Shown here: positions 1 to 64,000 of the stretch, in pieces | Numbering within the stretch: position 1 is the first letter of the stretch | Layout: each line of letters begins with the position of its first letter | Assembly (NCBI GenBank): GCA_001768515.1 | Contig: MEOA01000009.1 | Location: 62,334 to 126,333, forward strand | Direction of reading: 5' to 3' | Source: Bacteroidetes bacterium GWE2_42_24 | GTDB taxonomy: Bacteria; Bacteroidota; Bacteroidia; Bacteroidales; TTA-H9 | DNA length: 64,000 nt | The notes under the pieces: model-generated | Databases searched by the model: none | What the model saw: only the letters and a program-made list of their open reading frames with translations | What the model was told of the DNA's origin: nothing | Program-made: the position numbers and the translations under genes

Positions 1-357
1 AACACCACCTTTTTGGTCAACGGTACCGCGCCCCCAAACGAACCCGTCGGTTATCTCACCCGAGAAGGGAGCTTTATCCCAATTTGCAGCATTTCCAACA
101 TCAACAGTATCTATGTGGCCATCGATGGCAAGTATGACGGGTCCATGGCCTATGCGTCCGATGACATTGCCCAGTCCATCGAGCCTTATCTCTTCAAACC
201 CGGCTTCTTTCATCTGGCGCATCAGGGCTTTCTGGACATTACCCTCCTCACCGCTCAACGATTTAATACGGACCAGTTCGGCAAGATTCGAAGCTGTGTA
301 GTGGCTGTATTTTTCGGCAAGCTGATGAATTTTTTCGGCTAATTCGTTTTTTTTCAT
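1..357 (-). CDS. ygeY: YgeY-type M20 family hydrolase, N-terminal part (runs off left edge)
   Basis: Reading the minus strand from an ATG at 357 gives 119 uninterrupted codons that run out of the window. The product starts MKKNELAEKIHQLAEK and contains the M20/ArgE zinc-binding signature GHIDTV around residue 80, followed by a WGRGTVDQKGG segment, the region of the next metal ligands. This is the arrangement of YgeY, the selenium-metabolism-linked hydrolase related to acetylornithine deacetylases and found in purine/selenium gene clusters. Its substrate is not firmly known; deacylation or amide hydrolysis of a ring-opened purine product is the usual inference. It lies 80 bp downstream of the MocA-like gene on the same strand, so the two are probably co-transcribed. 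Family assignment is good; the missing C-terminus cannot be checked. Confidence 0.88.
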   Translation of the reverse strand, partial: MKKNELAEKIHQLAEKYSHYTASNLAELVRIKSLSGEEGNVQKALMRQMKEAGFEEIRLDGLGNVIGRIGHGPVILAIDGHIDTVDVGNAANWDKAPFSGEITDGFVWGRGTVDQKGGV

Positions 358-437
358 AGTGATATGTTTTTATAGAATTGCAATTCCATGGGCAGATGCC
401 AGTCTTTACTAAAACTCAAAGGTAAACAGAATGAAAT

Positions 438-1025
438 CTATTTCAAAGCTAGGGGGAAAAAGGAGTTATATGTTTCCGGGGTATTTATATTTACGAGAAT
501 ATGCCGATCGGAGCAATGCAATTCAGCAGACGGGAATCCGTGGAGCAGCTCTTTGAAATCACAGTCGGCATGCCCGGTTCTGAGCATGTTGAGCACGGCG
601 GGTCCCAGGAGCAGCGGATGACCTCTTTTTTTTTGAAATACCGGAACCACATAGTCGGCGGTATCGCGGAGGTGCCACATCTGATCGATCAGGTCAGCCG
701 TTGTAAAGGGGTTATCTACGTTCTGAAGAAACGCATGGGTGCCATCATCCATTGCAGAAATACCCAGTTCAACAGACCTTATCCGTCCGGCCCCGGGATT
801 GTTGTTTCCGATCAGCACGCATTCCCCGGCGGCCGCATGGAAGGCAAATTCATCTAAATGGCCGGGGTTCATCACCACCACAATACGGCTGATTCCGGCT
901 TTCAGGTAAACCGAGATCAGGGCTTCAAGAAAACAATGCCTGGCGTTGAAAGGCAACCTCCATTTAGGCTGTCCCATTCTGGAGCTTTCACCTGCTGCCA
1001 ATATGATGGCTATTGCATTGACCAT
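438..1025 (-). CDS. mocA: MocA/YgfJ-like molybdenum cofactor nucleotidyltransferase
   Basis: A 195-residue NTP-transferase. Residues 8-22 carry the nucleotide-binding loop LAAGESSRMGQPKW, typical of MobA/MocA proteins. MocA enzymes attach CMP to molybdopterin to make the cytosine dinucleotide cofactor used by xanthine-dehydrogenase-family hydroxylases; the YgfJ subgroup sits in selenium-dependent hydroxylase clusters. The divergent operon here encodes exactly such a hydroxylase, so it is the obvious client. Start ATG at 1025 leaves a 152-bp divergent spacer to ygfK. Later conserved parts include NVDNPFTTADLI (metal-binding Asp region) and KRGHPLLLG. CTP rather than GTP preference is inferred from the context and subgroup, not from a diagnostic residue I can prove. 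Confidence 0.85.
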   Translation of the reverse strand: MVNAIAIILAAGESSRMGQPKWRLPFNARHCFLEALISVYLKAGISRIVVVMNPGHLDEFAFHAAAGECVLIGNNNPGAGRIRSVELGISAMDDGTHAFLQNVDNPFTTADLIDQMWHLRDTADYVVPVFQKKRGHPLLLGPAVLNMLRTGHADCDFKELLHGFPSAELHCSDRHILVNINTPETYNSFFPLALK

Positions 1026-1144
1026 GGATATATTATAGTATTTGAGCTGATGATGTTCGTCATAATGGATCCAAAGTACCGCAAAAAATGCATTCGATTT
1101 TCAGTAAATTGTACAAAATGTAACCGGAAATGGTGAGTTTACAT

Positions 1145-1152
1145 TAAATTTG
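1145..1152 (+). promoter_or_regulatory. Bacteroidota -7 promoter box upstream of ygfK
   Basis: TAAATTTG matches the Bacteroidota sigma-A -7 consensus TAnnTTTG and lies 26 bp before the ygfK ATG, giving a short leader. No convincing -33 TTG at the usual spacing is visible. It would drive the whole 1178-13692 run. Confidence 0.5.
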
Positions 1153-1177
1153 ACTGGCAATAGACAAATACATTGCC

Positions 1178-4100
1178 ATGACAGATCAATTTGTACCGAT
1201 TCCCTTTTCCCGGTTGGTTTCACTTTCGCTCTCGCAGATACGGAAGGGGGAGTTTCTGGGTATCCCCAGTGAAAAGTTTTACCGGCCGGGTGATGGAAAG
1301 CTATCTACTGTACGTTTCGGCAAGCTGATTGATACGCCCCTTGGTGTTGCTGCAGGGCCACACAGCCAGTTGGCCCAGAATATTGTAGCGGCCTGGTTAT
1401 GCGGCGCAAGATACATTGAGTTAAAAACCATTCAGACGCTTGATCAGTTGACGGTTAGCAAGCCCTGTATCGATATGCAGGATGAAGGCTACAACTGCGA
1501 ATGGTCGCAGGAATTGAGGCTTGAAGAATCATTCAGCCAATATCTCGATGCCTGGATACTGATTCACATTCTGCACCATGAGCTGGGCTTTCAGGGTGCT
1601 GCTTCCGACACGATGGTTTTTAACATGAGCGTGGGGTATAACCTGGAGGGCATCCTGAAGCCAAATGTGCAGAAGTTCTTCACCCGGATGGCCGATTGCC
1701 ATGAGTTGATGGCTCAGAAACTAAAACAGATAAAAGATATCTATCCACAAATACATCAACTCTCAATACCTGATTGCATCTCTGATAACGTAACCCTGTC
1801 GACGATGCATGGTTGCCCTCTCGATGAGATTGAGAAAATAGGGTTGTACCTGATCAGGGAAAAGCGTTTGCATACAGTTGTCAAATTGAATCCCACCTTG
1901 CTGGGGTCATCTGAAGTAAGATCAATACTGAACGGCAAGTCAGGTTTTAAAACACCTGTTCCTGATGAGGCTTTTGAACACGACCTCAAATATACCGATG
2001 CTCTGGCAATTATCAATTCATTGCAGGAGGCAGCAGCGGGTGTGGGCGTCTGCTTTGGGCTTAAGTTAACCAATACACTGGAGAGTTTGAATTTTAAAAC
2101 AACCTTCAGTTCATTGGAAAAACAGATGTATATGAGTGGCAGGGCTCTGCATCCGATAGCCGTCAATCTGGCAGCAAAATTAAGGAGTGTTTTCGGAGAG
2201 GGTTTGGACATTTCCTTCTCGGCAGGAGTTGATGCGTTTAATGTATCCGATGTTCTGGCCGCCCGGTTATGTCCTGTTACTGTCTGCTCCGATTTGCTGA
2301 AGCCCGGGGGCTATGCACGATTGCATCAGTATATTGAAAATATTACAAGTAGAATTAATGATTCCGGATATTCAACAATGAGAGGTTTCATGGATTCTCA
2401 ACCAGACGACACATTAGCTTTGTACGCTGATGCGGTTGTAAATAGTACATATTACCGGAAATCTTTTCGGGAACCATCGATTAAAACAGCCCGTACGTTG
2501 ATGCCGTTTGATTGTATTCACGCCCCCTGCGTGAACGCCTGTCCTACGAATCAGGACATTCCCGGGTATCTTTACCATGCCTCTCAGGGCGATTTTGAAA
2601 GGGCTTTCGGAGTCATCCTGCGGACGAATCCTTTTCCCGGTGTAACAGGTTCGGTATGCGACCATGAATGTCAGACGCGATGCACGCGGATAAATTATGA
2701 TAACCCGTTGGCCATACGTGAAGTGAAGCGTTATATTGCCTCAAAGTTCAGGAAAGAGGGATTCCCGGAAATATTGCCTGCAGGAGGTATGCCTAAGGTT
2801 GCGGTTATCGGGGCTGGTCCTTCAGGATTATCGTGTGCATGGTATTTGCGGCAGGCAGGTTTTTGCGTTACTGTATATGAGGCCGGTGCGAAGGCTGGCG
2901 GGATGGTCTCCAGCGTAATTCCCGATTTCAGAATCGATGAACAGACCTTGCAGGGCGATCTTGACAGGATCGTTTCTTCGGGTGTTGAGATTAAATATAA
3001 TCAACGGGTTGACAAGCGGCTGTTGGAGGAGCTCGTATCATCGGGGCAGTTCGTTTATATCGCCACGGGTGCTCCTTCGGCAAAACCGATTGGGTTGCCG
3101 GGTGATGATTCTGACGGAGTGTTAAACCCGCTTGGTTTTCTGGAGCAGTGTAAAGCCGGCAAGGTTGGTCATGGCAACAGCCATGTAGTTGTTGTGGGCG
3201 GAGGCAATACTGCCATGGATGTGGCACGTGCTGCCAAACGAACGCTGGCACTGAATGGTACTGTAACTTTGATCTATCGTCGTAGCCGCGGGGAAATGCC
3301 TGCCGATGAAGAAGAAATTCTTGCCGCACTGGCAGAAGGGGTGAAGCTGATCGGGATGTATGCCCCTGTTGAGATTCTTCAGAAGGATGGACACGTGTCC
3401 GGTATCAGGTGTAGGCCTACGATCTTCGCTGGTCTTGATGAAAAAGGAAGAAGAAAGACCGTGATTGCAGGGGGGGCTGATTTTGTCGTCAATGCCGGGG
3501 TGGTGATTCCTGCGCTGGGACAATCATTGGATAATCCTCTGGCTGATCCTGCACTGTTAAAGACCAAAAGGAATGGCTATGCGACGCAGATACAGGGCGT
3601 ATTCATCGGTGGGGATGCCCGCAATGGCGCTGCCAACATCATCGGTGCTGTGGCTGATGGTAAGAATGCTGCCCGAAGCATAGCAGCAGAAGCTCTTGGC
3701 AGATTCCCCAACCTTTTTGCTGAACATCAGCGAAATACGAAAACGCGGGATCTGCTGCTGAAAAAATCTGTCAGGCAGTTTAGTCCTGTCACAACTGATG
3801 CAGATACTGGGCAACAGCCGTTGATTACAAGCGATGAACAAGCGATAACCGAGGCTTCGCGTTGTTTGTTATGCGATGAAATTTGCAATGTCTGCGTTAC
3901 TGTTTGCCCAAATCTCGCCAATCAGGGTTACGAAACGGAACCTGTTGAATTCTTTCTGAAAAAGGCGGTCAGGCAGGATGATGGTAGTGCCGGAATTGTA
4001 GCGGATGATCAGTTTGTGGTGAGTCAGCGTTATCAGGTATTCAATATTGGTAACTTTTGTAATGAATGTGGTAATTGCACCACGTTTTGCCCTACATCGG

Positions 4101-4447
4101 GATCACCCTATCGGGACAAGCCCACATTCTGGCTTACCCCCGAAAGTTTTGAGTCGGCAGAAGAAGGTTTTTTCATTGCTGAAGAGGACGATGAAATTAT
4201 TATCATCAGAAAGAGAACTGATGGATCAACGGTGGTGCTGCGGCAAAAGGCCAATGTCTATGAATGGGATTCTTCTGTTTTTTCGGCAACCCTTGACAGG
4301 TTGACCTTTGAACCCATAAATGTTACTTTTCATGATCATGCTGTTCCGGAAGCCGGTTTGCAGGAAGCTGCCCGGTTGCGTACCCTGCTTGATGTGCACA
4401 AAGTTTTATCAGTAATTCAGAAAAATATTAATACTGTTCAACCATGA
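1178..4447 (+). CDS. ygfK: YgfK-like FeS/flavin oxidoreductase (putative selenate reductase subunit)
   Basis: A 1089-residue multidomain protein, close to the roughly 1030 residues of E. coli YgfK. Residues 1-420 resemble a dihydroorotate/dihydropyrimidine-dehydrogenase TIM barrel. A Cys-rich GltD/DPYD-type Fe-S segment starts near residue 446 (CIHAPCVNACP, then CDHECQTRC). Two Rossmann fingerprints follow: VAVIGAGPSGLSCAW near 541 for FAD and VVVVGGGNTAMDVARAA near 670 for NAD(P)H. The C-terminus has two more Cys clusters, CDEICNVCVTVCP near 900 and CNECGNCTTFCP near 960, suggesting [4Fe-4S] clusters. It likely shuttles electrons between NAD(P)H and a small-molecule substrate or the adjacent hydroxylase. 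The historical selenate-reductase name is weakly supported; a role in anaerobic purine breakdown fits the neighbours better. Its TGA overlaps the next ATG (ATGA). Confidence 0.9.
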   Translation: MTDQFVPIPFSRLVSLSLSQIRKGEFLGIPSEKFYRPGDGKLSTVRFGKLIDTPLGVAAGPHSQLAQNIVAAWLCGARYIELKTIQTLDQLTVSKPCIDMQDEGYNCEWSQELRLEESFSQYLDAWILIHILHHELGFQGAASDTMVFNMSVGYNLEGILKPNVQKFFTRMADCHELMAQKLKQIKDIYPQIHQLSIPDCISDNVTLSTMHGCPLDEIEKIGLYLIREKRLHTVVKLNPTLLGSSEVRSILNGKSGFKTPVPDEAFEHDLKYTDALAIINSLQEAAAGVGVCFGLKLTNTLESLNFKTTFSSLEKQMYMSGRALHPIAVNLAAKLRSVFGEGLDISFSAGVDAFNVSDVLAARLCPVTVCSDLLKPGGYARLHQYIENITSRINDSGYSTMRGFMDSQPDDTLALYADAVVNSTYYRKSFREPSIKTARTLMPFDCIHAPCVNACPTNQDIPGYLYHASQGDFERAFGVILRTNPFPGVTGSVCDHECQTRCTRINYDNPLAIREVKRYIASKFRKEGFPEILPAGGMPKVAVIGAGPSGLSCAWYLRQAGFCVTVYEAGAKAGGMVSSVIPDFRIDEQTLQGDLDRIVSSGVEIKYNQRVDKRLLEELVSSGQFVYIATGAPSAKPIGLPGDDSDGVLNPLGFLEQCKAGKVGHGNSHVVVVGGGNTAMDVARAAKRTLALNGTVTLIYRRSRGEMPADEEEILAALAEGVKLIGMYAPVEILQKDGHVSGIRCRPTIFAGLDEKGRRKTVIAGGADFVVNAGVVIPALGQSLDNPLADPALLKTKRNGYATQIQGVFIGGDARNGAANIIGAVADGKNAARSIAAEALGRFPNLFAEHQRNTKTRDLLLKKSVRQFSPVTTDADTGQQPLITSDEQAITEASRCLLCDEICNVCVTVCPNLANQGYETEPVEFFLKKAVRQDDGSAGIVADDQFVVSQRYQVFNIGNFCNECGNCTTFCPTSGSPYRDKPTFWLTPESFESAEEGFFIAEEDDEIIIIRKRTDGSTVVLRQKANVYEWDSSVFSATLDRLTFEPINVTFHDHAVPEAGLQEAARLRTLLDVHKVLSVIQKNINTVQP

Positions 4448-5913
4448 TTGAAACCATCACCCAAATTGTAGATCCTGCCATCAGGGCCAAGGCTGCCCGA
4501 CGGTTTAAAGAGCGTGGAATTGTGCTTCCCACCTTTTCGCAGATGCGACATCCGGAGCAGATACCTGACGAAATTCATCAAAGACTGAAATCAGTGGGGT
4601 TATGGGATCTTAATCCCCTGAATCTTTACCGGATCACCTGGAAGAACGAACCAGTTGCCAGAGGCGGAGGCTTTGGAGGTGTGAATTATCTGGAGCTACC
4701 CTCCGAACTCACAGGGGTAAAAGCCAGGATTGTGCTGTTGGTAGGAAAATGGTTTCCGACAGGTGCCCATAAAGTGGGAGCGGCCTATGGTTGTCTGGCA
4801 CCACGGATTATCACCGGTCAGTTTGATCCCACCCATCATAAGGCAGTCTGGCCGTCGACGGGGAATTATTGCCGTGGTGGGGCATTCGATTCTGTGTTAA
4901 TGGGATGTACTGCTGTGGCTATTCTTCCCCGTGAGATGAGCCGCGAGCGGTTTGAATGGCTCAGGGAGGTTGGTTCTGAAGTCATTGCAACTGCCGGATG
5001 TGAATCGAATGTGAAAGAAATCTATGATAAATGCTGGGAACTGCGGCGAACAAAGCCTGATTATATCATCCTGAACCAGTTCGATGAGTTTGGTAATCCT
5101 GTGTGGCATTACAATGTTACAGGGCCGGCTCTCGAAGAAGTATTTAATGAATTGAAGGGTTCTTCGTCATCATTGGCGGCTTATGTCAGCAACACCGGGT
5201 CGGCGGGTACGATTGCGGCAGGAGATTACCTGAGGACTAAGTTTCCGCATCTGAGGGTAGTGGCTTCTGAGGCGCTTCAATGCCCCACGCTTCTGCAAAA
5301 TGGTTTTGGCGGCCACAGGATTGAAGGGATCGGAGACAAACATGTCCCCTGGGTTCACAATGTAAAAAATACCGATGTGGTTACAGCTATCGACGACGAA
5401 GCCTGTATGCGGCTGCTTCGCCTCTTCAATGAACCTGCCGGTATCAGCTGGCTGAAAGAGAATGGTATTACCCCGGGAATAGCCGATAAGCTGCAGCTTA
5501 TTGGTATTTCAGGGATTGCAAACTTGCTGAGCGCCATCAAAACGGCAAAACAGTTTGAGATGAATAACGATGATATAATTCTCTCTATCGCAACCGATAG
5601 TGTCGAGCTTTACGGATCACGTCTGCAGGAACTTCGTGCCGGGCGGGGTGAATACACGGCCATGCAAGCCGGGCGTGATTTTGAGGGCTGCCTGATGGCC
5701 GAATCGACGGGTAACATGAAAGAGCTTACTTATGCTGACCGCAAGGCCATTCATAATCTTAAGTATTTTACATGGGTCGAACAGCAGGCGAAACCCGTAG
5801 AAGAACTGAATCAATTGTGGTATGATCGCAATATCTGGGCTGATCTCTTCGGGCAGGCTGCCATTTGGGATACCATGATTGAGGATTTTAACAGGGAAGT
5901 GGCCAAAAGCTAA
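4444..5913 (+). CDS. PLP-dependent fold-type II lyase/synthase-like enzyme (489 aa)
   Basis: The sequence belongs to the tryptophan-synthase-beta/cysteine-synthase superfamily. The PLP lysine is probably Lys110 in PTGAHKVGAAYG. The segment STGNYCRGGAFDS looks like the substrate-carboxylate (asparagine) loop, and a Gly-rich SNTGSAGTIAAGDYL segment likely binds phosphate. It is clearly longer than a cysteine synthase (about 310 aa) or diaminopropionate ammonia-lyase YgeX (about 400 aa). In comparable selenium/purine clusters YgeX occupies this functional slot, so this protein may be a beta-elimination enzyme acting on an amino acid product of ring cleavage. That is inference; the exact substrate is unknown. 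Translation is coupled to ygfK by a 4-bp overlap. Confidence 0.75.
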   Translation: MIETITQIVDPAIRAKAARRFKERGIVLPTFSQMRHPEQIPDEIHQRLKSVGLWDLNPLNLYRITWKNEPVARGGGFGGVNYLELPSELTGVKARIVLLVGKWFPTGAHKVGAAYGCLAPRIITGQFDPTHHKAVWPSTGNYCRGGAFDSVLMGCTAVAILPREMSRERFEWLREVGSEVIATAGCESNVKEIYDKCWELRRTKPDYIILNQFDEFGNPVWHYNVTGPALEEVFNELKGSSSSLAAYVSNTGSAGTIAAGDYLRTKFPHLRVVASEALQCPTLLQNGFGGHRIEGIGDKHVPWVHNVKNTDVVTAIDDEACMRLLRLFNEPAGISWLKENGITPGIADKLQLIGISGIANLLSAIKTAKQFEMNNDDIILSIATDSVELYGSRLQELRAGRGEYTAMQAGRDFEGCLMAESTGNMKELTYADRKAIHNLKYFTWVEQQAKPVEELNQLWYDRNIWADLFGQAAIWDTMIEDFNREVAKS

Positions 5914-5923
5914 ATGTCCTTTT

Positions 5924-7174
5924 ATGATGAAGTATCATTTTAGATGTTCTGATTGTGGCACAGAATATCACGAGCCATTTCTCTATCTCTGCCCCAGTTG
6001 TTCCTTCCTTAACCGGGATGACAGGCCTCCTGCCGGTGTATTACTTACAGTCTATCCTTATGAAAAGATTGCCGGAAAACTGTCAGGGCAAAGGTTGTTT
6101 GATGAATTGAGACTACAGCATTTCCTGCCTTTATTACCTATAAATTCTGAAGAAAGCCTGGGGGTGTTAAGGGTAGGTAATACGCCCCTGTATGAAGCCG
6201 GGCATCTGGCTGAACTTCCTCAGAGTGCAAGGGTACTGGTTAAAGATGATTCCCAGAACCCAACGTTTTCATTCAAGGACAGGGCATCACAACTGGTTTC
6301 GGCCTGGGCAAAGGAGCATGATATCCATACCATTGTCACTGCTTCGACCGGGAATGCGGGCTCTTCGCTGGCAGGTATCTGTGCGTCACAACGGCAACGG
6401 GCCGTTGTCTTTGCTCCGGCTACTGCCCCACCGGCCAAGCTCCTTCAGATGGTGATGTATGGTGCTACCACAATCTTAGTGAATGGCAATTACGACGCTG
6501 CCTTTGAATTAAGCCTGAAGGCCACTACTCATTTTGGCTGGTTTAACAGGAATACGGCTTATAATCCTTTTACCATAGAAGGGAAAAAAATTGTGGCGTT
6601 TGAGCTTTATCAACAAACGTGCGGGAAATTACCTGAATATATATTTGTTCCTGTTGGTGATGGCGTCATTCTTTCAGGGTTGTATAAAGGTTTTGAGGAT
6701 CTTCTGAAACTCGGTATCATTAGTCATATTCCAATAGTTGTAGCTGTGCAGAGTGAGCAAAGCGACAACCTGGTGAGAAACCTTGATGCTGATGAATTTC
6801 TTATCAGACCTGCTACCACTATTGCCGACTCTATCTCTGTCGATGTCCCCAGAAATTTCCGGATGGCTGCAGGATTCCTAAAACGTTATGACGGGGAGCA
6901 TATGACAGTCAGCGATGAATCGATTGCTATTGCTGCTGAAAAGCTGGCCCGAACAACTGGTATATTTACAGAACCAGCCGGGGCAGCGGCTGTAGCGGGT
7001 TTGCTGAAATGGATCGATGAGGGGAGGCTGAAGGCTGATGAAACAGCCCTGATATTGGCAACAGGCAGTGGTTTGAAAGATATCTGTACACCCTTGAAAC
7101 ATGTGATAATGCCAGAACCCATTACACCTGACCTTGATTCGTTGATACACTATCTGAATAAAACCGGAAGCTAA
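5924..7174 (+). CDS. Threonine-synthase-like PLP enzyme with N-terminal zinc ribbon
   Basis: A 416-residue fold-type II PLP protein. I chose the ATG at 5924 because it lies 10 bp after the previous stop and starts directly before a zinc-ribbon-like FRCSDCGTEY...LCPSC motif, a feature of many threonine synthases. The PLP lysine is in FSFKDRA near residue 118; STGNAGSSLAG is the substrate loop; PVGDGVILSGLYKG is a phosphate-binding segment; LATGSGLKD lies at the C-terminus. Classical threonine synthase acts on O-phosphohomoserine, but no thrA/thrB neighbours exist and the gene is locked into the purine operon (TAATG junction with the next gene). A catabolic dehydratase or beta-elimination role is therefore possible. 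Family certain, substrate unknown. Confidence 0.8.
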   Translation: MMKYHFRCSDCGTEYHEPFLYLCPSCSFLNRDDRPPAGVLLTVYPYEKIAGKLSGQRLFDELRLQHFLPLLPINSEESLGVLRVGNTPLYEAGHLAELPQSARVLVKDDSQNPTFSFKDRASQLVSAWAKEHDIHTIVTASTGNAGSSLAGICASQRQRAVVFAPATAPPAKLLQMVMYGATTILVNGNYDAAFELSLKATTHFGWFNRNTAYNPFTIEGKKIVAFELYQQTCGKLPEYIFVPVGDGVILSGLYKGFEDLLKLGIISHIPIVVAVQSEQSDNLVRNLDADEFLIRPATTIADSISVDVPRNFRMAAGFLKRYDGEHMTVSDESIAIAAEKLARTTGIFTEPAGAAAVAGLLKWIDEGRLKADETALILATGSGLKDICTPLKHVIMPEPITPDLDSLIHYLNKTGS

Positions 7175-9729
7175 TGATTTCATTATTTGTTAACAATCAG
7201 CCGGTTCAATATGGTGGGCCCGTTGACAGTAATCTGCTTGGGTTTTTACGCAGTACACAGGGCATTACCTCGGTAAAAGACGGCTGTTCAGGCCAGGGAG
7301 CCTGCGGAGCTTGTCTTGTTGAGATCAATGGGATGCCACGCCTGAGTTGTGTTACTCCGATGAAGAAACTCGAAGGAGCCATGATAAATACACTGGAAGG
7401 AATTCCGGTTGATGTTCGTGATATTATTGCCCGGTGGTTTGTTGAAGAAGGGGCTGTTCAATGTGGCTTCTGCACACCGGGTTTTGTAATGCGAACATGG
7501 CAGTTGCTGAAAATGAATCCGAATCCTTCGATTGATGAAATCAGGCAAGCCTTGAAAAGTCACCTGTGTCGTTGTACCGGATACAAGAAAATTGAAAAGG
7601 CTATCGAAAAATCTGCAATGGAAATTCGTGGTGAGGTTGTTATTCCTAAAGCGGATTCTAATCCGGGTATAGGGAAGTTTCGCCGGAAATATCAGGGATT
7701 TGAGACCGCCATTGGACAAAGAAAGTTTACAAATGACATCCGGTTACCGGGTATGTTGTACGGGGCTCTTGTTTTCAGTGAACATCCGCGGGCGGTAGTT
7801 GAAAGTATCGATGCATCTGCGGCTTCGGCCATGCCCGGAGTTTTGGGAATTCTTTCGGCTCATGATGTCCCTGGCAATCGCTTTACAGGATTGATTGTCC
7901 CCGATTGGCCCCTAATGATTGCAAAAGGTGAAACCACTTGTTATATTGGTGATGTGATTGCCTCGGTAATAGCCGACACAGCAGATCATGCAAGGGAAGC
8001 CGCACGTACAGTGCAAATCAGTTATAAGGTATTGGAGCCTGTTACCGATCCTCTGGTGGCAATGCAGCCAGGTGGTATCAGGGTTCATCCGGATCAGAAT
8101 AATATTCTGGAGACTTGTAGCCTGAAACGGGGAGATGCTGAAAAGGCATTCGCTGATTCTGGCTATATCGTGCATGGGGTATATCAAACACAGCGTATTG
8201 AGCATGCCTTTTTAGAGACGGAATCCAGTCTGGCTGTACCGGATAATGATGGCCTGCTCTTATACTCTTCGGGCCAGGGTATCTATGAGGACCGCCGCCA
8301 GGTAGCCTCCTTACTCGGACTAGAGGAACATAGGATCAGGGTAGTACTTGTACCAAATGGCGGTGGGTTTGGCGGAAAGGAAGACCTGACGGTACAGGGT
8401 CATGCCGCATTGGCTGCCTGGTTGTTAAAAAGGCCGGTGATATTTACGCTCACCAGAGAGGAATCAATCAGGATGCATCCAAAGCGGCATCCTGTTCAAT
8501 TGGATATAACCCTCGCCGTGGATGCCGGTGGCAAATTTACGGCCATGAAGCTGGTGGCCATTGGCGATACAGGAGCATATGCTTCGGTAGGGACAAAGGT
8601 CATGGAACGAATAGCCGGGCATGCTACCGGTGGGTATTATGTGCCTAACATTGATTTAACCTCGCATACAGTCTATACCAATAACATCCCCTCAGGAGCC
8701 ATGCGTGGATTTGGAGCTAATCAGGCTGCTTTTGCGCTCGAAAGTTGTATTGACGAGTTGTGCCGAAAGGGTGGTTTTGATCGGTGGTCAATCCGATGGG
8801 ACAACGCCCTGACCGACGGACTTGTTACTGCCACCGGCGACCACGTGAAGGGAGCAGGAATAAGAGCCTGCCTTGAAGCCATTGAGAAGCAATTTCGTGA
8901 AGCATGCTATGCAGGGCTGGCCTGTGGAATTAAAAACAGTGGCATCGGGAATGGTATGACAGACTATTCTGATGTTGTCATCGAAGTATTGCCGGACGGG
9001 AAGGTAAGACTTCATCACGGATGGACAGAGATGGGGCAGGGAGTTCATACCATTGCGCAGCAAATTCTCTGTGAAGAAACGGGAATAAGTCCTGACCTTG
9101 TTGAGGTTATTACCGATACATCGTCAGGTATTAAGACCGGAATGACAACTTCATCACGCGCGACCGTATTGTTGGGGAATGCTATCAGGGAAGCTTCCAA
9201 AACTCTTTTGGCTGATTTGAATACTGCACCACTTGAACAGTTGACGGGCCGCCGTTATCAGGCCCGCTGGCAATGCGACTGGACAGTAAAACCTGATGCA
9301 CTGCATACCGATGGGCCTACCCATTATGGGTATGGTTACGCGGCACAGGTTGCCATATTAAACGATCAGGGAAAAGTAATAAAGGTTGTGGCAGCGCATG
9401 ATGCCGGGCGGATTATTAATCCGGTTTTGTTTGAGGGGCAGATTGAAGGAGCCGTTCACATGGGACTTGGCTATTCCCTCACCGAGACCCTTCCGATGAA
9501 TGAAGGACGGCTCCTTTCGTCGCGACTGCGTGATTGCGGTGTGTTGAGAGCACATGAAACGCCCGACATTGAGGTAATAGGGGTAGAGGTTCCTGATCCT
9601 GTAGGTCCATACGGAGCCAAAGGAGTTGGTGAAATAGGTCTGGTGCCAACCGCTGCTGCTGTAGCCAATGCTTTTTGTACCTTTGACGGAGTTCAACGTT
9701 ATTCACTTCCCTTAAAACCGATTCAATGA
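7174..9729 (+). CDS. xdhD: Selenium-dependent-type xanthine dehydrogenase (fused FeS and Mo domains)
   Basis: The 851-residue product fuses a plant-type [2Fe-2S] ferredoxin (Cys38, 44, 47, 59), a second [2Fe-2S] domain (QCGFCTPGF near 98, CRCTGY near 134) and a molybdopterin-binding aldehyde-oxidase/xanthine-dehydrogenase region with GGGFGGKED, GAMRGFGANQ and PYGAKGVGEIGL near the C-terminus. No FAD domain is present, so electrons must leave through another partner, plausibly YgfK. This FeS-Mo fusion without FAD matches the labile-selenium hydroxylase group (Se-dependent XDH/XdhD). Such enzymes need molybdopterin cytosine dinucleotide and a Mo=Se ligand; MocA lies nearby. Substrate is probably xanthine, hypoxanthine or another purine. 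The start overlaps the upstream TAA; the stop overlaps ssnA by 4 bp. Confidence 0.9.
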   Translation: MISLFVNNQPVQYGGPVDSNLLGFLRSTQGITSVKDGCSGQGACGACLVEINGMPRLSCVTPMKKLEGAMINTLEGIPVDVRDIIARWFVEEGAVQCGFCTPGFVMRTWQLLKMNPNPSIDEIRQALKSHLCRCTGYKKIEKAIEKSAMEIRGEVVIPKADSNPGIGKFRRKYQGFETAIGQRKFTNDIRLPGMLYGALVFSEHPRAVVESIDASAASAMPGVLGILSAHDVPGNRFTGLIVPDWPLMIAKGETTCYIGDVIASVIADTADHAREAARTVQISYKVLEPVTDPLVAMQPGGIRVHPDQNNILETCSLKRGDAEKAFADSGYIVHGVYQTQRIEHAFLETESSLAVPDNDGLLLYSSGQGIYEDRRQVASLLGLEEHRIRVVLVPNGGGFGGKEDLTVQGHAALAAWLLKRPVIFTLTREESIRMHPKRHPVQLDITLAVDAGGKFTAMKLVAIGDTGAYASVGTKVMERIAGHATGGYYVPNIDLTSHTVYTNNIPSGAMRGFGANQAAFALESCIDELCRKGGFDRWSIRWDNALTDGLVTATGDHVKGAGIRACLEAIEKQFREACYAGLACGIKNSGIGNGMTDYSDVVIEVLPDGKVRLHHGWTEMGQGVHTIAQQILCEETGISPDLVEVITDTSSGIKTGMTTSSRATVLLGNAIREASKTLLADLNTAPLEQLTGRRYQARWQCDWTVKPDALHTDGPTHYGYGYAAQVAILNDQGKVIKVVAAHDAGRIINPVLFEGQIEGAVHMGLGYSLTETLPMNEGRLLSSRLRDCGVLRAHETPDIEVIGVEVPDPVGPYGAKGVGEIGLVPTAAAVANAFCTFDGVQRYSLPLKPIQ

Positions 9730-10991
9730 TTTGTCTTAAGAATGGAACTTATATCGAATGGCAGACCTTCGAACAAATACCACTCGATATCTGGGTTGAA
9801 GAAGGAGAAGGTGCCAGTTTCAGTTTTAAACCACCTGACAATATTCCTCCGAACCTGATTACCATTGACTGCACCGGGAGATATATTATGCGCAGTCTGG
9901 GAAACGCTCACCAGCATGCCTATTCGGCGCTTTGTACCGGGATGCCTCAGCCGGAAGTTCCTCCGGCCAGTTTTGTTGAGACACTTCAGAAGATATGGTG
10001 GCGGGTGGACTCAGCGCTCGACGCCGATATGATCAGGGCAAGTGCACTTGTCACTGCTGTTGCTGCCGCCAAAAGCGGTAGCACTTTTGTGATTGATCAC
10101 CATGCAAGCCCTGGTTTTATCAAAGGTTCGCTCGATATCATTGCGCGTGCTTTCGATGAAGTAGGTATCAGTCATCTTTTGTGTTATGAAATAACCGATC
10201 GCAACGGTTTGAAAGGAGCCAGAGAAGGCCTTGCCGAGACTGAGCGATACCTGAGTCAGCGGCAGGGATTGGTAGGCTTACATGCAAGCTTTACCGTGGG
10301 AGAGCAAACGCTGAAGGAGGCTGTGGCACTTGCCCGGAATTTTAATACCGGTATCCACGTTCATGTTGCTGAAGATGGCGCTGATGAGAATCATTGTCGC
10401 CAAACCTATGGAAAATCGGTTGCTGAGCGGTTTGCGGAAGCCGGAGTGTTTGAACTGAAAGGAAATATCTTTGCTCATGGGATTCACCTGAACGCTATAG
10501 AAAGGCGTTTGATCGCCAAATCAGATACCTGGATGGCGGTGAACTTTGATTCAAACCTTAATAACGGTGTTGGAGCGTTTTCGGGGATGGGTTTGGGGCC
10601 TCGTATTATGCTCGGTACCGATGGGATGCATGGTGATATGATGGCTTCTGCCCGGACAGCCTGGTTTTCAGGTAAAGGATATGAGGCCATCACCCCGGCC
10701 AGGGTGTTTCAGCGACTTCAGATGATTCATCTTTATCTGGCAGCCAACAAGATTAAAGGCAATTCCGATAACAACCTGATGGTACTCAACTATGATTCTC
10801 CCACACCACTCATACAGGAGAATTTTTTAGGTCACTGGTTCTACAGCCTTCATGCAAGGCATATTGAACATGTGATTGCAAATGGACGTCTCATTGTCAG
10901 AGAAGGACATCTGACAACTTTAGATGAGGCGGAAGTGATGGCAGAGGCCAGAATTCAGGCTTTACGACTCTGGGGAGAGTTAAAAAACTGA
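9726..10991 (+). CDS. ssnA: SsnA-type aminohydrolase/chlorohydrolase (amidohydrolase superfamily)
   Basis: A 421-residue metal-dependent amidohydrolase near the normal SsnA length. His62 and His64 in GNAHQHAYSAL form the first metal-binding pair; HVHVAED near residue 215 and GTDGMHGD near 297 carry later ligands. The VIDHHASPG segment is typical of the SsnA subgroup seen in selenium/purine clusters. Relatives such as guanine deaminase and S-adenosylhomocysteine deaminase hydrolyse amino groups from rings; deamination of a purine or ring-opened intermediate is likely. E. coli ssnA was first noticed for an effect on stationary-phase viability, which does not define its substrate. It starts inside the xdh stop and ends 6 bp before hydA. 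Confidence 0.88.
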   Translation: MICLKNGTYIEWQTFEQIPLDIWVEEGEGASFSFKPPDNIPPNLITIDCTGRYIMRSLGNAHQHAYSALCTGMPQPEVPPASFVETLQKIWWRVDSALDADMIRASALVTAVAAAKSGSTFVIDHHASPGFIKGSLDIIARAFDEVGISHLLCYEITDRNGLKGAREGLAETERYLSQRQGLVGLHASFTVGEQTLKEAVALARNFNTGIHVHVAEDGADENHCRQTYGKSVAERFAEAGVFELKGNIFAHGIHLNAIERRLIAKSDTWMAVNFDSNLNNGVGAFSGMGLGPRIMLGTDGMHGDMMASARTAWFSGKGYEAITPARVFQRLQMIHLYLAANKIKGNSDNNLMVLNYDSPTPLIQENFLGHWFYSLHARHIEHVIANGRLIVREGHLTTLDEAEVMAEARIQALRLWGELKN

Positions 10992-10997
10992 GCACGG

Positions 10998-12395
10998 ATG
11001 AGGTTCCTGATAATCAATGCCAGGATTGTTTCTGCTTCTGGTCTTCAACCTGCCGGTATTCTCATCAATGGAGAGGTTGTTGAAGCAGTAATCAGTGAAT
11101 CCGCCTTCTTACCCGAAGGAATTCCATTGCTTGATGCCAGAGGAATGCTTGTCATTCCTGGTGGCATCGATGCACATGTTCATCTTCATCTTCCCACTCC
11201 GGCGGGTCCTTCGTCAGATGATTTTGTTTCAGGCAGCATGGCAGCCCTGATGGGCGGTACCACATCACTTATCGACTTTGTGACACCTGCAAGGGGTGAA
11301 TCTCTCATGAATGCTTTGTTGGCCAGGAGGGCAGAGGCGCGTTGTGCACTAACCGACATGGCCTTGCATGTGGGCATTACATGGTGGGGTGATGAAGTAG
11401 CAGGTCAGATGAGGCGGTGCGTTGATGGGGAGGGAGTCAGATCTTTTAAAATTTATCTGGCTTATAGTCAGACCATCGGATTGAATTATCAGGAGATGCG
11501 TCAGGCCATGATAACTGCCGCCTCACTTGGTGCTCTGATCATCGTACATGCCGAAGAAGGGGAGATAATCGAAAGGTTGCAGAGGGAGTACATCAAACAG
11601 GGGAATACGGGACCCTTATATCACCTGCGTTCACATCCTCCTGAAACAGAGATTGAGTCGGTGAAGAAGGTGATTAATCTGGTTCGTGAAACTGGCTGTG
11701 CTATATACTTTGTGCATATTTCAACAATGGGGGCAGCGCGACTTATTGCTGATGCCAGAAAAGAAGGGCTACCCATAATGGCTGAAACTTGCATTCAATA
11801 TTTAATGCTTGACCAGAGCGTCTATTCTAAGCCTTTTAACGAATCTGCGAAATATGTTATCAGTCCGCCACTAAGATGCCGGGAAAACGTGGAAGGTCTC
11901 TGGGATGAATTGTCGGCTGGTGTGTTTGATGTCGTATCGACCGACCATTGTCCTTTCAACCTTCGCGGGCAGAAAGATGCAGGACGGAATGATTTTACAT
12001 TGATACCCAATGGTGCCGGTGGTATAGAGTATCGGCTGCAAATGCTCTATACATATGGTGTGATGAAAGGGAGGCTTACCTTACAGCAGTGGATTGAACT
12101 GACCTCACTGAATGCCGCCGGGATTTTTAGACTTAAAAACAAGGGAGCTATTAAGTCGGGAATTGACGCTGACCTGGTTTTTTGGGATACTGGTTATTGT
12201 GGAATTGTTTCAAAGGCAACCCAGTATCAGCATTGTGATTCAAATATCTATGAGGGAATCCGTGTTGAGGGATGTGCTGATGTTGTCATCCGGCGTGGTG
12301 AGATACTCGTTCAGAATCGGCAACTGTGGGCTGAGAGTTTATCAGGAAAATTTATGAGTTTAATGACCTCAAATGAGGATGAGCATGTTGTTTAA
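10998..12395 (+). CDS. hydA: D-hydantoinase/dihydropyrimidinase
   Basis: This 465-residue cyclic amidohydrolase has the binuclear metal site of the hydantoinase family: His60 and His62 in GIDAHVHLHLP, the lysine expected to be carboxylated at Lys151 in SFKIYLAYS, His in VHAEEG and VHIS, and the Asp in STDHCPF. It hydrolyses five- or six-membered cyclic diamides; in this operon a hydantoin or imide-type intermediate of purine breakdown is the likely substrate. E. coli hyuA is the syntenic counterpart. The ATG is 6 bp after ssnA. Its 3' end overlaps the following membrane-protein gene by 23 bp. Confidence 0.92.
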   Translation: MRFLIINARIVSASGLQPAGILINGEVVEAVISESAFLPEGIPLLDARGMLVIPGGIDAHVHLHLPTPAGPSSDDFVSGSMAALMGGTTSLIDFVTPARGESLMNALLARRAEARCALTDMALHVGITWWGDEVAGQMRRCVDGEGVRSFKIYLAYSQTIGLNYQEMRQAMITAASLGALIIVHAEEGEIIERLQREYIKQGNTGPLYHLRSHPPETEIESVKKVINLVRETGCAIYFVHISTMGAARLIADARKEGLPIMAETCIQYLMLDQSVYSKPFNESAKYVISPPLRCRENVEGLWDELSAGVFDVVSTDHCPFNLRGQKDAGRNDFTLIPNGAGGIEYRLQMLYTYGVMKGRLTLQQWIELTSLNAAGIFRLKNKGAIKSGIDADLVFWDTGYCGIVSKATQYQHCDSNIYEGIRVEGCADVVIRRGEILVQNRQLWAESLSGKFMSLMTSNEDEHVV

Positions 12396-13692
12396 GAAAA
12401 GCTTGCCGGGGTTAACGATAAGCTTTATCGTCATGGTTGTTATTACCGTGTCGTCGAACCTTCATTGGGGCGGTGATAAAAACTGGACAGGTATCGTGGA
12501 GGCAGATGCGCGGGGATATTATGCATATTTACCCGCAGTATTAATCTACCATGACCTCAATTTTACCTTTGTCGATAGTCTTGAGAAGGTGAAATACAAG
12601 GGTGTTCATTATTATGAATATCGGACAGGTACCCCTTCAGGGAGGATTATTAATAAGTATTACAGTGGTACGGCGGTGGCACAGCTTCCGTTTTTTTTGG
12701 CAGCACATGCTTTGGCTCCCATATTTGGGTATCCTGCTGATGGATATTCAAAGATTTACATGATTTCAGTTAACCTGGCCGCGATTTTTTATCTGTGTAT
12801 CGGATTGATTATTTTAAACAGTATTCTGAAAAAGTTTGGAGTCGTTGGGACGAACAGGTCTTTAACGATGCTGGCCATTGTGTTTGGTACTAATTTGTTT
12901 TATTACACTATAGGCGAACCGGGTATGTCGCATGTGTTTTCGTTTGCCTTTGTGAATCTTTGGATATGGGTTGTTCTCAAGATGTTTTGTTCGGAATATC
13001 TTCGTTGGGTTGTCGTCTTTGGTGCTGTTACAGGTATGATAGCGCTGATCAGGCCAGTTAATTTGCTGGTATTATTTATGATCCCATTTCTTGCCGGTGA
13101 CCGTGGGCAACTCACACGGTTTCTGAAGAAGCTTTTTCGGAGCTTGTATATCCTCCCGGCTTTGACCATTTTTATTTTAGTGGCAGGGTTGCAACTTCTT
13201 ATCTATAGGTTATCTTCTGGCGGTTGGTGGGTTTACAGTTATGGCGATGAAGGTTTTAATTTTCTTTCACCTCACATTTTCGATTTTTTGTTTAGTTATA
13301 AGAAGGGCCTTTTTTTGTACACACCCATGGCGATGGTCTGTCTTGCAGGCGCAATAATGGCATGGCGATACAATCAGTTTCGACTTATTGCTTACATGAG
13401 TTTCATGGCCATTCTGATTTACGTGATGGCCTCCTGGTGGAACTGGTGGTATGGCGGTAGTTTCTCGACAAGGGTTTTAACTGAGTTTCTTGCGATGCTT
13501 GCTATTCCGCTGGCATTATGGCTTCAGAATACTTCGGGAAAGCGGCGTGCATGGTTGCTCGGTGTTGTTATCTTTTTGGTAGTTGTCTGCCAGATTCAAA
13601 CGTACCAGTATCGGTATATGTTGATTCACTGGGAGGAGATGACTTGTGAAAGATACTGGGATGTATTTATGAGAGTTGATCTTTTGTTCTGA
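12373..13692 (+). CDS. Polytopic membrane protein, possible GT-C-like fold
   Basis: The 439-residue product has an N-terminal membrane segment, then an extracytoplasmic loop with EADARGYYAYLP around residues 48-59, and about ten further hydrophobic segments. A lumenal Asp soon after TM1 plus many TMs recalls GT-C glycosyltransferases (mannosyltransferase/PMT-like), but no diagnostic motif is visible. Three in-frame ATGs (12373, 12379, 12385) are possible; all lie within the end of hydA, so it is translationally coupled to the purine operon. Its function there is unclear: it may be a tail passenger rather than a pathway member. Confidence 0.7.
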   Translation: MRMSMLFKKSLPGLTISFIVMVVITVSSNLHWGGDKNWTGIVEADARGYYAYLPAVLIYHDLNFTFVDSLEKVKYKGVHYYEYRTGTPSGRIINKYYSGTAVAQLPFFLAAHALAPIFGYPADGYSKIYMISVNLAAIFYLCIGLIILNSILKKFGVVGTNRSLTMLAIVFGTNLFYYTIGEPGMSHVFSFAFVNLWIWVVLKMFCSEYLRWVVVFGAVTGMIALIRPVNLLVLFMIPFLAGDRGQLTRFLKKLFRSLYILPALTIFILVAGLQLLIYRLSSGGWWVYSYGDEGFNFLSPHIFDFLFSYKKGLFLYTPMAMVCLAGAIMAWRYNQFRLIAYMSFMAILIYVMASWWNWWYGGSFSTRVLTEFLAMLAIPLALWLQNTSGKRRAWLLGVVIFLVVVCQIQTYQYRYMLIHWEEMTCERYWDVFMRVDLLF

Positions 13693-13828
13693 TTTATAGA
13701 TATATAACTTGTGCTTTATAATCCTTTTTTTAGATGTAAGTCGATCTGATTAAGCTGTAATTGAAGCATGTGTGGATAAGAAGAAGCGTCCATGAATTAG
13801 GACGAACCAGCGCGAAAGCAATTCGTTA

Positions 13829-13879
13829 AATTCGTGTAATTCGTGGACAGGAAAGTAGCGTCCACGAATTACACGAATT
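13829..13879. repeat. Perfect 20-bp inverted repeat with 11-bp loop
   Basis: Arms at 13829-13848 and 13860-13879 are exact reverse complements built from the ATTCGTGTAATTCGTGG / CCACGAATTACACGAAT theme. Partial extra copies of the same ACACGAAT theme flank it on both sides. From memory, similar dispersed intergenic repeats occur in many environmental bacteria; no gene function is implied. Confidence 0.85.
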
Positions 13880-14337
13880 AACACGAATAAGGACGAAGAA
13901 GAGATTAGTGGATAAAAAGAAAGTCAACGAATTTTGTTTTTTTTATAATCCGTGGTCACTGTGCTCAATTAAAGCCACAAGCAGGAAATCCTGCTAAAAC
14001 ACGGGGCAGAAATGGCTGTTTCTTTACCACGGATTGACTTCCTGGAAGGGTGTGCCATAGAAAAACAAATCTTATATGCTCATGTAGAAATTACCGGTTA
14101 GCCAACCTGACCCGAGGCAATTTTCCTCCCTGCACTTCAGTAGCAAATTTACTCTTACATTCTTTCTAAAATTTGAATCATTTTCCAATTCACAGGTATG
14201 TTTTCACACCTAATTTCGCCCTCTTTTAAATTTTTTTTTCAACTTTTTTTAAAATTTTTGTGTGAATATAATCACACAAATTAGATTTTTTAAACAATTG
14301 ATTACGTGTTATCTACAACTCCATTCTACCCCACAGT

Positions 14338-14370
14338 CGCATCAAAGTCATACCAAAGTTAGGACAAAGT
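14338..14370 (+). repeat. 11-bp phased repeat array (copy A)
   Basis: CAAAG occurs at 14343, 14354 and 14365, exactly 11 bp apart, with a degenerate CACAG one period earlier at 14332. The units sit on the same helix face, as expected for a cooperative protein-binding site. The array is about 85-120 bp upstream of a sigma-54-like box at 14453. Confidence 0.7.
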
Positions 14371-14459
14371 TATGTTTTTCTTATGTATCGCCTATTGCTG
14401 TAGTAATTATGGAGTATTTTTTATATGAAGAAACCATAACTATATAAAATTTTTGGCAC
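14350..14459 (+). repeat. 110-bp duplicated intergenic element, copy A
   Basis: Aligns without any gap to 41666-41775 at 84 of 110 identical positions by my manual count. Shared parts include the end of the 11-bp array, TTTTTCTTATG, the GCTGTAGTAA block and the terminal AATTTTTGGCAC-like end. No reading frame is conserved between copies, so it behaves as a non-coding element. Confidence 0.75.
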
Positions 14460-14468
14460 GGTTTTAGT
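14453..14468 (+). promoter_or_regulatory. Sigma-54-like -24/-12 site, copy A
   Basis: TTGGCAC matches the -24 box; the -12 position holds TTAGT, keeping the G at the correct 10-bp register from the -24 GG, but with T in place of the usual C. The match is partial, so this is a candidate. A strong hairpin lies at 14502-14530 downstream. Confidence 0.4.
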
Positions 14469-14501
14469 AAGTGCCATTTTAGAGCCACATTTTTCTGATG
14501 A

Positions 14502-14530
14502 ATGATCGGTGCAGGACCCCTGCCGGTCAT
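14502..14530 (+). other. Stable hairpin downstream of sigma-54-like site A
   Basis: ATGATCG and GTGCAGG on the left pair with CCTGC and CGGTCAT on the right around an ACC loop, allowing one G-T pair and a small bulge. No T tract follows, so it is not a classical terminator. It could be part of a small RNA or a binding site. Confidence 0.4.
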
Positions 14531-14801
14531 CGGTGATATCGCTAACGATTTAACAGCGGGCATCGCATTCTGAATCACAACAATACTGAAAGCCATCTCA
14601 TACCATCACCCGTGTTCGCGCTGGAACGGCATGAAGGTTCTACACGCGTATTTACGCGCGTTAGCATATCTTCAGGAAAAGATCAGGATAACTTCATATT
14701 CAGTAGCCTACACGGCCAGAAGAATCTCACTCCGATGCCCGGGGGAGCCAAAGTGAAGAAACACCTGACTCCGTGGTTCATGGTGTAACTATCGCACCAC
14801 C

Positions 14802-14836
14802 AATATCCCGCGCCAGCGAGTCAAAGTCCCGATAGC
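14802..14836. repeat. 35-bp perfect direct repeat, copy 1
   Basis: Identical over 35 bp to 15310-15344. It begins AATATCCCGCGCCAGCGAG and ends in CCCGATAGC. Just downstream lie a second CCGATAGCTACCGG half-palindrome and the G10 tract. Confidence 0.85.
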
Positions 14837-14883
14837 CCGATAGCTACCGGGGGGGGGGAGGGGAAGTCTGATGATGGCTGCTT

Positions 14884-15250
14884 ATTCCTTCGGGATTTGT
14901 TCTTATTTAAGCCAGAAGGGCTGATATTATTATAGATAGGATTATTCATCAACAGCCTTAACCCCGCAGGGGTGATATTAATAATCAACCATCGGATGAT
15001 TATTTTCTCCAACTAGTTTTTATCTTTTATAAAACGGCCCGGTTTGTTTTAATCTCTCGAACTAAGCCCGGGACAGCCATTGAAGGATTTACCAATAAGG
15101 TTTTCATGTCCTTTCATGGCAAAGACGGTTTGAATATTTTTGTGAAAATGTGTCAGCCTTATTTGATTGTTTTCATGTCACCCCTTCGGAGTTTTGGTTG
15201 TATCAATGTTTTTCATTCTATAATAATTCCATCCCTTCGGGATTGTGGCT
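14884..15250. repeat. Cluster of REP-like CCCCG(A/C)AGGGG elements in both orientations
   Basis: Plus-oriented copies at 14907-14940 and 14956-14990 share a short G/C-rich palindrome followed by GTGATATTA(T/A)TA. Minus-oriented copies at 15164-15200 and 15214-15250 carry CACCCCTTCGG and ATCCCTTCGG preceded by ATGT or ATAATAATT. A fragment lies at 14884-14898. This looks like a dispersed intergenic repeat family; similar elements are common in Bacteroidota from memory. Confidence 0.6.
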
Positions 15251-15309
15251 ATTTTTGTTTGTTTTTTAGCTCTGTGACTCACCATGCTCCTCTGTGGTCC
15301 TACATGTTA

Positions 15310-15344
15310 AATATCCCGCGCCAGCGAGTCAAAGTCCCGATAGC
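15310..15344. repeat. 35-bp perfect direct repeat, copy 2
   Basis: Exact copy of 14802-14836, 508 bp further on. Here it runs into CCCGATAGCTATCAGG, a nearly perfect palindrome, suggesting that each copy includes half of a REP-like hairpin. Confidence 0.85.
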
Positions 15345-15846
15345 TATCAGGAGTTAAAATCCCTTGTGTACAACAAATTAAGCCTTAAAGAATACAAATA
15401 CAGCAAATCAGAAACTTACGCGAATCGGAATCACGAGAAGTGGCTCCTGATAGCTGTTTTTGGCCGGAAATTATTGTTTTGAAGGCTAAAAGTACGCGAG
15501 TTGGGTTATTGTTTTCAGAAAAGATGCGCAATCGTATTTGCATGACTGTTTATTTCCAAAGCACGACATTTCAGATTACCCTCTTAGCGAGCCAATGCCG
15601 TGATTTACCGGGGTAGGATCCGGAGGTCTGAACTAACAACAAATTTTGCTTAAGCACCGGGAAATGGATGTTAAACCAATTAAAAATTATAATGGCCGAT
15701 TCGTTCTGGTTTTTGTTTAGTCGTGGAAATTAAAAAGCTCCCGGTCTTTTAGACAAGCCATTGTTACTCAATGGTTGATGGGTTTGCGGACAACCCGATT
15801 TACTCGCCGTGAAATATCTTACCTTATCGTTGAACTGTCAGGCAAT

Positions 15847-15882
15847 AAAAGAAAACAGGCTGCATCAAACGATGCAGCCTGT
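15847..15882 (-). terminator. Rho-independent terminator of fabD
   Basis: A 12-bp perfect stem, ACAGGCTGCATC (15855-15866) and GATGCAGCCTGT (15871-15882), with AAAC loop. On the minus strand it is followed by TTTCTTTTATT. It lies 18 bp after the fabD stop. Confidence 0.9.
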
Positions 15883-15900
15883 TCATTGTATTTTGGTGTT

Positions 15901-16785
15901 TTAGAATGAAGCGCTGACAGCTTCAAGGTCTTTGTTTACCTTTTTAACCAATCCCTGCAATACCATGCCCGGGCCAACCTCAACGAATGAGTTTGCTCCG
16001 TCGGCGATCATGTTTTGCATGATTTGGGTCCATTTTACCGGGGCAGTCAACTGCGAAATGAGATTAACCTTGATGATTTCAGGATCAGCAACCGGTTGGG
16101 CGGTTACATTCTGATAGATGGGGCAAATTCCTTTTATAAACTTCGTGTTGTTGATGGCGTGAGCAAGTTCTAGACGGGCAGGCTCCATCAGAGGGGAGTG
16201 GAAAGCACCGCCAACCTTCAAAGGCAGGGCTCTTTTGGCGCCGGCAGCCTTCATCTTCTCACATGCAAGTTCAATTCCTGCAAGGCTGCCTGAAATTACT
16301 AACTGACCGGGACTATTGTAATTGGCTGGCACTACAACCTCGTTGGCTATAGATTTACATATCTGTTCAACTACTGCATCATCAAGACCCAGAATAGCTG
16401 CCATGGTACTTGGGTTGGCTTCACAGGCTTTCTGCATAGCCATGGCGCGGGCATAAACAAGTTTCAGTCCATCCTCAAAAGAGAGAACCTTATTGGCGAC
16501 CAATGCTGAGAATTCACCCAGTGAATGACCTGCCACCATATCCGGGCGAAAGCTTTCGCCAAGGACACGTGCCAGAATGACAGAATGAAGAAAGATGGCA
16601 GGTTGAGTTACCCTGGTTTGCCTTAAATCTTCTTCGGTACCGGAAAACATCACCTCTGTTATCTTAAAACCAAGTATGTCATTGGCTTTCTCGAACAAGT
16701 CGCGGGCATGGGTTGATTTCTCATATAAATCCTGTCCCATTCCTGTGAATTGTGCTCCCTGACCGGGAAATACGTATGCTTTCAT
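15901..16785 (-). CDS. fabD: Malonyl-CoA:ACP transacylase
   Basis: A 294-residue acyltransferase of normal length. PGQGAQFTGMG opens the protein; the nucleophile is Ser88 in GHSLGEFSAL; GGAFHSPLM carries the catalytic His near 195. It loads malonyl groups onto acyl carrier protein for fatty acid synthesis. It stands alone, with terminators on both sides on the same strand, rather than in a fab operon. Confidence 0.97.
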   Translation of the reverse strand: MKAYVFPGQGAQFTGMGQDLYEKSTHARDLFEKANDILGFKITEVMFSGTEEDLRQTRVTQPAIFLHSVILARVLGESFRPDMVAGHSLGEFSALVANKVLSFEDGLKLVYARAMAMQKACEANPSTMAAILGLDDAVVEQICKSIANEVVVPANYNSPGQLVISGSLAGIELACEKMKAAGAKRALPLKVGGAFHSPLMEPARLELAHAINNTKFIKGICPIYQNVTAQPVADPEIIKVNLISQLTAPVKWTQIMQNMIADGANSFVEVGPGMVLQGLVKKVNKDLEAVSASF

Positions 16786-16870
16786 ATTGAATAATAATTT
16801 AATTTAACAGAGGTATCAGTGTTCTCAACACCATAACCTTGAAAGATATGTTTAAAGTATATGACGAAGA

Positions 16871-16900
16871 AAAACCGAAATGGAGATTGCCATTTCGGTT
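16871..16900 (-). terminator. Rho-independent terminator of the Bax-inhibitor-1 gene
   Basis: An 11-bp stem AACCGAAATGG / CCATTTCGGTT with a 6-nt loop. The minus strand continues TTTTTCTTC. The plus side also has a T run, so it could work in both directions, but only minus-strand genes flank it. Confidence 0.85.
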
Positions 16901-16921
16901 CATTGATTTTTTTAGTTTGAA

Positions 16922-17653
16922 TTAATCACGTCTGCTTCCGAAAAGGCGGAGCAAAAATAAGAATAAATTAATAAAGTCTAAGTAGAGTGTTAGCGCTCCC
17001 ATGATTGTTGCTTTTTTAGCCAGGTCACCTCCCATTTGCCCATTGGCTCCTATATTTTTGAGCTTTTGAACATCATAGGCTGTAAGACCGGTGAACACCA
17101 GTACTCCTATAATGCTGATGACATAATCCATTGTGCTGCTACCCATAAAGATGTTTACAACACTGGCTATAATTATGCCGAAAAGACCCATTATCATCAG
17201 TGAGCCGAATTTCGTTAGATCTGTTTTGGTAGTATAGCCCACCAATGCCATGAGGCCAAACATGGCAGTTGCAATTACAAATGTCTGGGCGATGCTGCCC
17301 AGCGTATAGATCAGAAATATAAAGCTAAGACTTGCCCCCATCAGGATGGCGTAAATTCCAAAGAGAAGTGCAAGGGTAGATGCAGGCAGTGTATTGAACT
17401 TGAATGATATAAGTAAAACAAAGCCAAGCGGTGCGAACATGACAATCCAACCAAGAAAGGTCATCCCGTTTGCTCCAATGAGCAGGCTCATAAGTGAGGG
17501 ACTAGATGCAAACAACCAGGCAGTAAAGGCTGAAATGGCCAGTGCAACGGCCATCCAGGAAAAGACACCCGACATAAAAGTACGGCTGACTGTGGCATTA
17601 TCACGGGTTACCTCATTGTAACCGGAGAAAGTGTTTTGATTCTGAGTAAACAT
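16922..17653 (-). CDS. Bax inhibitor-1 (YccA/YbhL) family membrane protein
   Basis: The frame extends further upstream, but the ATG at 17653 (MFTQNQNTFSGYNEV) is preferred because a longer form would run into folE and its N-terminus looks non-coding. The 243-residue product has seven hydrophobic segments with the BI-1 layout, ending FINLFLFLLRLFGSRRD, typical of the family. The conserved C-terminal TAYDVQKLK stretch with an Asp corresponds to the pH-sensing calcium-leak channel region studied in bacterial BI-1 proteins. Physiological role in Bacteroidota is not established. Confidence 0.92.
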   Translation of the reverse strand: MFTQNQNTFSGYNEVTRDNATVSRTFMSGVFSWMAVALAISAFTAWLFASSPSLMSLLIGANGMTFLGWIVMFAPLGFVLLISFKFNTLPASTLALLFGIYAILMGASLSFIFLIYTLGSIAQTFVIATAMFGLMALVGYTTKTDLTKFGSLMIMGLFGIIIASVVNIFMGSSTMDYVISIIGVLVFTGLTAYDVQKLKNIGANGQMGGDLAKKATIMGALTLYLDFINLFLFLLRLFGSRRD

Positions 17654-17748
17654 ATTGGAATGAGTAATTTTTTTCTTTAACGGGAGTACTCTCACAAATA
17701 GTGTGCAAACTTTCGTTTTATGAGCCAGAGTATGCCCGGGGTATGAAA

Positions 17749-18396
17749 TTATGACAGTTTCGATCCAATCAGGTGGATAAATTCTTCCCTTGTTTCTTTT
17801 CGGGTGAAAGCCCCAGTAAAATCGGATGTTGTAGTGACAGAGTTTTGCTTCTGGACACCACGCATGGCCATGCACAGGTGCTTCGCTTCAATAACGACAG
17901 CAACACCTAGTGGATTAAGCGTGTTTTGAATACATTCCTTAATCTGAGTAGTAAGCCTTTCCTGCACCTGTAACCTGCGTGAGAAAGCATCGACTACACG
18001 CGCCACTTTACTCAACCCGGTGATGTATCCATTAGGGATATAAGCAACGTGCGCTTTTCCAATGAAAGGAATCATGTGATGTTCACAAAGGCTGTAAATC
18101 TCAATGTCTTTCACTACCACCATTTGGCGGTAATCTTCCTTGAATCTGGCTGAATTGAGAATTTCCTCCGGATCAAGGTCATAACCATGGGTTAAAAATT
18201 GGATCGATTTGGCAACACGTTGGGGTGTGTCAAGCAGCCCTTCACGGGTTACGTCTTCACCAATGAGTTTAAGGATTTCACGGTAATGAAATGCCAGTTT
18301 GTCAATAGTTTCGTAATTATATTTGTCAATTTTTTTATAACCTTCCAGCGAATTATCGTTGATCATTTCGCGAATGAGTTTTTCGTCGGGCACCAT
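17749..18396 (-). CDS. folE: GTP cyclohydrolase I
   Basis: A 215-residue type I enzyme. Zinc ligands are Cys104 and His107 in [13 protein letters not shown] and Cys175 in [11 protein letters not shown]. It converts GTP to 7,8-dihydroneopterin triphosphate, the entry point for folate, queuosine precursor and biopterin. It lies 51 bp after a PTPS homologue on the same strand, so the pair likely supplies a reduced pterin or deazapurine precursor. Confidence 0.97.
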
Positions 18397-18447
18397 TATG
18401 AAAATTTTTGTTTACGTTTTGAAAATAATGAGTTTGCAGTGTTGAGT

Positions 18448-18858
18448 TCATCCAAAAAACTCAACGTAGTTGTTCTCTGATTCCTGAACCCTGATACGAT
18501 GTAACAATGCTCCGAGTTTTTTAACTTCAGGTTCGAGTTGTTCCCAGATAGAGATGGCAAGCATCTCTGTTGAAGCATATTTGCCCTGCATAAAATCGAC
18601 ATCGAGGTTGATGTTTCTGTGATCAAGTTTATCGATCACCTGTTTTCTGATAATTGAACTCAGGCTACTTAAATTAACCAGAAAACCTGTCTCCGGGTTC
18701 ACTTCGCCTTTAATGGTCACATGAAGGTCATAGTTGTGTCCGTGCCAGTTGGGATTACTGCATTTGCCAAACAATTTCAAATTCTGATCGTCTGTAAAAT
18801 CTGGTTTAAATAGCCTGTGTGCAGCATTAAACCGCTCACGTCGAGTTATGTAGATCAT
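18448..18858 (-). CDS. 6-pyruvoyl-tetrahydropterin synthase/QueD family, animal-type motif
   Basis: A 136-residue T-fold enzyme. Zinc His ligands are His14 in FNAAHRL and His39/His41 in HGHNY; the catalytic Cys33 is in GKCSNPNWHGHNY. The C-x5-HGH spacing and the LDHRNINLDV segment resemble animal PTPS more than E. coli QueD, where the spacing is shorter. Both 6-pyruvoyltetrahydropterin and 6-carboxytetrahydropterin production are possible. folE follows in the same operon. queA elsewhere in the window shows the organism makes queuosine, so QueD function is not excluded. Confidence 0.88.
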   Translation of the reverse strand: MIYITRRERFNAAHRLFKPDFTDDQNLKLFGKCSNPNWHGHNYDLHVTIKGEVNPETGFLVNLSSLSSIIRKQVIDKLDHRNINLDVDFMQGKYASTEMLAISIWEQLEPEVKKLGALLHRIRVQESENNYVEFFG

Positions 18859-18868
18859 GCAAGAAGGT

Positions 18869-19252
18869 TTAGTTGCTCTTTTTAAGATATTTCAGAAGAG
18901 AAGTTACTTCAAAAACAGAGTAAATAAAGTAATAAGCAAGGAAGGTCACGGTAAAAGGTACAGCATCTTCCCGGTTAATAAGCGCGTAAGCAGTAATGAG
19001 TCCCAGATAGCCTACCAGTTTAAAGGTTGTCATCATCAGAAATCTGTTGATGAACTGGTTGTTTTTTTTTACCGAACTCTGAAGAAGGTAACGGTGCATC
19101 AACAAAGTAACACTCATGATGAACAGAAGCAAAAATGGCATGGCAGGCGAAATTCTGGGCAGAACCAGATACGCGATCAACGATACCAATCCAAGAATGG
19201 CCGATAAAAGAATTAGTTGCCCTGTAAATTTGTTGATGGCATTGTTTGGCAT
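18869..19252 (-). CDS. Small membrane protein, AtpI-like accessory (ATP-synthase cluster type)
   Basis: A 127-residue protein with four hydrophobic segments and a short basic tail. Its size and its place directly after an AtpZ-like gene match the uncharacterised membrane protein that precedes atpB in many Bacteroidota ATP synthase operons. Here atpB does not follow; the PTPS gene starts 10 bp downstream. Assignment rests on synteny and topology, not on a motif. Confidence 0.6.
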   Translation of the reverse strand: MPNNAINKFTGQLILLSAILGLVSLIAYLVLPRISPAMPFLLLFIMSVTLLMHRYLLQSSVKKNNQFINRFLMMTTFKLVGYLGLITAYALINREDAVPFTVTFLAYYFIYSVFEVTSLLKYLKKSN

Positions 19253-19265
19253 AGATGTTACTTTT

Positions 19266-19481
19266 TTATTTTTTACGCAGCAAATCTTTTACTGCAATGT
19301 AAATTGACATTCCGACACCTGTAATAGAGCCCAAAACCGTAAATAATGGGAATTTCCATTCCAGCCATTGATCAAACTTGTATCCTCCGAATACAAACAG
19401 GAGAATAACGGCAAGCATTTGAAAGCCGAGTGCTGAATACTGCGCGTAATCGTTGAATCGTTGATTATTTGGACGGAGCAT
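19266..19481 (-). CDS. AtpZ/AtpI family protein
   Basis: A short protein (71 residues from the ATG at 19481) with two membrane segments and the pattern GFQMLAVILLFVFGGYKFDQWLEWKFPLF..., typical of AtpZ/AtpI with the G-x-x-x-D between helices. I prefer this ATG because the upstream in-frame start at 19532 would overlap bactofilin by 68 bp. These proteins help assembly or ion supply of F0F1 ATP synthase. The structural atp genes are not in this window. Confidence 0.75.
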   Translation of the reverse strand: MLRPNNQRFNDYAQYSALGFQMLAVILLFVFGGYKFDQWLEWKFPLFTVLGSITGVGMSIYIAVKDLLRKK

Positions 19482-19827
19482 TTCTTTGCGTTTCCATAGA
19501 GCAATGGCCTGTAAATTCTGCGCCCGGTTCAACTGCCAGTTTCCCGGTTGTAATGTTACCGGTAAGCCTTACGGATGTTTTTAAGATCAATAGTTCAGCA
19601 ACTTTAACGTTCGCATCGATCTGACCCGATAGGTCACCATTTCGACATTCAATCTCACCTTCAATCTGTCCGGTAGTACCTACAATAACGCGTCCGGAAC
19701 TTTGAAGTTTTCCTTTTATTTGTCCGTCGATTCGGACGTCACCGTTGGTTATTATATCACCGTTAATGATAGTTCCTTGTCCAATTGTATTGAGGCTTGG
19801 TGCTTCTGTAGGTGTATTCTTCGCCAT
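19465..19827 (-). CDS. Bactofilin (polymer-forming cytoskeletal protein)
   Basis: The 120-residue product has the right-handed beta-helix repeat signature of bactofilins: IGQGTIINGDIITNGDVRIDGQIKGKL, then GQIEGEIEC and GNITTGKLAVEPGAEFTGHCSM, with Gly/Ile/Val periodicity. Bactofilins polymerise without nucleotide and anchor cell-envelope or morphogenetic processes. In Bacteroidota they often precede AtpZ and the ATP synthase genes, as in the first part of this order. Confidence 0.9.
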   Translation of the reverse strand: MAKNTPTEAPSLNTIGQGTIINGDIITNGDVRIDGQIKGKLQSSGRVIVGTTGQIEGEIECRNGDLSGQIDANVKVAELLILKTSVRLTGNITTGKLAVEPGAEFTGHCSMETQRNAPSK

Positions 19828-19962
19828 GCTAAAAATATTTTTATGATGCGGATTGACTTATGTCAGATTCTGACAGTTGACTGTAAATTTAACATTTTAC
19901 ATTATAGAAAGGGTTTTTTCTTTCAAAAAACTTCGAAATGCCATGCAGTTATTTATATGTGT

Positions 19963-22668
19963 TTACTTACCAGTTGGTTGGCTGGTGAAGTATTTTGATC
20001 TGAAAAATAATTCGTACTCCTTCAGGTCTTTAGCGCCATAAAAGATGGGGTAATTCTCGGAGGAGATAACGAAAATGTAATGGCTCACCTTGCCGATCGG
20101 AGCAAGTATATACGGGTTTTGCATAAGTGTGTTGTAGTAATCCATGGCCTCCTGCTGGTTCTTGAATCCGCTGACATTGACAATCTGCCATATGTTATCA
20201 AGTAATAGGCTTGATATGCTGTAATTGTTGGATTGAAAGCTTTTGGTATTAAAGTCCGATAGTCTTATTTTGACTACATTAACATCCACGCTGTCGGTCT
20301 TAACGATGACTAAGCAACCATGGAGAACCGGACGGCTGTTAATCTTATATTTTGAGCTGATGGCTACTGGTTCAATAGGATCAGGTAGTTTATTAATCCC
20401 AGCGGAGACAGCCAACTCCGGATTCGAGCGGGCAATTTTGTCGAGAACCTTCATTGCTTCAGAGGTCACCGGGTCGCGCGGATAGGTTTTAACAAGCCGT
20501 TGAAGATTCGCGGCCAGCGAATCGACTACCTCAAGGTTGCCTATTGACATAGCCCGAAGGAACTCAAATCTGGGCATTAATTCATGCTTTGGTCCATATT
20601 GTTCACGTGCGATGTCGCAATTGAGCAAAACGGAATAAAATTGTTTTGACTTATATGCATTAAAAGTTTCTTCGTAAAAGACTGTTGCCTGACGGTTTAC
20701 ACGTTCCAATTCCGCAACAAATGAGGGATCCTTTAGAATCAATGCATAATCAGAATTGGGATACCCGTTAATGATAATTTGAGCAAATTCAGCAGCCTTG
20801 TCTTCAAGTCCAAGCTGCTTGCTCAGTGTGGAGGCCATATAAACACTCAGAATGTAGTAGTGGTTAATGGCTGTGTCAGGATATCTTGTAATCAGATCTT
20901 CGAAAGTGGACAATGAGGACTCAAGATCGGTAAGCCCTTCACGATAGATGAAGGCAGCTTTAAAGAGAGCCTCAATAATTTTTTTATCCGATTTATTGAT
21001 TGCCTCGGGTGTCAGCGGTAATTTTGAGAGATAAAATTCCCGGGTTTTTGGATCGCTTGAACCGGTGCCCTTACCTCCTGGTCCTTTCATATCCCCTGAG
21101 TCGGCAGGCATCCCGGTTGAGTCGGCAGGAACCTCCTCATTCGAGGCAACTTCTTCCATGGTAGCTTCTTTGCTGGCTAATCGCCACATGTCTTCCAGAC
21201 GTCTGTTTCCCCATTTTCTGGTAAATTCACTGAAACCCATGCTGAGTGCCTGGGGATTGTAGAAATACCATCCCCCGCTTGAAGTTTGCTGTTCACGGGC
21301 AAAGGAACCTGATGCCATCAGGTTGTTTTGTTTGTTGCGTTCTTCTTCCTCTTTTCTCTTTTCTTCTTCAACAATCTTTGCAATGATACCGTCAACAAGG
21401 GCATTGCGCTCATCTTCCGACATCCCGGCAACCCTTTGCAGGCTGTCCTGATCCATCACGATGACAAGGTTGTTGACCAATTCCGTGAGAACTTTTGTTT
21501 TTTCTGCCAAAGCCTCATAACGGGGCGATTCCTTTGATACTGACTGAAGCGTTGTATCGTAATATGCTTTGGACAGATGGTAAATTGGTTTTTTGAAATA
21601 AATATCTGCCAGAAGTTCTGACGATTGAGCTCGCTGGAAATTGTTTCCTTTGTGGTTTGCAACCGAGAGCCGCAGGTTTTCAATTCCCGAAATTGAATCA
21701 TTGTCTTTAAAATTTACTTCCGACAAGGCATAATAAATTTGATCGCGATAATCGATGTTCTTTGCATCATCAAGCATCTTAGTCAGGGCTTTTACAATAC
21801 GTTCGCTGTTTCCGGTACTGGCATCATAGCATTTGGCGATGTTGATTCTGGAATTGAATTCCATTTCGTACCCAGGTGAGTGGCTGATGACCGACTGAAA
21901 CATTTTGGTGGCTTCGGCCAATTGTCCCTGTGACTGATAAATCTGACCTGTAATAAACCGAAGGCGATTTTTCTCAGCTTTTATGTGACTTAGCTCCAGA
22001 CTGTTTAATAGATGCGGTAACGCAAAGGAGAGGTTGTTTTGTTTCAGGAAGAATTCCGCATAGATCATGTGGTAAAATACGATGTCCTTACGTGGCATTT
22101 GTTCTCGCTGCATTTGAATCCTGAATCGTTCCAGATCATTACCTGCCTTCGAATACTGCTCCAGAGCATTGTTGGTGTGTGCCAACCATAGGGTTACCTG
22201 CCATTGCAGAGGTGTGTCCTTGTATTTGGAAAGGATGAACTCAAAGGTTCGGCGTGCACCTCTGTAGTCTTGCTTCAGGTAGTAGGCCTTTCCAATCATG
22301 AAGTAGCTGTCGTCGATCCACTTGTTGAGCTCTTTCTTTTTGAAAAACATCGAATTGCGTTGAATCACTTTGCTGGCCTTTTCAATAGCACGTTCAGCTT
22401 TGGGATTAACGGCTGCTGTCTCTTTTTTCGTGGGCTGCTGAAAAACGGGCAACACAGTCGTATAATTATCAGGTGTCTTGGTTTCGATGTAATCAAATCC
22501 CTCTTTTAGTGCTTCATTCCCATTCCACCATGTATTATAGTGAGCCGTGAGGTTATTGTACACCCGCCGCGTGAAAGAATTCTTCTTGTTAGAGCAGCCC
22601 GAAAGCAGGCCTGCTGAAACAAGGAGTGTCAGCACAATAATTCTGTTAATGGTTACCGATGTTTTCAA
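19963..22668 (-). CDS. porW: PorW/SprE-type TPR lipoprotein of the type IX secretion system
   Basis: A 901-residue lipoprotein. The start codon is TTG at 22668, just before a signal peptide ending in LLSGC (Cys near residue 25); an in-frame stop upstream rules out an ATG. Degenerate tetratricopeptide repeats fill roughly residues 60-460 and 560-700, with an acidic low-complexity linker (MEEVASNEEVPADS) between. This layout, and the opening NSFTRRVYNNLTAHYNTWWNG, matches PorW/SprE, required for type IX secretion and linking PorN to the SprA translocon. A T9SS substrate at 55214 supports a working system. Confidence 0.88.
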   Translation of the reverse strand: MKTSVTINRIIVLTLLVSAGLLSGCSNKKNSFTRRVYNNLTAHYNTWWNGNEALKEGFDYIETKTPDNYTTVLPVFQQPTKKETAAVNPKAERAIEKASKVIQRNSMFFKKKELNKWIDDSYFMIGKAYYLKQDYRGARRTFEFILSKYKDTPLQWQVTLWLAHTNNALEQYSKAGNDLERFRIQMQREQMPRKDIVFYHMIYAEFFLKQNNLSFALPHLLNSLELSHIKAEKNRLRFITGQIYQSQGQLAEATKMFQSVISHSPGYEMEFNSRINIAKCYDASTGNSERIVKALTKMLDDAKNIDYRDQIYYALSEVNFKDNDSISGIENLRLSVANHKGNNFQRAQSSELLADIYFKKPIYHLSKAYYDTTLQSVSKESPRYEALAEKTKVLTELVNNLVIVMDQDSLQRVAGMSEDERNALVDGIIAKIVEEEKRKEEEERNKQNNLMASGSFAREQQTSSGGWYFYNPQALSMGFSEFTRKWGNRRLEDMWRLASKEATMEEVASNEEVPADSTGMPADSGDMKGPGGKGTGSSDPKTREFYLSKLPLTPEAINKSDKKIIEALFKAAFIYREGLTDLESSLSTFEDLITRYPDTAINHYYILSVYMASTLSKQLGLEDKAAEFAQIIINGYPNSDYALILKDPSFVAELERVNRQATVFYEETFNAYKSKQFYSVLLNCDIAREQYGPKHELMPRFEFLRAMSIGNLEVVDSLAANLQRLVKTYPRDPVTSEAMKVLDKIARSNPELAVSAGINKLPDPIEPVAISSKYKINSRPVLHGCLVIVKTDSVDVNVVKIRLSDFNTKSFQSNNYSISSLLLDNIWQIVNVSGFKNQQEAMDYYNTLMQNPYILAPIGKVSHYIFVISSENYPIFYGAKDLKEYELFFRSKYFTSQPTGK

Positions 22669-22859
22669 ACGCTTAATCTTTAAATATCAATTTCTGAGAT
22701 TTCCGAAATGTCAGCAAAGCCAATGTATAATAACTGCTTTTGTGCAAAAATATTTCATTTTTTCGAATCCATCCCCGTTCTTACTGTATCTTGCAAAATT
22801 AATCCTGTCGGTATAGCCTGTTTAAGTTAACTGTGGTAGGTGATCTGCACGGATTATTG

Positions 22860-22867
22860 TAGTTTTG
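22860..22867 (+). promoter_or_regulatory. -7 promoter box for the M23 peptidase/dxr run
   Basis: TAGTTTTG fits TAnnTTTG and lies 62 bp before the ATG at 22929 in the divergent spacer opposite porW. Confidence 0.4.
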
Positions 22868-22928
22868 CAATTTCAGCTTAAAAATAACGTTCCACAGACC
22901 AGTCGGCTTCATCCAATCAGGGAGAACA

Positions 22929-23801
22929 ATGATTCAGGAAAAAGAAAAACGAAGAAAGCGAATCCTCAGAAAACTGAAAGTCAAGTACCGGTTGGTGCTT
23001 ATGGATGATGCAACTCTTGAACAGAAGATTTCTTTTCGTCTCACACCATTGAACGTTTTTCTGGCCACAAGCACCATTTCAATTATTCTGATTTTTTTTA
23101 CCACATACATTATCGCTTTTACTCAATTGCGTGAATATATTCCAGGTTACACCGATGTGGGACTCTCCCGCCATATTTACGACTTACAACAAAAAGCAGA
23201 TTCACTCGAACAACAGATGGTAGCACGCGATGTTCTTATACAAAGCATCCGCAGTATAATCACCGGGAATGATGTGGCAGTAATGTCTGGTGCCGATACG
23301 GTTCAAACGCCTAAAGATTACAGCAGAATCACAAACAAGCGCTCATCCGATGATTCATTGCTCAGACTTGAGGTTGAAAATGCTGATAAGTACAGTTTGC
23401 GGCCATCTCAGGGGAATGCGACTCAGGGTAATACAGGGATTTATTTTTTACCGGTTAAAGGATATATCACCAGTAAATTCGATGCCACAACGAAACATTA
23501 TGGGATTGATCTGGCTGCTCCCCAGAATGAAGCTGTGAAGGCTGTGCGTGATGGAACCGTCATATACACGGGCTGGAGCGTTGAAACAGGATACTCTGTT
23601 ATGATTCAACATTCGGGGAATGAACTGTCGGTTTATAAACACAATTCTGCCCTCCTCAAGAATCAGGGTGAGTCAGTCAGAGCAGGTGACCCAATAGCCA
23701 TCATTGGCAATTCCGGGGAGTATACTACCGGGCCTCACCTTCACTTCGAGTTGTGGAAAAATGGTGTCCCGGTTGACCCTGTCCAATTCATTCAATTTTA
23801 G
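22929..23801 (+). CDS. M23 family (LytM/lysostaphin-like) metallopeptidase
   Basis: A 290-residue protein with a basic N-terminus, one membrane anchor at about residues 38-60, a short coiled coil (LQQKADSLEQQM) and a C-terminal M23 domain. Zinc ligands are visible in HYGIDLAAP and GPHLHFEL, so the enzyme should be catalytically active. It likely cleaves peptidoglycan cross-links or activates amidases during division. It ends 2 bp before dxr. Confidence 0.93.
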   Translation: MIQEKEKRRKRILRKLKVKYRLVLMDDATLEQKISFRLTPLNVFLATSTISIILIFFTTYIIAFTQLREYIPGYTDVGLSRHIYDLQQKADSLEQQMVARDVLIQSIRSIITGNDVAVMSGADTVQTPKDYSRITNKRSSDDSLLRLEVENADKYSLRPSQGNATQGNTGIYFLPVKGYITSKFDATTKHYGIDLAAPQNEAVKAVRDGTVIYTGWSVETGYSVMIQHSGNELSVYKHNSALLKNQGESVRAGDPIAIIGNSGEYTTGPHLHFELWKNGVPVDPVQFIQF

Positions 23802-23803
23802 TC

Positions 23804-24952
23804 ATGGCTAAACGTATTGCGATCATCGGATCTACCGGCTCAATTGGTTGTCAGGCACTCGATGTTATCAGAAGTCATGCTGATCAGTTTCAGGTAGAGG
23901 TGCTAACAGCTGGCAACAATGTCAATTTACTGATTGAACAGGCCACAGAATTTTTACCCAACGCTGTAGCTATTGCCAACGAACACCATTGGGAAAGATT
24001 GAGGGAGGCGCTGAAGCATCTGCCCGTTAAGGTTTTTTCAGGAAATGAAGCAGTTGCTGACCTTGCGGCCTTTGATACAGTAGACCTGTCGTTAGTGGCT
24101 ATTGTTGGTTTTGCAGGGCTCATGCCTACATTGAAGGCTATCAGAAATAGCAAGCACGTCGCCCTTGCCAACAAAGAAGCTCTGGTGGTTGCCGGCGAAC
24201 TCGTGACACGGCTTGCGTGGGAACATAAGGTGTCTGTTCTACCAGTTGATTCAGAACATTCTGCTATCTTTCAGTGTCTTGCAGGCGAAAGACTCAACAA
24301 ACCCGAAAGGCTTATCTTGACGGGTTCAGGTGGTCCCTTCAGGGGAATGTCACGCGAAGAGCTTAGACATGTAAACCCGTCGCAGGCACTTCAGCATCCA
24401 ACCTGGCGAATGGGCGATAAGATAACGATCGACAGTGCTTCACTTATGAATAAAGGATTGGAAATGATTGAAGCACACTGGCTCTTTTCGGTGCCACCCG
24501 GGAAAATTGAAGTGGTCATCCACCCCCAAAGCATCATTCACTCAATGGTTGAGTTTTGTGACGGTTCGGTGAAAGCCCAGATGGGAATCCCTGACATGCG
24601 CCTCCCTATCCAATACGCACTGGGTTATCCTTTCAGGTTGTCATCTGATTTTAAACGATTTGATTTTTCAAAATTTTCGGAACTTACTTTCAGTCCGCCT
24701 GATACGGAAAATTTTCGTAACCTTGCACTGGCCTATGAAGCCATCGCCAGAGGTGGTAATTGCCCCTGCGTACTTAATGCTGCCAATGAGGTCGCCGTCG
24801 CGGCATTTCTGGCGGGAAGAATAAGCTTCGATGCCATGCCTGACCTGATTAATAAGTGTATCAGGAAAATCAGTTATGTCTCCAACCCTTCTGTTGAAGA
24901 TTATCAATTGATTGATTCTGAAACACGACAGCTGGCAACTAGCCTGCTCTAA
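23804..24952 (+). CDS. dxr: 1-deoxy-D-xylulose 5-phosphate reductoisomerase
   Basis: A 382-residue enzyme of the MEP isoprenoid pathway. NADPH-binding IGSTGSIGCQALDVI opens the protein; ALANKEALV, PVDSEHSAIFQ (metal-binding Asp/Glu), and SASLMNKGLEMIEAHWLF form the active site. Normal length and complete. It is followed after 56 bp by rseP, a common Bacteroidota arrangement. Confidence 0.98.
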   Translation: MAKRIAIIGSTGSIGCQALDVIRSHADQFQVEVLTAGNNVNLLIEQATEFLPNAVAIANEHHWERLREALKHLPVKVFSGNEAVADLAAFDTVDLSLVAIVGFAGLMPTLKAIRNSKHVALANKEALVVAGELVTRLAWEHKVSVLPVDSEHSAIFQCLAGERLNKPERLILTGSGGPFRGMSREELRHVNPSQALQHPTWRMGDKITIDSASLMNKGLEMIEAHWLFSVPPGKIEVVIHPQSIIHSMVEFCDGSVKAQMGIPDMRLPIQYALGYPFRLSSDFKRFDFSKFSELTFSPPDTENFRNLALAYEAIARGGNCPCVLNAANEVAVAAFLAGRISFDAMPDLINKCIRKISYVSNPSVEDYQLIDSETRQLATSLL

Positions 24953-24974
24953 ACTTTTATGCCGATCGACGGTT

Positions 24975-24982
24975 TATCTTTA
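24975..24982 (+). promoter_or_regulatory. Possible -7 box for rseP
   Basis: TATCTTTA differs from TAnnTTTG only in the last base and lies 27 bp before the rseP ATG. It could give rseP a promoter of its own. Confidence 0.3.
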
Positions 24983-25008
24983 TGTCTTATCACAACTATC
25001 TACTATAA

Positions 25009-26322
25009 ATGAATGCACTCATCATGGCGGCTCAGCTTGTTCTGGGTCTCTCTATTCTCGTCGTTTTACATGAACTTGGACATTATCTGGCTGCAAGAGC
25101 TTTTGGTATCAGGGTCGAAAAATTCTTTTTGTTCTTTGATGCATGGGGTGTGAAGCTATTCAGTTTTAAAAAAGGAGAAACAGAATATGGTGTCGGTTGG
25201 CTCCCTCTGGGCGGTTATGTCAAAATAGCCGGAATGATCGATGAATCACTTGATAAAGAGCAGATGAACAAACCTGCCCAACCATGGGAATTCAGGGCAA
25301 AACCGGCCTGGCAACGACTAATTGTAATGATCGCCGGCGTCACTGTGAACCTCATCCTTGGTATCCTCCTTTTTGCTTTCATTCTTTTGAAATATGAACA
25401 GCAATACCTGCCGGTGAGTGAAGTTAACAGGGATGGAATCTATGCTTCTTCCGCAGGGCGAGCTGCAGGATTTGTTACCGGTGACCGTATTGTGGCCATT
25501 AATGGTAAACCGGTTGAGCGTTTTAAGGATGTGCAGAGTATGCGTAATCTCTTCGGTTCAACCATTTCGGTTGAACGTAATGGCAAGCCTTTTGATATCA
25601 TTATTCCTGATGATTTTTATAAGACAGAGGCTGTCTCCTCCCGCAACAGATTCGTTGAAGCATTAAATTTTGAACCATCAGTTGACAGTGTCCTTCCTGC
25701 GTTTCCTGCTGCATTGGCAGGAGTTCATAAGGGTGACCGCATCCTGAAAGTTGATTCAATTGAGATAAGCAACTATGGGCAGTTTCGTGACCTCGTTAGC
25801 TCAATGGGTGGCAAGACCACCTTGATTACTGTCCTTCGTCAGTCTGATACCGTGGCATTAAATATGGTGATTGATTCAACAGGTTATATTGGTATTACAG
25901 CCGGAGTCCCCTATAAAATGTTGCCGTATTCATTCGGTTCTTCTCTGAATTATGGATATTCTGATGCCATGGATATGCTGGTCATCAATATCAAAGGACT
26001 CGGAAAAGTGTTCTCTGGAAAGGAAAAAGCGAGCGATTCAATTCAGGGGCCCATTGGTATTGCCCAGATTTATGGAAGCAAATGGGTTTGGTCAAAATTC
26101 TGGTTCATAACGGCTTTGCTTTCACTCATACTCGCCTTTATGAATATTCTTCCTATACCGGCACTCGATGGCGGCCACGTGGTTTTCCTGTTCTACGAAA
26201 TTATCTCCAGGCGTAAACCAAGTGATAAGTTTATGGAATATGCCCAGATCGCCGGTATGGTTATCCTATTAGGCATTATGGTATTTGCCGTTGGAAATGA
26301 CTTGTTTAAAATATTCAAATAA
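25009..26322 (+). CDS. rseP: RIP metalloprotease RseP (site-2 protease)
   Basis: A 437-residue M50 intramembrane protease. Zinc site His21-Glu22-x2-His25 lies in LHELGHYLAAR; the second conserved site is NILPIPALDGGHV near residue 380. Two PDZ-like regions lie between (GDRIVAINGKPV and GDRILKVDSIEI). It cleaves membrane-bound anti-sigma factors or signal peptide remnants. Complete. Confidence 0.96.
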   Translation: MNALIMAAQLVLGLSILVVLHELGHYLAARAFGIRVEKFFLFFDAWGVKLFSFKKGETEYGVGWLPLGGYVKIAGMIDESLDKEQMNKPAQPWEFRAKPAWQRLIVMIAGVTVNLILGILLFAFILLKYEQQYLPVSEVNRDGIYASSAGRAAGFVTGDRIVAINGKPVERFKDVQSMRNLFGSTISVERNGKPFDIIIPDDFYKTEAVSSRNRFVEALNFEPSVDSVLPAFPAALAGVHKGDRILKVDSIEISNYGQFRDLVSSMGGKTTLITVLRQSDTVALNMVIDSTGYIGITAGVPYKMLPYSFGSSLNYGYSDAMDMLVINIKGLGKVFSGKEKASDSIQGPIGIAQIYGSKWVWSKFWFITALLSLILAFMNILPIPALDGGHVVFLFYEIISRRKPSDKFMEYAQIAGMVILLGIMVFAVGNDLFKIFK

Positions 26323-26330
26323 TCAGCCCC

Positions 26331-27182
26331 ATGACGCTGTTCCCTGAATATCATCGCACAGATGCTGAAGTGAGCCAACTGGTGGCTGACCTGCGTGCTT
26401 CTATTGTTCCTGATATCAAAGACTATCAACTTGCCTTGTCGCTAATCGACCTAACAACCCTTAATGGTAATGACCAGCAAGCGACAGTTGATACATTGTG
26501 CAGAAAAGCTCTTTTGCTAAAACAACCTCAATCGGGTTTGCCCGGTGTAGCTGCTGTCTGCGTCTATCCGCCTTTCGTCCGGCGTTGCGTTGAACTGCTT
26601 CATGGAAGTGGCCTAAAGGTAGCCTCTGTGGCCGGAGCCTTCCCTTCAGGGCAGTCTCCGTTGTTTGTAAAGCTGGCTGAAGTGCAGTTTGCCGTTGAAG
26701 AAGGGGCCGATGAAATCGATATGGTTATCTCTCGGGGTACTTTTCTTGAAGGACGTTTTGCTGAAGTGTCCGGGGAAATTACAGCCATCAGAAATATATG
26801 CAGGGAAGCCCATCTGAAGGTCATTCTTGAAACGGGCGAACTTAGCTCCGTGAGCAATATCAGAAAAGCCAGTGAACTGGCCATTGAAGCTGGGGCTCAC
26901 TTTATCAAGACCTCTACGGGTAAAATTATTCCTGCAGCTACTCCGGAGGCCATGTGGGTGATGTGTGAAACCATTGCTGATTATTATAGGGCCACCGGTA
27001 AAATGGTGGGAATTAAGCCTGCTGGTGGAATTGCTGCTGCCGAGGATGTACATGTCTACATTGCAATAGTAAAGCATTTACTGGGTACTGATTGGCTTAC
27101 ACCTGAATGGTTCAGATTGGGAGCCAGCCGACTGGCCGATAACCTCGTTGCTGTCATACAATCAATAAATAAAACATTATGA
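26331..27182 (+). CDS. deoC: Deoxyribose-phosphate aldolase
   Basis: A 283-residue class I aldolase. The Schiff-base lysine is in FIKTSTGK, and the second catalytic lysine is in GIKPAGGI; DEIDMVISRG and KVILETGEL complete the signature. It splits deoxyribose 5-phosphate to acetaldehyde and glyceraldehyde 3-phosphate in nucleoside salvage. It starts 8 bp after rseP and overlaps the next gene by 4 bp. Confidence 0.97.
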   Translation: MTLFPEYHRTDAEVSQLVADLRASIVPDIKDYQLALSLIDLTTLNGNDQQATVDTLCRKALLLKQPQSGLPGVAAVCVYPPFVRRCVELLHGSGLKVASVAGAFPSGQSPLFVKLAEVQFAVEEGADEIDMVISRGTFLEGRFAEVSGEITAIRNICREAHLKVILETGELSSVSNIRKASELAIEAGAHFIKTSTGKIIPAATPEAMWVMCETIADYYRATGKMVGIKPAGGIAAAEDVHVYIAIVKHLLGTDWLTPEWFRLGASRLADNLVAVIQSINKTL

Positions 27183-27694
27183 AATCTCAGATACTCACTA
27201 TGACTTTTCCCTATCGCAGTGCGGTGACAAGCGTGTTTTTAGATATTGCTGCCATTGCCTTTGTTTTCTTCGTGCCTGCTATGTCTCATCTTACCGGTAT
27301 CCCGATTTACCTTGTTGAGCCTATGCGTATCATGGTTGTGTTGGCGCTTCTGCATTCGCATCGTTATAATGCCTGGGCTCTGGCCATAATCTTGCCGGCA
27401 TTCTCTTTTTTCGTTTCAGGACATCCTTACCCTATCAAGATGGTTATCATCACTGCAGAGTTGCTTTTAAACGTTTTTTTGTTCCATCTGCTGATAAAAA
27501 AAATAACCCCCTTCGCTGCTATGCTAACTGCCATTGTCGCTTCCAAAGTCTTTTATTATCTGCTTAAATATGTCGTTGTCGTTGCCGGAATGCTTCAGAT
27601 GGATCTGTTTGCCACCCCAATTCTTATTCAGATGATCACTGCCCTGGTGTTTAGTGGTTATGCCTATCTGATACTTCATCCTGCTAAAAAGTAG
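27179..27694 (+). CDS. Small polytopic membrane protein, ECF S-component-like
   Basis: A 171-residue protein with five or six hydrophobic helices and few charges. Size and topology recall ECF transporter substrate-binding subunits, but no ECF ATPase or T component is nearby. Its start overlaps the deoC stop (ATGA), so it is translated with deoC and may handle a nucleoside-related compound. Function is not established. Confidence 0.6.
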   Translation: MKSQILTMTFPYRSAVTSVFLDIAAIAFVFFVPAMSHLTGIPIYLVEPMRIMVVLALLHSHRYNAWALAIILPAFSFFVSGHPYPIKMVIITAELLLNVFLFHLLIKKITPFAAMLTAIVASKVFYYLLKYVVVVAGMLQMDLFATPILIQMITALVFSGYAYLILHPAKK

Positions 27695-27698
27695 TGTT

Positions 27699-28118
27699 AT
27701 GAAACAAAATCGCCTATCCTCATGTTTTTTCCTGATCCTGTTTTTTGCATTAGCAGTCCTCCTTCAGGGATGCGAGAAAACGGATGAAGAAACAACACCC
27801 ACCGATATTCGTACTGATTATACTGGTACCTGGATTTCAACAGAATCGGCTGCAAAAAATAGCGATGCCACCTATACAGTGAAAATTGAACTGGATGGGA
27901 CCAACAGTTCGCAGGTCATTCTGAAAAACTATATGAACCTTGGGTCTGCCATTAGAGTATATGCTGTCGTAACTGAGACTACTATTACTGTACCGCTTCA
28001 GACGGTAGATTCATGGGCTGTCGCCGGTAGTGGATCTTTGGTTGCTGAAGGTGAGATCAGATGGAGTTCATGCAGGGCCAATCAATTGAATGTAACAGCT
28101 GTCTATCGGCGACAGTGA
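27699..28118 (+). CDS. Lipoprotein, unknown function
   Basis: A 139-residue protein with a signal peptide ending in LLQGC (Cys26) followed by an acidic linker and a single beta-rich domain (TGTWISTESAAKN... YTVKIELDG). This looks like a lipocalin-like small Bacteroidota lipoprotein, but I recognise no family. It begins 4 bp after the preceding membrane-protein gene. Confidence 0.65.
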   Translation: MKQNRLSSCFFLILFFALAVLLQGCEKTDEETTPTDIRTDYTGTWISTESAAKNSDATYTVKIELDGTNSSQVILKNYMNLGSAIRVYAVVTETTITVPLQTVDSWAVAGSGSLVAEGEIRWSSCRANQLNVTAVYRRQ

Positions 28119-28481
28119 TTTGTAATGCCATCCTTTCATTAGCAAAATTGGTAAACATTTGACTATAAGGATTTCTGAGTTGATAGCTTCGTGACCCCTT
28201 CATTAATTAGTGCTTGAATATTTGATTGTTAGAATCACGATATTCAAATATGTAACATGACCGTCTCTATGTTATAGTTATTTCGTATGTATCTGGTTTA
28301 GCGACTGACAAGGTTTGAACTGGATACAACTATGAATATAATTGGAGTTTCGTAAAGAATGGTTTAAAGATGATACCAAGAGTAATGTTACTGATAATGA
28401 GCCACATGAATGAGGCTATTTGCTTTATCCTTGCCCGGTTAGGGCAATTAATAAGAGCAGGAGGTGTTTTCAACACCTCAC
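28119..28481. other. Intergenic stretch without a gene
   Basis: AT-rich. TTGAATAT near 28215 and ATATTCAA near 28239 form a loose inverted pair, and TTGCCC-GGTTA-GGGCAA at 28431-28447 makes a small hairpin that may end the plus-strand transcript. Nothing else stands out. Confidence 0.4.
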
Positions 28482-28515
28482 AAAAAAAGGTCTTCATTGC
28501 TGAGGCCCTTTTTAC
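28482..28515 (-). terminator. Terminator of the ompH-DUF4296 pair
   Basis: A run AAAAAAAGG, then GTCTTC, a loop and GAGGCCCTTTTT form a stem with A/T flanks. On the minus strand the stem ends in CCTTTTTTT, 14 bp after the DUF4296 stop. Confidence 0.65.
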
Positions 28516-28528
28516 AGTTTAACTGATA

Positions 28529-28879
28529 TCACTTCTTTAATTGCTCGATGCGAGCGATGACCGAATCGTATGTCTGAATATATTCTTCGGGATTGGCTGT
28601 TAACGCTTTTAGTTTAAGTTCGTATGAAGATCGGGTACAATTGTGGTATTCAAAGAGAGAGTCGTATAACCGTTCGGCAAATGTGTCGGCATTGTCGCCT
28701 CTTGCCCTGATCTGCATTAATCTGGCCTCGGTAAGATGAATGTCTACCATAAGTGAAATTAGGCTATCATTAGCTGTGATTTGTTTATCTTCAGATTTTT
28801 CTGAAATGCACCCTCCAGTTAATGCCAGAAAAGTGATCATCAACAGAGTTGCTGTGAAGAAAACTTTTGTCCGCTTCAA
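28529..28879 (-). CDS. DUF4296-type lipoprotein
   Basis: A 116-residue lipoprotein. The signal peptide ends in LTGGC; the body is helical with DSLISLMVDIHLTEARLMQ and DSLFEYHNCT, matching the DUF4296 family of Bacteroidota. The only start is TTG at 28879, directly after the OmpH stop codon and in the same reading frame, so translation probably restarts there. Function is unknown. Confidence 0.8.
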   Translation of the reverse strand: MKRTKVFFTATLLMITFLALTGGCISEKSEDKQITANDSLISLMVDIHLTEARLMQIRARGDNADTFAERLYDSLFEYHNCTRSSYELKLKALTANPEEYIQTYDSVIARIEQLKK

Positions 28880-29509
28880 TTATTTGGCAGCTTTGGGGTT
28901 TTTAACCCTGTACTCGCGGTTCAACTCAACCAGTACCGCGTTGGTAATATCAAAAGTATCGTTGGCCAGAAAGATATTTCCGGCTTTATTATAACCAAGT
29001 ACATAATCGTAACCAATGGTTTTGTTGAAACGCTTAAGAAAGTTGGTTACCGTGTCCATAAGCATGTTATTGATATTCATGTTCTCCATGGCCATCTCTT
29101 GCTGGAATGACTCTTTTTGCTCGGCAATACCCTGCTGTTTGGCCATCAGTTGCTGATAAATCTCCTGAGCACTCTGTTCAGATAGTGATTTATTTTGAAC
29201 ACTTTTCTGGAAATATTCAATTTCTTTGTCGAGCTCTTTCTGGCGTCCCATCAGTTGGCTTTCCATTGCTCCGGACTTGTTCTTCAGCTGATCTGATAGT
29301 TCTTTAACCAGTTCATAATTACTGAGCAGGGTATCAGTGTTAATATATGCAATGGTATGACCTTTACCATTAGCTGCCGGAACTGATAAGCCAGCGGGTG
29401 AAGCGGTTCCACCGGTAAATTTTAGCACGAAGAGTACGATGACGCCTGCCAGTGCAAGGGCTGAAAAGACTAACGGCAATATGCCCGCAGGTTTTTGAAC
29501 GTTTTCCAT
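28880..29509 (-). CDS. OmpH/Skp-family periplasmic chaperone-like protein
   Basis: A 209-residue protein with an N-terminal membrane segment (LPLVFSALALAGVIVLFVL), a small beta region containing AYINTDTLLSNYELVKEL and a long coiled-coil tentacle (about residues 65-150), then a beta end (FNKTIGYDYVLGYNK). This is the Skp/OmpH plan. It may guide outer membrane proteins. The uncleaved-looking anchor is typical of Bacteroidota members. Confidence 0.88.
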   Translation of the reverse strand: MENVQKPAGILPLVFSALALAGVIVLFVLKFTGGTASPAGLSVPAANGKGHTIAYINTDTLLSNYELVKELSDQLKNKSGAMESQLMGRQKELDKEIEYFQKSVQNKSLSEQSAQEIYQQLMAKQQGIAEQKESFQQEMAMENMNINNMLMDTVTNFLKRFNKTIGYDYVLGYNKAGNIFLANDTFDITNAVLVELNREYRVKNPKAAK

Positions 29510-29605
29510 GATTCGAATTTAGTTTAATGTATGCAAAAATAAGAAAATCCGTGGAACCGCGATCGACTGTGGCTCCACAGCACGTCCTTTTCGGGAGGTA
29601 TTGTT

Positions 29606-31816
29606 TTAGTTTCCTATTTCAGACATAAATTTAACCCTTACGAGTCTGATTTCCTCTTCGCTGAACTCGTTTTCGCCCAGCTCTTTGAGCGCATCTTCAA
29701 TCGAATCTGATTCAGCCTCGTGGAAATAATCCATGATATCCTGCATGTGATATTCATCCACGAATTCTTCCAGGTAATAGTTGAGGTCGAGTTTTGTCCC
29801 GGAGGCAACGATTCGTTCGATCTCCGTGAGCAATTCATCAGAGGTCAGATTTTTGGAGATGGCAATGTCTTCCAGCGACATCTTTCGGTCAATGCACTGG
29901 ATAATATATACCTTCATGCCCGACTTATTGATGACTGACTTTACGACCATGTCGTTAGGTCTGATAATGTCGTTTTCTTCGACGTATTGACGGATAAGTT
30001 CGGTGAATGGTTTTCCATATTTCAGTGCTTTGCCAGCGCCTACGCCGGTTATTTGTTTCAGTTCTTCAATGTTGACAGGGTATTGTATGGCCATGTCCTC
30101 TAAAGAAGGATCCTGAAAAATGACGAATGGAGGGAGGTTTTCCTTGCGACTGATTTCTTTGCGTAAATCTTTCAGCATGGCAAACAGGGTCGAATCGGCT
30201 GTGCTGCTTTTGTGGCCGCTGGCAGTGTCGAATTCTTCGCCTTCTTCCTCAGGATCGTCCACCTGTTCGATAGTCAGCATTACACTGAAGGGTTTCTTAA
30301 GGAATTTTTTCCCTTCAGATCCCATCTGCAGGATGCCGTAATTTTCGATATCCTGAATAAGTATATTGGTGATAATACACTGCCGGATGACTGCATTCCA
30401 AAACCGTTCGTCTTTCTCGTCACCTTTCCCAAACACCTCTAATTTGTGGTGGTTTGCAGCCTTAATGGCAGCAGATATTTTCCCCGTAATGATTTGAATC
30501 AATTGCTTGGCTTTATACTGTTGTTTGGTTTCAGTAACGGCTTCAAGCACGATCTGTACATATTCCTTTCCCTCGAATTTCGTTTTCGGGTGCAGGCAGT
30601 TATCACAATTTGAACAATTTTCCTCTGTGTACATTTCTCCAAAATAGTGTAGCAGTGTCCTGCGTCTGCAGACCGATGAGTCAGCGTAGGCCACTGTTTC
30701 GTTTAAAAGTTGCTTTGCAATCTCTTGTTCACTGACAGCCTTGTTTTTCATGAATTTCTCAAGTTTCAGGATGTCGTCGTAGCTGTAAAATGCTATACAA
30801 TTACCTTCTCCGTCATCGCGTCCCGCACGCCCGGTTTCCTGATAATATCCTTCGAGACTCTTGGGAATGTCATAATGGATTACATACCTCACATCAGGTT
30901 TATCGATCCCCATTCCGAATGCGATGGTTGCTACGATTACGTCGACTTCCTCCATTAGGAACATGTCCTGATTGTTACGACGGGTGGCTGATTCAAGTCC
31001 GGCATGGTAGGGAAGTGCCTTAATACCATTGATTACAAGCGTTTCAGCGAGTTCCTCAACCCTTTTTCTGCTGAGGCAATAAATGATACCTGATTTGCCG
31101 GAGTTTTGCTTGATGTATTTAATAATTTCCTTGGCTACATTATCGGTCTTTGGCCTTATTTCATAGTAAAGATTTGGACGGTTGAAGGATGATTTGAAGA
31201 CTTTGGCTTCAAGCATATTAAGGTTCTTCTGAATATCCTGCTGCACTTTGGGTGTCGCAGTGGCAGTAAGAGCCATGACTGGTACATCTTGTCCGATGGC
31301 TTCGATAATGGGGCGGAGTCTGCGATATTCCGGGCGGAAATCATGCCCCCATTCCGAAATACAGTGGGCTTCATCGATAGCGTAGAAACTGATATTGATG
31401 CTCTTGAAAAACTCTATGTTATCCTCTTTGGTCAGTGATTCCGGCGCAACATACAGTAATTTAGTCTTGCCAGCCTGAAGGTCGCTTTTTACCTGAGTGA
31501 TCTCCTGACGGCTTAACGATGAATTCAGAAAATGAGCCATGCCAACCTCCGCACCGAAGTTTCTGATGTTGTCAACTTGATTCTTCATCAGTGCAATCAG
31601 CGGGCTAATGATAATTGCTGTCCCCGGGCTGATAATGGCCGGGAGTTGGTAGCATAATGATTTACCTCCACCGGTGGGCATAATGACGAAAGTATCGTGT
31701 CCTTCCAGCACTGCCCTGATAATGGCCTCTTGATTGCCCTTAAAGCTTTCAAAGCCAAAAACTTTTTTTAGAATCTCTTGCAGTTGATGTTCTGCAGTGG
31801 TGGTCTTTTTTGCCAT
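29606..31816 (-). CDS. recQ: ATP-dependent DNA helicase RecQ
   Basis: A 736-residue RecQ. Walker A TGGGKSLCYQLP near residue 50, the DEAH box AIDEAHCISEWGHDFRPEYRRL near 148, motif VI QETGRAGRDD near 330, a zinc-binding CRRR...CSNCDNC segment near 380-405, an RQC region, an HRDC domain around 585-650 and an extra C-terminal helical region. It unwinds recombination and replication intermediates. Confidence 0.97.
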   Translation of the reverse strand: MAKKTTTAEHQLQEILKKVFGFESFKGNQEAIIRAVLEGHDTFVIMPTGGGKSLCYQLPAIISPGTAIIISPLIALMKNQVDNIRNFGAEVGMAHFLNSSLSRQEITQVKSDLQAGKTKLLYVAPESLTKEDNIEFFKSINISFYAIDEAHCISEWGHDFRPEYRRLRPIIEAIGQDVPVMALTATATPKVQQDIQKNLNMLEAKVFKSSFNRPNLYYEIRPKTDNVAKEIIKYIKQNSGKSGIIYCLSRKRVEELAETLVINGIKALPYHAGLESATRRNNQDMFLMEEVDVIVATIAFGMGIDKPDVRYVIHYDIPKSLEGYYQETGRAGRDDGEGNCIAFYSYDDILKLEKFMKNKAVSEQEIAKQLLNETVAYADSSVCRRRTLLHYFGEMYTEENCSNCDNCLHPKTKFEGKEYVQIVLEAVTETKQQYKAKQLIQIITGKISAAIKAANHHKLEVFGKGDEKDERFWNAVIRQCIITNILIQDIENYGILQMGSEGKKFLKKPFSVMLTIEQVDDPEEEGEEFDTASGHKSSTADSTLFAMLKDLRKEISRKENLPPFVIFQDPSLEDMAIQYPVNIEELKQITGVGAGKALKYGKPFTELIRQYVEENDIIRPNDMVVKSVINKSGMKVYIIQCIDRKMSLEDIAISKNLTSDELLTEIERIVASGTKLDLNYYLEEFVDEYHMQDIMDYFHEAESDSIEDALKELGENEFSEEEIRLVRVKFMSEIGN

Positions 31817-32314
31817 GTATTGTTACAAAAACAATGTCGTTATAATCTTAATTCATTAACCTTCAAACATGCCTGTGTATTGTTGGATAACTTCGTTAAT
31901 CCCTGGCCGGCTGAAATTCTCATCACAAGAATGAAAGCTCCGGTTAAAAGTGGGTACCGGTAAAATCACCATAGAAAAGCCAAATTAACTGACCTGACAG
32001 GGGTGTGTGCTTTTCCGGCCTGATTGAAAGTTGTCCTAAAAAAATGCAATATTAATTTAATATCTGATTTTCAGTGTATTATTAATATTTTTTAGGATTT
32101 GCAAAGATATAGCTGTCTTTGTAAATAGCAAATATTTTGCAAGAAATATTCAAATACTTTTAAGTTGAAAGAACATCTAAGAACATCTTACCAATTTCGG
32201 AAGTTCCTCTAAACGAAAAAAGGTAGTATAAAAGTATAGTCAAATTATATAAAAAGCAAGCGCCTTTTAAAAACTACCTGATGTTTTATCTAAGTCTTCA
32301 TAAAATCAGTTTCG
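31817..32314. other. AT-rich divergent spacer between recQ and kdsD
   Basis: No gene. It holds a direct repeat of AAGAACATCT (32168-32187) and AT-rich inverted stretches around 32050-32095. On the minus strand TATCTTTG near 32103-32110 matches a -7 box but lies nearly 290 bp from recQ. Confidence 0.4.
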
Positions 32315-32322
32315 TATCTTTG
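32315..32322 (+). promoter_or_regulatory. -7 promoter box of kdsD
   Basis: TATCTTTG is a perfect TAnnTTTG match 18 bp before the ATG at 32341, implying a leader of roughly 12 nt. Confidence 0.6.
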
Positions 32323-32340
32323 CAGCGATAATTGAGAAAA

Positions 32341-33312
32341 ATGGCAAATATATCCCCTGAAGATATCATTAATCAGGCAATTGCAACTCTGACCGATGAG
32401 TCGGAAGCAATTTTCGCACTCACCCGACGAATTGGGATGGGCTTTGTTGAATCGGTAATCTTAATTGCCGGAAGCCGTGGAAGAGTTGTCGTCACAGGTA
32501 TCGGTAAAAGTGCCGATATAGGACGGAAAATCACCTCTACCTTCAACTCTACCGGGACTCCTTCGGTCTTTATGCATGCTGCCGATGCCATTCATGGTGA
32601 TCTCGGTACCATAACCCCGGATGATATCATACTCTGCCTTTCTAAAAGCGGGAATACCCCTGAGATAAAGGTTCTGCTTCCGCTGATCAGAAATTTTGGA
32701 AATCCTATCATCGCCATAGTTGGCAATATGGATTCCTTCCTCGCCTGCCATGCCGATAAAGTTCTTGATACAACAGTCGAGCGTGAAGCTTGTCCAAACA
32801 ACCTTGCCCCGACTTCCAGCACCTCGGCGCAACTTGCCATGGGTGACGCCCTGGCGGTTGGTTTGCTTCACTACCGTGGCTTCTCTGTTAGTGATTTTGC
32901 CAAGTATCATCCCGGTGGTGCATTGGGCAAGAAGCTTTATCTCAGGGTAAATGATCTGGCTGCCGGAAATCCGCAACCACAAGTAAGCAGTACTGCATCG
33001 GCCCGAGATGTGATCCTTGAAATCTCTTCAAAACGGTTGGGGGCTACAGCCGTTATCGACGACGGAAAGTTGAAGGGCATTATTACCGATGGTGATTTAA
33101 GGCGGATGATGGAAAAATATGTTTCGCTGCAAAACCTCTGCGCTGCCGACCTCCTCTCCGCCAATCCGCGTACTATTGAGTCAGATAAACTCGTTGTGGA
33201 TGCCCTCGATCTGATGCGGCACAACAACATTACCCAACTCCTCGTCGTTGACAATGACAAGTATAAGGGCGTAATTCATCTGCATGATATATTGAAGGAG
33301 GGAATTATTTAA
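32341..33312 (+). CDS. kdsD: Arabinose-5-phosphate isomerase (KpsF/GutQ family)
   Basis: A 323-residue protein: SIS domain at about 35-170 (GIGKSADIGRKITSTFNSTG, SKSGNTPE) and two CBS domains from about residue 205. The ATG at 32341 is preferred to an in-frame TTG 9 bp upstream because the promoter box leaves little room and the second codon context is normal. It interconverts ribulose and arabinose 5-phosphate for KDO, so it serves lipopolysaccharide synthesis. lptB follows 39 bp later. Confidence 0.95.
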   Translation: MANISPEDIINQAIATLTDESEAIFALTRRIGMGFVESVILIAGSRGRVVVTGIGKSADIGRKITSTFNSTGTPSVFMHAADAIHGDLGTITPDDIILCLSKSGNTPEIKVLLPLIRNFGNPIIAIVGNMDSFLACHADKVLDTTVEREACPNNLAPTSSTSAQLAMGDALAVGLLHYRGFSVSDFAKYHPGGALGKKLYLRVNDLAAGNPQPQVSSTASARDVILEISSKRLGATAVIDDGKLKGIITDGDLRRMMEKYVSLQNLCAADLLSANPRTIESDKLVVDALDLMRHNNITQLLVVDNDKYKGVIHLHDILKEGII

Positions 33313-33351
33313 TTAGCGGATTCGAAGAGCAAATAAATATAGTACCAACAC

Positions 33352-34077
33352 ATGATTCTACAAACTGAACACCTGTTTAAAAAATACCGTCAACGTGTAG
33401 TGGTTAATGATGTATCCATTAAAGTTGAGCAAGGTGAGATTGTTGGGCTGCTGGGACCAAACGGTGCTGGGAAGACAACTTCCTTTTATATGATCGTTGG
33501 TCTGATTAAGCCTTTGTCGGGAAAGGTGTTGTTGGCCGACGCAGACATTACTTCTGAACCTATGTACAGGCGCGCGCAACGTGGAATCGGTTACCTGGCT
33601 CAGGAAGCTTCTGTATTCAGAGATCTTTCTGTTGAGGATAATATCCTTGCCGTACTTCAATTCACAAAACTTGACAGAAAGGCACAGTGGGCAAAGATGG
33701 AATCACTGCTTGAAGAATTTGGCCTTCGCCATGTCAGAAAAAGTAAAGGTATTCAACTCTCCGGAGGAGAAAGAAGACGTACAGAGATAGCCAGGGCTCT
33801 CGCGGTTGATCCGAAATTTATCCTGCTCGATGAGCCTTTTGCGGGGGTTGACCCTATTGCCGTTGAAGACATTCAGAACATCGTGGTAAAATTAAAGGAA
33901 CGCAATATTGGTGTCCTCATTACCGATCACAATGTTCATGAAACGCTTACAATCACCGACCGGGCTTATCTGCTTTTTGAAGGCTCGGTGCTGAAATCGG
34001 GTACTGCCGAAGAACTTGCCGCAGACGAGCATGTCAGAAGGATTTACCTTGGCCAGAATTTCGAGCTGCGTCGTTAA
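33352..34077 (+). CDS. lptB: LPS export ABC transporter ATPase LptB
   Basis: A 241-residue ATPase with Walker [10 protein letters not shown], signature [15 protein letters not shown], Walker [13 protein letters not shown] and the switch His in ITDHNVHET. These residues are those of LptB rather than a generic transporter ATPase. It powers LPS transport with LptFG. Its stop is 7 bp from the convergent pssA stop. Confidence 0.96.
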
Positions 34078-34084
34078 ACAGGGC

Positions 34085-34792
34085 TTATTTCACCAATGTG
34101 GTGACAGCGGAAAAGACAATGTACCAGATGACGACGAGTGGCATAGCACCAATCCCCAAGACCCCTGTTAGCAGACCACAACCCGCCAGCATAAGATAGC
34201 GCTCTTTATTGGAGTGCCAGCTTAAGTTTTTAAATTTGAGCGCAAGCAGTGGGATTTCAGAAATCATCAAGAGGCTGAAGAAGACTACGAGAAGTGTCAG
34301 CGCAAGCCATGAATTCATCAACCATCCCATTATGTTTATCATGGTTGATTCAGTATTGCCCATCGATGATGCCAATGGAATCATGATGAAAAACAAAGCC
34401 ATGGCTGGCGTGGGAACACCTAAAAATGAATCAGACTGCCTTGTGTCAAGATTAAATTTGGCAAGACGATACGCTGAAAAGGCAGGCAGCAAAAAGGCAA
34501 TGTATGCAAGGAACGGATGCGGGAGATCCGGGATTTGCCCGAGTAAATAGAAAACCACTAGACCCGGAACCAAGCCGAAGGATACAACATCAGCCAGCGA
34601 ATCGAGTTCTTTCCCCACATCACTCTTAACTTTTAATGCTCTGGCAACTAGTCCGTCGGCAAAATCGAAAACAGCAGCAGCCAGAATAAGCCAGATGACA
34701 TTCTTCAGGTTCCCGTTGACAGCTTCTACGCTTGCAATCCCTCCGGCAGTGAGATTCAGCAGGGTTATGATGTTAGGTATGTGTTTCTTCAC
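34085..34792 (-). CDS. pssA: CDP-diacylglycerol-serine O-phosphatidyltransferase
   Basis: A 235-residue membrane enzyme. CDP-alcohol phosphotransferase motif D-G-x2-A-R...G-x3-D-x3-D is seen as DFADGLVARALKVKSDVGKELDSLADVVSFG. The start is taken as GTG at 34792 (VKKHIPNIITLLNL): a promoter box at 34809-34816 lies downstream of the only upstream ATG (34852), so a longer product could not come from that promoter. It makes phosphatidylserine, precursor of phosphatidylethanolamine. About six membrane helices. Confidence 0.93.
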   Translation of the reverse strand: MKKHIPNIITLLNLTAGGIASVEAVNGNLKNVIWLILAAAVFDFADGLVARALKVKSDVGKELDSLADVVSFGLVPGLVVFYLLGQIPDLPHPFLAYIAFLLPAFSAYRLAKFNLDTRQSDSFLGVPTPAMALFFIMIPLASSMGNTESTMINIMGWLMNSWLALTLLVVFFSLLMISEIPLLALKFKNLSWHSNKERYLMLAGCGLLTGVLGIGAMPLVVIWYIVFSAVTTLVK

Positions 34793-34808
34793 TTTCTTGT
34801 ATTTCTGG

Positions 34809-34816
34809 CAAAGGTA
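34809..34816 (-). promoter_or_regulatory. -7 promoter box deciding the pssA start
   Basis: On the minus strand TACCTTTG matches TAnnTTTG, 16 bp before the GTG at 34792. The predicted leader is only about 10 nt. Confidence 0.6.
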
Positions 34817-34921
34817 AACAAAAGCACAAAGTTTTGCCGCCTGGTCATGCACTGAAACTGAACAATTGACTGATTGATTTGTCTTTTGTTGTTGAATAAC
34901 TCATACCAATTACTCCGAATT

Positions 34922-35641
34922 ATGAAAGCTTCAAACTACTTCGAATCGGTCGGGTGCATCGTTAAGAAAGAACAACTGGCCACCTTCCAGTTTCATCTTC
35001 CGTTGAGAGATCTTGTACTGGAAACAATTGCCCCGTTCCCTGGATATTACAGTGCCGAACCTGCTGAAGCAGCAGTGAAGCCATCTTTCCTTTTCCTGAT
35101 AATTAAAACCCAGCCAAATTACAACGAAGATTTTGTTATCAGGGCAACACACAAGATTAAGCAGATACAGTCGTTCTCATTTGATGCCTCTCCTGGTTAT
35201 GTAATGCTTTTTAATCAAATGCAACCATGTATCAGACTTGAAATGGTGAATTATGATAACCTGCCTGTGCTGATCGATCTTTACGGGCAGCAAGGGTTAA
35301 GCTTCGTAAAGCATCAAATAGTCGCTCCTTATGAAGGAGTTATCCGAATCAAGCGGTATTTCAGCCTGGAGAAAACAGGTGAGTCAATATACCGCGATAC
35401 AGTACACAAAGAGATGTGCTATTTGCTCATTCCGGATGAACTCCACTGGGATCGTTTTGAACAAATTACCCTTCATATTAAGCGGAATATTCATATTGGA
35501 AATTTTGATGCAGCCGTCGGGTTTTTTTACGATAACAAGGGTGTGAGAGACTTCGTGCGGATATTTTCACCAGGTATTGAGTTGGAAGCGCTTGAGGCTA
35601 TCCGGGATAAGTATCTTCAGGAGATGAGTCGAAATAAATAA
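34922..35641 (+). CDS. Conserved-looking hypothetical protein
   Basis: A 239-residue soluble protein starting MKASNYFESVG; this ATG is favoured because the upstream in-frame part is hydrophobic junk overlapping the promoter region. No signal peptide or membrane segment. Mixed alpha/beta with several Tyr/Phe-rich stretches (SFSFDASPGYVMLFNQMQPCIRLEM). I recognise no family. It is a single gene between pssA and queA. Confidence 0.65.
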   Translation: MKASNYFESVGCIVKKEQLATFQFHLPLRDLVLETIAPFPGYYSAEPAEAAVKPSFLFLIIKTQPNYNEDFVIRATHKIKQIQSFSFDASPGYVMLFNQMQPCIRLEMVNYDNLPVLIDLYGQQGLSFVKHQIVAPYEGVIRIKRYFSLEKTGESIYRDTVHKEMCYLLIPDELHWDRFEQITLHIKRNIHIGNFDAAVGFFYDNKGVRDFVRIFSPGIELEALEAIRDKYLQEMSRNK

Positions 35642-35669
35642 CGATGATGGCAACTCCCGGCTCATTTAT

Positions 35670-35677
35670 TACCTTTG
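35670..35677 (+). promoter_or_regulatory. Possible -7 box upstream of queA
   Basis: TACCTTTG matches TAnnTTTG but lies about 170 bp before the queA ATG, so a long leader would be needed. Confidence 0.3.
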
Positions 35678-35845
35678 CCGGCTAATCAGCCCAATGGTTA
35701 ATGCTTATACGAACTGGTTGCCCTGATTCCAAACCCGTCGACAGATAGATGCTCCGGCTACAATGCCCTCGCGGCTTTAATATCAGAAAGGCATAATTTT
35801 ACTGCCTGAACGGGTCTTCCTGAAGCAGTCACCATAGGGATTTTT

Positions 35846-37105
35846 ATGTATATGACAATAGTTAATCCCCGTTTAATCAATATTCAGGATTTCGACTATC
35901 CACTGCCCGAATCCTTTATCGCCACTCATCCTGCTATCCCGCGCGATTCTGCCCGGTTGCTTATTGCGGGTAGGTTGAATGGTGAAATCAGTGAGGCAAG
36001 ATTTAGTGAAATTGCCCAATATTTACCGTCCAACTCTTTATTGTTGGTCAACGAAACTCGTGTCGTCAGAGCCCGTTTGATTTTTAACAGATCTTCAGGG
36101 GCTCAAATTGAAATCTTTCTGCTCAACCCTGTTGACCCGGCAGATATGCAACTGGCTTTTGCCAGTCGTGAACCGGTTGTCTGCAAAGCCTTTGTTGGAA
36201 ATGCCCGACGATGGAAAGGTGAGGTGCTGTATCTTAGCGTTTCTGTTGATAATATGCCCGTTACTCTTAGTGCCCGATTGGTCGGACGTGTTGATAATGC
36301 CTTTCTTGTGCAGTTTGTCTGGGAGCCCGGTGATTTCACCTTTGCCCGGATACTTGAAGCAGCCGGTAAGATGCCGCTTCCGCCTTACATTAAACGTGAG
36401 GCAACAATCGACGATGCCAGCGATTACCAGACTGTATATGCACGTCAGGACGGGTCTGTTGCGGCTCCAACTGCCGGACTGCATTTTACCGATGAGGTGA
36501 TGAACTCGCTGGCCTCGAAAGGTATTTCTACATCCAGGGTCATTCTTCATGTCGGGGCAGGAACCTTTAAGCCTGTGAGTACCGACAGGTTGGAGAACCA
36601 CACGATGCATGCCGAACAGATCGTGATTGAAAGGGCAACCATTGAACAGTTGATTGAGGGTGTCGGTCGGCCACGCATACTCGTTGGAACAACAACAGTT
36701 CGAACCATTGAAAGTCTATACTGGTATGGGGTTAAGTTGCTCATCGATGGTGAGGGATCTCATTTTAACATCAACCAGTGGATGCCGTATAATCCAAAGT
36801 ACGATGTATCTGTCACAGCTAAGGAATCCCTTCTGGCTGTCCGCTCAGAGATGATCAGAAGCGGGTTGGAAGTGCTCTCGGGCGAAACCAGCATTATTAT
36901 TGCACCAGGTTACCAGTATCGCATGACGGACATATTGATTACCAACTTTCATCAGCCACGAAGTACTTTGCTGCTTCTGGTTTCTGCTTTTACCGGCGAT
37001 AACTGGAAAACAGCCTATCACTATGCCCTTGACAATGGTTTTCGTTTTCTAAGTTATGGAGATGCTTGCCTGTTTTTCCCTGCAGGAGCGAATTTGAATC
37101 ATTAG
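35846..37105 (+). CDS. queA: S-adenosylmethionine:tRNA ribosyltransferase-isomerase
   Basis: A 419-residue QueA, at the longer end of the family. FDYPLPESFIATHPAIPRDSARLL at the N-terminus, PLPPYIKRE, SVAAPTAGLHFT and LHVGAGTFKPV are family signatures; TNFHQPRSTLLLLVSAF closes the active site. It builds epoxyqueuosine in tRNA. A second ATG 6 bp downstream is equally usable. Confidence 0.97.
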   Translation: MYMTIVNPRLINIQDFDYPLPESFIATHPAIPRDSARLLIAGRLNGEISEARFSEIAQYLPSNSLLLVNETRVVRARLIFNRSSGAQIEIFLLNPVDPADMQLAFASREPVVCKAFVGNARRWKGEVLYLSVSVDNMPVTLSARLVGRVDNAFLVQFVWEPGDFTFARILEAAGKMPLPPYIKREATIDDASDYQTVYARQDGSVAAPTAGLHFTDEVMNSLASKGISTSRVILHVGAGTFKPVSTDRLENHTMHAEQIVIERATIEQLIEGVGRPRILVGTTTVRTIESLYWYGVKLLIDGEGSHFNINQWMPYNPKYDVSVTAKESLLAVRSEMIRSGLEVLSGETSIIIAPGYQYRMTDILITNFHQPRSTLLLLVSAFTGDNWKTAYHYALDNGFRFLSYGDACLFFPAGANLNH

Positions 37106-37129
37106 CTCGATTTCATTGCTTAGATTGGT

Positions 37130-37137
37130 TACATTTG
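37130..37137 (+). promoter_or_regulatory. -7 promoter box of tatA
   Basis: TACATTTG matches TAnnTTTG, 38 bp before the tatA ATG at 37175. Confidence 0.45.
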
Positions 37138-37174
37138 CATCAGATTGTAATATCAGATAAACGTAAATAGACCT

Positions 37175-37363
37175 ATGCTTAACACTGTTTTTCTAGGATG
37201 GCTTGGCACACAGGAGATTGTGCTGATTGTGTTGGTGGTTGTTCTGCTTTTTGGGGGCAAGAAGATACCCGAACTCATGAAGGGACTCGGGAAAGGTGTC
37301 CGTAGCTTCAAGGAGGGGATGAATAATCCAGACAATGACAACGAGGCTGATCAAAAGAAATAG
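37175..37363 (+). CDS. tatA: Twin-arginine translocase subunit TatA/E
   Basis: A 62-residue protein with one N-terminal helix ([21 protein letters not shown]), the FGxxKxPEL hinge motif, an amphipathic helix ([14 protein letters not shown]) and a charged acidic tail. It forms the Tat channel for folded, often cofactor-bearing, proteins. mobA follows 27 bp later, a sensible pairing with molybdoenzyme export. Confidence 0.94.
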
Positions 37364-37390
37364 TGCTTAACCGGCACTGCTAAAGTCGTT

Positions 37391-37954
37391 ATGAATTCAC
37401 TAGTTACCGGACTCATTCTGGCCGGTGGCAGGTCACGTCGCATGGGCACCGACAAGGGGCTCGTGAGTTACCATGGCAGAAAGTTAATCGAATGGGCCAT
37501 TGATATTCTCAGCCCGTTAAGCAATGAACTTCTGATTTCTACCTCCAATAAAGTGTATGAACAATTTGGGTTTCGAACCGTAGCAGATAAATTTACATTT
37601 GCCGGCCCCGGTGGGGGAATTCATGCCGCTCTTGAGGTTACTGCCAATAACACGATGGTGGTTTTAAGTGTTGATACTCCCAACATGACCACAGCCTTTC
37701 TAAGTCATCTGATCAGTTTGAATGTAAATGCCGATGCTGTCGTCCCACGCCACGCCGGTGGATTCATTGAGCCGCTCTGCGCTGTATATAATACCTCGGC
37801 AATTGATTCAATCGGAATGTCACTTTCGTCGGGGATATTTAAAATGAGTGAAATTTTGGATCGTATCAGCGTAAAGTATTACGAGTTATCTGCTTCTGAA
37901 AGTACGAGTAACCTTTTTTATAACATCAATTCACGCTATGACCTTGAACAGTAA
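37391..37954 (+). CDS. mobA: MobA-like molybdenum cofactor guanylyltransferase
   Basis: A 187-residue NTP-transferase. LILAGGRSRRMGTDKGLV is the MobA nucleotide-binding signature, and SVDTPNM carries the metal-binding Asp. It converts molybdopterin to the guanine dinucleotide form for DMSO-reductase-type enzymes. Together with the MocA homologue at 438-1025 the window encodes both nucleotide branches. It overlaps the next gene by 17 bp. Confidence 0.9.
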   Translation: MNSLVTGLILAGGRSRRMGTDKGLVSYHGRKLIEWAIDILSPLSNELLISTSNKVYEQFGFRTVADKFTFAGPGGGIHAALEVTANNTMVVLSVDTPNMTTAFLSHLISLNVNADAVVPRHAGGFIEPLCAVYNTSAIDSIGMSLSSGIFKMSEILDRISVKYYELSASESTSNLFYNINSRYDLEQ

Positions 37955-39158
37955 TGCCCTCGTGCAGCCCACCGATAAGTCGGGCGACCGGTGGCAGAAA
38001 GCCGCCGTCCTTGGTGGGTTGTGGGCCTCAGTCGAAATTATTATTGGAAGCCTTTTGCATAACTCCAGAGTACCATTTGCGGGAAGTATTCTGGCTTCTT
38101 CGAGCGTTATGCTGATGGTTGCCTTTTATCAGTTGTGGCCTGTCAGAGGTATGATTATCAGGGCTGGTCTCATAGCCGCCGTTATGAAATCGGTATCGCC
38201 TAGTGCAGTCATTTTTGGCCCCATGATCGGAATCTTCACCGAGGCTGTCGTGATGGAACTGGCCCTCCGTATTCCGGGCAGGGTACCTGGGGCGCTCATT
38301 GGTGGGGTGTTGGCTGTTTTGAGCGCCCCCATTAAAAAATTTATTGGACTGATTATTGTCTTTAGCGACGATATCATTACCGTGTACATGAATTTTATCG
38401 GCTTCTTATCCAAACAGGCCGGCTGGGAAGCTCCATCTGCTGAAATGCTGGCTGTTTCAATATTGCTGGTCTTTCTTCCTGTGGGGTTGCTTGCCGGTAT
38501 CACGGGTCTCATGATTGGGCGAAGGGCTGTTAAACGACGATTTGGTAGCTTAATGATTGATGATCAGGTTGAAACAAAAACTCGCTTTTCGATGCCCGAC
38601 TCTTACCAGACCTCCTCTGTGTGGTTGATTGCTGTTCATGCACTGATGATTCCTGCGGGATTGGCACTTATGTCGTTCTGGAGATCCTGGTTTTCGCTGA
38701 TCTTTCTACTGCTCTGGCTCGTTTGGCTGGGCTATAAATATCCAAGAATGGTAAAACAATTGTCACGTCCTGTCTTTTGGATTCAGCCTGTTATCATTTT
38801 TGTATTGATGCTCTGGCTTGGAGAGGATAGGCATGGTCAGAGCAGTTCCGTCATCGGGGTGCGCCTTTGGCTGGCAGCTTCAATGGTAGTTAGGGCAGTA
38901 TGGGTAATCGGATGCTTTGCTGCCCTGTCGACTGAGTTGAGGCATCCACTGGTTTCACAGTTTATGTCCCGACGAGGCTGGAAGAACTTTTATGATTCAC
39001 TGGGTTTGGCATTTGCTGCTCTGCCTCTCATGATTGCTTCGTTACCCCCCGCCCGAAAACTCATGAAAAATCCGGTTACTGAACTTGCCCGTGTGGTATC
39101 GTATGCTGATGAATGGCTGGCGGTTATCCATCAATCAGGTGAGCAAAAAACCGATTAA
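37938..39158 (+). CDS. Polytopic membrane protein of unknown function
   Basis: A 406-residue integral membrane protein with about ten hydrophobic segments: a six-helix N-terminal part (residues 20-210, containing GLWASVEIIIGSLLHNSRVPFAG), a polar linker, then four helices. The N-terminal part resembles small-molecule permease or ECF S-component topologies, but no motif is decisive. It starts inside mobA, so a link to molybdate or cofactor metabolism is possible but unproven. Confidence 0.65.
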   Translation: MTLNSNALVQPTDKSGDRWQKAAVLGGLWASVEIIIGSLLHNSRVPFAGSILASSSVMLMVAFYQLWPVRGMIIRAGLIAAVMKSVSPSAVIFGPMIGIFTEAVVMELALRIPGRVPGALIGGVLAVLSAPIKKFIGLIIVFSDDIITVYMNFIGFLSKQAGWEAPSAEMLAVSILLVFLPVGLLAGITGLMIGRRAVKRRFGSLMIDDQVETKTRFSMPDSYQTSSVWLIAVHALMIPAGLALMSFWRSWFSLIFLLLWLVWLGYKYPRMVKQLSRPVFWIQPVIIFVLMLWLGEDRHGQSSSVIGVRLWLAASMVVRAVWVIGCFAALSTELRHPLVSQFMSRRGWKNFYDSLGLAFAALPLMIASLPPARKLMKNPVTELARVVSYADEWLAVIHQSGEQKTD

Positions 39159-39195
39159 GCTGCACCTTTCATTATCTTTACATAAAAATTGCACG

Positions 39196-40317
39196 ATGAA
39201 ACCATCGCGAAAGCTACTGGCAGGATTGTTCTCGGCCACACTTTTGATTATACTGGCCTGGTTTTTTTCTGATATAACATGGTATATTCTCATCTCCGCC
39301 GTGTTGTCTTTTATTGGGGCACCGGTTGTCTCTTTTTTTGATAGGCTGAAGTTCAGGGGTTGGTCGGTGCCACATGGTATTAGCACGCTGATGGCCCTGC
39401 TTTTTATTTTTTTGTTGCTTGTCGTAATTTTTTCACTTTTTGTGCCTCTGATTGTAACCGAGGCCCGTGTCATCTCTTCTATCGACATTCAACGCCTGAA
39501 TGAGGCGATGAGTCAATTTTCCACCTCAATTGAATCATGGCTGTTGTCGATGAAGCTTATTGAACCGGGACAGCAAATTGATGACTTGTTGTTGGCCCAG
39601 TTGGAGCCTTTTATGGGGATGGCTACCTTCGGTAACATTTTTAAAAATATTGTGGGCTTCGCGAGTTCACTACTTATGGGTGTCTTTTCAATCCTCTTTA
39701 TTACTTTCTTTTTTCTGAAAGACGACAGGCTGTTTATGCGGATTATCTTGCTTTTTGCAGATGAATCATCAGAAAGGAGGGTTTATGGAATTATTGACAG
39801 AGTAAAGCATTTGTTGTCACGTTATTTTCAGGGGATATGCATACAGTTGGGCATTATGATGCTACTGCTTTCGCTGGGACTATACCTGATGGGGATTCCA
39901 AATGCACTGCTGATAGGTGTTTTTGGCGGACTGCTGAATATAATTCCATACATCGGCCCCATTATTGGCATGGTTACCGGTATAATTCTGACCGCACTCG
40001 GATATGTGGCACTTGCCGATTATACCCTCATCATGCCGGCAGCAATCAAGGTTGTTGCAGTATTTCTGGTGGCTAATCTGATTGATAATATTCTTTCACA
40101 ACCTCTGATCTATTCCAACAGCGTGAAGGCCCATCCGCTCGAGATTTTCCTGGTGATCATCATGGCTGGCACAATGGCCGGGATCGTTGGTATGATCCTC
40201 GCCATTCCGGCATACACCGTGATTCGTATCGTGGGAAGTGAATTTCTTGGTGAATTTCCTGTGATCGGAAAACTGACCCGAAAATCAGGTGGCTGTGATG
40301 AGATTCCTCCTGGCTAA
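39196..40317 (+). CDS. AI-2E family transporter-like membrane protein
   Basis: The ATG at 39196 (MKPSRKLLAGLFSATLL) gives 373 residues; upstream in-frame codons lie inside the preceding gene and look non-coding. Eight hydrophobic segments, a soluble domain (residues 90-150), and GVFGGLLNIIPYIGPIIGMV, the signature of the YhhT/AI-2E exporter-like family. Family members include a Na+(Li+)/H+ antiporter and putative exporters; substrate unknown. Confidence 0.9.
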   Translation: MKPSRKLLAGLFSATLLIILAWFFSDITWYILISAVLSFIGAPVVSFFDRLKFRGWSVPHGISTLMALLFIFLLLVVIFSLFVPLIVTEARVISSIDIQRLNEAMSQFSTSIESWLLSMKLIEPGQQIDDLLLAQLEPFMGMATFGNIFKNIVGFASSLLMGVFSILFITFFFLKDDRLFMRIILLFADESSERRVYGIIDRVKHLLSRYFQGICIQLGIMMLLLSLGLYLMGIPNALLIGVFGGLLNIIPYIGPIIGMVTGIILTALGYVALADYTLIMPAAIKVVAVFLVANLIDNILSQPLIYSNSVKAHPLEIFLVIIMAGTMAGIVGMILAIPAYTVIRIVGSEFLGEFPVIGKLTRKSGGCDEIPPG

Positions 40318-40323
40318 ATACTT

Positions 40324-41355
40324 ATGCACTTCAGACAATTACACATGTTAACTTTATCATATTCTCATTATATCTTCCGGTTCCTGCGCACAGTGAGCTT
40401 TTTTAAGCTCTGGAACTATTTTCTGCTTCGTTTTGGCTTTTATCTTTCACAAATCATCAGAAGACCTGTTCAACTCGGATTGCCTGCATTCCTGTCGGCT
40501 GAACCAACTACTGTCTGCAATCTTAAATGCCCTGAATGCCCTTCTGGACTGCGTGCCTTCAGTCGTCCCACGGGCACCATGGATATGCCTATGTTTCAGC
40601 AATTGATAGATGAAGCCCATCGCCATATTTTTTACCTGCTGGTCTATTTTCAGGGGGAGCCCTATCTAAACCCGAATTTCAGTCAAATGGTTGCCTATGC
40701 GCGTAAGAAACGTGTCTTTACAGCTACATCTACCAACGGCCATTATCTTACCGAGCGATATGCGCGTCTTACTGTTGAGTCGGGACTCGATGAACTGATC
40801 ATTTCACTTGATGGTACTGATCAGGATACCTACAGTCGTTACCGCCGGGGCGGAGACCTCAATAAGGTGCTGGATGGAATTAAAACACTGGTTCGTGTCA
40901 GGAAAGAACTGGGGGTGCACCACCCGTTTATCAACCTTCAGTTCATAGTCATGAAGCAAAATGAGCATCAGATTTCGGAGTTTAGACAATTGGCTGCCGA
41001 ATTGGGTGTCGATCGGGCAGTGATAAAAACAGCCCAGATTTATTCTGAAAAGGATAACAATAATATTCTTCCCGATGGCAGCAAGTATGCCCGCTATTAC
41101 CGCAAGGCCGATGGTTCCCTGAGCAGGTCTAAGCCTGTCCGCAATCGTTGCTGGCGTATGTGGAATGGCGCTGTCGTTACCTGGGATGGCCGGATGGTTC
41201 CCTGTTGTTATGACAAGGATGCCACTTATCAGATGGGAAGGATAGGTGAAGTTTCCCTGAAATCAATATGGATGGGTGAAGCCTACCGGACTTTCAGGGC
41301 TCAGATATTAAAGAACAGGTCGGTGTATGACATTTGCCTTAATTGTGGCGAGTAG
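40324..41355 (+). CDS. Radical SAM/SPASM domain protein
   Basis: A 343-residue radical SAM enzyme. The [4Fe-4S] motif C-x3-C-x2-C is CNLKCPEC near residue 61. The C-terminus has a SPASM-like set: NRCW near 278, VPCCYD near 297 and CLNCGE at the end. Such enzymes modify peptides or other macromolecules; no precursor peptide gene is visible nearby. It begins 6 bp after the AI-2E gene. Confidence 0.88.
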   Translation: MHFRQLHMLTLSYSHYIFRFLRTVSFFKLWNYFLLRFGFYLSQIIRRPVQLGLPAFLSAEPTTVCNLKCPECPSGLRAFSRPTGTMDMPMFQQLIDEAHRHIFYLLVYFQGEPYLNPNFSQMVAYARKKRVFTATSTNGHYLTERYARLTVESGLDELIISLDGTDQDTYSRYRRGGDLNKVLDGIKTLVRVRKELGVHHPFINLQFIVMKQNEHQISEFRQLAAELGVDRAVIKTAQIYSEKDNNNILPDGSKYARYYRKADGSLSRSKPVRNRCWRMWNGAVVTWDGRMVPCCYDKDATYQMGRIGEVSLKSIWMGEAYRTFRAQILKNRSVYDICLNCGE

Positions 41356-41369
41356 GTGGTTATGCTGAG

Positions 41370-41399
41370 TTTGAGGTCTTCGTAACCGATAACCTCAAA
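41370..41399 (+). terminator. Possible terminator after the radical SAM gene
   Basis: TTTGAGGT (41370-41377) pairs with ACCTCAAA (41392-41399) across a 14-nt loop. The following T content is poor, so this may be a weak or factor-assisted terminator. Confidence 0.4.
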
Positions 41400-41641
41400 T
41401 AGCTTATTATGATTGTTTTATCAGTTTATTCGGTTCGCGCCGGCAGCTAAACCCAAATTAATTCGCTGTAAATAGACATTTCCAAATATTGAACAATATC
41501 CAAATTTTGATCAGAATTTTATCCCTGATTCAGTCCCGCTTTTTAATTTTTTTTCAGGTTTTTCCTAAAAATTTAAGTGAGATTGGTTACAGAAAAGTGG
41601 GTTTTGTATGTAGTTGATGTATAGGAATTTATATTACTATT

Positions 41642-41685
41642 TTGTGTCAAAGAGTGGACAAAGATACACCAAAGTTAGGTCAATG
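41642..41685 (+). repeat. 11-bp phased repeat array (copy B)
   Basis: CAAAG at 41648, 41659 and 41670 and CAATG at 41681 are spaced exactly 11 bp. The array is about 85-125 bp upstream of the sigma-54-like site at 41769. Confidence 0.7.
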
Positions 41686-41775
41686 ATATCTTTTTCTTAT
41701 GAATCGCTTATGGCTGTAGTAACGTTTAGGTATCTGATATATGAAAGACGGGTAACTATTTGTAATTTTTGGCAC
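41666..41775 (+). repeat. 110-bp duplicated intergenic element, copy B
   Basis: Gap-free counterpart of 14350-14459 (84 of 110 identical by manual count). Both end with TTTTTGGCAC. Confidence 0.75.
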
Positions 41776-41784
41776 AAAGTTTGT
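41769..41784 (+). promoter_or_regulatory. Sigma-54-like -24/-12 site, copy B
   Basis: TTGGCAC, five bases, then TTTGT: the -24 GG and -12 G are in the correct register and only the final C of the -12 GC is changed. Better than copy A. Confidence 0.45.
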
Positions 41785-41855
41785 GAGGGCTTATTAGCAA
41801 CGTTCTGTCACATGGCAATAATAATTAAATAAGTATTTTGGTTACACAAAAAATT

Positions 41856-41886
41856 CACCCTTAGATTTTATATCGGGTGGTGTTTT
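41856..41886 (+). terminator. Possible terminator of a short transcript from site B
   Basis: CACCC (41856-41860) pairs with GGGTG (41875-41879) and is followed by GTGTTTTT. Together with the site at 41769 it would bound a transcript of roughly 100 nt. Confidence 0.4.
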
Positions 41887-42257
41887 TACTCAGGGTTAAT
41901 CGTGTGCTATTATTTTAGTGTTAGCCGCTGAATGTTAATAATCAGAATTCTGGTAAAACAAAAGAAGAGTTGCAGTGATTACCCTGCTTTTTTAAATACT
42001 CCTGATATTGGAAATGGGATATATGTGAATTATTAACAAGTATAATGAGTGTCTCTTGTCTGTTTTCAGGGCATAATTTGTGATATCGTTTTGTTAATGA
42101 CCTTCTGTGATGCCTTGATGGCAATCTTTCCCGGCATAGTTCATTTCATCCGGCATTGAGCGGTATGTTGGGTGCTGGTTTGGTTAAGTAAGAGGCTTAT
42201 GTTTACAGGCAGCCTCATGACGAACTCATGAAATATCGACCTCCTGAGGCGTGTCCT

Positions 42258-43064
42258 TTACCGTTGGTTCGTGAATTTTGTCCAGTCGGGTCTCCTTTTT
42301 TCGAAGAAGGCATTGATTCCTTCAGCCGCCTCAGCGGAACCGCGTGCCCGGGTCAGAACACCGGCGCTGTAGTCACGTGTGAATTCGTCTACAGGGGGAC
42401 GCAGGGTGTTGATCATCTCCTTGATGGCAAGTTGGGCTTCCGGGCCACCAAAAAGTATCTTCTCGGTTAGTTGATTCGTCTTTTCATGAGGCATGACGTT
42501 GCGTGCTACTTCGTCAACGAGTCCAATCTGCCATGCCTCCAATGTCGGAAATCTACGGCCGGTGAGCATCAGTTGCAAGGCCTTTCCTGCTCCGGTTCTT
42601 CTGACAATATATGGCGCGATGGTGCCGGGTACCAGTCCCAGGCGAGCGTCGCGGAATGCAAAGATGGCCTCGCGTGAGGCTACAACGAAGTCATTGGTCG
42701 CAAACAGCCCTATACCTCCACCGTAGACTGATCCCTGTACCGTAGCAATGGTTGCTTTCGAACTGGTTGCAATCGTGCGGAAAAGGTTTGCCAATGCAAG
42801 ACTTTCTTCTTCTATATCTTTTCCTTTCCCTGCCTGAACCCATGTGAGATCAGCTCCTGTGCAGAAATGTCGTCCCTCTCCGCTCAGAACGATAATTCTG
42901 ATGGAAGGGTTTGCATTTAGTCTATCATAGGCCAGGGTGAGTTCCTTAATCAACATTTCGTCGAGTGCATTCCCTTTTTCGGGGCGACTCAGGATGATGG
43001 AAGCTATGGAGCCCTTGATAACGATTTGTAAGGATCTGTAGGGGGTAGTATTATTTGTTGTCAT
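42258..43064 (-). CDS. Enoyl-CoA hydratase/isomerase, methylglutaconyl-CoA-hydratase-like (paralogue 1)
   Basis: A 268-residue crotonase. Oxyanion-hole segments are FCTGADLTWVQ and VQGSVYGGGIGLFA; LGLVPGTIAPYIVRR and MLTGRRF match the LiuC-type methylglutaconyl-CoA hydratases. It diverges from the leucine operon and is a paralogue of the gene at 44957. It could hydrate a related methyl-branched enoyl-CoA. Confidence 0.85.
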   Translation of the reverse strand: MTTNNTTPYRSLQIVIKGSIASIILSRPEKGNALDEMLIKELTLAYDRLNANPSIRIIVLSGEGRHFCTGADLTWVQAGKGKDIEEESLALANLFRTIATSSKATIATVQGSVYGGGIGLFATNDFVVASREAIFAFRDARLGLVPGTIAPYIVRRTGAGKALQLMLTGRRFPTLEAWQIGLVDEVARNVMPHEKTNQLTEKILFGGPEAQLAIKEMINTLRPPVDEFTRDYSAGVLTRARGSAEAAEGINAFFEKRRPDWTKFTNQR

Positions 43065-43203
43065 ATTTTCATATTTTTTAGATTAAAGGTTTATTGAACC
43101 TGCTATGAAGCGACAACAACCAATACAGCTTGTTTGTTCTGTGCTGTGAATTACAGGATTTGGTGCAATGGTCAGTTGCTTTTCGGGACGGGTGCAGGTA
43201 GAA

Positions 43204-43225
43204 CTGTTATCACACTGTTATCACG
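43204..43225. repeat. Tandem 11-bp repeat in the divergent leucine-cluster promoter region
   Basis: CTGTTATCACA followed directly by CTGTTATCACG. It lies between the divergent crotonase and carboxylase genes, 90 bp before the latter, and may be an operator. Confidence 0.5.
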
Positions 43226-43314
43226 ATAAAATCATTTATATACTTTAAACAAACCCCCTCCGGTCAATGTTAGATGTTGGTAACTGTATAGCAAACCCTT
43301 AAAATCAAACGATT

Positions 43315-44922
43315 TTGTACAGGATTGAATCAAAACTCGATGTCACGACTCCCGGGTTTAAACAAAACCGTGATGCATTCAGATCGCTTCTTGAGGCCTA
43401 CAAGGTGAGGTTGAAAGCCGTGCGTAACGGTGCTCCTGAGTCGGCCGTCATTAAACACAAGGAACGTGGAAAACTTTTAGCCCGCGAGCGAATAGATTTG
43501 TTGGTAGACGCCAATACTCCCTTCCTTGAACTATCTCCGATGGCTGCCTGTGAAGCCTACGACGGGCAGTTTCCTTCAGCAGGGATCATTACGGGCATCG
43601 GGGTGATTCATGGACGTGAAACGGTAATCATTGCAAATGATGCGACGGTAAAAGGAGGAACCTATGTTAAGGAGACTATAAAAAAGCATATCCGGGCACA
43701 GGAGATTGCAATGGAGAATCACCTGCCATGTGTTTATATGGTTGATTCAGGGGGTGCCTTTCTTCCTGAACAGGCCAATGTGTTCCCCGACAGGCATGAT
43801 TTCGGGCGTTTTTTTTACAATCAGGCTCGTATGTCAGCAAATGGGATCCCTCAGATTGCTATCGTGATGGGATCATGTACTGCCGGTGGTGCTTATGTCC
43901 CAGCCATGAGTGATGAAACCATCATAGTTCGTAACCAGGGAACAATTTTTATTGGAGGTCCGCCACTTGTGAAAGCAGCCACAGGTGAAGAGGTGAGTGC
44001 TGAAGAACTTGGTGGTGCAATGGTTCACACTACTATTTCAGGGGTGGCAGATCATCTGGCCGAAGATGATCATCATGCCTTACGTATCTGTCGTAACCTG
44101 TTTGAGTCTTTCCCCAAGCCGGTTAGACAGGAGCTTGATATGGCTGAACCAGAGGAACCTTTCTACGATGAGGAGGAGTTATGGGGATTGGCACCTGTTG
44201 ATTTACGTAAGCCGGTCGATGTACGCGAGATAATTGCACGCATTGTAGACGGCAGCAGGTTCAGTGAGTTTAAAGCCGGATATGCCCCTACTATCATCAC
44301 CGGTTTTGCGAGAATTATGGGTTTCCCTGTTGGTGTGATTGCCAATAATGGTGTTTTGTTTTCGGAGACTTCGCTCAAGGGTGCTCACTTTATTGAGCTT
44401 TGTACTGCCCGTAAGCTGCCGATCCTTTTTTTGCAGAATATCACGGGGTTTATTGTCGGCAAAGAATATGAAAGGCGGGGCATTGCCCGCGACGGGGCAA
44501 AACTTGTTCATGCGGTAGCCAATGCTACAGTACCGAAATTTACTGTGGTATTCGGAGGTTCATTTGGTGCAGGTAATTATGCAATGGCTGGCCGTGCTTA
44601 TGATCCCAGATTGCTTTTTATGTGGCCTAATGCCAAGATTTCAGTGATGGGAGGTGAACAGGCAGCCGGTGTGCTTATTCAGGTGAAAGAAGAACAGCTA
44701 AAGGCTCAGGGGAAATCCATGGACGAGGTGACCCGTGAGGCCATGCGTGATTCTATTCTCAAAAAGTATGATTATGAAGGATCGGCCTTTTATAGCACTT
44801 CGCGTATGTGGGACGACGGAATTATAGATCCTGTAGATACCCGCAGGGTAGTTGCCATGGGGATTGCAGCTGCATTAAACCAACCTTTCCCAGATCCGAA
44901 GTTTGGGGTATTCAGGATGTGA
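43315..44922 (+). CDS. liuB: Methylcrotonyl-CoA carboxylase, carboxyltransferase (beta) subunit
   Basis: A 535-residue acyl-CoA carboxyltransferase. The start is TTG at 43315; an in-frame stop at 43300 leaves no ATG. The opening [18 protein letters not shown] is typical of MCC beta rather than propionyl-CoA carboxylase. [16 protein letters not shown] and [12 protein letters not shown] lie in the N-terminal half, [18 protein letters not shown] in the C-terminal half. It transfers carboxyl from biotin to 3-methylcrotonyl-CoA in leucine degradation, with the alpha subunit two genes downstream. Confidence 0.93.
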
Positions 44923-44956
44923 AGGGGCACATCATGCAAAGAAAAAAGTATCAGCT

Positions 44957-45748
44957 ATGATTGAAAAACAGATTTCAGGAAGCGTACTCACGATTTGGCT
45001 CAACAGGCCTGAGGTAAGGAATGCCCTTAATCAGAAACTGATAGGGGAGCTTATAGTTGCCCTTACAACTGTGCCTGATGGTATACGCGTCATTGTAATA
45101 CGGGGAAGGGGAAGGGCATTTTGTTCGGGTGCCGATTTGGCTTACATGGAACAACTCGGGCATTACTCAGAAGAAGAAAATCTGGCAGATGCCCTGCGGC
45201 TCGAATCACTCTTTGCAGCTATATCGCGAAACCAACTCCCAGTGATTGTTGTTGCCCATGGTGCCGTTATGGGAGGTGGCATCGGCTTATTGGCAGCAGC
45301 TGATATAGTGCTGGCTGAAACCCTGACCCTTTTTGCTTTCAGTGAAGTAAAACTGGGGATTGTTCCTGCAGTCATCTCACCATACATACTTATGAAAATG
45401 AGCAAATCCAGGGCGTATGAATTTATGCTCACGGGCAGACGGTTTAATGCTTCCGAAGCGAAGGAAAGCGGGTTGGTGACTGTAACCTGCGTGGAAGAGC
45501 TCTTGGAAGGTGTGCTTAATCAATATGTTAATGAACTTCTGTCTGCTTCGCCCGATGCCATTGCCCGCTGCAAGGAAATGTTGCAGGAGGTTAGTGATCG
45601 GGCCGGACAGGTTGACCTGAGGCAATATACAGCCAGAATGATTGCCGATGCCCGTGCCTCGGAAGAAGGCCGCGAAGGATTGACTGCCTTCCTCGAAAAA
45701 AGAAAACCCTCATGGTTCAAAGCATTACCAAACGATGAAACTATTTGA
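44957..45748 (+). CDS. liuC: Methylglutaconyl-CoA hydratase-like crotonase (paralogue 2)
   Basis: A 263-residue crotonase starting MIEKQISGSV at 44957; the upstream in-frame part overlaps the carboxylase tail region and is not conserved-looking. RAFCSGADLAYMEQLG and AHGAVMGGGIGLLAAADI form the oxyanion holes; KLGIVPAVISPYIL and FMLTGRRF resemble LiuC. Its position between carboxylase beta and alpha genes indicates hydration of 3-methylglutaconyl-CoA to HMG-CoA. It overlaps the next gene by 14 bp. Confidence 0.9.
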   Translation: MIEKQISGSVLTIWLNRPEVRNALNQKLIGELIVALTTVPDGIRVIVIRGRGRAFCSGADLAYMEQLGHYSEEENLADALRLESLFAAISRNQLPVIVVAHGAVMGGGIGLLAAADIVLAETLTLFAFSEVKLGIVPAVISPYILMKMSKSRAYEFMLTGRRFNASEAKESGLVTVTCVEELLEGVLNQYVNELLSASPDAIARCKEMLQEVSDRAGQVDLRQYTARMIADARASEEGREGLTAFLEKRKPSWFKALPNDETI

Positions 45749-47735
45749 TAAAATATTAATTGCCAACCGGGGTGAGATTGCCGTAAGAATCATTCGCACT
45801 GCCCGCAAGCTTGGCATTGCTACCGTGGCTGTGTATTCTCATCACGACTGCGATGCCCTGCATGTGACAATGGCCGATGAGGCATGGCCTTTGGGAGAAG
45901 GTGATCTGAAGGATACTTATCTTAATATTGGACTCTTGATCTCGATAGCAACGGATGCACATTGTGACGCCATCCATCCCGGATATGGTTTTCTGTCTGA
46001 AAATGCCTTGTTTGCCAGCGCCTGCCGAAAGGCCGGCATTGTATTCATAGGTCCTTCAGCAGAAGCCATCGAACAGATGGGAAATAAGATATCTGCCCGT
46101 AGATTGGCCGAAAAGGCTGGCTTACCACTGGCAGTTGGAATGACAGGATCCCCTGCTGAATTGGCTCTTCGGGCGGAGGATATGCCATATCCTGTGCTCA
46201 TTAAAGCAGCTGCCGGAGGAGGCGGAAAAGGAATGCGTATTGTACAGTCAGCCGGCGAACTTCCTGCCATGCTGGAGGCCACCAGCCGCGAAGCTGCTTC
46301 CTATTTTGGTGATGGAAGCGTTTATGTGGAACAGTTTATCGGTAATCCTCGCCATATCGAGGTTCAGATAGTAGGTGACCGCCATGGGCAGGTGGTACAT
46401 CTCTATGAACGTGAGTGTACAATTCAGCGGCGTTATCAAAAGATCGTGGAAGAATCGCCCTCGCCTACGCTCACTCCCGAAGTGAGGCAGCAGATATGCG
46501 ACGCTGCCGTGAGTCTGGCTTCCTCTATCAATTATAGCAGCGTTGGTACGATTGAGTTTCTGGTTGATGAATCATTAAAGTTTTATTTTCTGGAGATGAA
46601 CACCCGGATTCAGGTGGAACATCCGGTTACTGAGATGGTGACAGGGGTCGATCTGGTTGAGGAGCAGATTCTGATTGCTGCCGGATTACCTATGCGTTTT
46701 TGCCAGGATGATATAAAGCAGAAAGGACATGCCTTCGAGTGCAGAATTTACGCCGAAGATCCCGCAGCCGGTTTTCTTCCTTCTCCCGGGATGATGACCC
46801 TTTTTGCTCCGCCTCATGGAACCAGGGTAAGACTTGATACTGCTTATAAAGGACCCGGGGAAGTAAGCAGTGCCTTTGATCCCATGATTGCAAAACTGAT
46901 TGTTCATGGAGCCGACCGGATTACGGCCGGCTCACGTATGGTGGCAGCGCTCAACGACTTCGTTATTCAGGGCATAAAAACAAATATTTTATATCTTAAA
47001 CAATTGTTTCATCACCCGGAGTTTACAAAAAACAATATTTCTACAGCATTTTGTGACCTTCATTCTGAAGCCATCAATCGTATGGTTGAGGAGTCGCGTA
47101 ACCATGTGCAGATGGATATTCCTCTGATCGGGTATTTGCTGTACAGCCTGAATAATACTGGCAGCAACTACGATAGCAGCGTGTGGAACAACATTGGTTA
47201 CTGGCGCCTTGACCCCAAAATACGCGTTGGAGCAGGGCAGGTGGTGTCGGATGTTGAGATTCTCAGCCGACGTGGAAATTTTTGTCATCTTTCCTTTGAT
47301 GGAAGAAATTATGAAACAGTGGTGCGGCACCTGGAGCCAACGAAACTTGACTTCTCTGTAGATGGCCATACATTTGAGATCAGACTATCCTCCGATGTCA
47401 AGGGTTATATGCACCTCACCTTCGAGGGGCATGAATTTATTTGTTACCGGAATGACATTCTCATCCACCACGATTTCTTTGCAGCTACCGGTAGTTCGGC
47501 AGGGAACTCCGGAGGTCGTATCACACCACCCATGCCTGGTAAAGTAATCAGGGTAAATGTCGTTGAAGGGCAGGTTGTAGGGAAGGGGGATGTACTGGTT
47601 GTGGTAGAATCAATGAAGATGGAGAATTCAATCGCCGCGCCCTCATCCGGAACAGTCAGAAAAGTAGGTGTTATGGCTGGTCAGATGGTCGATACGGATA
47701 AGGTGCTGGTTGAATTGGAAGAAGAGAATTCCTGA
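45735..47735 (+). CDS. liuD: Methylcrotonyl-CoA carboxylase, biotin-containing (alpha) subunit
   Basis: A 666-residue protein: biotin carboxylase domains over residues 1-450 (KILIANRGEIAVRIIRTA; AAGGGGKGMR ATP loop; MNTRIQVEHPVTE), a linker domain, and a C-terminal biotinyl domain with the biotin site Lys628 in ESMKMEN and the hinge PPMPGKV. It carboxylates its biotin with ATP and bicarbonate. Paired with the beta subunit at 43315. Confidence 0.95.
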   Translation: MKLFDKILIANRGEIAVRIIRTARKLGIATVAVYSHHDCDALHVTMADEAWPLGEGDLKDTYLNIGLLISIATDAHCDAIHPGYGFLSENALFASACRKAGIVFIGPSAEAIEQMGNKISARRLAEKAGLPLAVGMTGSPAELALRAEDMPYPVLIKAAAGGGGKGMRIVQSAGELPAMLEATSREAASYFGDGSVYVEQFIGNPRHIEVQIVGDRHGQVVHLYERECTIQRRYQKIVEESPSPTLTPEVRQQICDAAVSLASSINYSSVGTIEFLVDESLKFYFLEMNTRIQVEHPVTEMVTGVDLVEEQILIAAGLPMRFCQDDIKQKGHAFECRIYAEDPAAGFLPSPGMMTLFAPPHGTRVRLDTAYKGPGEVSSAFDPMIAKLIVHGADRITAGSRMVAALNDFVIQGIKTNILYLKQLFHHPEFTKNNISTAFCDLHSEAINRMVEESRNHVQMDIPLIGYLLYSLNNTGSNYDSSVWNNIGYWRLDPKIRVGAGQVVSDVEILSRRGNFCHLSFDGRNYETVVRHLEPTKLDFSVDGHTFEIRLSSDVKGYMHLTFEGHEFICYRNDILIHHDFFAATGSSAGNSGGRITPPMPGKVIRVNVVEGQVVGKGDVLVVVESMKMENSIAAPSSGTVRKVGVMAGQMVDTDKVLVELEEENS

Positions 47736-47769
47736 ATGAAAGTTACTAATTGAGAAAAAATGAAACGCA

Positions 47770-48915
47770 ATGGATATTTTTTGCAACGAACAACACGATC
47801 TCATCCGGCAGTCGGTGCGTCAGTTTGCTGAAACTGAAATCAAGCCTCTGGCGCAGGAGTTGGACGAAAAGGAGCAGTTCTCATACCCCTTGACGAAAAG
47901 GATGGGAGAGCTTGGCCTTTTCGGAATGTATATAGCACCTGAATATGGAGGTCAGGGAACCGATTATCTTTCATACATCATCGCGGTTGAAGAAATTGCA
48001 AGGGTTGATGGTTCTCAGGCAGCTACTTTGGCCGCGCATAACTCACTTGGTATTGGCCCTATCAACCGTTATGGAACCGAAGAACAAAAGATACAATACC
48101 TGCCTCGCCTTTGCACAGGTGAAGCCTTATGGGGATTCGGCCTGACCGAACCTGATGCAGGTTCAGATTCCCGGGGCTCACGTACAGTGGCTCTCCCGGA
48201 TGGTGATGATTGGGTAATCAATGGTTCCAAGATTTTTATTACCAATGCGGCAACAAAAATCACGCTTGGAAGTACAATACAGGCGGTGACAGGGACACAG
48301 GGTGATGATAAGTCATTCTCGACTATTATTGTTCCTCAGGATACTCCCGGCTATAGTGCTGCCGAGATGCATCGCAAGATGATGTGGCGTGCATCGAATA
48401 CAGGGCAACTATTTCTTGATGGTTGCCGGGTTCCAAAGTCCAACCTGTTGGGAAAAGAGGGTGAAGGTTCAAAAATCATGCTCTCGACTCTCGATAGCGG
48501 TCGCCTGGCCATCGCCGCAATGGGGTTGGGTTTGGCTCAGGGGGCTTATGAAATGTCGCTGGCCTATGCCAAAGAGCGCCAGCAATTTGGGAAACCACTC
48601 ATCAAATTCCAGGCCATTGCCTTTAAATTGGCCGATATGGCCACAAAGGTTGAGACAGCCCGTAACCTCCTTTACAAAGCCTGCTGGTTGAAGGATAATC
48701 AGCAACCTTATGCAAAAGAGGCTGCCATGTCGAAACTCTATTGCTCTGAGGTGGCCAAATGGGTCGCTGATGAGGGTGTTCAGATTCATGGTGGCTACGG
48801 ATTAATGAAAGACTACGATATTGAGCGTTTTTACCGTGATCAGCGACTGTTGCAAATAGGCGAAGGTACCTCGGAAATCCAGCGATTGGTTATTTCGCGT
48901 CATATCGGCTGTTAA
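47770..48915 (+). CDS. Acyl-CoA dehydrogenase (short/branched chain)
   Basis: A 381-residue flavoprotein. GFGLTEPDAGSDSRG and FITNAA form the FAD/substrate region; RQQFGKPLIKFQ and QIHGGYGLMKDY are family hallmarks. The catalytic base appears to be Glu365 in GEGTSEIQ, the site used by short- and medium-chain and SBCAD enzymes. Isovaleryl-CoA dehydrogenases have a small residue there. By context it should oxidise isovaleryl-CoA to methylcrotonyl-CoA, but the motif suggests a broader SCAD/SBCAD-type enzyme. Needs an electron-transfer flavoprotein, not seen here. Confidence 0.92.
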   Translation: MDIFCNEQHDLIRQSVRQFAETEIKPLAQELDEKEQFSYPLTKRMGELGLFGMYIAPEYGGQGTDYLSYIIAVEEIARVDGSQAATLAAHNSLGIGPINRYGTEEQKIQYLPRLCTGEALWGFGLTEPDAGSDSRGSRTVALPDGDDWVINGSKIFITNAATKITLGSTIQAVTGTQGDDKSFSTIIVPQDTPGYSAAEMHRKMMWRASNTGQLFLDGCRVPKSNLLGKEGEGSKIMLSTLDSGRLAIAAMGLGLAQGAYEMSLAYAKERQQFGKPLIKFQAIAFKLADMATKVETARNLLYKACWLKDNQQPYAKEAAMSKLYCSEVAKWVADEGVQIHGGYGLMKDYDIERFYRDQRLLQIGEGTSEIQRLVISRHIGC

Positions 48916-48969
48916 TGCGATGCAAACTTTGTTTTTTCATAAATTCGTGACCGATAACCTTGCTTTACG

Positions 48970-49863
48970 ATGATCAACAAGCTCCAGCAGGCCATACGTC
49001 TTACCGATTGCCCCCGCGATGCCATGCAGGGAGTGACGACGTTTATACCTACCAGTCGAAAGATTCAATACATCAACCAATTGATGCAAGTTGGTTTCGA
49101 TATTCTCGACTTTGGAAGCTTCGTTTCACCTGAGGCTATTCCTCAATTGCGTGATACGGCCGAGGTTCTTGATAAAATTGAAACAAATGGTACCACCGAA
49201 CTTCTGGCTATCGTGGGGAATATGCGTGGTGCACAAAAAGCTGCTTTGTTCAGCAAAATTTCCTGGCTGGGATATCCGTTTTCGGTCTCTGAAACATTTT
49301 TGCGGCGAAATCTTAATTCCACCATTCCTAAGGCCTTCGGTCAGGCTTGTGAATTGTTGAATCTGTGTGCCCGTCAGAAAAAGAAACTGATGGTCTATCT
49401 GTCGATGGGCTTTGGGAATCCCTATAATGATCCCTGGAGCATTGACCTGCTGGCAGAATGGGTTGATAAGCTTCGCAGGGAAGGTGCAACAGAGATTAAC
49501 CTTTCAGACACCATTGGTATTTCAACCGCTGAAACCGTAGGGGAAGCCTTCTGGTTCCTGTTGCGTGAGTTTCCGGATATACGGTTTGGATTTCACCTCC
49601 ATTCAAAACCAGATGATTGGTATACACGTATAGATGCTGCCTGGCGAAATGGTTGCCGGAGTTTCGATGGCGTTTTGCTTGGTGGAGGTGGATGTCCAAT
49701 GACAGGTGTTGCTTTGGTTGGAAACCTTGCGATGCAGCATCTGGTCTCCTATTTTGAAGAGCGGGATGTTCCATTGAAAATCAATAGTGATGAATATCAA
49801 AAGGCTACCGTTGATGCCGGCAGGTTGTTTCATGAAATAGAATCTAATTTTAAATCCGAATAA
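48970..49863 (+). CDS. liuE: Hydroxymethylglutaryl-CoA lyase
   Basis: A 297-residue DRE-TIM barrel lyase. CPRDAMQG holds the catalytic Arg/Asp; DFGSFVSPEAIPQLRDTAEVL is the HMG-CoA lyase hallmark; GFHLHSKP supplies metal His ligands; GGGGCPMTG contains the C-terminal flexible-loop Cys. It cleaves HMG-CoA to acetyl-CoA and acetoacetate. It ends 3 bp before scoA. Confidence 0.9.
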   Translation: MINKLQQAIRLTDCPRDAMQGVTTFIPTSRKIQYINQLMQVGFDILDFGSFVSPEAIPQLRDTAEVLDKIETNGTTELLAIVGNMRGAQKAALFSKISWLGYPFSVSETFLRRNLNSTIPKAFGQACELLNLCARQKKKLMVYLSMGFGNPYNDPWSIDLLAEWVDKLRREGATEINLSDTIGISTAETVGEAFWFLLREFPDIRFGFHLHSKPDDWYTRIDAAWRNGCRSFDGVLLGGGGCPMTGVALVGNLAMQHLVSYFEERDVPLKINSDEYQKATVDAGRLFHEIESNFKSE

Positions 49864-49866
49864 TTT

Positions 49867-50559
49867 ATGAATAAAGTTTATGCGAATGCTAAAGAAGCCA
49901 TCGAGGGAATTACCGACAGTATGACGCTCATGCTTGGTGGTTTCGGCTTATGTGGCATTCCTGAAAATTCAATTGATGCTTTGGTTGAGGCAGGTGTAAA
50001 AGACCTGACCTGTGTGTCGAATAATGCCGGAATCGATAATGCAGGTCTGGGAAAGCTTTTGCGTAATCATCAGCTTAGGAAGATGATTGCGTCTTATGTG
50101 GGCGAGAATAAAGAGTTTGAGCGGCAACTGCTGAGTGGTGAACTGGAAGTTGAACTTATCCCACAAGGAACGCTTGCCGAGAGAATCAGGGCTGGCGGTA
50201 ACGGTATTCCGGCCTTCTATGTGCCCGCAGGATATGGTACCGAGATACAGGAAGGGAAGGAAGTACGCGAATTCAACGGAAAGATGTACCTGATGGAGTT
50301 GGGTATGCGGGCTGATTTTGCCATCGTGAAGGCATGGAAGGGTGACACGAAAGGGAACCTGATCTTCAGGCATACTGCCAACAATTTCAATAACATGATG
50401 GCTGCTGCCGGAATTATAACCATTGCAGAAGTTGAAGAACTGGTTCCGGCAGGAGTTCTTGATCCCAACCAGATTCATACACCGGGAATTTTCGTTCAGC
50501 GGATCTTCCAGGGGACTGGGTATACTAAACAGATCGAGTTTGTTACAACCAGTGATTAA
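49867..50559 (+). CDS. scoA: 3-oxoacid CoA-transferase subunit A
   Basis: A 230-residue family I CoA-transferase alpha subunit. [11 protein letters not shown] is the signature; [34 protein letters not shown] follows. With scoB it moves CoA from succinyl-CoA or acyl-CoA to acetoacetate, salvaging the acetoacetate made by HMG-CoA lyase. Confidence 0.94.
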
Positions 50560-50651
50560 TCTGTGGTATGCTTCGGCTTTCATGACAGCCCTCCAGGGTT
50601 GTTGGGTCTGCCCATACATAACTCAAATTTTCAACTTGAATAATTTAAATT

Positions 50652-51308
50652 ATGGCACTAGATAAAAACGGAATTGCGAAAAGAATTGCACGCGAACTGC
50701 GCGACGGTTACTATGTTAATTTGGGTATAGGTATCCCCACGCTGGTAGCCAATTATATTCCCGAAGGAATGGATGTCACCCTTCATTCCGAAAACGGATT
50801 ACTCGGTATCGGTCCCTTCCCTACGAGAAATAACGTGGATGCTGATCTTATTAATGCCGGAAAGCAAACGGTTACCTATATTGATGGAGCCTCCTTCTTC
50901 GATTCAGCCGAAAGTTTTGGTATGATCAGGGGAGGGCATGTTGATCTTACTGTACTTGGGGCTTTTGAGGTGTCGGAAACTGGTGATATCGCCAGTTGGA
51001 AGGTTCCCGGGAAACTGGTCAAGGGGATGGGTGGTGCCATGGATCTGGTAGCTGCCGCAAGGAATATCATTGTTGCCATGCAGCATACCGACAGGGAGGG
51101 CAATTCCAAACTGCTAAAAAAATGCACCTTGCCGTTGACGGGGGTTCGTTGTGTTACTAAGATCATTACTGATATGGCTGTGCTTGAGGTTACATCAGAT
51201 GGGTTTCGTCTGCTGGAAAGAGCCCCAGGTGTATCTGTCGGTGATATCCGTCGTGCAACCGAAGGAGCGCTGATTATCAACGGTGAGATTCCGGAAATGA
51301 CTTTTTAG
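50652..51308 (+). CDS. scoB: 3-oxoacid CoA-transferase subunit B
   Basis: A 218-residue beta subunit. The catalytic Glu is in LHSENGLLGIG near residue 49; VNLGIGIPTLV and GGHVDLTVLGAFEVS are conserved. Separated from scoA by 92 bp without an obvious terminator, an unusually wide gap for this pair. Confidence 0.94.
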   Translation: MALDKNGIAKRIARELRDGYYVNLGIGIPTLVANYIPEGMDVTLHSENGLLGIGPFPTRNNVDADLINAGKQTVTYIDGASFFDSAESFGMIRGGHVDLTVLGAFEVSETGDIASWKVPGKLVKGMGGAMDLVAAARNIIVAMQHTDREGNSKLLKKCTLPLTGVRCVTKIITDMAVLEVTSDGFRLLERAPGVSVGDIRRATEGALIINGEIPEMTF

Positions 51309-51334
51309 TTTTTTACTTATCAAAAGGCATGATC

Positions 51335-52357
51335 ATGGCAGAATTGAATTATCCCAAAAAAGTGAAAATCGGCGATATTACAGTTCGTGATGGTTTTCAG
51401 CATGAAGAGAAATACATCCCTACTGAAGCCAAGATATGGGTTCTTGAACAATCAATCCTCGCCGGATTCCGACATCTGGAGGTCTCTAATTTTGGCAATC
51501 CTAAAGGGATGCCACAGTTTAAAGATGCCGATGAGGTGTTTAAAGGGATCAGGAACAGCAAGCTGGTTAAACATCTGCTTCCAGAGGTTAAACTCACAGC
51601 GGTAACCATTCGTGAAAAGGCAATTGAAAGGGCAATCCAGGCTCACAACGAGGGGTGGGGACCCGATCGCATTCTTGTAATGGTGAGTACCAGCGAATCG
51701 CATCACCGAAAGAACTCAGGATTATCGCTGGCCGAATACTGGAAGATGTGCGAAGAGTGGATTCCAAAAGCCCGTGCTGCCGGAATGAAGGTAAACGGTA
51801 CCGTTTCGACAATCTGGGGTTGTCCGATAGAAGGGCCCACCAAATTGGAGAAGGCGATCGAGTTTTCAGGACGCTGGTTCGATTTAGGTGCCACAGATGT
51901 AGAACATGCCGATCATGATGGGTCGGCTTCACCCGATCGCGTTTATCGCTACTTTTCGATGCTGATGGATCATTTTGGTGACCCTTCCAAACACATCGTC
52001 CATTTTCACACCACCCGTGGCTGGGGGTTGGCTAATGTTTTGGCTGCCCTTCAGGCTGGGATGACCAACTACGAGGCTTCCATGGGGGGTATCGGGGGGC
52101 AGCCTGCTAATTTTGTCGACGGTGTTCCGGTTTCCGGTACCGGATCATATTACTATAAGGATCCCGGTCTTACAGGGCTCGTTAGTACCGAAGACATGGT
52201 AGTCATGATGGATGAGATGGGAATCGATACGGGAATCGATGTGGATAAACTCCTTGAGCTTGGGCTGGTTGTCGAAAGGATTGCCGGTAGAAAGTTGAGG
52301 TCAGAATCTATTAAGAATGGTCGGATTCCTAAAAATCTTACAGGGAGAACATTTTGA
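51335..52357 (+). CDS. HMGL-like DRE-TIM metallolyase (second paralogue)
   Basis: A 340-residue protein starting MAELNYPKKV; this second ATG has an AAAAGG sequence at a better distance than the ATG 6 bp upstream. TVRDGFQHEEKYI keeps the Arg-Asp pair, and VHFHTTRGWGLAN has the metal-binding His-x-His. The HMG-CoA lyase hallmark SFVSP is replaced by SNFGNPKG, so the substrate probably differs. It could be a lyase or synthase for another branched acyl-CoA. Last gene of the cluster; its stop faces the convergent response regulator stop 1 bp away. Confidence 0.8.
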   Translation: MAELNYPKKVKIGDITVRDGFQHEEKYIPTEAKIWVLEQSILAGFRHLEVSNFGNPKGMPQFKDADEVFKGIRNSKLVKHLLPEVKLTAVTIREKAIERAIQAHNEGWGPDRILVMVSTSESHHRKNSGLSLAEYWKMCEEWIPKARAAGMKVNGTVSTIWGCPIEGPTKLEKAIEFSGRWFDLGATDVEHADHDGSASPDRVYRYFSMLMDHFGDPSKHIVHFHTTRGWGLANVLAALQAGMTNYEASMGGIGGQPANFVDGVPVSGTGSYYYKDPGLTGLVSTEDMVVMMDEMGIDTGIDVDKLLELGLVVERIAGRKLRSESIKNGRIPKNLTGRTF

Positions 52358-52358
52358 T

Positions 52359-53036
52359 TTACAAAGTTTGATTACCACTCAGCAGGTCGTTTTCGATGGC
52401 ATATTTAATCAGACCTACAACGGTTTTTGTTCCCGTCTTAATGAAGATATTCTTTCGGTGGGTTTCTACTGTACGCTCGCTGATGAAAAGCTTTTCGGCA
52501 ATCTGACCGTTTGAGAATTCCCTCGCGATGAGTTGCAGAATTTCGCTCTCACGCGAGGTGAGTCTGATGACATTAGGTTGGATGCCAGTGATGGCATCAT
52601 TCGCGTTGTAGATCCGCTGCATGATAATCTTCTGTACATCACGACTCAGAAATTTCCCCCCGGCAGCCACCGTTTCAATAGCTTCCATCAGTTCATCGAT
52701 TCCGGTTGATTTTAAAATGTAACCTGATGCCCCTGCTTCTATCATTCGGTTGATAAGACTGGGATCATCGTGCATTGTAAGGGCGAGTACAGCCACTCCG
52801 GGATGATCGGACTTGATGCGACGGGTTACTTCGATCCCGTTCATGCCGGGCATGTTGATATCAGCAAGAACTACATCCACGTTGGTTGTATCCAACAGGC
52901 GTAAGGCTTCGTAACCTGCGGTGGCTCCTGTGATTAGTTCTACTCCCTCCATGTTCGACAATAACGCTTTCATTCCATCGATGATTAACCGGTGGTCGTC
53001 AATGATCATTAATCTTATAGTCTTTTTTTCTGTCAT
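52359..53036 (-). CDS. NarL/FixJ-type response regulator
   Basis: A 225-residue regulator. The receiver domain has the acidic pair Asp13/Asp14 and phospho-acceptor Asp59 in VLADINMPG; the C-terminal LuxR-type HTH is LTSRESEILQLIA...ISERTVETHRKNIF. Its start overlaps the sensor kinase stop by 4 bp, so the two form a system. Target genes unknown. Confidence 0.95.
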   Translation of the reverse strand: MTEKKTIRLMIIDDHRLIIDGMKALLSNMEGVELITGATAGYEALRLLDTTNVDVVLADINMPGMNGIEVTRRIKSDHPGVAVLALTMHDDPSLINRMIEAGASGYILKSTGIDELMEAIETVAAGGKFLSRDVQKIIMQRIYNANDAITGIQPNVIRLTSRESEILQLIAREFSNGQIAEKLFISERTVETHRKNIFIKTGTKTVVGLIKYAIENDLLSGNQTL

Positions 53037-55027
53037 ACCGGTATTGTGAGGGTTACGGTAGTGCCTCTGTTTAGTACCGAGTCGATGTGAACGGTACCCC
53101 CAAGGTTTGATAACCGTTTATGGATGTTTTTTATCCCGATCCCCTTGTTATTCTGTTGCTGATCGGGATCAAATCCACAACCGTTGTCTTCGAGCATGAT
53201 TGTAAGTTCACCTCCGTCATTAATCACCTGAAGGCAGATTTCGTTGGCTCCTGAATGGTGCATAATGTTGTTAATCAGCTCCTGAACAACCCTGTATAAA
53301 GTGTTTTCGATCAGCGGTTCGGGGTGAGGAGGTGGTCCTATCGTTTCGAAGTGAATAGTATACTTCGTGGATTCACTCAGCCTGTCGATCAGGTCTTGTA
53401 TGGCAGCCAGCAATCCCTTCTCGCGCAGCATGATGGGCGCCATGTTGTGTGAAATAATCCTCAGTTCGCTAAAGGCTCCATCGACGAGTGTGAGAAGGTT
53501 ATCGAGCATGGGTTGGGGACAATCTTGCGGTAAGAATGATTTGTCGCGTAGTGTGCTGATGTTGAGTTTAATTAGTGATAGTGATTGTCCAAGGCTATCG
53601 TGTAATTCTTCCCCGATCCTTTTCCTTTCACCAATTTCGGCCTCCAATATTTCACGTAGCTGTTTCTCACGTAATGCCTGCATTTGCACCTGTGTGCGGC
53701 GACGTTGCCGTTGCCGGATTTCCCTGAAAACGAAAACAGCCGACAGGAGGGTGATCAGCAGCAGGATGGCAGCTACTACCAACATCATGTTCCGCTGGCC
53801 TAGTAATTGCTGCTGTTCCTCGATAAGGACAACCTGATTGTTTTTCTCCCTGTTGAGGGATGCAATTTCGTTAGTTTTTTTCTTGCTTAAGTGTTGGAGC
53901 TCCAGGTCGATGAGCTGATTAACCCGGTTGACGTTCAATATCTCTTCTTCCAGTTTCTTAAAGGATCTGTAATACTGGTAACTCTTTCCTGTGTCTTTCA
54001 ATGTACTGTAATACTGCGACAGAAAATTGTAAACCTCACTCTCGAGTTTCAGGCTTTTAACTTCTTTTGCCAGTTTGAGTGCTTCCTGCGCGGGTTTATA
54101 AGCCTTTTGGGGCTTGTTGGTTTTCAGGTTTAGATTGGCAATTTCGAGTAGTGTCCATCCTTTTTCGTTAGGATCGCTGATTTTATCTGTCAGTGAGATG
54201 CTTTTATTTAGATACTTCTCGGCCATTGCGAACTTATTAAGGCGGGTCATCAACTGACCAAGGTACCTGTAAGTGATCGTCAGCCCATAGTTGTCTTTGC
54301 AGCTTATCTTCAGCTTTTCTGACATTACCAGATAATTCATCGCTTTGTCATCATTCCCGTTGCTTGACCATAATTTGCCCAGATTGGTAGTAACAGCTCC
54401 CATGCCAAGGGTGTTTTTGATGGCTGAATATAATTTTAGCGATTCTTCGAAAGAAGAGAGCGCCCGTTCGGAATTATTCAGGTCGAGGTAAATCAGGCCA
54501 ATGTTGTTGAGACAGGCAGCCTGTCCATATTGGCTGTTCTTGATTTCGAAATAGTTGAGTGCTTTGAACAGATAGGATAGTGCTTCCCTGAAGTTGCCGG
54601 TATGCCAGTGGGTGAGCCCGATGTTGGTTAGATTACTTGCAATCAGCGCGGTGTCGCCCTTGATCTGGCTCAACTCCAGGGCGTAATGGTAATGATAGAG
54701 GGCACTGTCGAACACCGACATCACGTCATAAACAATTCCGGTCAGGTTATGTGCCTTGATGGAACCCGAAAGATAACCCGAACGGGCCGCTTCGCCGATG
54801 GCCTCCATCCCGTAACGTAAGGCGATCGACGGGTAAGCGTAAGTCTGATCCCAGCATAGCTTGCACAATAAGTCGACCCGCTCCTTCCCGCTTGTTTTTT
54901 CACCTGGCTTGAGCGGCTCCGGATCGAATATATAGGAATCGGTTCCTGCAATGGCGGGTACCAGACTCATAACGAGTACGATCATGAGGAGGTGACGGTT
55001 AATGATTTGAATACAGTGGCGGTTCAT
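53033..55027 (-). CDS. TPR-containing sensor histidine kinase (HisKA_3 type)
   Basis: From the ATG at 55027 (MNRHCIQ) 664 residues: a signal segment, six to seven TPR units (about 70-360), a coiled coil, one membrane helix (MLVVAAILLLITLLSAVFVF), a HisKA_3 domain with the phospho-His in GEELHDSLGQ near residue 476, and HATPase motifs (ELINNIMHHSGA, DNGCGFD). The periplasmic TPR array probably senses a protein or peptide ligand. Common plan in Bacteroidota. Confidence 0.93.
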   Translation of the reverse strand: MNRHCIQIINRHLLMIVLVMSLVPAIAGTDSYIFDPEPLKPGEKTSGKERVDLLCKLCWDQTYAYPSIALRYGMEAIGEAARSGYLSGSIKAHNLTGIVYDVMSVFDSALYHYHYALELSQIKGDTALIASNLTNIGLTHWHTGNFREALSYLFKALNYFEIKNSQYGQAACLNNIGLIYLDLNNSERALSSFEESLKLYSAIKNTLGMGAVTTNLGKLWSSNGNDDKAMNYLVMSEKLKISCKDNYGLTITYRYLGQLMTRLNKFAMAEKYLNKSISLTDKISDPNEKGWTLLEIANLNLKTNKPQKAYKPAQEALKLAKEVKSLKLESEVYNFLSQYYSTLKDTGKSYQYYRSFKKLEEEILNVNRVNQLIDLELQHLSKKKTNEIASLNREKNNQVVLIEEQQQLLGQRNMMLVVAAILLLITLLSAVFVFREIRQRQRRRTQVQMQALREKQLREILEAEIGERKRIGEELHDSLGQSLSLIKLNISTLRDKSFLPQDCPQPMLDNLLTLVDGAFSELRIISHNMAPIMLREKGLLAAIQDLIDRLSESTKYTIHFETIGPPPHPEPLIENTLYRVVQELINNIMHHSGANEICLQVINDGGELTIMLEDNGCGFDPDQQQNNKGIGIKNIHKRLSNLGGTVHIDSVLNRGTTVTLTIPV

Positions 55028-55172
55028 GTGATAAAATTCGGGTACAAATGTAGCCAACCACAGGTAGAATAAGCTTTATAAATCACCTGAAGGATAAATT
55101 TCCGTACTGGTACGGATAACACTCTGCTAGATTCAGTAGTAAAGCGGATTGCGGCAGATGTTTCAACTGAAA

Positions 55173-55180
55173 TACCTTTG
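55173..55180 (+). promoter_or_regulatory. -7 promoter box of the secreted propeller gene
   Basis: TACCTTTG matches TAnnTTTG, 33 bp before the ATG at 55214. Confidence 0.5.
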
Positions 55181-55213
55181 CCGGCATCATCAGATTCTTC
55201 AAATTTAATTATC

Positions 55214-56512
55214 ATGAAACATTTTTCTCTCTTTTCTTCTTTATTTATTGTTTTGACTTGTTGGCTTTCCACTCAGGCTCAGTCATCGTGGGTACCGCAA
55301 ACCACCAATACCGAAGTTATGATCAACAGTATCGACTTCCTTGACCCTGAAACGGCCTTATTTGGTTTTGCTGTAGGTGAAATGGGTACCATTCTGCGGA
55401 CTATTGATGGTGGCCTTAACTGGGAAACCATGAATTCGGGGACTACCGAAACCCTCTATCACGTCGATGTTTTGGACGCTGATAAAATTATTGTCTGTGG
55501 TTCCAATAGTACCGTTGTCCGTTCACTTGATGGTGGCACTACCTGGTCGGTCAGTACTATTCAGGGAACAATGGGATATTATGTTGATATGTACGGACTC
55601 GCCATTAACCCGGCTACCGGTGTTGGATACATCTGTGGCATGGAACAGAATATCCATAAGACGACTGACTTTGGATTAACATGGACCCCCATTCGTGAAG
55701 GCTATTATGGTGCACTGTATAATGTTCAGATGTTCGGTGACGATACCTGTGCGATTGTTGGTAAGAATTCAATTTTTACATCTTTAATCGCCCGTACATT
55801 TGATGGAGGAGTCAACTGGACATGGCGTGATTTCTATCCTGTTGATGGAAATGGCATGTCTTGGGAGACCAGCACCCGTGATGCCCATTTTTTCAATCCT
55901 GATTCTGCAATCACAGTCCAGATTGAAGAATTGAATGCTACAGGTTTTATTACCTGTACCCTTGATTGGGAGAATAAATTCTGGTTGGCTAATGAGCATA
56001 CCGACGCCTATCTGGAATGTTTAGATTTAAAATATAATTACGGCTTAGCCGGAGGTGCGGATATTAATTCCGGGGGGGTAATTTATGAATCACCCGATAA
56101 TGGTGTTAATTGGTTTATTTCTGAAACATCGGGCAAAATACCCGCTATCCATGACGTTTATGTTGGTGCAAATACGCTTTTTGCTGTTGGAGACGGAGGG
56201 GTTATCCTTACCCGTGACAAATTTGTAGGAGTCGGGTCTCCTGATGCTGAAAACACTTCTGTTATCCTGAGCCCTAACCCCGCTTCAGGTAATACCGTGC
56301 TGCGCTTTACACTTATGGAGCCGCAAAAGGTTACAGTTAGTATAATTGACGAAACAGGACGTATTGTTTGCAATCCTGTGTGCAGCCGCACTTTTTCGGA
56401 AGGTGATCACCAAATTTCTATTCCTTTTGACGGAATAAGACCGGGGACTTATTGTGTTTTAGTTACTTCAGGCAACGACAGGATTGCCAAAAAGCTGATG
56501 GTAGTCAGATAA
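55214..56512 (+). CDS. Secreted YCF48/BNR-like propeller protein with T9SS sorting domain
   Basis: A 432-residue protein starting at a signal peptide (MKHFSLFSSLFIVLTCWLSTQAQ); an in-frame ATG 36 bp upstream is rejected since it lies at the predicted transcript start. The body has repeated GMGTILRTIDGGLNWE-like and TFDGGVNWTW motifs, as in YCF48/sialidase-type beta propellers. The C-terminal 80 residues (LSPNPASGNTVLRF... GTYCVLVTSGNDRIAKKLMVV) are a type A T9SS sorting domain. It should be secreted or attached to the cell surface. Function unknown. Confidence 0.9.
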   Translation: MKHFSLFSSLFIVLTCWLSTQAQSSWVPQTTNTEVMINSIDFLDPETALFGFAVGEMGTILRTIDGGLNWETMNSGTTETLYHVDVLDADKIIVCGSNSTVVRSLDGGTTWSVSTIQGTMGYYVDMYGLAINPATGVGYICGMEQNIHKTTDFGLTWTPIREGYYGALYNVQMFGDDTCAIVGKNSIFTSLIARTFDGGVNWTWRDFYPVDGNGMSWETSTRDAHFFNPDSAITVQIEELNATGFITCTLDWENKFWLANEHTDAYLECLDLKYNYGLAGGADINSGGVIYESPDNGVNWFISETSGKIPAIHDVYVGANTLFAVGDGGVILTRDKFVGVGSPDAENTSVILSPNPASGNTVLRFTLMEPQKVTVSIIDETGRIVCNPVCSRTFSEGDHQISIPFDGIRPGTYCVLVTSGNDRIAKKLMVVR

Positions 56513-56545
56513 TACTCTTTCATGTTTTTACGATTTATAGCTCTA

Positions 56546-56577
56546 GCGACCGGGTTTACCCGGTCGCTTCATTTTTG
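56546..56577 (+). terminator. Rho-independent terminator after the propeller gene
   Basis: GCGACCGGG-TTTA-CCCGGTCGC forms a 9-bp perfect stem, followed by TTCATTTTT. Lies 33 bp after the stop. Confidence 0.9.
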
Positions 56578-56668
56578 CCCTCAGGTGACACGATCTGGTT
56601 TTATTTGAATGAGCTTGGCAGACAATTACACATGTAATGATTTTCCGGTTAAATTCCACCGTTTTCGG

Positions 56669-56676
56669 TAACTTTG
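56669..56676 (+). promoter_or_regulatory. -7 promoter box of the methyltransferase-like gene
   Basis: TAACTTTG matches TAnnTTTG and lies 22 bp before the ATG at 56699. Confidence 0.55.
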
Positions 56677-56698
56677 TGGTTCTTAAATCTGCTTTCCG

Positions 56699-57604
56699 AT
56701 GCCCGAACTGAAACACCTCGAGGATGTTGTTTTCTCGCAGCTTTATCATAACCGTTACAGAAACCTTTTTTATACAGGGAAACCTGCCAGACCTTTTTTT
56801 TGCGACATGACGCATCAGTTGTTTAATGAAGAGCGGCAACATGTGCGCGACATGGCTGCATCGGGGCATATTGATCCCTGGATTGATTTTCTGACGCGGG
56901 AATCGTTAAAGACTTTTTATGCCATGAATCAGTATATTCATGCTGATAACGAGGAAATTGATCAGCTTAGGGTTGTGTACAATGAACTGATTCTTGAGTT
57001 TTGTGGTGAGAAGGATGCTGCTGAAATATCGCAGAACCACTTCAACCGACTGGCTAAATGGCTCGAAGGGGTTGACCCCTTATTGGTTCAGATATACAGT
57101 GGCGCTGCAGAAGAGATCAGACCGGTAGTCTGTGCGGGCTATTCGCCATTGTTTTTGCTTGATCTCTATAACCTGAAACCCGACAAATCCATCACACCAC
57201 TGCTCGACATTGGTTGTGGTGAAGCTGCACTGCTTCCTGCTTATTTTAGAAATTTAGGCTATGAGGCCTACGGTTTTGACAGGATTATTTCTACACCTGA
57301 ATCCTGGCTCAAAGAGGCCGATTGGTTTACATTTGAATTCAGACCTTCAACATGGCAGGTGGTTCTTGCTAACCAGTCATTTTCACTTCATTTTAATCAT
57401 TTTCATCAGCGTGAGGGCGAGGATGTGTTGCCTTATGCCCGTTTGTATATGAGGATACTGGAATCGCTGAAACCTGGCGGCAGATTCATTTATGCCCCTT
57501 CGCTTCCGTTTATTGAATCATTGTTACCGGCCGATAAGTATGGGGTAAGTCTTCACTGTGCATTCGATAAAATTATTGTCACCACAATCAGCCGTCTGAT
57601 ATAA
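56699..57604 (+). CDS. Class I SAM-dependent methyltransferase-like protein
   Basis: A 301-residue protein: a helical N-terminal part (1-160) and a Rossmann-like C-terminal part with LLDIGCGEAALLPAYF near residue 168, the glycine loop that binds S-adenosylmethionine, then a probable acidic residue in YGFDRI and ESLKPGGRFIYAP. Substrate unknown. It lies between two unrelated genes. Confidence 0.7.
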   Translation: MPELKHLEDVVFSQLYHNRYRNLFYTGKPARPFFCDMTHQLFNEERQHVRDMAASGHIDPWIDFLTRESLKTFYAMNQYIHADNEEIDQLRVVYNELILEFCGEKDAAEISQNHFNRLAKWLEGVDPLLVQIYSGAAEEIRPVVCAGYSPLFLLDLYNLKPDKSITPLLDIGCGEAALLPAYFRNLGYEAYGFDRIISTPESWLKEADWFTFEFRPSTWQVVLANQSFSLHFNHFHQREGEDVLPYARLYMRILESLKPGGRFIYAPSLPFIESLLPADKYGVSLHCAFDKIIVTTISRLI

Positions 57605-57619
57605 CCTTCCCAATCAATT

Positions 57620-58033
57620 ATGAAAATTGACCACATTGCCATTTGGACCCACCAGTTGGAAGCATTGAAACATTATTACATGAGTTGGTTTCAGGCTGTA
57701 GCAGGCCCGAAGTATGTTAATCATCTGAAACAGTACGAAAGCTATTTCCTGAGCTTTGAAGGTGAAACCCGCGTTGAAATCATGCAGCGACCTGATATAC
57801 CCGTTAACGCAAATGATCCTGTGGTGAATCAGTACACCGGTTATATTCATATCGCATTTGAGGTGAAGTCGATGGATGCCGTGAGTGAACTTGCAGAACA
57901 AATGAGTAAGGCCGGGTTGCCAATTCTGGATGGTCCCCGCCGCACAGGTGATGGCTACTTTGAATTCGTGACCATTGATCCCGATGAAAACAGAATTGAA
58001 GTAACCAGTGCGTATCTGTCACCCGGGCTATAA
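57620..58033 (+). CDS. VOC superfamily (glyoxalase-like) protein
   Basis: A 137-residue beta-alpha-beta-beta-beta fold repeated twice. Metal ligands His5 in KIDHIAIW, Glu in VEIMQRP, His in IHIAFEV and Glu in NRIEVTS are all present, so it likely binds a metal. Could be a glyoxalase I, methylmalonyl-CoA epimerase relative or resistance protein; this length and pattern do not decide. 15 bp after the methyltransferase-like gene. Confidence 0.88.
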   Translation: MKIDHIAIWTHQLEALKHYYMSWFQAVAGPKYVNHLKQYESYFLSFEGETRVEIMQRPDIPVNANDPVVNQYTGYIHIAFEVKSMDAVSELAEQMSKAGLPILDGPRRTGDGYFEFVTIDPDENRIEVTSAYLSPGL

Positions 58034-58180
58034 TCCTATAATTATGATGTTCAATTACGTACGTTTTTGTGTCCATTTGCGTACCCGATAACGCGGGGAG
58101 TCTGTTTTGTGCTCATTGATCTTTAGTTAGTTGTATTTGTGGTATGACCTTTGAGTGAATAGCGGTAGAAAAAATGAATT

Positions 58181-60604
58181 ATGTTCAGGAATTTTTTAAT
58201 CTCAGCGCTTCGCAACTTCAATCGTTCGAAAGGATTTACCCTTATCAATGTTGGCGGACTCAGTATTGGACTGGTAGCAGTCCTTATTATATTTCTATAT
58301 ATCCGGCATGAGACGGGGTATGATACCGGTCATGCAAAAGGAGACAGGATATACCGTCAGGTGATAATAGGGAAAGAACATAATTATCCCATTCAACCGG
58401 GAGTGTTTCTGAAATATCAGCGTAATCAACTGAAAGGTGTTGAAGCTGTCACGATGTTAACCAAGCGTAATGTTACGGTAAAAGCAGGTGAACAGGTTTT
58501 GGGGAATCAAGATTTCATCGCAGCCGACAGTTTGCTGTTTCGTTTGTTTGACTGGAAGGTTATCAGTGGTAACCCGGAAGCTGTGCTCTGTAAAACCAAT
58601 TCGATTATCCTCACCCGCTCTGCTGCGCAGAAATACTTTGGCGACAGCGACCCGATTGGTAAGACCATTCTGATTGATAATTCCTACAGTGCCGTCGTGG
58701 GTGCTCTGATTGAAGACCTTCCCGAGCAGTCGTTCGTCCATTTCCTCGGCATCCTGCCTCTCCATTACATAGCTATAACGAATGAAAGTGCGTTGACTGA
58801 ATGGGGAAACAGCAGTTTTGTTTTTTTCTGTCTGGTTGATCAGGGAGCCTCTGTCAGTCAGATTGAGAAGGACATACCTTTCATCTTTAAAGAAAATTTC
58901 AATCGTGACGCCGATTATAAACCCAGCCTCTATCACCTGCAACCACTGCGTGATATTCACCTTTATTCAGGAGCCAATCGCTGGGAGCCTGAACCTCAGG
59001 GTAACATCAACACCGTGAAAATATTGGGGGCCACGGCTATCATGATTCTACTGCTGGCAGCCATCAACTTCGTGAACTTGTCAACGGCGCGCAATTCCAG
59101 TCGTTTTCGTGAAATAGGGTTACGCAAGGTGGTGGGTTCGTTCCGATCGCAGATCATCGTTCAGTTTCTGGTCGAAACAGCTCTCTACATATTTACCTCG
59201 TTCCTGCTGGCGCTGGCCATTACGCAGGCGTTGCTTCCCTGGTTCAGCAGTATGACTGGCATAACGCTGTCGGTGGGCGAGTTACTTAATCCTTCTGTGT
59301 TCGCACTTTTGATCTTGTTTTTGTTGGTGCTGATAGGTCTTGCAGGCGGGTACCCGGCGTTCGTGCTGTCAGCCCCTGCGCCGGCGGTCGTCTTGCGAAA
59401 ACAGGGCGATTCATTCTCGAAAAATTCCAGATGGAATCTGGGACTCCGTGAGACTTTGGTGATTATTCAGTTCATTGTATCGGTTGGGCTGATTACCGGT
59501 GCCATCATTGTGCAGAAACAACTTCTTTACCTCTCACAAAGACCGCTGGGTTTTGAGGCCGCCCAAAAACTGGTGATTCGCAATCCCTGGGACGATAAGA
59601 TGGACGACCGTTTTGATGCGATGACTGCGGCATTAAAACAGATGCCTGAGGTGAAGGCGATCGCTGGTTCACATAACATTCCGGGACGTTTCGAAAATAA
59701 CTATGCGCAATACAGCCTGAAGGGGATCGATCGCAAGACTAAAAGTGTGCAGGGAGCTCTCATCTCGGTGAGCAATAATTTCTTTTCCGCGATGGGTGCG
59801 GGAATAAGTCAGGGCGAAGGGTTCCCGGTTGAAATGAACAAACAGGAACTTGATAGTTTCCCTTGTTGCATTATCAATGAAACTTTAGCCTCAATGCTGG
59901 TGCAGTCCAATGATACAAATCTGGTAGGTATGTCGCTTGATGGTTTTTATGGCCCCCTCACCCAACGAAAGATCATTGGTATCGTATCCGACATCCATTT
60001 CAGGTCACTGCACGACAAGGTTGTGCCGACTGCCTTCATAGTGAGCAAGGCTGTCTATCCGAATTTTAATCTGAATCTGATTGTTGATATCAATTCCGGC
60101 AATATGTCTGAGATGGTTGGAAAGATTGAGTCGCTTTGGGAGGGGATTACACCTGACTGGCCTTTCGATTCTTTTTTCCTTGATCAGAGTTTCGATGCGC
60201 AGTACCGGGCCGATCAGAATCTCTCGGTCATCATCAAGGTCTTCACGATTGTAGCCTTATTCATTTCCCTGACAGGGCTGCTGGCGCTTGTTATGTATGT
60301 TACCCGGTCAAAACGTCGTGAACTTGGCATCAGAAAGACATTGGGTGCCTCGGAAGAGATGTTGATGCGTATGATGTCGTGGCGGTTTATCCGGCTGGTG
60401 CTCGTAGCCGACCTGTTGGTATTGCCCTTCATCATCTGGTTCGCTTCCGGGTGGCTTGAGGATTTTGCCTATCATACAAATGTTGGTTGGATTCTCCCCG
60501 TGCTGGTTGTTGTATTATCGGTGATCATCACCCTCGTTACCATACTCTGGCAAACACGTAAGGCTGTGTCGGCCAATCCGGTCGATGTGTTGAAAGCCGA
60601 ATAG
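58181..60604 (+). CDS. ABC transporter permease (FtsX/MacB family, duplicated)
   Basis: An 807-residue permease with a MacB-like periplasmic domain after TM1, an FtsX core near 290-400 (STARNSSRFREIGLRKVVGSFRSQI), a second periplasmic domain, and a second FtsX core near 685-805 (VTRSKRRELGIRKTLGASEEM, ending SANPVDVLKAE). This two-unit layout is typical of Bacteroidota antimicrobial-peptide/lipoprotein-type exporters. No ATPase partner is adjacent. Confidence 0.92.
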   Translation: MFRNFLISALRNFNRSKGFTLINVGGLSIGLVAVLIIFLYIRHETGYDTGHAKGDRIYRQVIIGKEHNYPIQPGVFLKYQRNQLKGVEAVTMLTKRNVTVKAGEQVLGNQDFIAADSLLFRLFDWKVISGNPEAVLCKTNSIILTRSAAQKYFGDSDPIGKTILIDNSYSAVVGALIEDLPEQSFVHFLGILPLHYIAITNESALTEWGNSSFVFFCLVDQGASVSQIEKDIPFIFKENFNRDADYKPSLYHLQPLRDIHLYSGANRWEPEPQGNINTVKILGATAIMILLLAAINFVNLSTARNSSRFREIGLRKVVGSFRSQIIVQFLVETALYIFTSFLLALAITQALLPWFSSMTGITLSVGELLNPSVFALLILFLLVLIGLAGGYPAFVLSAPAPAVVLRKQGDSFSKNSRWNLGLRETLVIIQFIVSVGLITGAIIVQKQLLYLSQRPLGFEAAQKLVIRNPWDDKMDDRFDAMTAALKQMPEVKAIAGSHNIPGRFENNYAQYSLKGIDRKTKSVQGALISVSNNFFSAMGAGISQGEGFPVEMNKQELDSFPCCIINETLASMLVQSNDTNLVGMSLDGFYGPLTQRKIIGIVSDIHFRSLHDKVVPTAFIVSKAVYPNFNLNLIVDINSGNMSEMVGKIESLWEGITPDWPFDSFFLDQSFDAQYRADQNLSVIIKVFTIVALFISLTGLLALVMYVTRSKRRELGIRKTLGASEEMLMRMMSWRFIRLVLVADLLVLPFIIWFASGWLEDFAYHTNVGWILPVLVVVLSVIITLVTILWQTRKAVSANPVDVLKAE

Positions 60605-60703
60605 GTCCCGTTCTGTATTTCACCACATGGGCATAGAAGAGATTTGCTTGCCAAAAAAGGAGCAAAGCAATTTGTATAGCTTGCCCGACTCCCTGCCACT
60701 GGT

Positions 60704-61486
60704 TCAGTGATCTTGGTTTAATGGTTGCTCAAAGCGGTACATGAACCTGTTTTGGGTTGTCTGGGCGAGATCGTCTATCGATCCGGTAAAACCCAGATCG
60801 TGTAATGAAGTGATAAACTCGTCATGGTGTCGTCCCTGACGGTAGTCGGGTTCCCGTGCAGGATGTTTCAGGTACCATGCGATCGTGCCGCTACGCTCTG
60901 CTACGTTGATCACTGCGTGGTAAAACAGCCGATCGGAACCCTTGTACATCGAAGAGCCCACGATCTTCATCCCCTCTTTAGAAATGTCGCTGATTCCCCG
61001 TTGCGATAGTCCGGTTATGCCTAATTGGTTGAAGGTGTCGATGAGGACACCGTTGCACAGCACGAAAAAGTCGCGTGGTGAACGATACCGCCCGATAGCG
61101 TCGGTGCAGGCAACAACCAGCATGGAAGGGGTAAGCACTACTGCTTCACCACCCGAGGGCCGTTTGAGCAGCATGGCATCATCGGCTTCTATCCGCCCGG
61201 TATAAACCGATGATTCGGCATTGTTGCTGCGCCCAAGCACTACATATACCTGATCGGGCTGCCATGTCATGATTGCAGGGAATGAAGTTACTGACAGCAG
61301 TGCACTGTCGGGAAGGGTGTAAGTTTGTGGTACAACCATAACTTCAGGATTTATTAATAGAACAGCGAATATAGGGGATTGTTCCGGAATTGACGGCCGG
61401 GTGTTGATGCCCATTCCCGGTATATCCGCATTAGGTATTGTTAATTGATTTTGTTTATGGCTATTGGCTCTGGCTTCAGAAATCAT
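60704..61486 (-). CDS. Lipoate-protein ligase A family protein
   Basis: A 260-residue cofactor-transferase-fold protein. RPSGGEAVVL matches the R-x-SGGGAV lipoate-binding loop, with Glu in place of the third Gly. KEGMKIVGSSMYKG carries the lysine that contacts lipoyl-AMP, and FYHAVINVA follows. It probably attaches lipoate or octanoate to the E2 subunits of 2-oxoacid dehydrogenases; E3 and E2 genes lie 0.8-2.3 kb upstream on the same strand. The first 25 residues are atypical and the true start may be internal. Confidence 0.8.
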   Translation of the reverse strand: MISEARANSHKQNQLTIPNADIPGMGINTRPSIPEQSPIFAVLLINPEVMVVPQTYTLPDSALLSVTSFPAIMTWQPDQVYVVLGRSNNAESSVYTGRIEADDAMLLKRPSGGEAVVLTPSMLVVACTDAIGRYRSPRDFFVLCNGVLIDTFNQLGITGLSQRGISDISKEGMKIVGSSMYKGSDRLFYHAVINVAERSGTIAWYLKHPAREPDYRQGRHHDEFITSLHDLGFTGSIDDLAQTTQNRFMYRFEQPLNQDH

Positions 61487-62173
61487 GAAATTTTGAAATC
61501 CGGGGCCTCATCTTCTCCGAACTTTTTGCATTGGTTATTTAATACCATTGGCTTTTTTTCGCAAGAAAGCGATTTGATTCTGGTTTGGCACGATTTTTTA
61601 GGTTGGCAAAGCTTATGTTGAAAAGAGTAATCACCGGAACTCAAGAGAAGAACAACCAGAGGTAAACCATTACCGCACGTTTTACCTACGTTTTACCTAC
61701 GCTTCACCTACGCTTCATCTACGGTCGAACGTATAAATTGGTGCAATTTTACATAGAAGCTTATTGGAGAATAGGATGGTTATGCATTCTGGTTACAGTA
61801 ACTTTTTTTAATCAAAGATGGCTGCCTGTTTTTCGTATGCAAGAGGAAAGTGGTGAAGGTTCAGCCATCATTAAGGCCTGTTTACCTTCTCTGTGATTTT
61901 TTCAATTTCATAGTATTTTTATACATGGAAGTCTATTGTGTCTTTTTAGCGCGTGGTCTCTTGTGATGATGTAGTTTTGGCTTGACGATTATTATGATCT
62001 TCTATGTCGGCAGTTTGCGCCTTTGTCAGCGGCCTTTTTTTTGTTCCTGCATAGTCCCTGTCCATTAGAATGGGGTAGTCAATAGCGTTTTCTGAAGGGC
62101 TTTATTCTAATTAGTCAGTCAGTTTGTTAATGACGGAGGTATAACTTATGAGCGGCTTCAGGTGGTTAGTCAT
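61487..62173. other. Gene-free stretch with an 11-bp array
   Basis: 0.7 kb with no gene. It contains an isolated TTGGCAC at 61585-61591 and the phased array at 61669-61723. Nothing else is recognisable. Confidence 0.5.
61669..61723. repeat. Third 11-bp-periodic repeat array
   Basis: Five consecutive 11-mers ending in (C/G)(T/C)ACG: ATTACCGCACG, TTTTACCTACG twice, CTTCACCTACG and CTTCATCTACG. On the minus strand each unit reads like CGTAGGTAAAA, which shares a TAGG-x-x-AA theme with the arrays at 14338 and 41642. Confidence 0.75.
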
Positions 62174-62203
62174 AAAAAAGACCATCACCAGAAGGTGATG
62201 GTC
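62174..62203 (-). terminator. Rho-independent terminator of lpdA
   Basis: GACCATCACC (62180-62189) and GGTGATGGTC (62194-62203) form a perfect 10-bp stem with AGAA loop; on the minus strand it is followed by TTTTTT. Confidence 0.92.
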
Positions 62204-62245
62204 TTACAGTATAAACCCCTAAAATAGCGGAAACCCGCCATTCAC

Positions 62246-63640
62246 TTACAGGTGGATAGGTTTATCCACCGCGCCGAAACCTACTTCCATGAACACCTCC
62301 GAGATGGTAGGATGGGCATGGATGGTTTTGGCAACATCATAGATTGTCGATTCGACCGACATAAAGGCGGCAGCTTCGGCTATCATATCGGTAGCATTAG
62401 CAGCGATGATCTGTACGCCAAGCACCTGTCCATATTTTTCTTCTGAGAGCATTCGCACGAAGCCGTCGGTATTCCCTTCGGCCATCGCTTTACCATTGGC
62501 AGATAAAGGAAATTCACTCACTTTATAGAGGATGCCATCCTCTTTAAGTTGAGCTTCGGTGCGACCAATCTGTGCGATTTCGGGATCGGAATACATGTTC
62601 ATCGGGATCAGGCTCATGTCGAGTGGTTCGCGGATGCCCTTAATGTAGTTGATTACGTTTAGCCCCTGAGCCGAACCAACATGTGCGAACATACTCTGCC
62701 CGTTGACATCGCCAACAGCGAAAATACCATCCACACTGGTACGGAAATATTCGTCGGTAACGATAAAGCCCGATTCTTGTTTCAGTTCGACATCCAATGG
62801 AGGAATCACCCCTTTACGGCTTTTGCTGTTGATGATCATATCGCATTTCACCCTGTGTGAGCCAATGACGAGGTCTTCACCTTCAAACTTGCCTTTATCG
62901 GCTGCCTTATCGGCGTTAAAGATGACATTTATTTTGTCTTTCTTTAATTTATTAGTCATGTAGTTGGCCAGGTAGATGTCAGCTAGCGGCATAAACTGTT
63001 CACCCGGTACGGCCAGAGTTACATTACAATCGGCCAGCGCAAAGAACTGTGCCAGTTCAAGGGCTATAGAGCTTTCACCAACTACCACGATGTTTTTTGG
63101 TATTTCAGGAAGGGTGAAAAATTGGTTGAGTTCAACCACTTTGCCTGAAGTAAGGTTGGCTTTCAATGGTTCATGGTACGAACCGGTGGCAATAATTATG
63201 TTGTCGGTTTCGAGACTGCGGTGTTCTACCGTTACCGTGCGGGCTGAAGTAATCCTTGCCTCACCATGGATGACCTCTACGCCATTCTTTTTAAGAAGAA
63301 AGCTGACCCCGTTGGTGAGTCGTTTGACAACCGATTGTGCTCTGCTGGTGGCTTGTTTCCAGTTGAAAGCAAGCTTAGTGGTGTCGATGCCGTCTATTCC
63401 AAAAGTAGCAGCGTCCTGTTTAATACGTTTATAGAATTTGGCACTTTCAATAAGTGCCTTCGACGGAATACAGCCCCAGTTAAGGCACATACCGCCTACC
63501 ATTGATTTCTCAATGAGCGCTACCCTGAGACCCAACTGTCCGGCACGGATCGCGGCTACATAACCGGCAGGTCCGGCGCCTATGATGATTACATCGTATT
63601 TCATTTTATTCAGATTAAAATCATTTTTCAAATTTAACAC
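62246..63640 (-). CDS. lpdA: Dihydrolipoamide dehydrogenase (E3)
   Basis: A 464-residue flavoprotein disulfide oxidoreductase. FAD motif IIGAGPAGYVAAIRAGQLG, redox disulfide in GGMCLNWGCIPSKAL, NAD motif VVVGESSIALELAQFFA, GIFAVGDVNG, and the C-terminal His-Glu couple HAHPTISEV. It reoxidises the lipoyl groups of 2-oxoacid dehydrogenases. The first ATG is at 63640, with another at 63604 (MKYDVIIIG) that may be the real start. Confidence 0.95.
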   Translation of the reverse strand: MLNLKNDFNLNKMKYDVIIIGAGPAGYVAAIRAGQLGLRVALIEKSMVGGMCLNWGCIPSKALIESAKFYKRIKQDAATFGIDGIDTTKLAFNWKQATSRAQSVVKRLTNGVSFLLKKNGVEVIHGEARITSARTVTVEHRSLETDNIIIATGSYHEPLKANLTSGKVVELNQFFTLPEIPKNIVVVGESSIALELAQFFALADCNVTLAVPGEQFMPLADIYLANYMTNKLKKDKINVIFNADKAADKGKFEGEDLVIGSHRVKCDMIINSKSRKGVIPPLDVELKQESGFIVTDEYFRTSVDGIFAVGDVNGQSMFAHVGSAQGLNVINYIKGIREPLDMSLIPMNMYSDPEIAQIGRTEAQLKEDGILYKVSEFPLSANGKAMAEGNTDGFVRMLSEEKYGQVLGVQIIAANATDMIAEAAAFMSVESTIYDVAKTIHAHPTISEVFMEVGFGAVDKPIHL

Positions 63641-63763
63641 TATGCTTTTATACTTCTGTATGGCTGTCGGCTAACAGCTTTGGTATTGGCGCTTATTCCC
63701 GTCATTGGAGGTTGCCGGAAGCCAGAACCATCGCAGCCAGGCCAAAGCAGAAATTAAGAACAT

Positions 63764-64000
63764 TTACATAATCAACGAGACAGGATCTTCCAGATAACCC
63801 ATCACCCTATTGAGGAAGCGGGCTACTTCGCCGCCATCGACAATACGATGATCGACCGAAAGGGAGAGTGGTATCACGTTGCCTTTCACCATTTCGTCGT
63901 TCTTGATCCATGGCTTCTGAACCATGCGGCCTACACCCAGAATTGCGGCTTGCGGGTAGTTGATGACAGGTACTGCAAACTGTCCGCCAATGCTGCCATA
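63764..64000 (-). CDS. 2-oxoacid dehydrogenase E2 acyltransferase, C-terminal part (runs off right edge)
   Basis: The last 78 codons of an E2 catalytic domain, open to the window edge. It has the active-site motif LSVDHRIVDGGEVARFL with the catalytic His, preceded by NYPQAAILGVGR, and ends LEDPVSLIM. It transfers acyl groups from lipoyl to CoA. It is 124 bp upstream of lpdA on the same strand, so E2 and E3 are probably one operon. Pyruvate, 2-oxoglutarate or branched-chain specificity cannot be told from this end; a branched-chain complex would feed the leucine cluster. Confidence 0.9.
   Translation of the reverse strand, partial: YGSIGGQFAVPVINYPQAAILGVGRMVQKPWIKNDEMVKGNVIPLSLSVDHRIVDGGEVARFLNRVMGYLEDPVSLIM

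Follow-up and report, generated by a model that had tools for sequence, protein, structure and literature searches.

What kind of element occurs twice, beside different genes, in the window, i.e., the whole stretch of 64,000 nucleotides of Bacteroidetes bacterium GWE2_42_24 analysed here? In an ungapped comparison, positions 14350-14459 (copy A) and 41666-41775 (copy B) are identical at 84 of 110 bases, the same count as in the original prediction, while the best 110-base ungapped match of Markov-shuffled versions of the two regions did not exceed 53 in 30 trials. The genes listed beside copy A differ from those beside copy B, as had been claimed. Both copies also carry the CAAAG boxes at 11-bp steps that were first described, at 14343, 14354 and 14365 in copy A, with a weak fourth box, CACAG, at 14332, and at 41648, 41659 and 41670 in copy B, followed by CAATG at 41681. 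Downstream of the boxes lies TGGCAC (14454-14459 in copy A and 41770-41775 in copy B), with the -12 G of a predicted sigma-54-type site at 14467 and 41783, respectively. As for the proposed 110-bp element, the conserved match is real, but the element itself is longer, as the following features of the two copies illustrate.

13982..14752, + strand: copy A, stretch homologous to close paralogues (L003 alignment, -358..+412 relative to 14340)
14224..14259, + strand: A/T tract on the upstream side of the conserved region (read from the sequence; T runs kept over 94 copies)
14257..14280, + strand: palindrome TTTGTGTGAATATAATCACACAAA of copy A (stem; across copies only the TCAC arm is prominent)
14332..14369, + strand: CAAAG boxes at 11-bp steps, candidate activator array (sequence and register count over 89 copies)
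14375..14449, + strand: middle block TTTTTCTTATG..GCCTAT..GTAGTAA..TATATGAAG..TAACTAT, near-fixed spacing (alignments of copies)
14454..14468, + strand: predicted -24/-12 sigma-54-type site TGGCACGGTTTTAGT of copy A (copy alignment and groES control; expected start ~14480)
14480..14752, + strand: copy A right arm, predicted to be transcribed (structure not conserved)
41356..42257, + strand: insertion of 902 bp that holds copy B, flanked by convergent genes (the same genes about 39 bp apart in genome G001)
41648..41685, + strand: copy B boxes CAAAG, CAAAG, CAAAG, CAATG at 11-bp steps (sequence)
41770..41784, + strand: predicted -24/-12 site TGGCACAAAGTTTGT of copy B (sequence; expected start ~41796)

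Homology of copy A with another paralogue, L002, extends to about 14943 (alignment -357..+603 relative to 14340), and no terminal inverted repeats of copy A were securely found. The palindrome of copy A, which we take to be CRP/FNR-like, is poorly kept across copies, and a palindrome scan gave at most 55% complementarity. Just upstream of copy A, positions 13828-13888 of the window are, by eye, rich in AATTCGTG/CACGAATT and include an inverted repeat.

Extent and distribution of the family

Nine genomes of the same family were compared, namely the source genome (G000), two of the same genus (G001 and G002, the latter a sister species) and six others (G003-G008). When 196 bases of copy A were compared with G000 itself, 40 scored matches were obtained among 77 candidates, and a sequence-only profile, which was built from 49 aligned copies, found 69 places in G000 and 43 in G002 at E <= 0.01; the other genomic copies that the original prediction called for are therefore many. 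The same profile found no copies in the seven other family genomes (G001 and G003-G008). The fetched loci, which were taken from the profile match list with eight weak places of G000 and one of G002 left out, hold 103 profile matches, including 57 in G000 and 42 in G002 of at least 35 bits. In an order-level draw of 295 genomes, with 11 candidates scored per genome and G002 not drawn, the single positive was G000 itself, and a wider contig scan by profile returned 15 stretches, seven in the MAG SZUA-528 and eight in other organisms, which were taken as chance.

The element is thus a dispersed, lineage-specific repeat family with about 60 copies between genes of G000. Copies also occur at the ends of several G000 contigs (C67:88, C41:133, C56:2, C34:2 and C58:378), and because they lie at assembly breaks, the true copy number may be higher. 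Rfam gave no match in the window, and no report of the element, or of any sigma-54-bearing MITE, turned up among the open-licence papers listed, in agreement with the suggestion that the family is undescribed.

Anatomy of the conserved region and the sigma-54 machinery

Across 94 copies, the conserved region spans about 300 bp, in which T-rich tracts, TTGATTA, the CAAAG boxes, TTTTTCTTATG, GCCTAT, GTAA, TATATGAAG, TAACTAT and TTTTTGGCAC-N5-T.G follow one another in this order. Conservation then fades across a dozen bases, where sigma-54 would start transcription; the block had been said to end exactly at the site, and its end does fall near the predicted start. Internal gaps were unnecessary in 47 of the 49 rows of the copy alignment, and the phased boxes sit about 90-115 bp upstream of the -24/-12 site, in line with the original prediction (85-120 bp). 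Of 89 copies, 42, 72 and 63 carry exact CAAAG at the first, second and third box position, respectively, whereas none came within one mismatch at three shifted registers, used as a control.

The pattern GGYRY-N5-[TCA][ATG]G is present in 90 of the 97 copies having the right end, so the claim of a -24/-12 site in register extends well beyond copies A and B. A purine follows GGYRY in 89 of these 90, and a T stands two bases before the -12 G in 89 as well; the seven copies that lack the pattern are, in G000, L040 and, in G002, six that score 35-60 bits. The -12 box departs from the usual consensus TTGC, since C follows the -12 G in just 17 of the 90 copies, and its commonest form is TTAGT (30 of 89 counted copies).

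The sigma-54 machinery on which the original prediction depends is encoded in G000. One rpoN gene is present in each of the nine family genomes, and G000 has 15 strong and two weak matches to the sigma-54 activator domain, i.e., to enhancer-binding proteins. One of the enhancer-binding proteins, encoded at L056 (G000:C4:14331-14831), has an 83% match in G002 and a best match of 43% in the element-free G001, and is a candidate partner of the element. The enhancer-binding genes L063 and L064 show the same pattern of identity to G002 and G001, in weaker form.

In the available part of a study of Flavobacterium psychrophilum, groES is listed among the sigma-54 (SM4) promoters (PMC9723704), and it was used here as a control. 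A TGGCAY-type site with the same spacing as in the elements lies 65-78 bases before the groES match in all nine family genomes; the pattern is loose, with an estimated 0.2 or so chance hits per upstream stretch, and its position is constant. The groES site of G006 reads TTAGC at -12, like the elements; deviating -12 boxes thus occur before groES. Genome-wide, the strict form TGGCACN5TTGC is not enriched (eight against seven in the control), and two of the eight are copies of the element. Taken together, the anatomy, the groES control and the constraint described below support the reading of the conserved region as a predicted sigma-54-type promoter.

Insertions, constraint and exchange

A block of about 900 bp is common to several copies, and its right end, CACACAGATTCCGGTAGAACCA, recurs inverted at the left end. 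Both terminal inverted repeats, of about 22 bp, were found in six loci (L015, L026, L031, L038, L086 and L088), forming units of 779-975 bp in which the longest stop-free stretch has 59-127 codons. An end profile, trained on 16 ends from the same loci, gave 63 hits in the 983 kb of fetched loci (training ends counted among them, and some loci overlapping) versus eight in reversed sequence; with this profile, the repeats went undetected in most copies of the fetched loci, and no autonomous partner with the same ends was found there. The direct repeats beside the ends of the six units measure 5, 7, 0, 8, 9 and 0 bp and are weak evidence, because a length of at least 7 bp also arises in four of 30 mismatched pairs of flanks. 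The site of copy B is empty in G001, one locus at which the two convergent genes are about 39 bp apart instead of 902 bp. At the site of copy A, the comparison with G001 is less clean: about 110 bp separate fabD from the end of the preceding gene there, but the neighbour is a different one. For at least some copies, the surrounding DNA is an insertion bounded by terminal inverted repeats, a feature absent from the original prediction, and the paired ends together with the empty copy B site indicate that such copies belong to insertions of the MITE kind, with the predicted promoter in the middle. For copies with no detectable ends, we infer an insertion origin from their homology.

Several copies occupy matching positions in G000 and G002. 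The list of such pairs has 21 rows, with L083 used twice, and comprises four pairs with the same genes on both sides, arranged and oriented alike (L021/L119, L033/L045, L084/L103 and copy B/L046), one with both flanks shared but the element inverted, 12 with one flank, L096/L118, which was kept apart, and three with the shared gene on the other side (L018/L136, L010/L131 and L087/L104). At the fourfold sites of 18 flanking gene pairs, 1557 of 3044 positions (51%) are identical, so that unconstrained DNA should be largely randomised. With column classes set on 57 other copies, the four double-flanked pairs are identical at 225 of 248 high-information columns (91%), 95 of 168 middle columns and 41 of 120 low-information columns (34%), and at 54 of 178 positions of the 3' flank (30%). 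The 12 one-flank rows gave 629 of 744, 283 of 504 and 142 of 359 for the three classes, respectively, and 234 of 571 for the 3' flank. The high-information columns are alike and the surroundings are not; the core is thus held while its surroundings are not. Most copies have lost the inverted repeats and kept the core, a pattern of conservation for which mobility alone is not a ready explanation, and use of the core by the host would be the simplest reading. Gene conversion from a few functional copies may also account for it.

The copies of G000 are more alike than those of the sister species, with middle-column identities of 0.686 within G000, 0.543 within G002 and 0.544 between the two. The comparison from which these identities come also took in 15 positional pairs, one of them among the three with the shared gene on the other side. 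The nearest neighbour belongs to the same genome for 76 of 96 copies, and the species label changes nine times on the copy tree versus 31 times when shuffled, with bootstrap support not settled. When positional pairs were compared with re-paired copies, they were no closer in high-information columns, as 475 of 500 re-pairings reached the same value; in the remaining columns they were slightly closer (0.487 versus 0.452, a value reached by 5 of 500). Such a pattern would be fed both by old shared positions plus sequence exchange and by new spread within G000.

The extent of similarity between single copies varies as well. L096 and L118 are nearly identical throughout, while several other pairs part right after the -12 box, such as L011/L013 (93% over -692..+128), L111/L113 (91% over -175..+126) and L089/L094 (95% over -495..+129); L115/L116 are 95% identical over -115..+123, and other similar pairs continue to +160..+412 or beyond. 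We read the break after -12 as the point where homology usable for exchange ends. Rearranged copies were also seen. The two flanks of L083 (G000:C1) adjoin two copies of G002:C1, L115 and L116, which lie 30 kb apart in opposite orientation, a layout that would fit an inversion by recombination between copies. L087 (G000:C33) and L104 (G002:C20) share a 1.4-kb stretch, core included, at 93% identity, with a shared neighbour gene on opposite sides, possibly by recent transfer or duplication. L015 (G000:C35) and L117 (G002:C13) have the same genes on both sides, with the orientation of the element reversed.

Right arms, rival explanations and known systems

If the conserved region is a promoter, what it serves should be sought in the right arms, and the original prediction proposed regulated small RNAs, which would make the family a large set of paralogous sRNA genes like Qrr or FopS. 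The promoter-like anatomy agrees with this, no gene is close downstream of many copies, and similarity joins 29 of the 103 right arms in one cluster; of the others, however, 47 have no relative and the rest fall into ten pairs and two groups of three and four, and some pairs match in neighbouring genes only. A hairpin can indeed be drawn at about 14501-14531 of copy A, as predicted, but it is not conserved, and its pairing is reached by 60 of 500 shuffles. Slid versions pair less (17-47% versus 73%), a bias that favours any structure drawn from one member sequence. Positions 14480-14765 of copy A fold no better than shuffles (z -0.18), and RNAalifold predicted no consensus pair in the right arms. 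Terminator-like sites over 45 kb number six on the plus and ten on the minus strand, with 2.6 expected from shuffles, and the 3' flank has diverged at the four double-flanked positions, as given above. With arms mostly unrelated, no covariation and no common terminator side, the proposal that each copy is a small-RNA promoter fares poorly, and we consider it unlikely.

No reading frame is open across copies in the right arms. Some arms show three-base periodicity at about p+290 to p+410, and near the right end there is a peptide-like stretch that is shared; Pfam gave sub-threshold matches only for one such piece. The periodicity and the peptide-like stretch may be the remnant of a coding sequence. 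The next gene lies at a median distance of 553 bp and, among 103 copies, points in the same direction as the element in 42 and in the opposite direction in 44, with none called in 17, an even split on which a role as promoter of the flanking gene was rejected. A replication-oriented site was likewise rejected, as GC skew is positive at 34 of 73 copies and there is no strand bias.

On balance, we favour as probable that the element is a non-autonomous, MITE-like and protein-less insertion of roughly 0.8-1 kb, carrying a constrained, predicted sigma-54-type promoter that would be opened by an enhancer-binding protein. The middle of the insertion would hold the promoter region of about 300 bp, consisting of the A/T tract, the phased CAAAG boxes, the middle block and the -24/-12 site. 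RNA polymerase with sigma-54 would bind the -24/-12 site, an enhancer-binding protein on the phased boxes about 100 bp upstream would open the promoter, and the right arm and whatever lies beyond would then be transcribed. The feature kept would be transcription itself or the bound polymerase, and not a particular RNA. A more far-reaching version, in which a transposon spread about sixty copies of one complex, enhancer-dependent sigma-54 promoter that the host has kept working as a scattered network of orphan promoters, with transcription or the poised polymerase as the object of selection, is put forward tentatively and seems to us rather doubtful.

Other explanations place the value of the core elsewhere. 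In a purely selfish repeat, the core would serve spreading only, the copies would stay similar through gene conversion and recent copying, and the host would gain nothing. The greater likeness among G000 copies, their nearest neighbours within the same genome, the few label changes on the tree and short near-identical tracts such as L115/L116 and L111/L113 all speak for it; however, G002 copies are on average no more alike than copies of different species, and at old shared positions the core is kept no less well than in any other pair, even though inverted repeats and arms have disappeared there, which leaves the selfish repeat conceivable but not what we would expect. The core might instead be a protein-binding site with another role, such as chromosome organisation, insulation or titration of a regulator, its -24/-12 likeness being incidental or secondary. 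In its favour, the next gene has no preferred direction, the core is conserved although no product is, and the strict sigma-54 consensus is not enriched elsewhere; yet few positions are as constant as the GG and G of -24/-12 and the purine, their spacing is that found upstream of groES, conservation weakens around the start site, and the GC skew is without strand bias, so that we regard this role as improbable. Finally, an integron-like platform, with a tyrosine recombinase, an adjacent promoter and variable downstream sequence, is brought to mind by L011 (G000:C52), where a divergent 628-codon integron-integrase-like frame lies on the minus strand at about -930 to -2830 and reaches the contig end, by C-terminal pieces of recombinase beside L013, L019, L023, L027 and L041, and by paralogues that often part right after -12. 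The best NCBIfam match of the L011 frame is TIGR02249, integron integrase, at 219.7 bits, below the cut-off of 265, most copies are without a recombinase piece, such pieces turn up at a distance from copies as well (L139, L144, L149 and L152), and the neighbours are ordinary, often syntenic genes and not cassettes, all of which makes this platform very improbable.

Mobile promoters are known, but none of those in the open-licence papers listed comprises a complete enhancer-dependent promoter, upstream array included, in about sixty copies. In the present element, the predicted promoter has been preserved better than the ends on which movement depends. Should it prove active, the family would offer a natural example of a mobile element that seeded a regulon, in which selection for transcription without a conserved product becomes testable. 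The Qrr sRNA genes of Vibrio are paralogous copies with sigma-54-dependent promoters, as predicted for the element, but they are few and have a conserved RNA, whereas the transcribed part of the element is not conserved. FopS, a family of paralogous sRNAs of Bacteroides thetaiotaomicron, resembles the element as a set of multi-copy non-coding loci in the same phylum, but differs in being defined by the RNA (PMC11697453). The SM4 promoters of Flavobacterium psychrophilum have the -24/-12 architecture in common with the element and, as far as the available text goes, drive named genes, unlike the about sixty copies of the element, which have no common downstream gene (PMC9723704). Repeated -24/-12 sites in Bacteroidota may, in turn, be element-borne. 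Finally, BrickBuilt, a MITE of Porphyromonas gingivalis discussed by its authors as a putative mobile promoter, is likewise MITE-like, intergenic, multi-copy and without a transposase, belongs to the same phylum and has promoter activity; however, it is built on 23-nt direct repeats, drives transcription in both directions in E. coli and is set apart by a description that, in its available portion, mentions no sigma-54-type site (PMC4596501).
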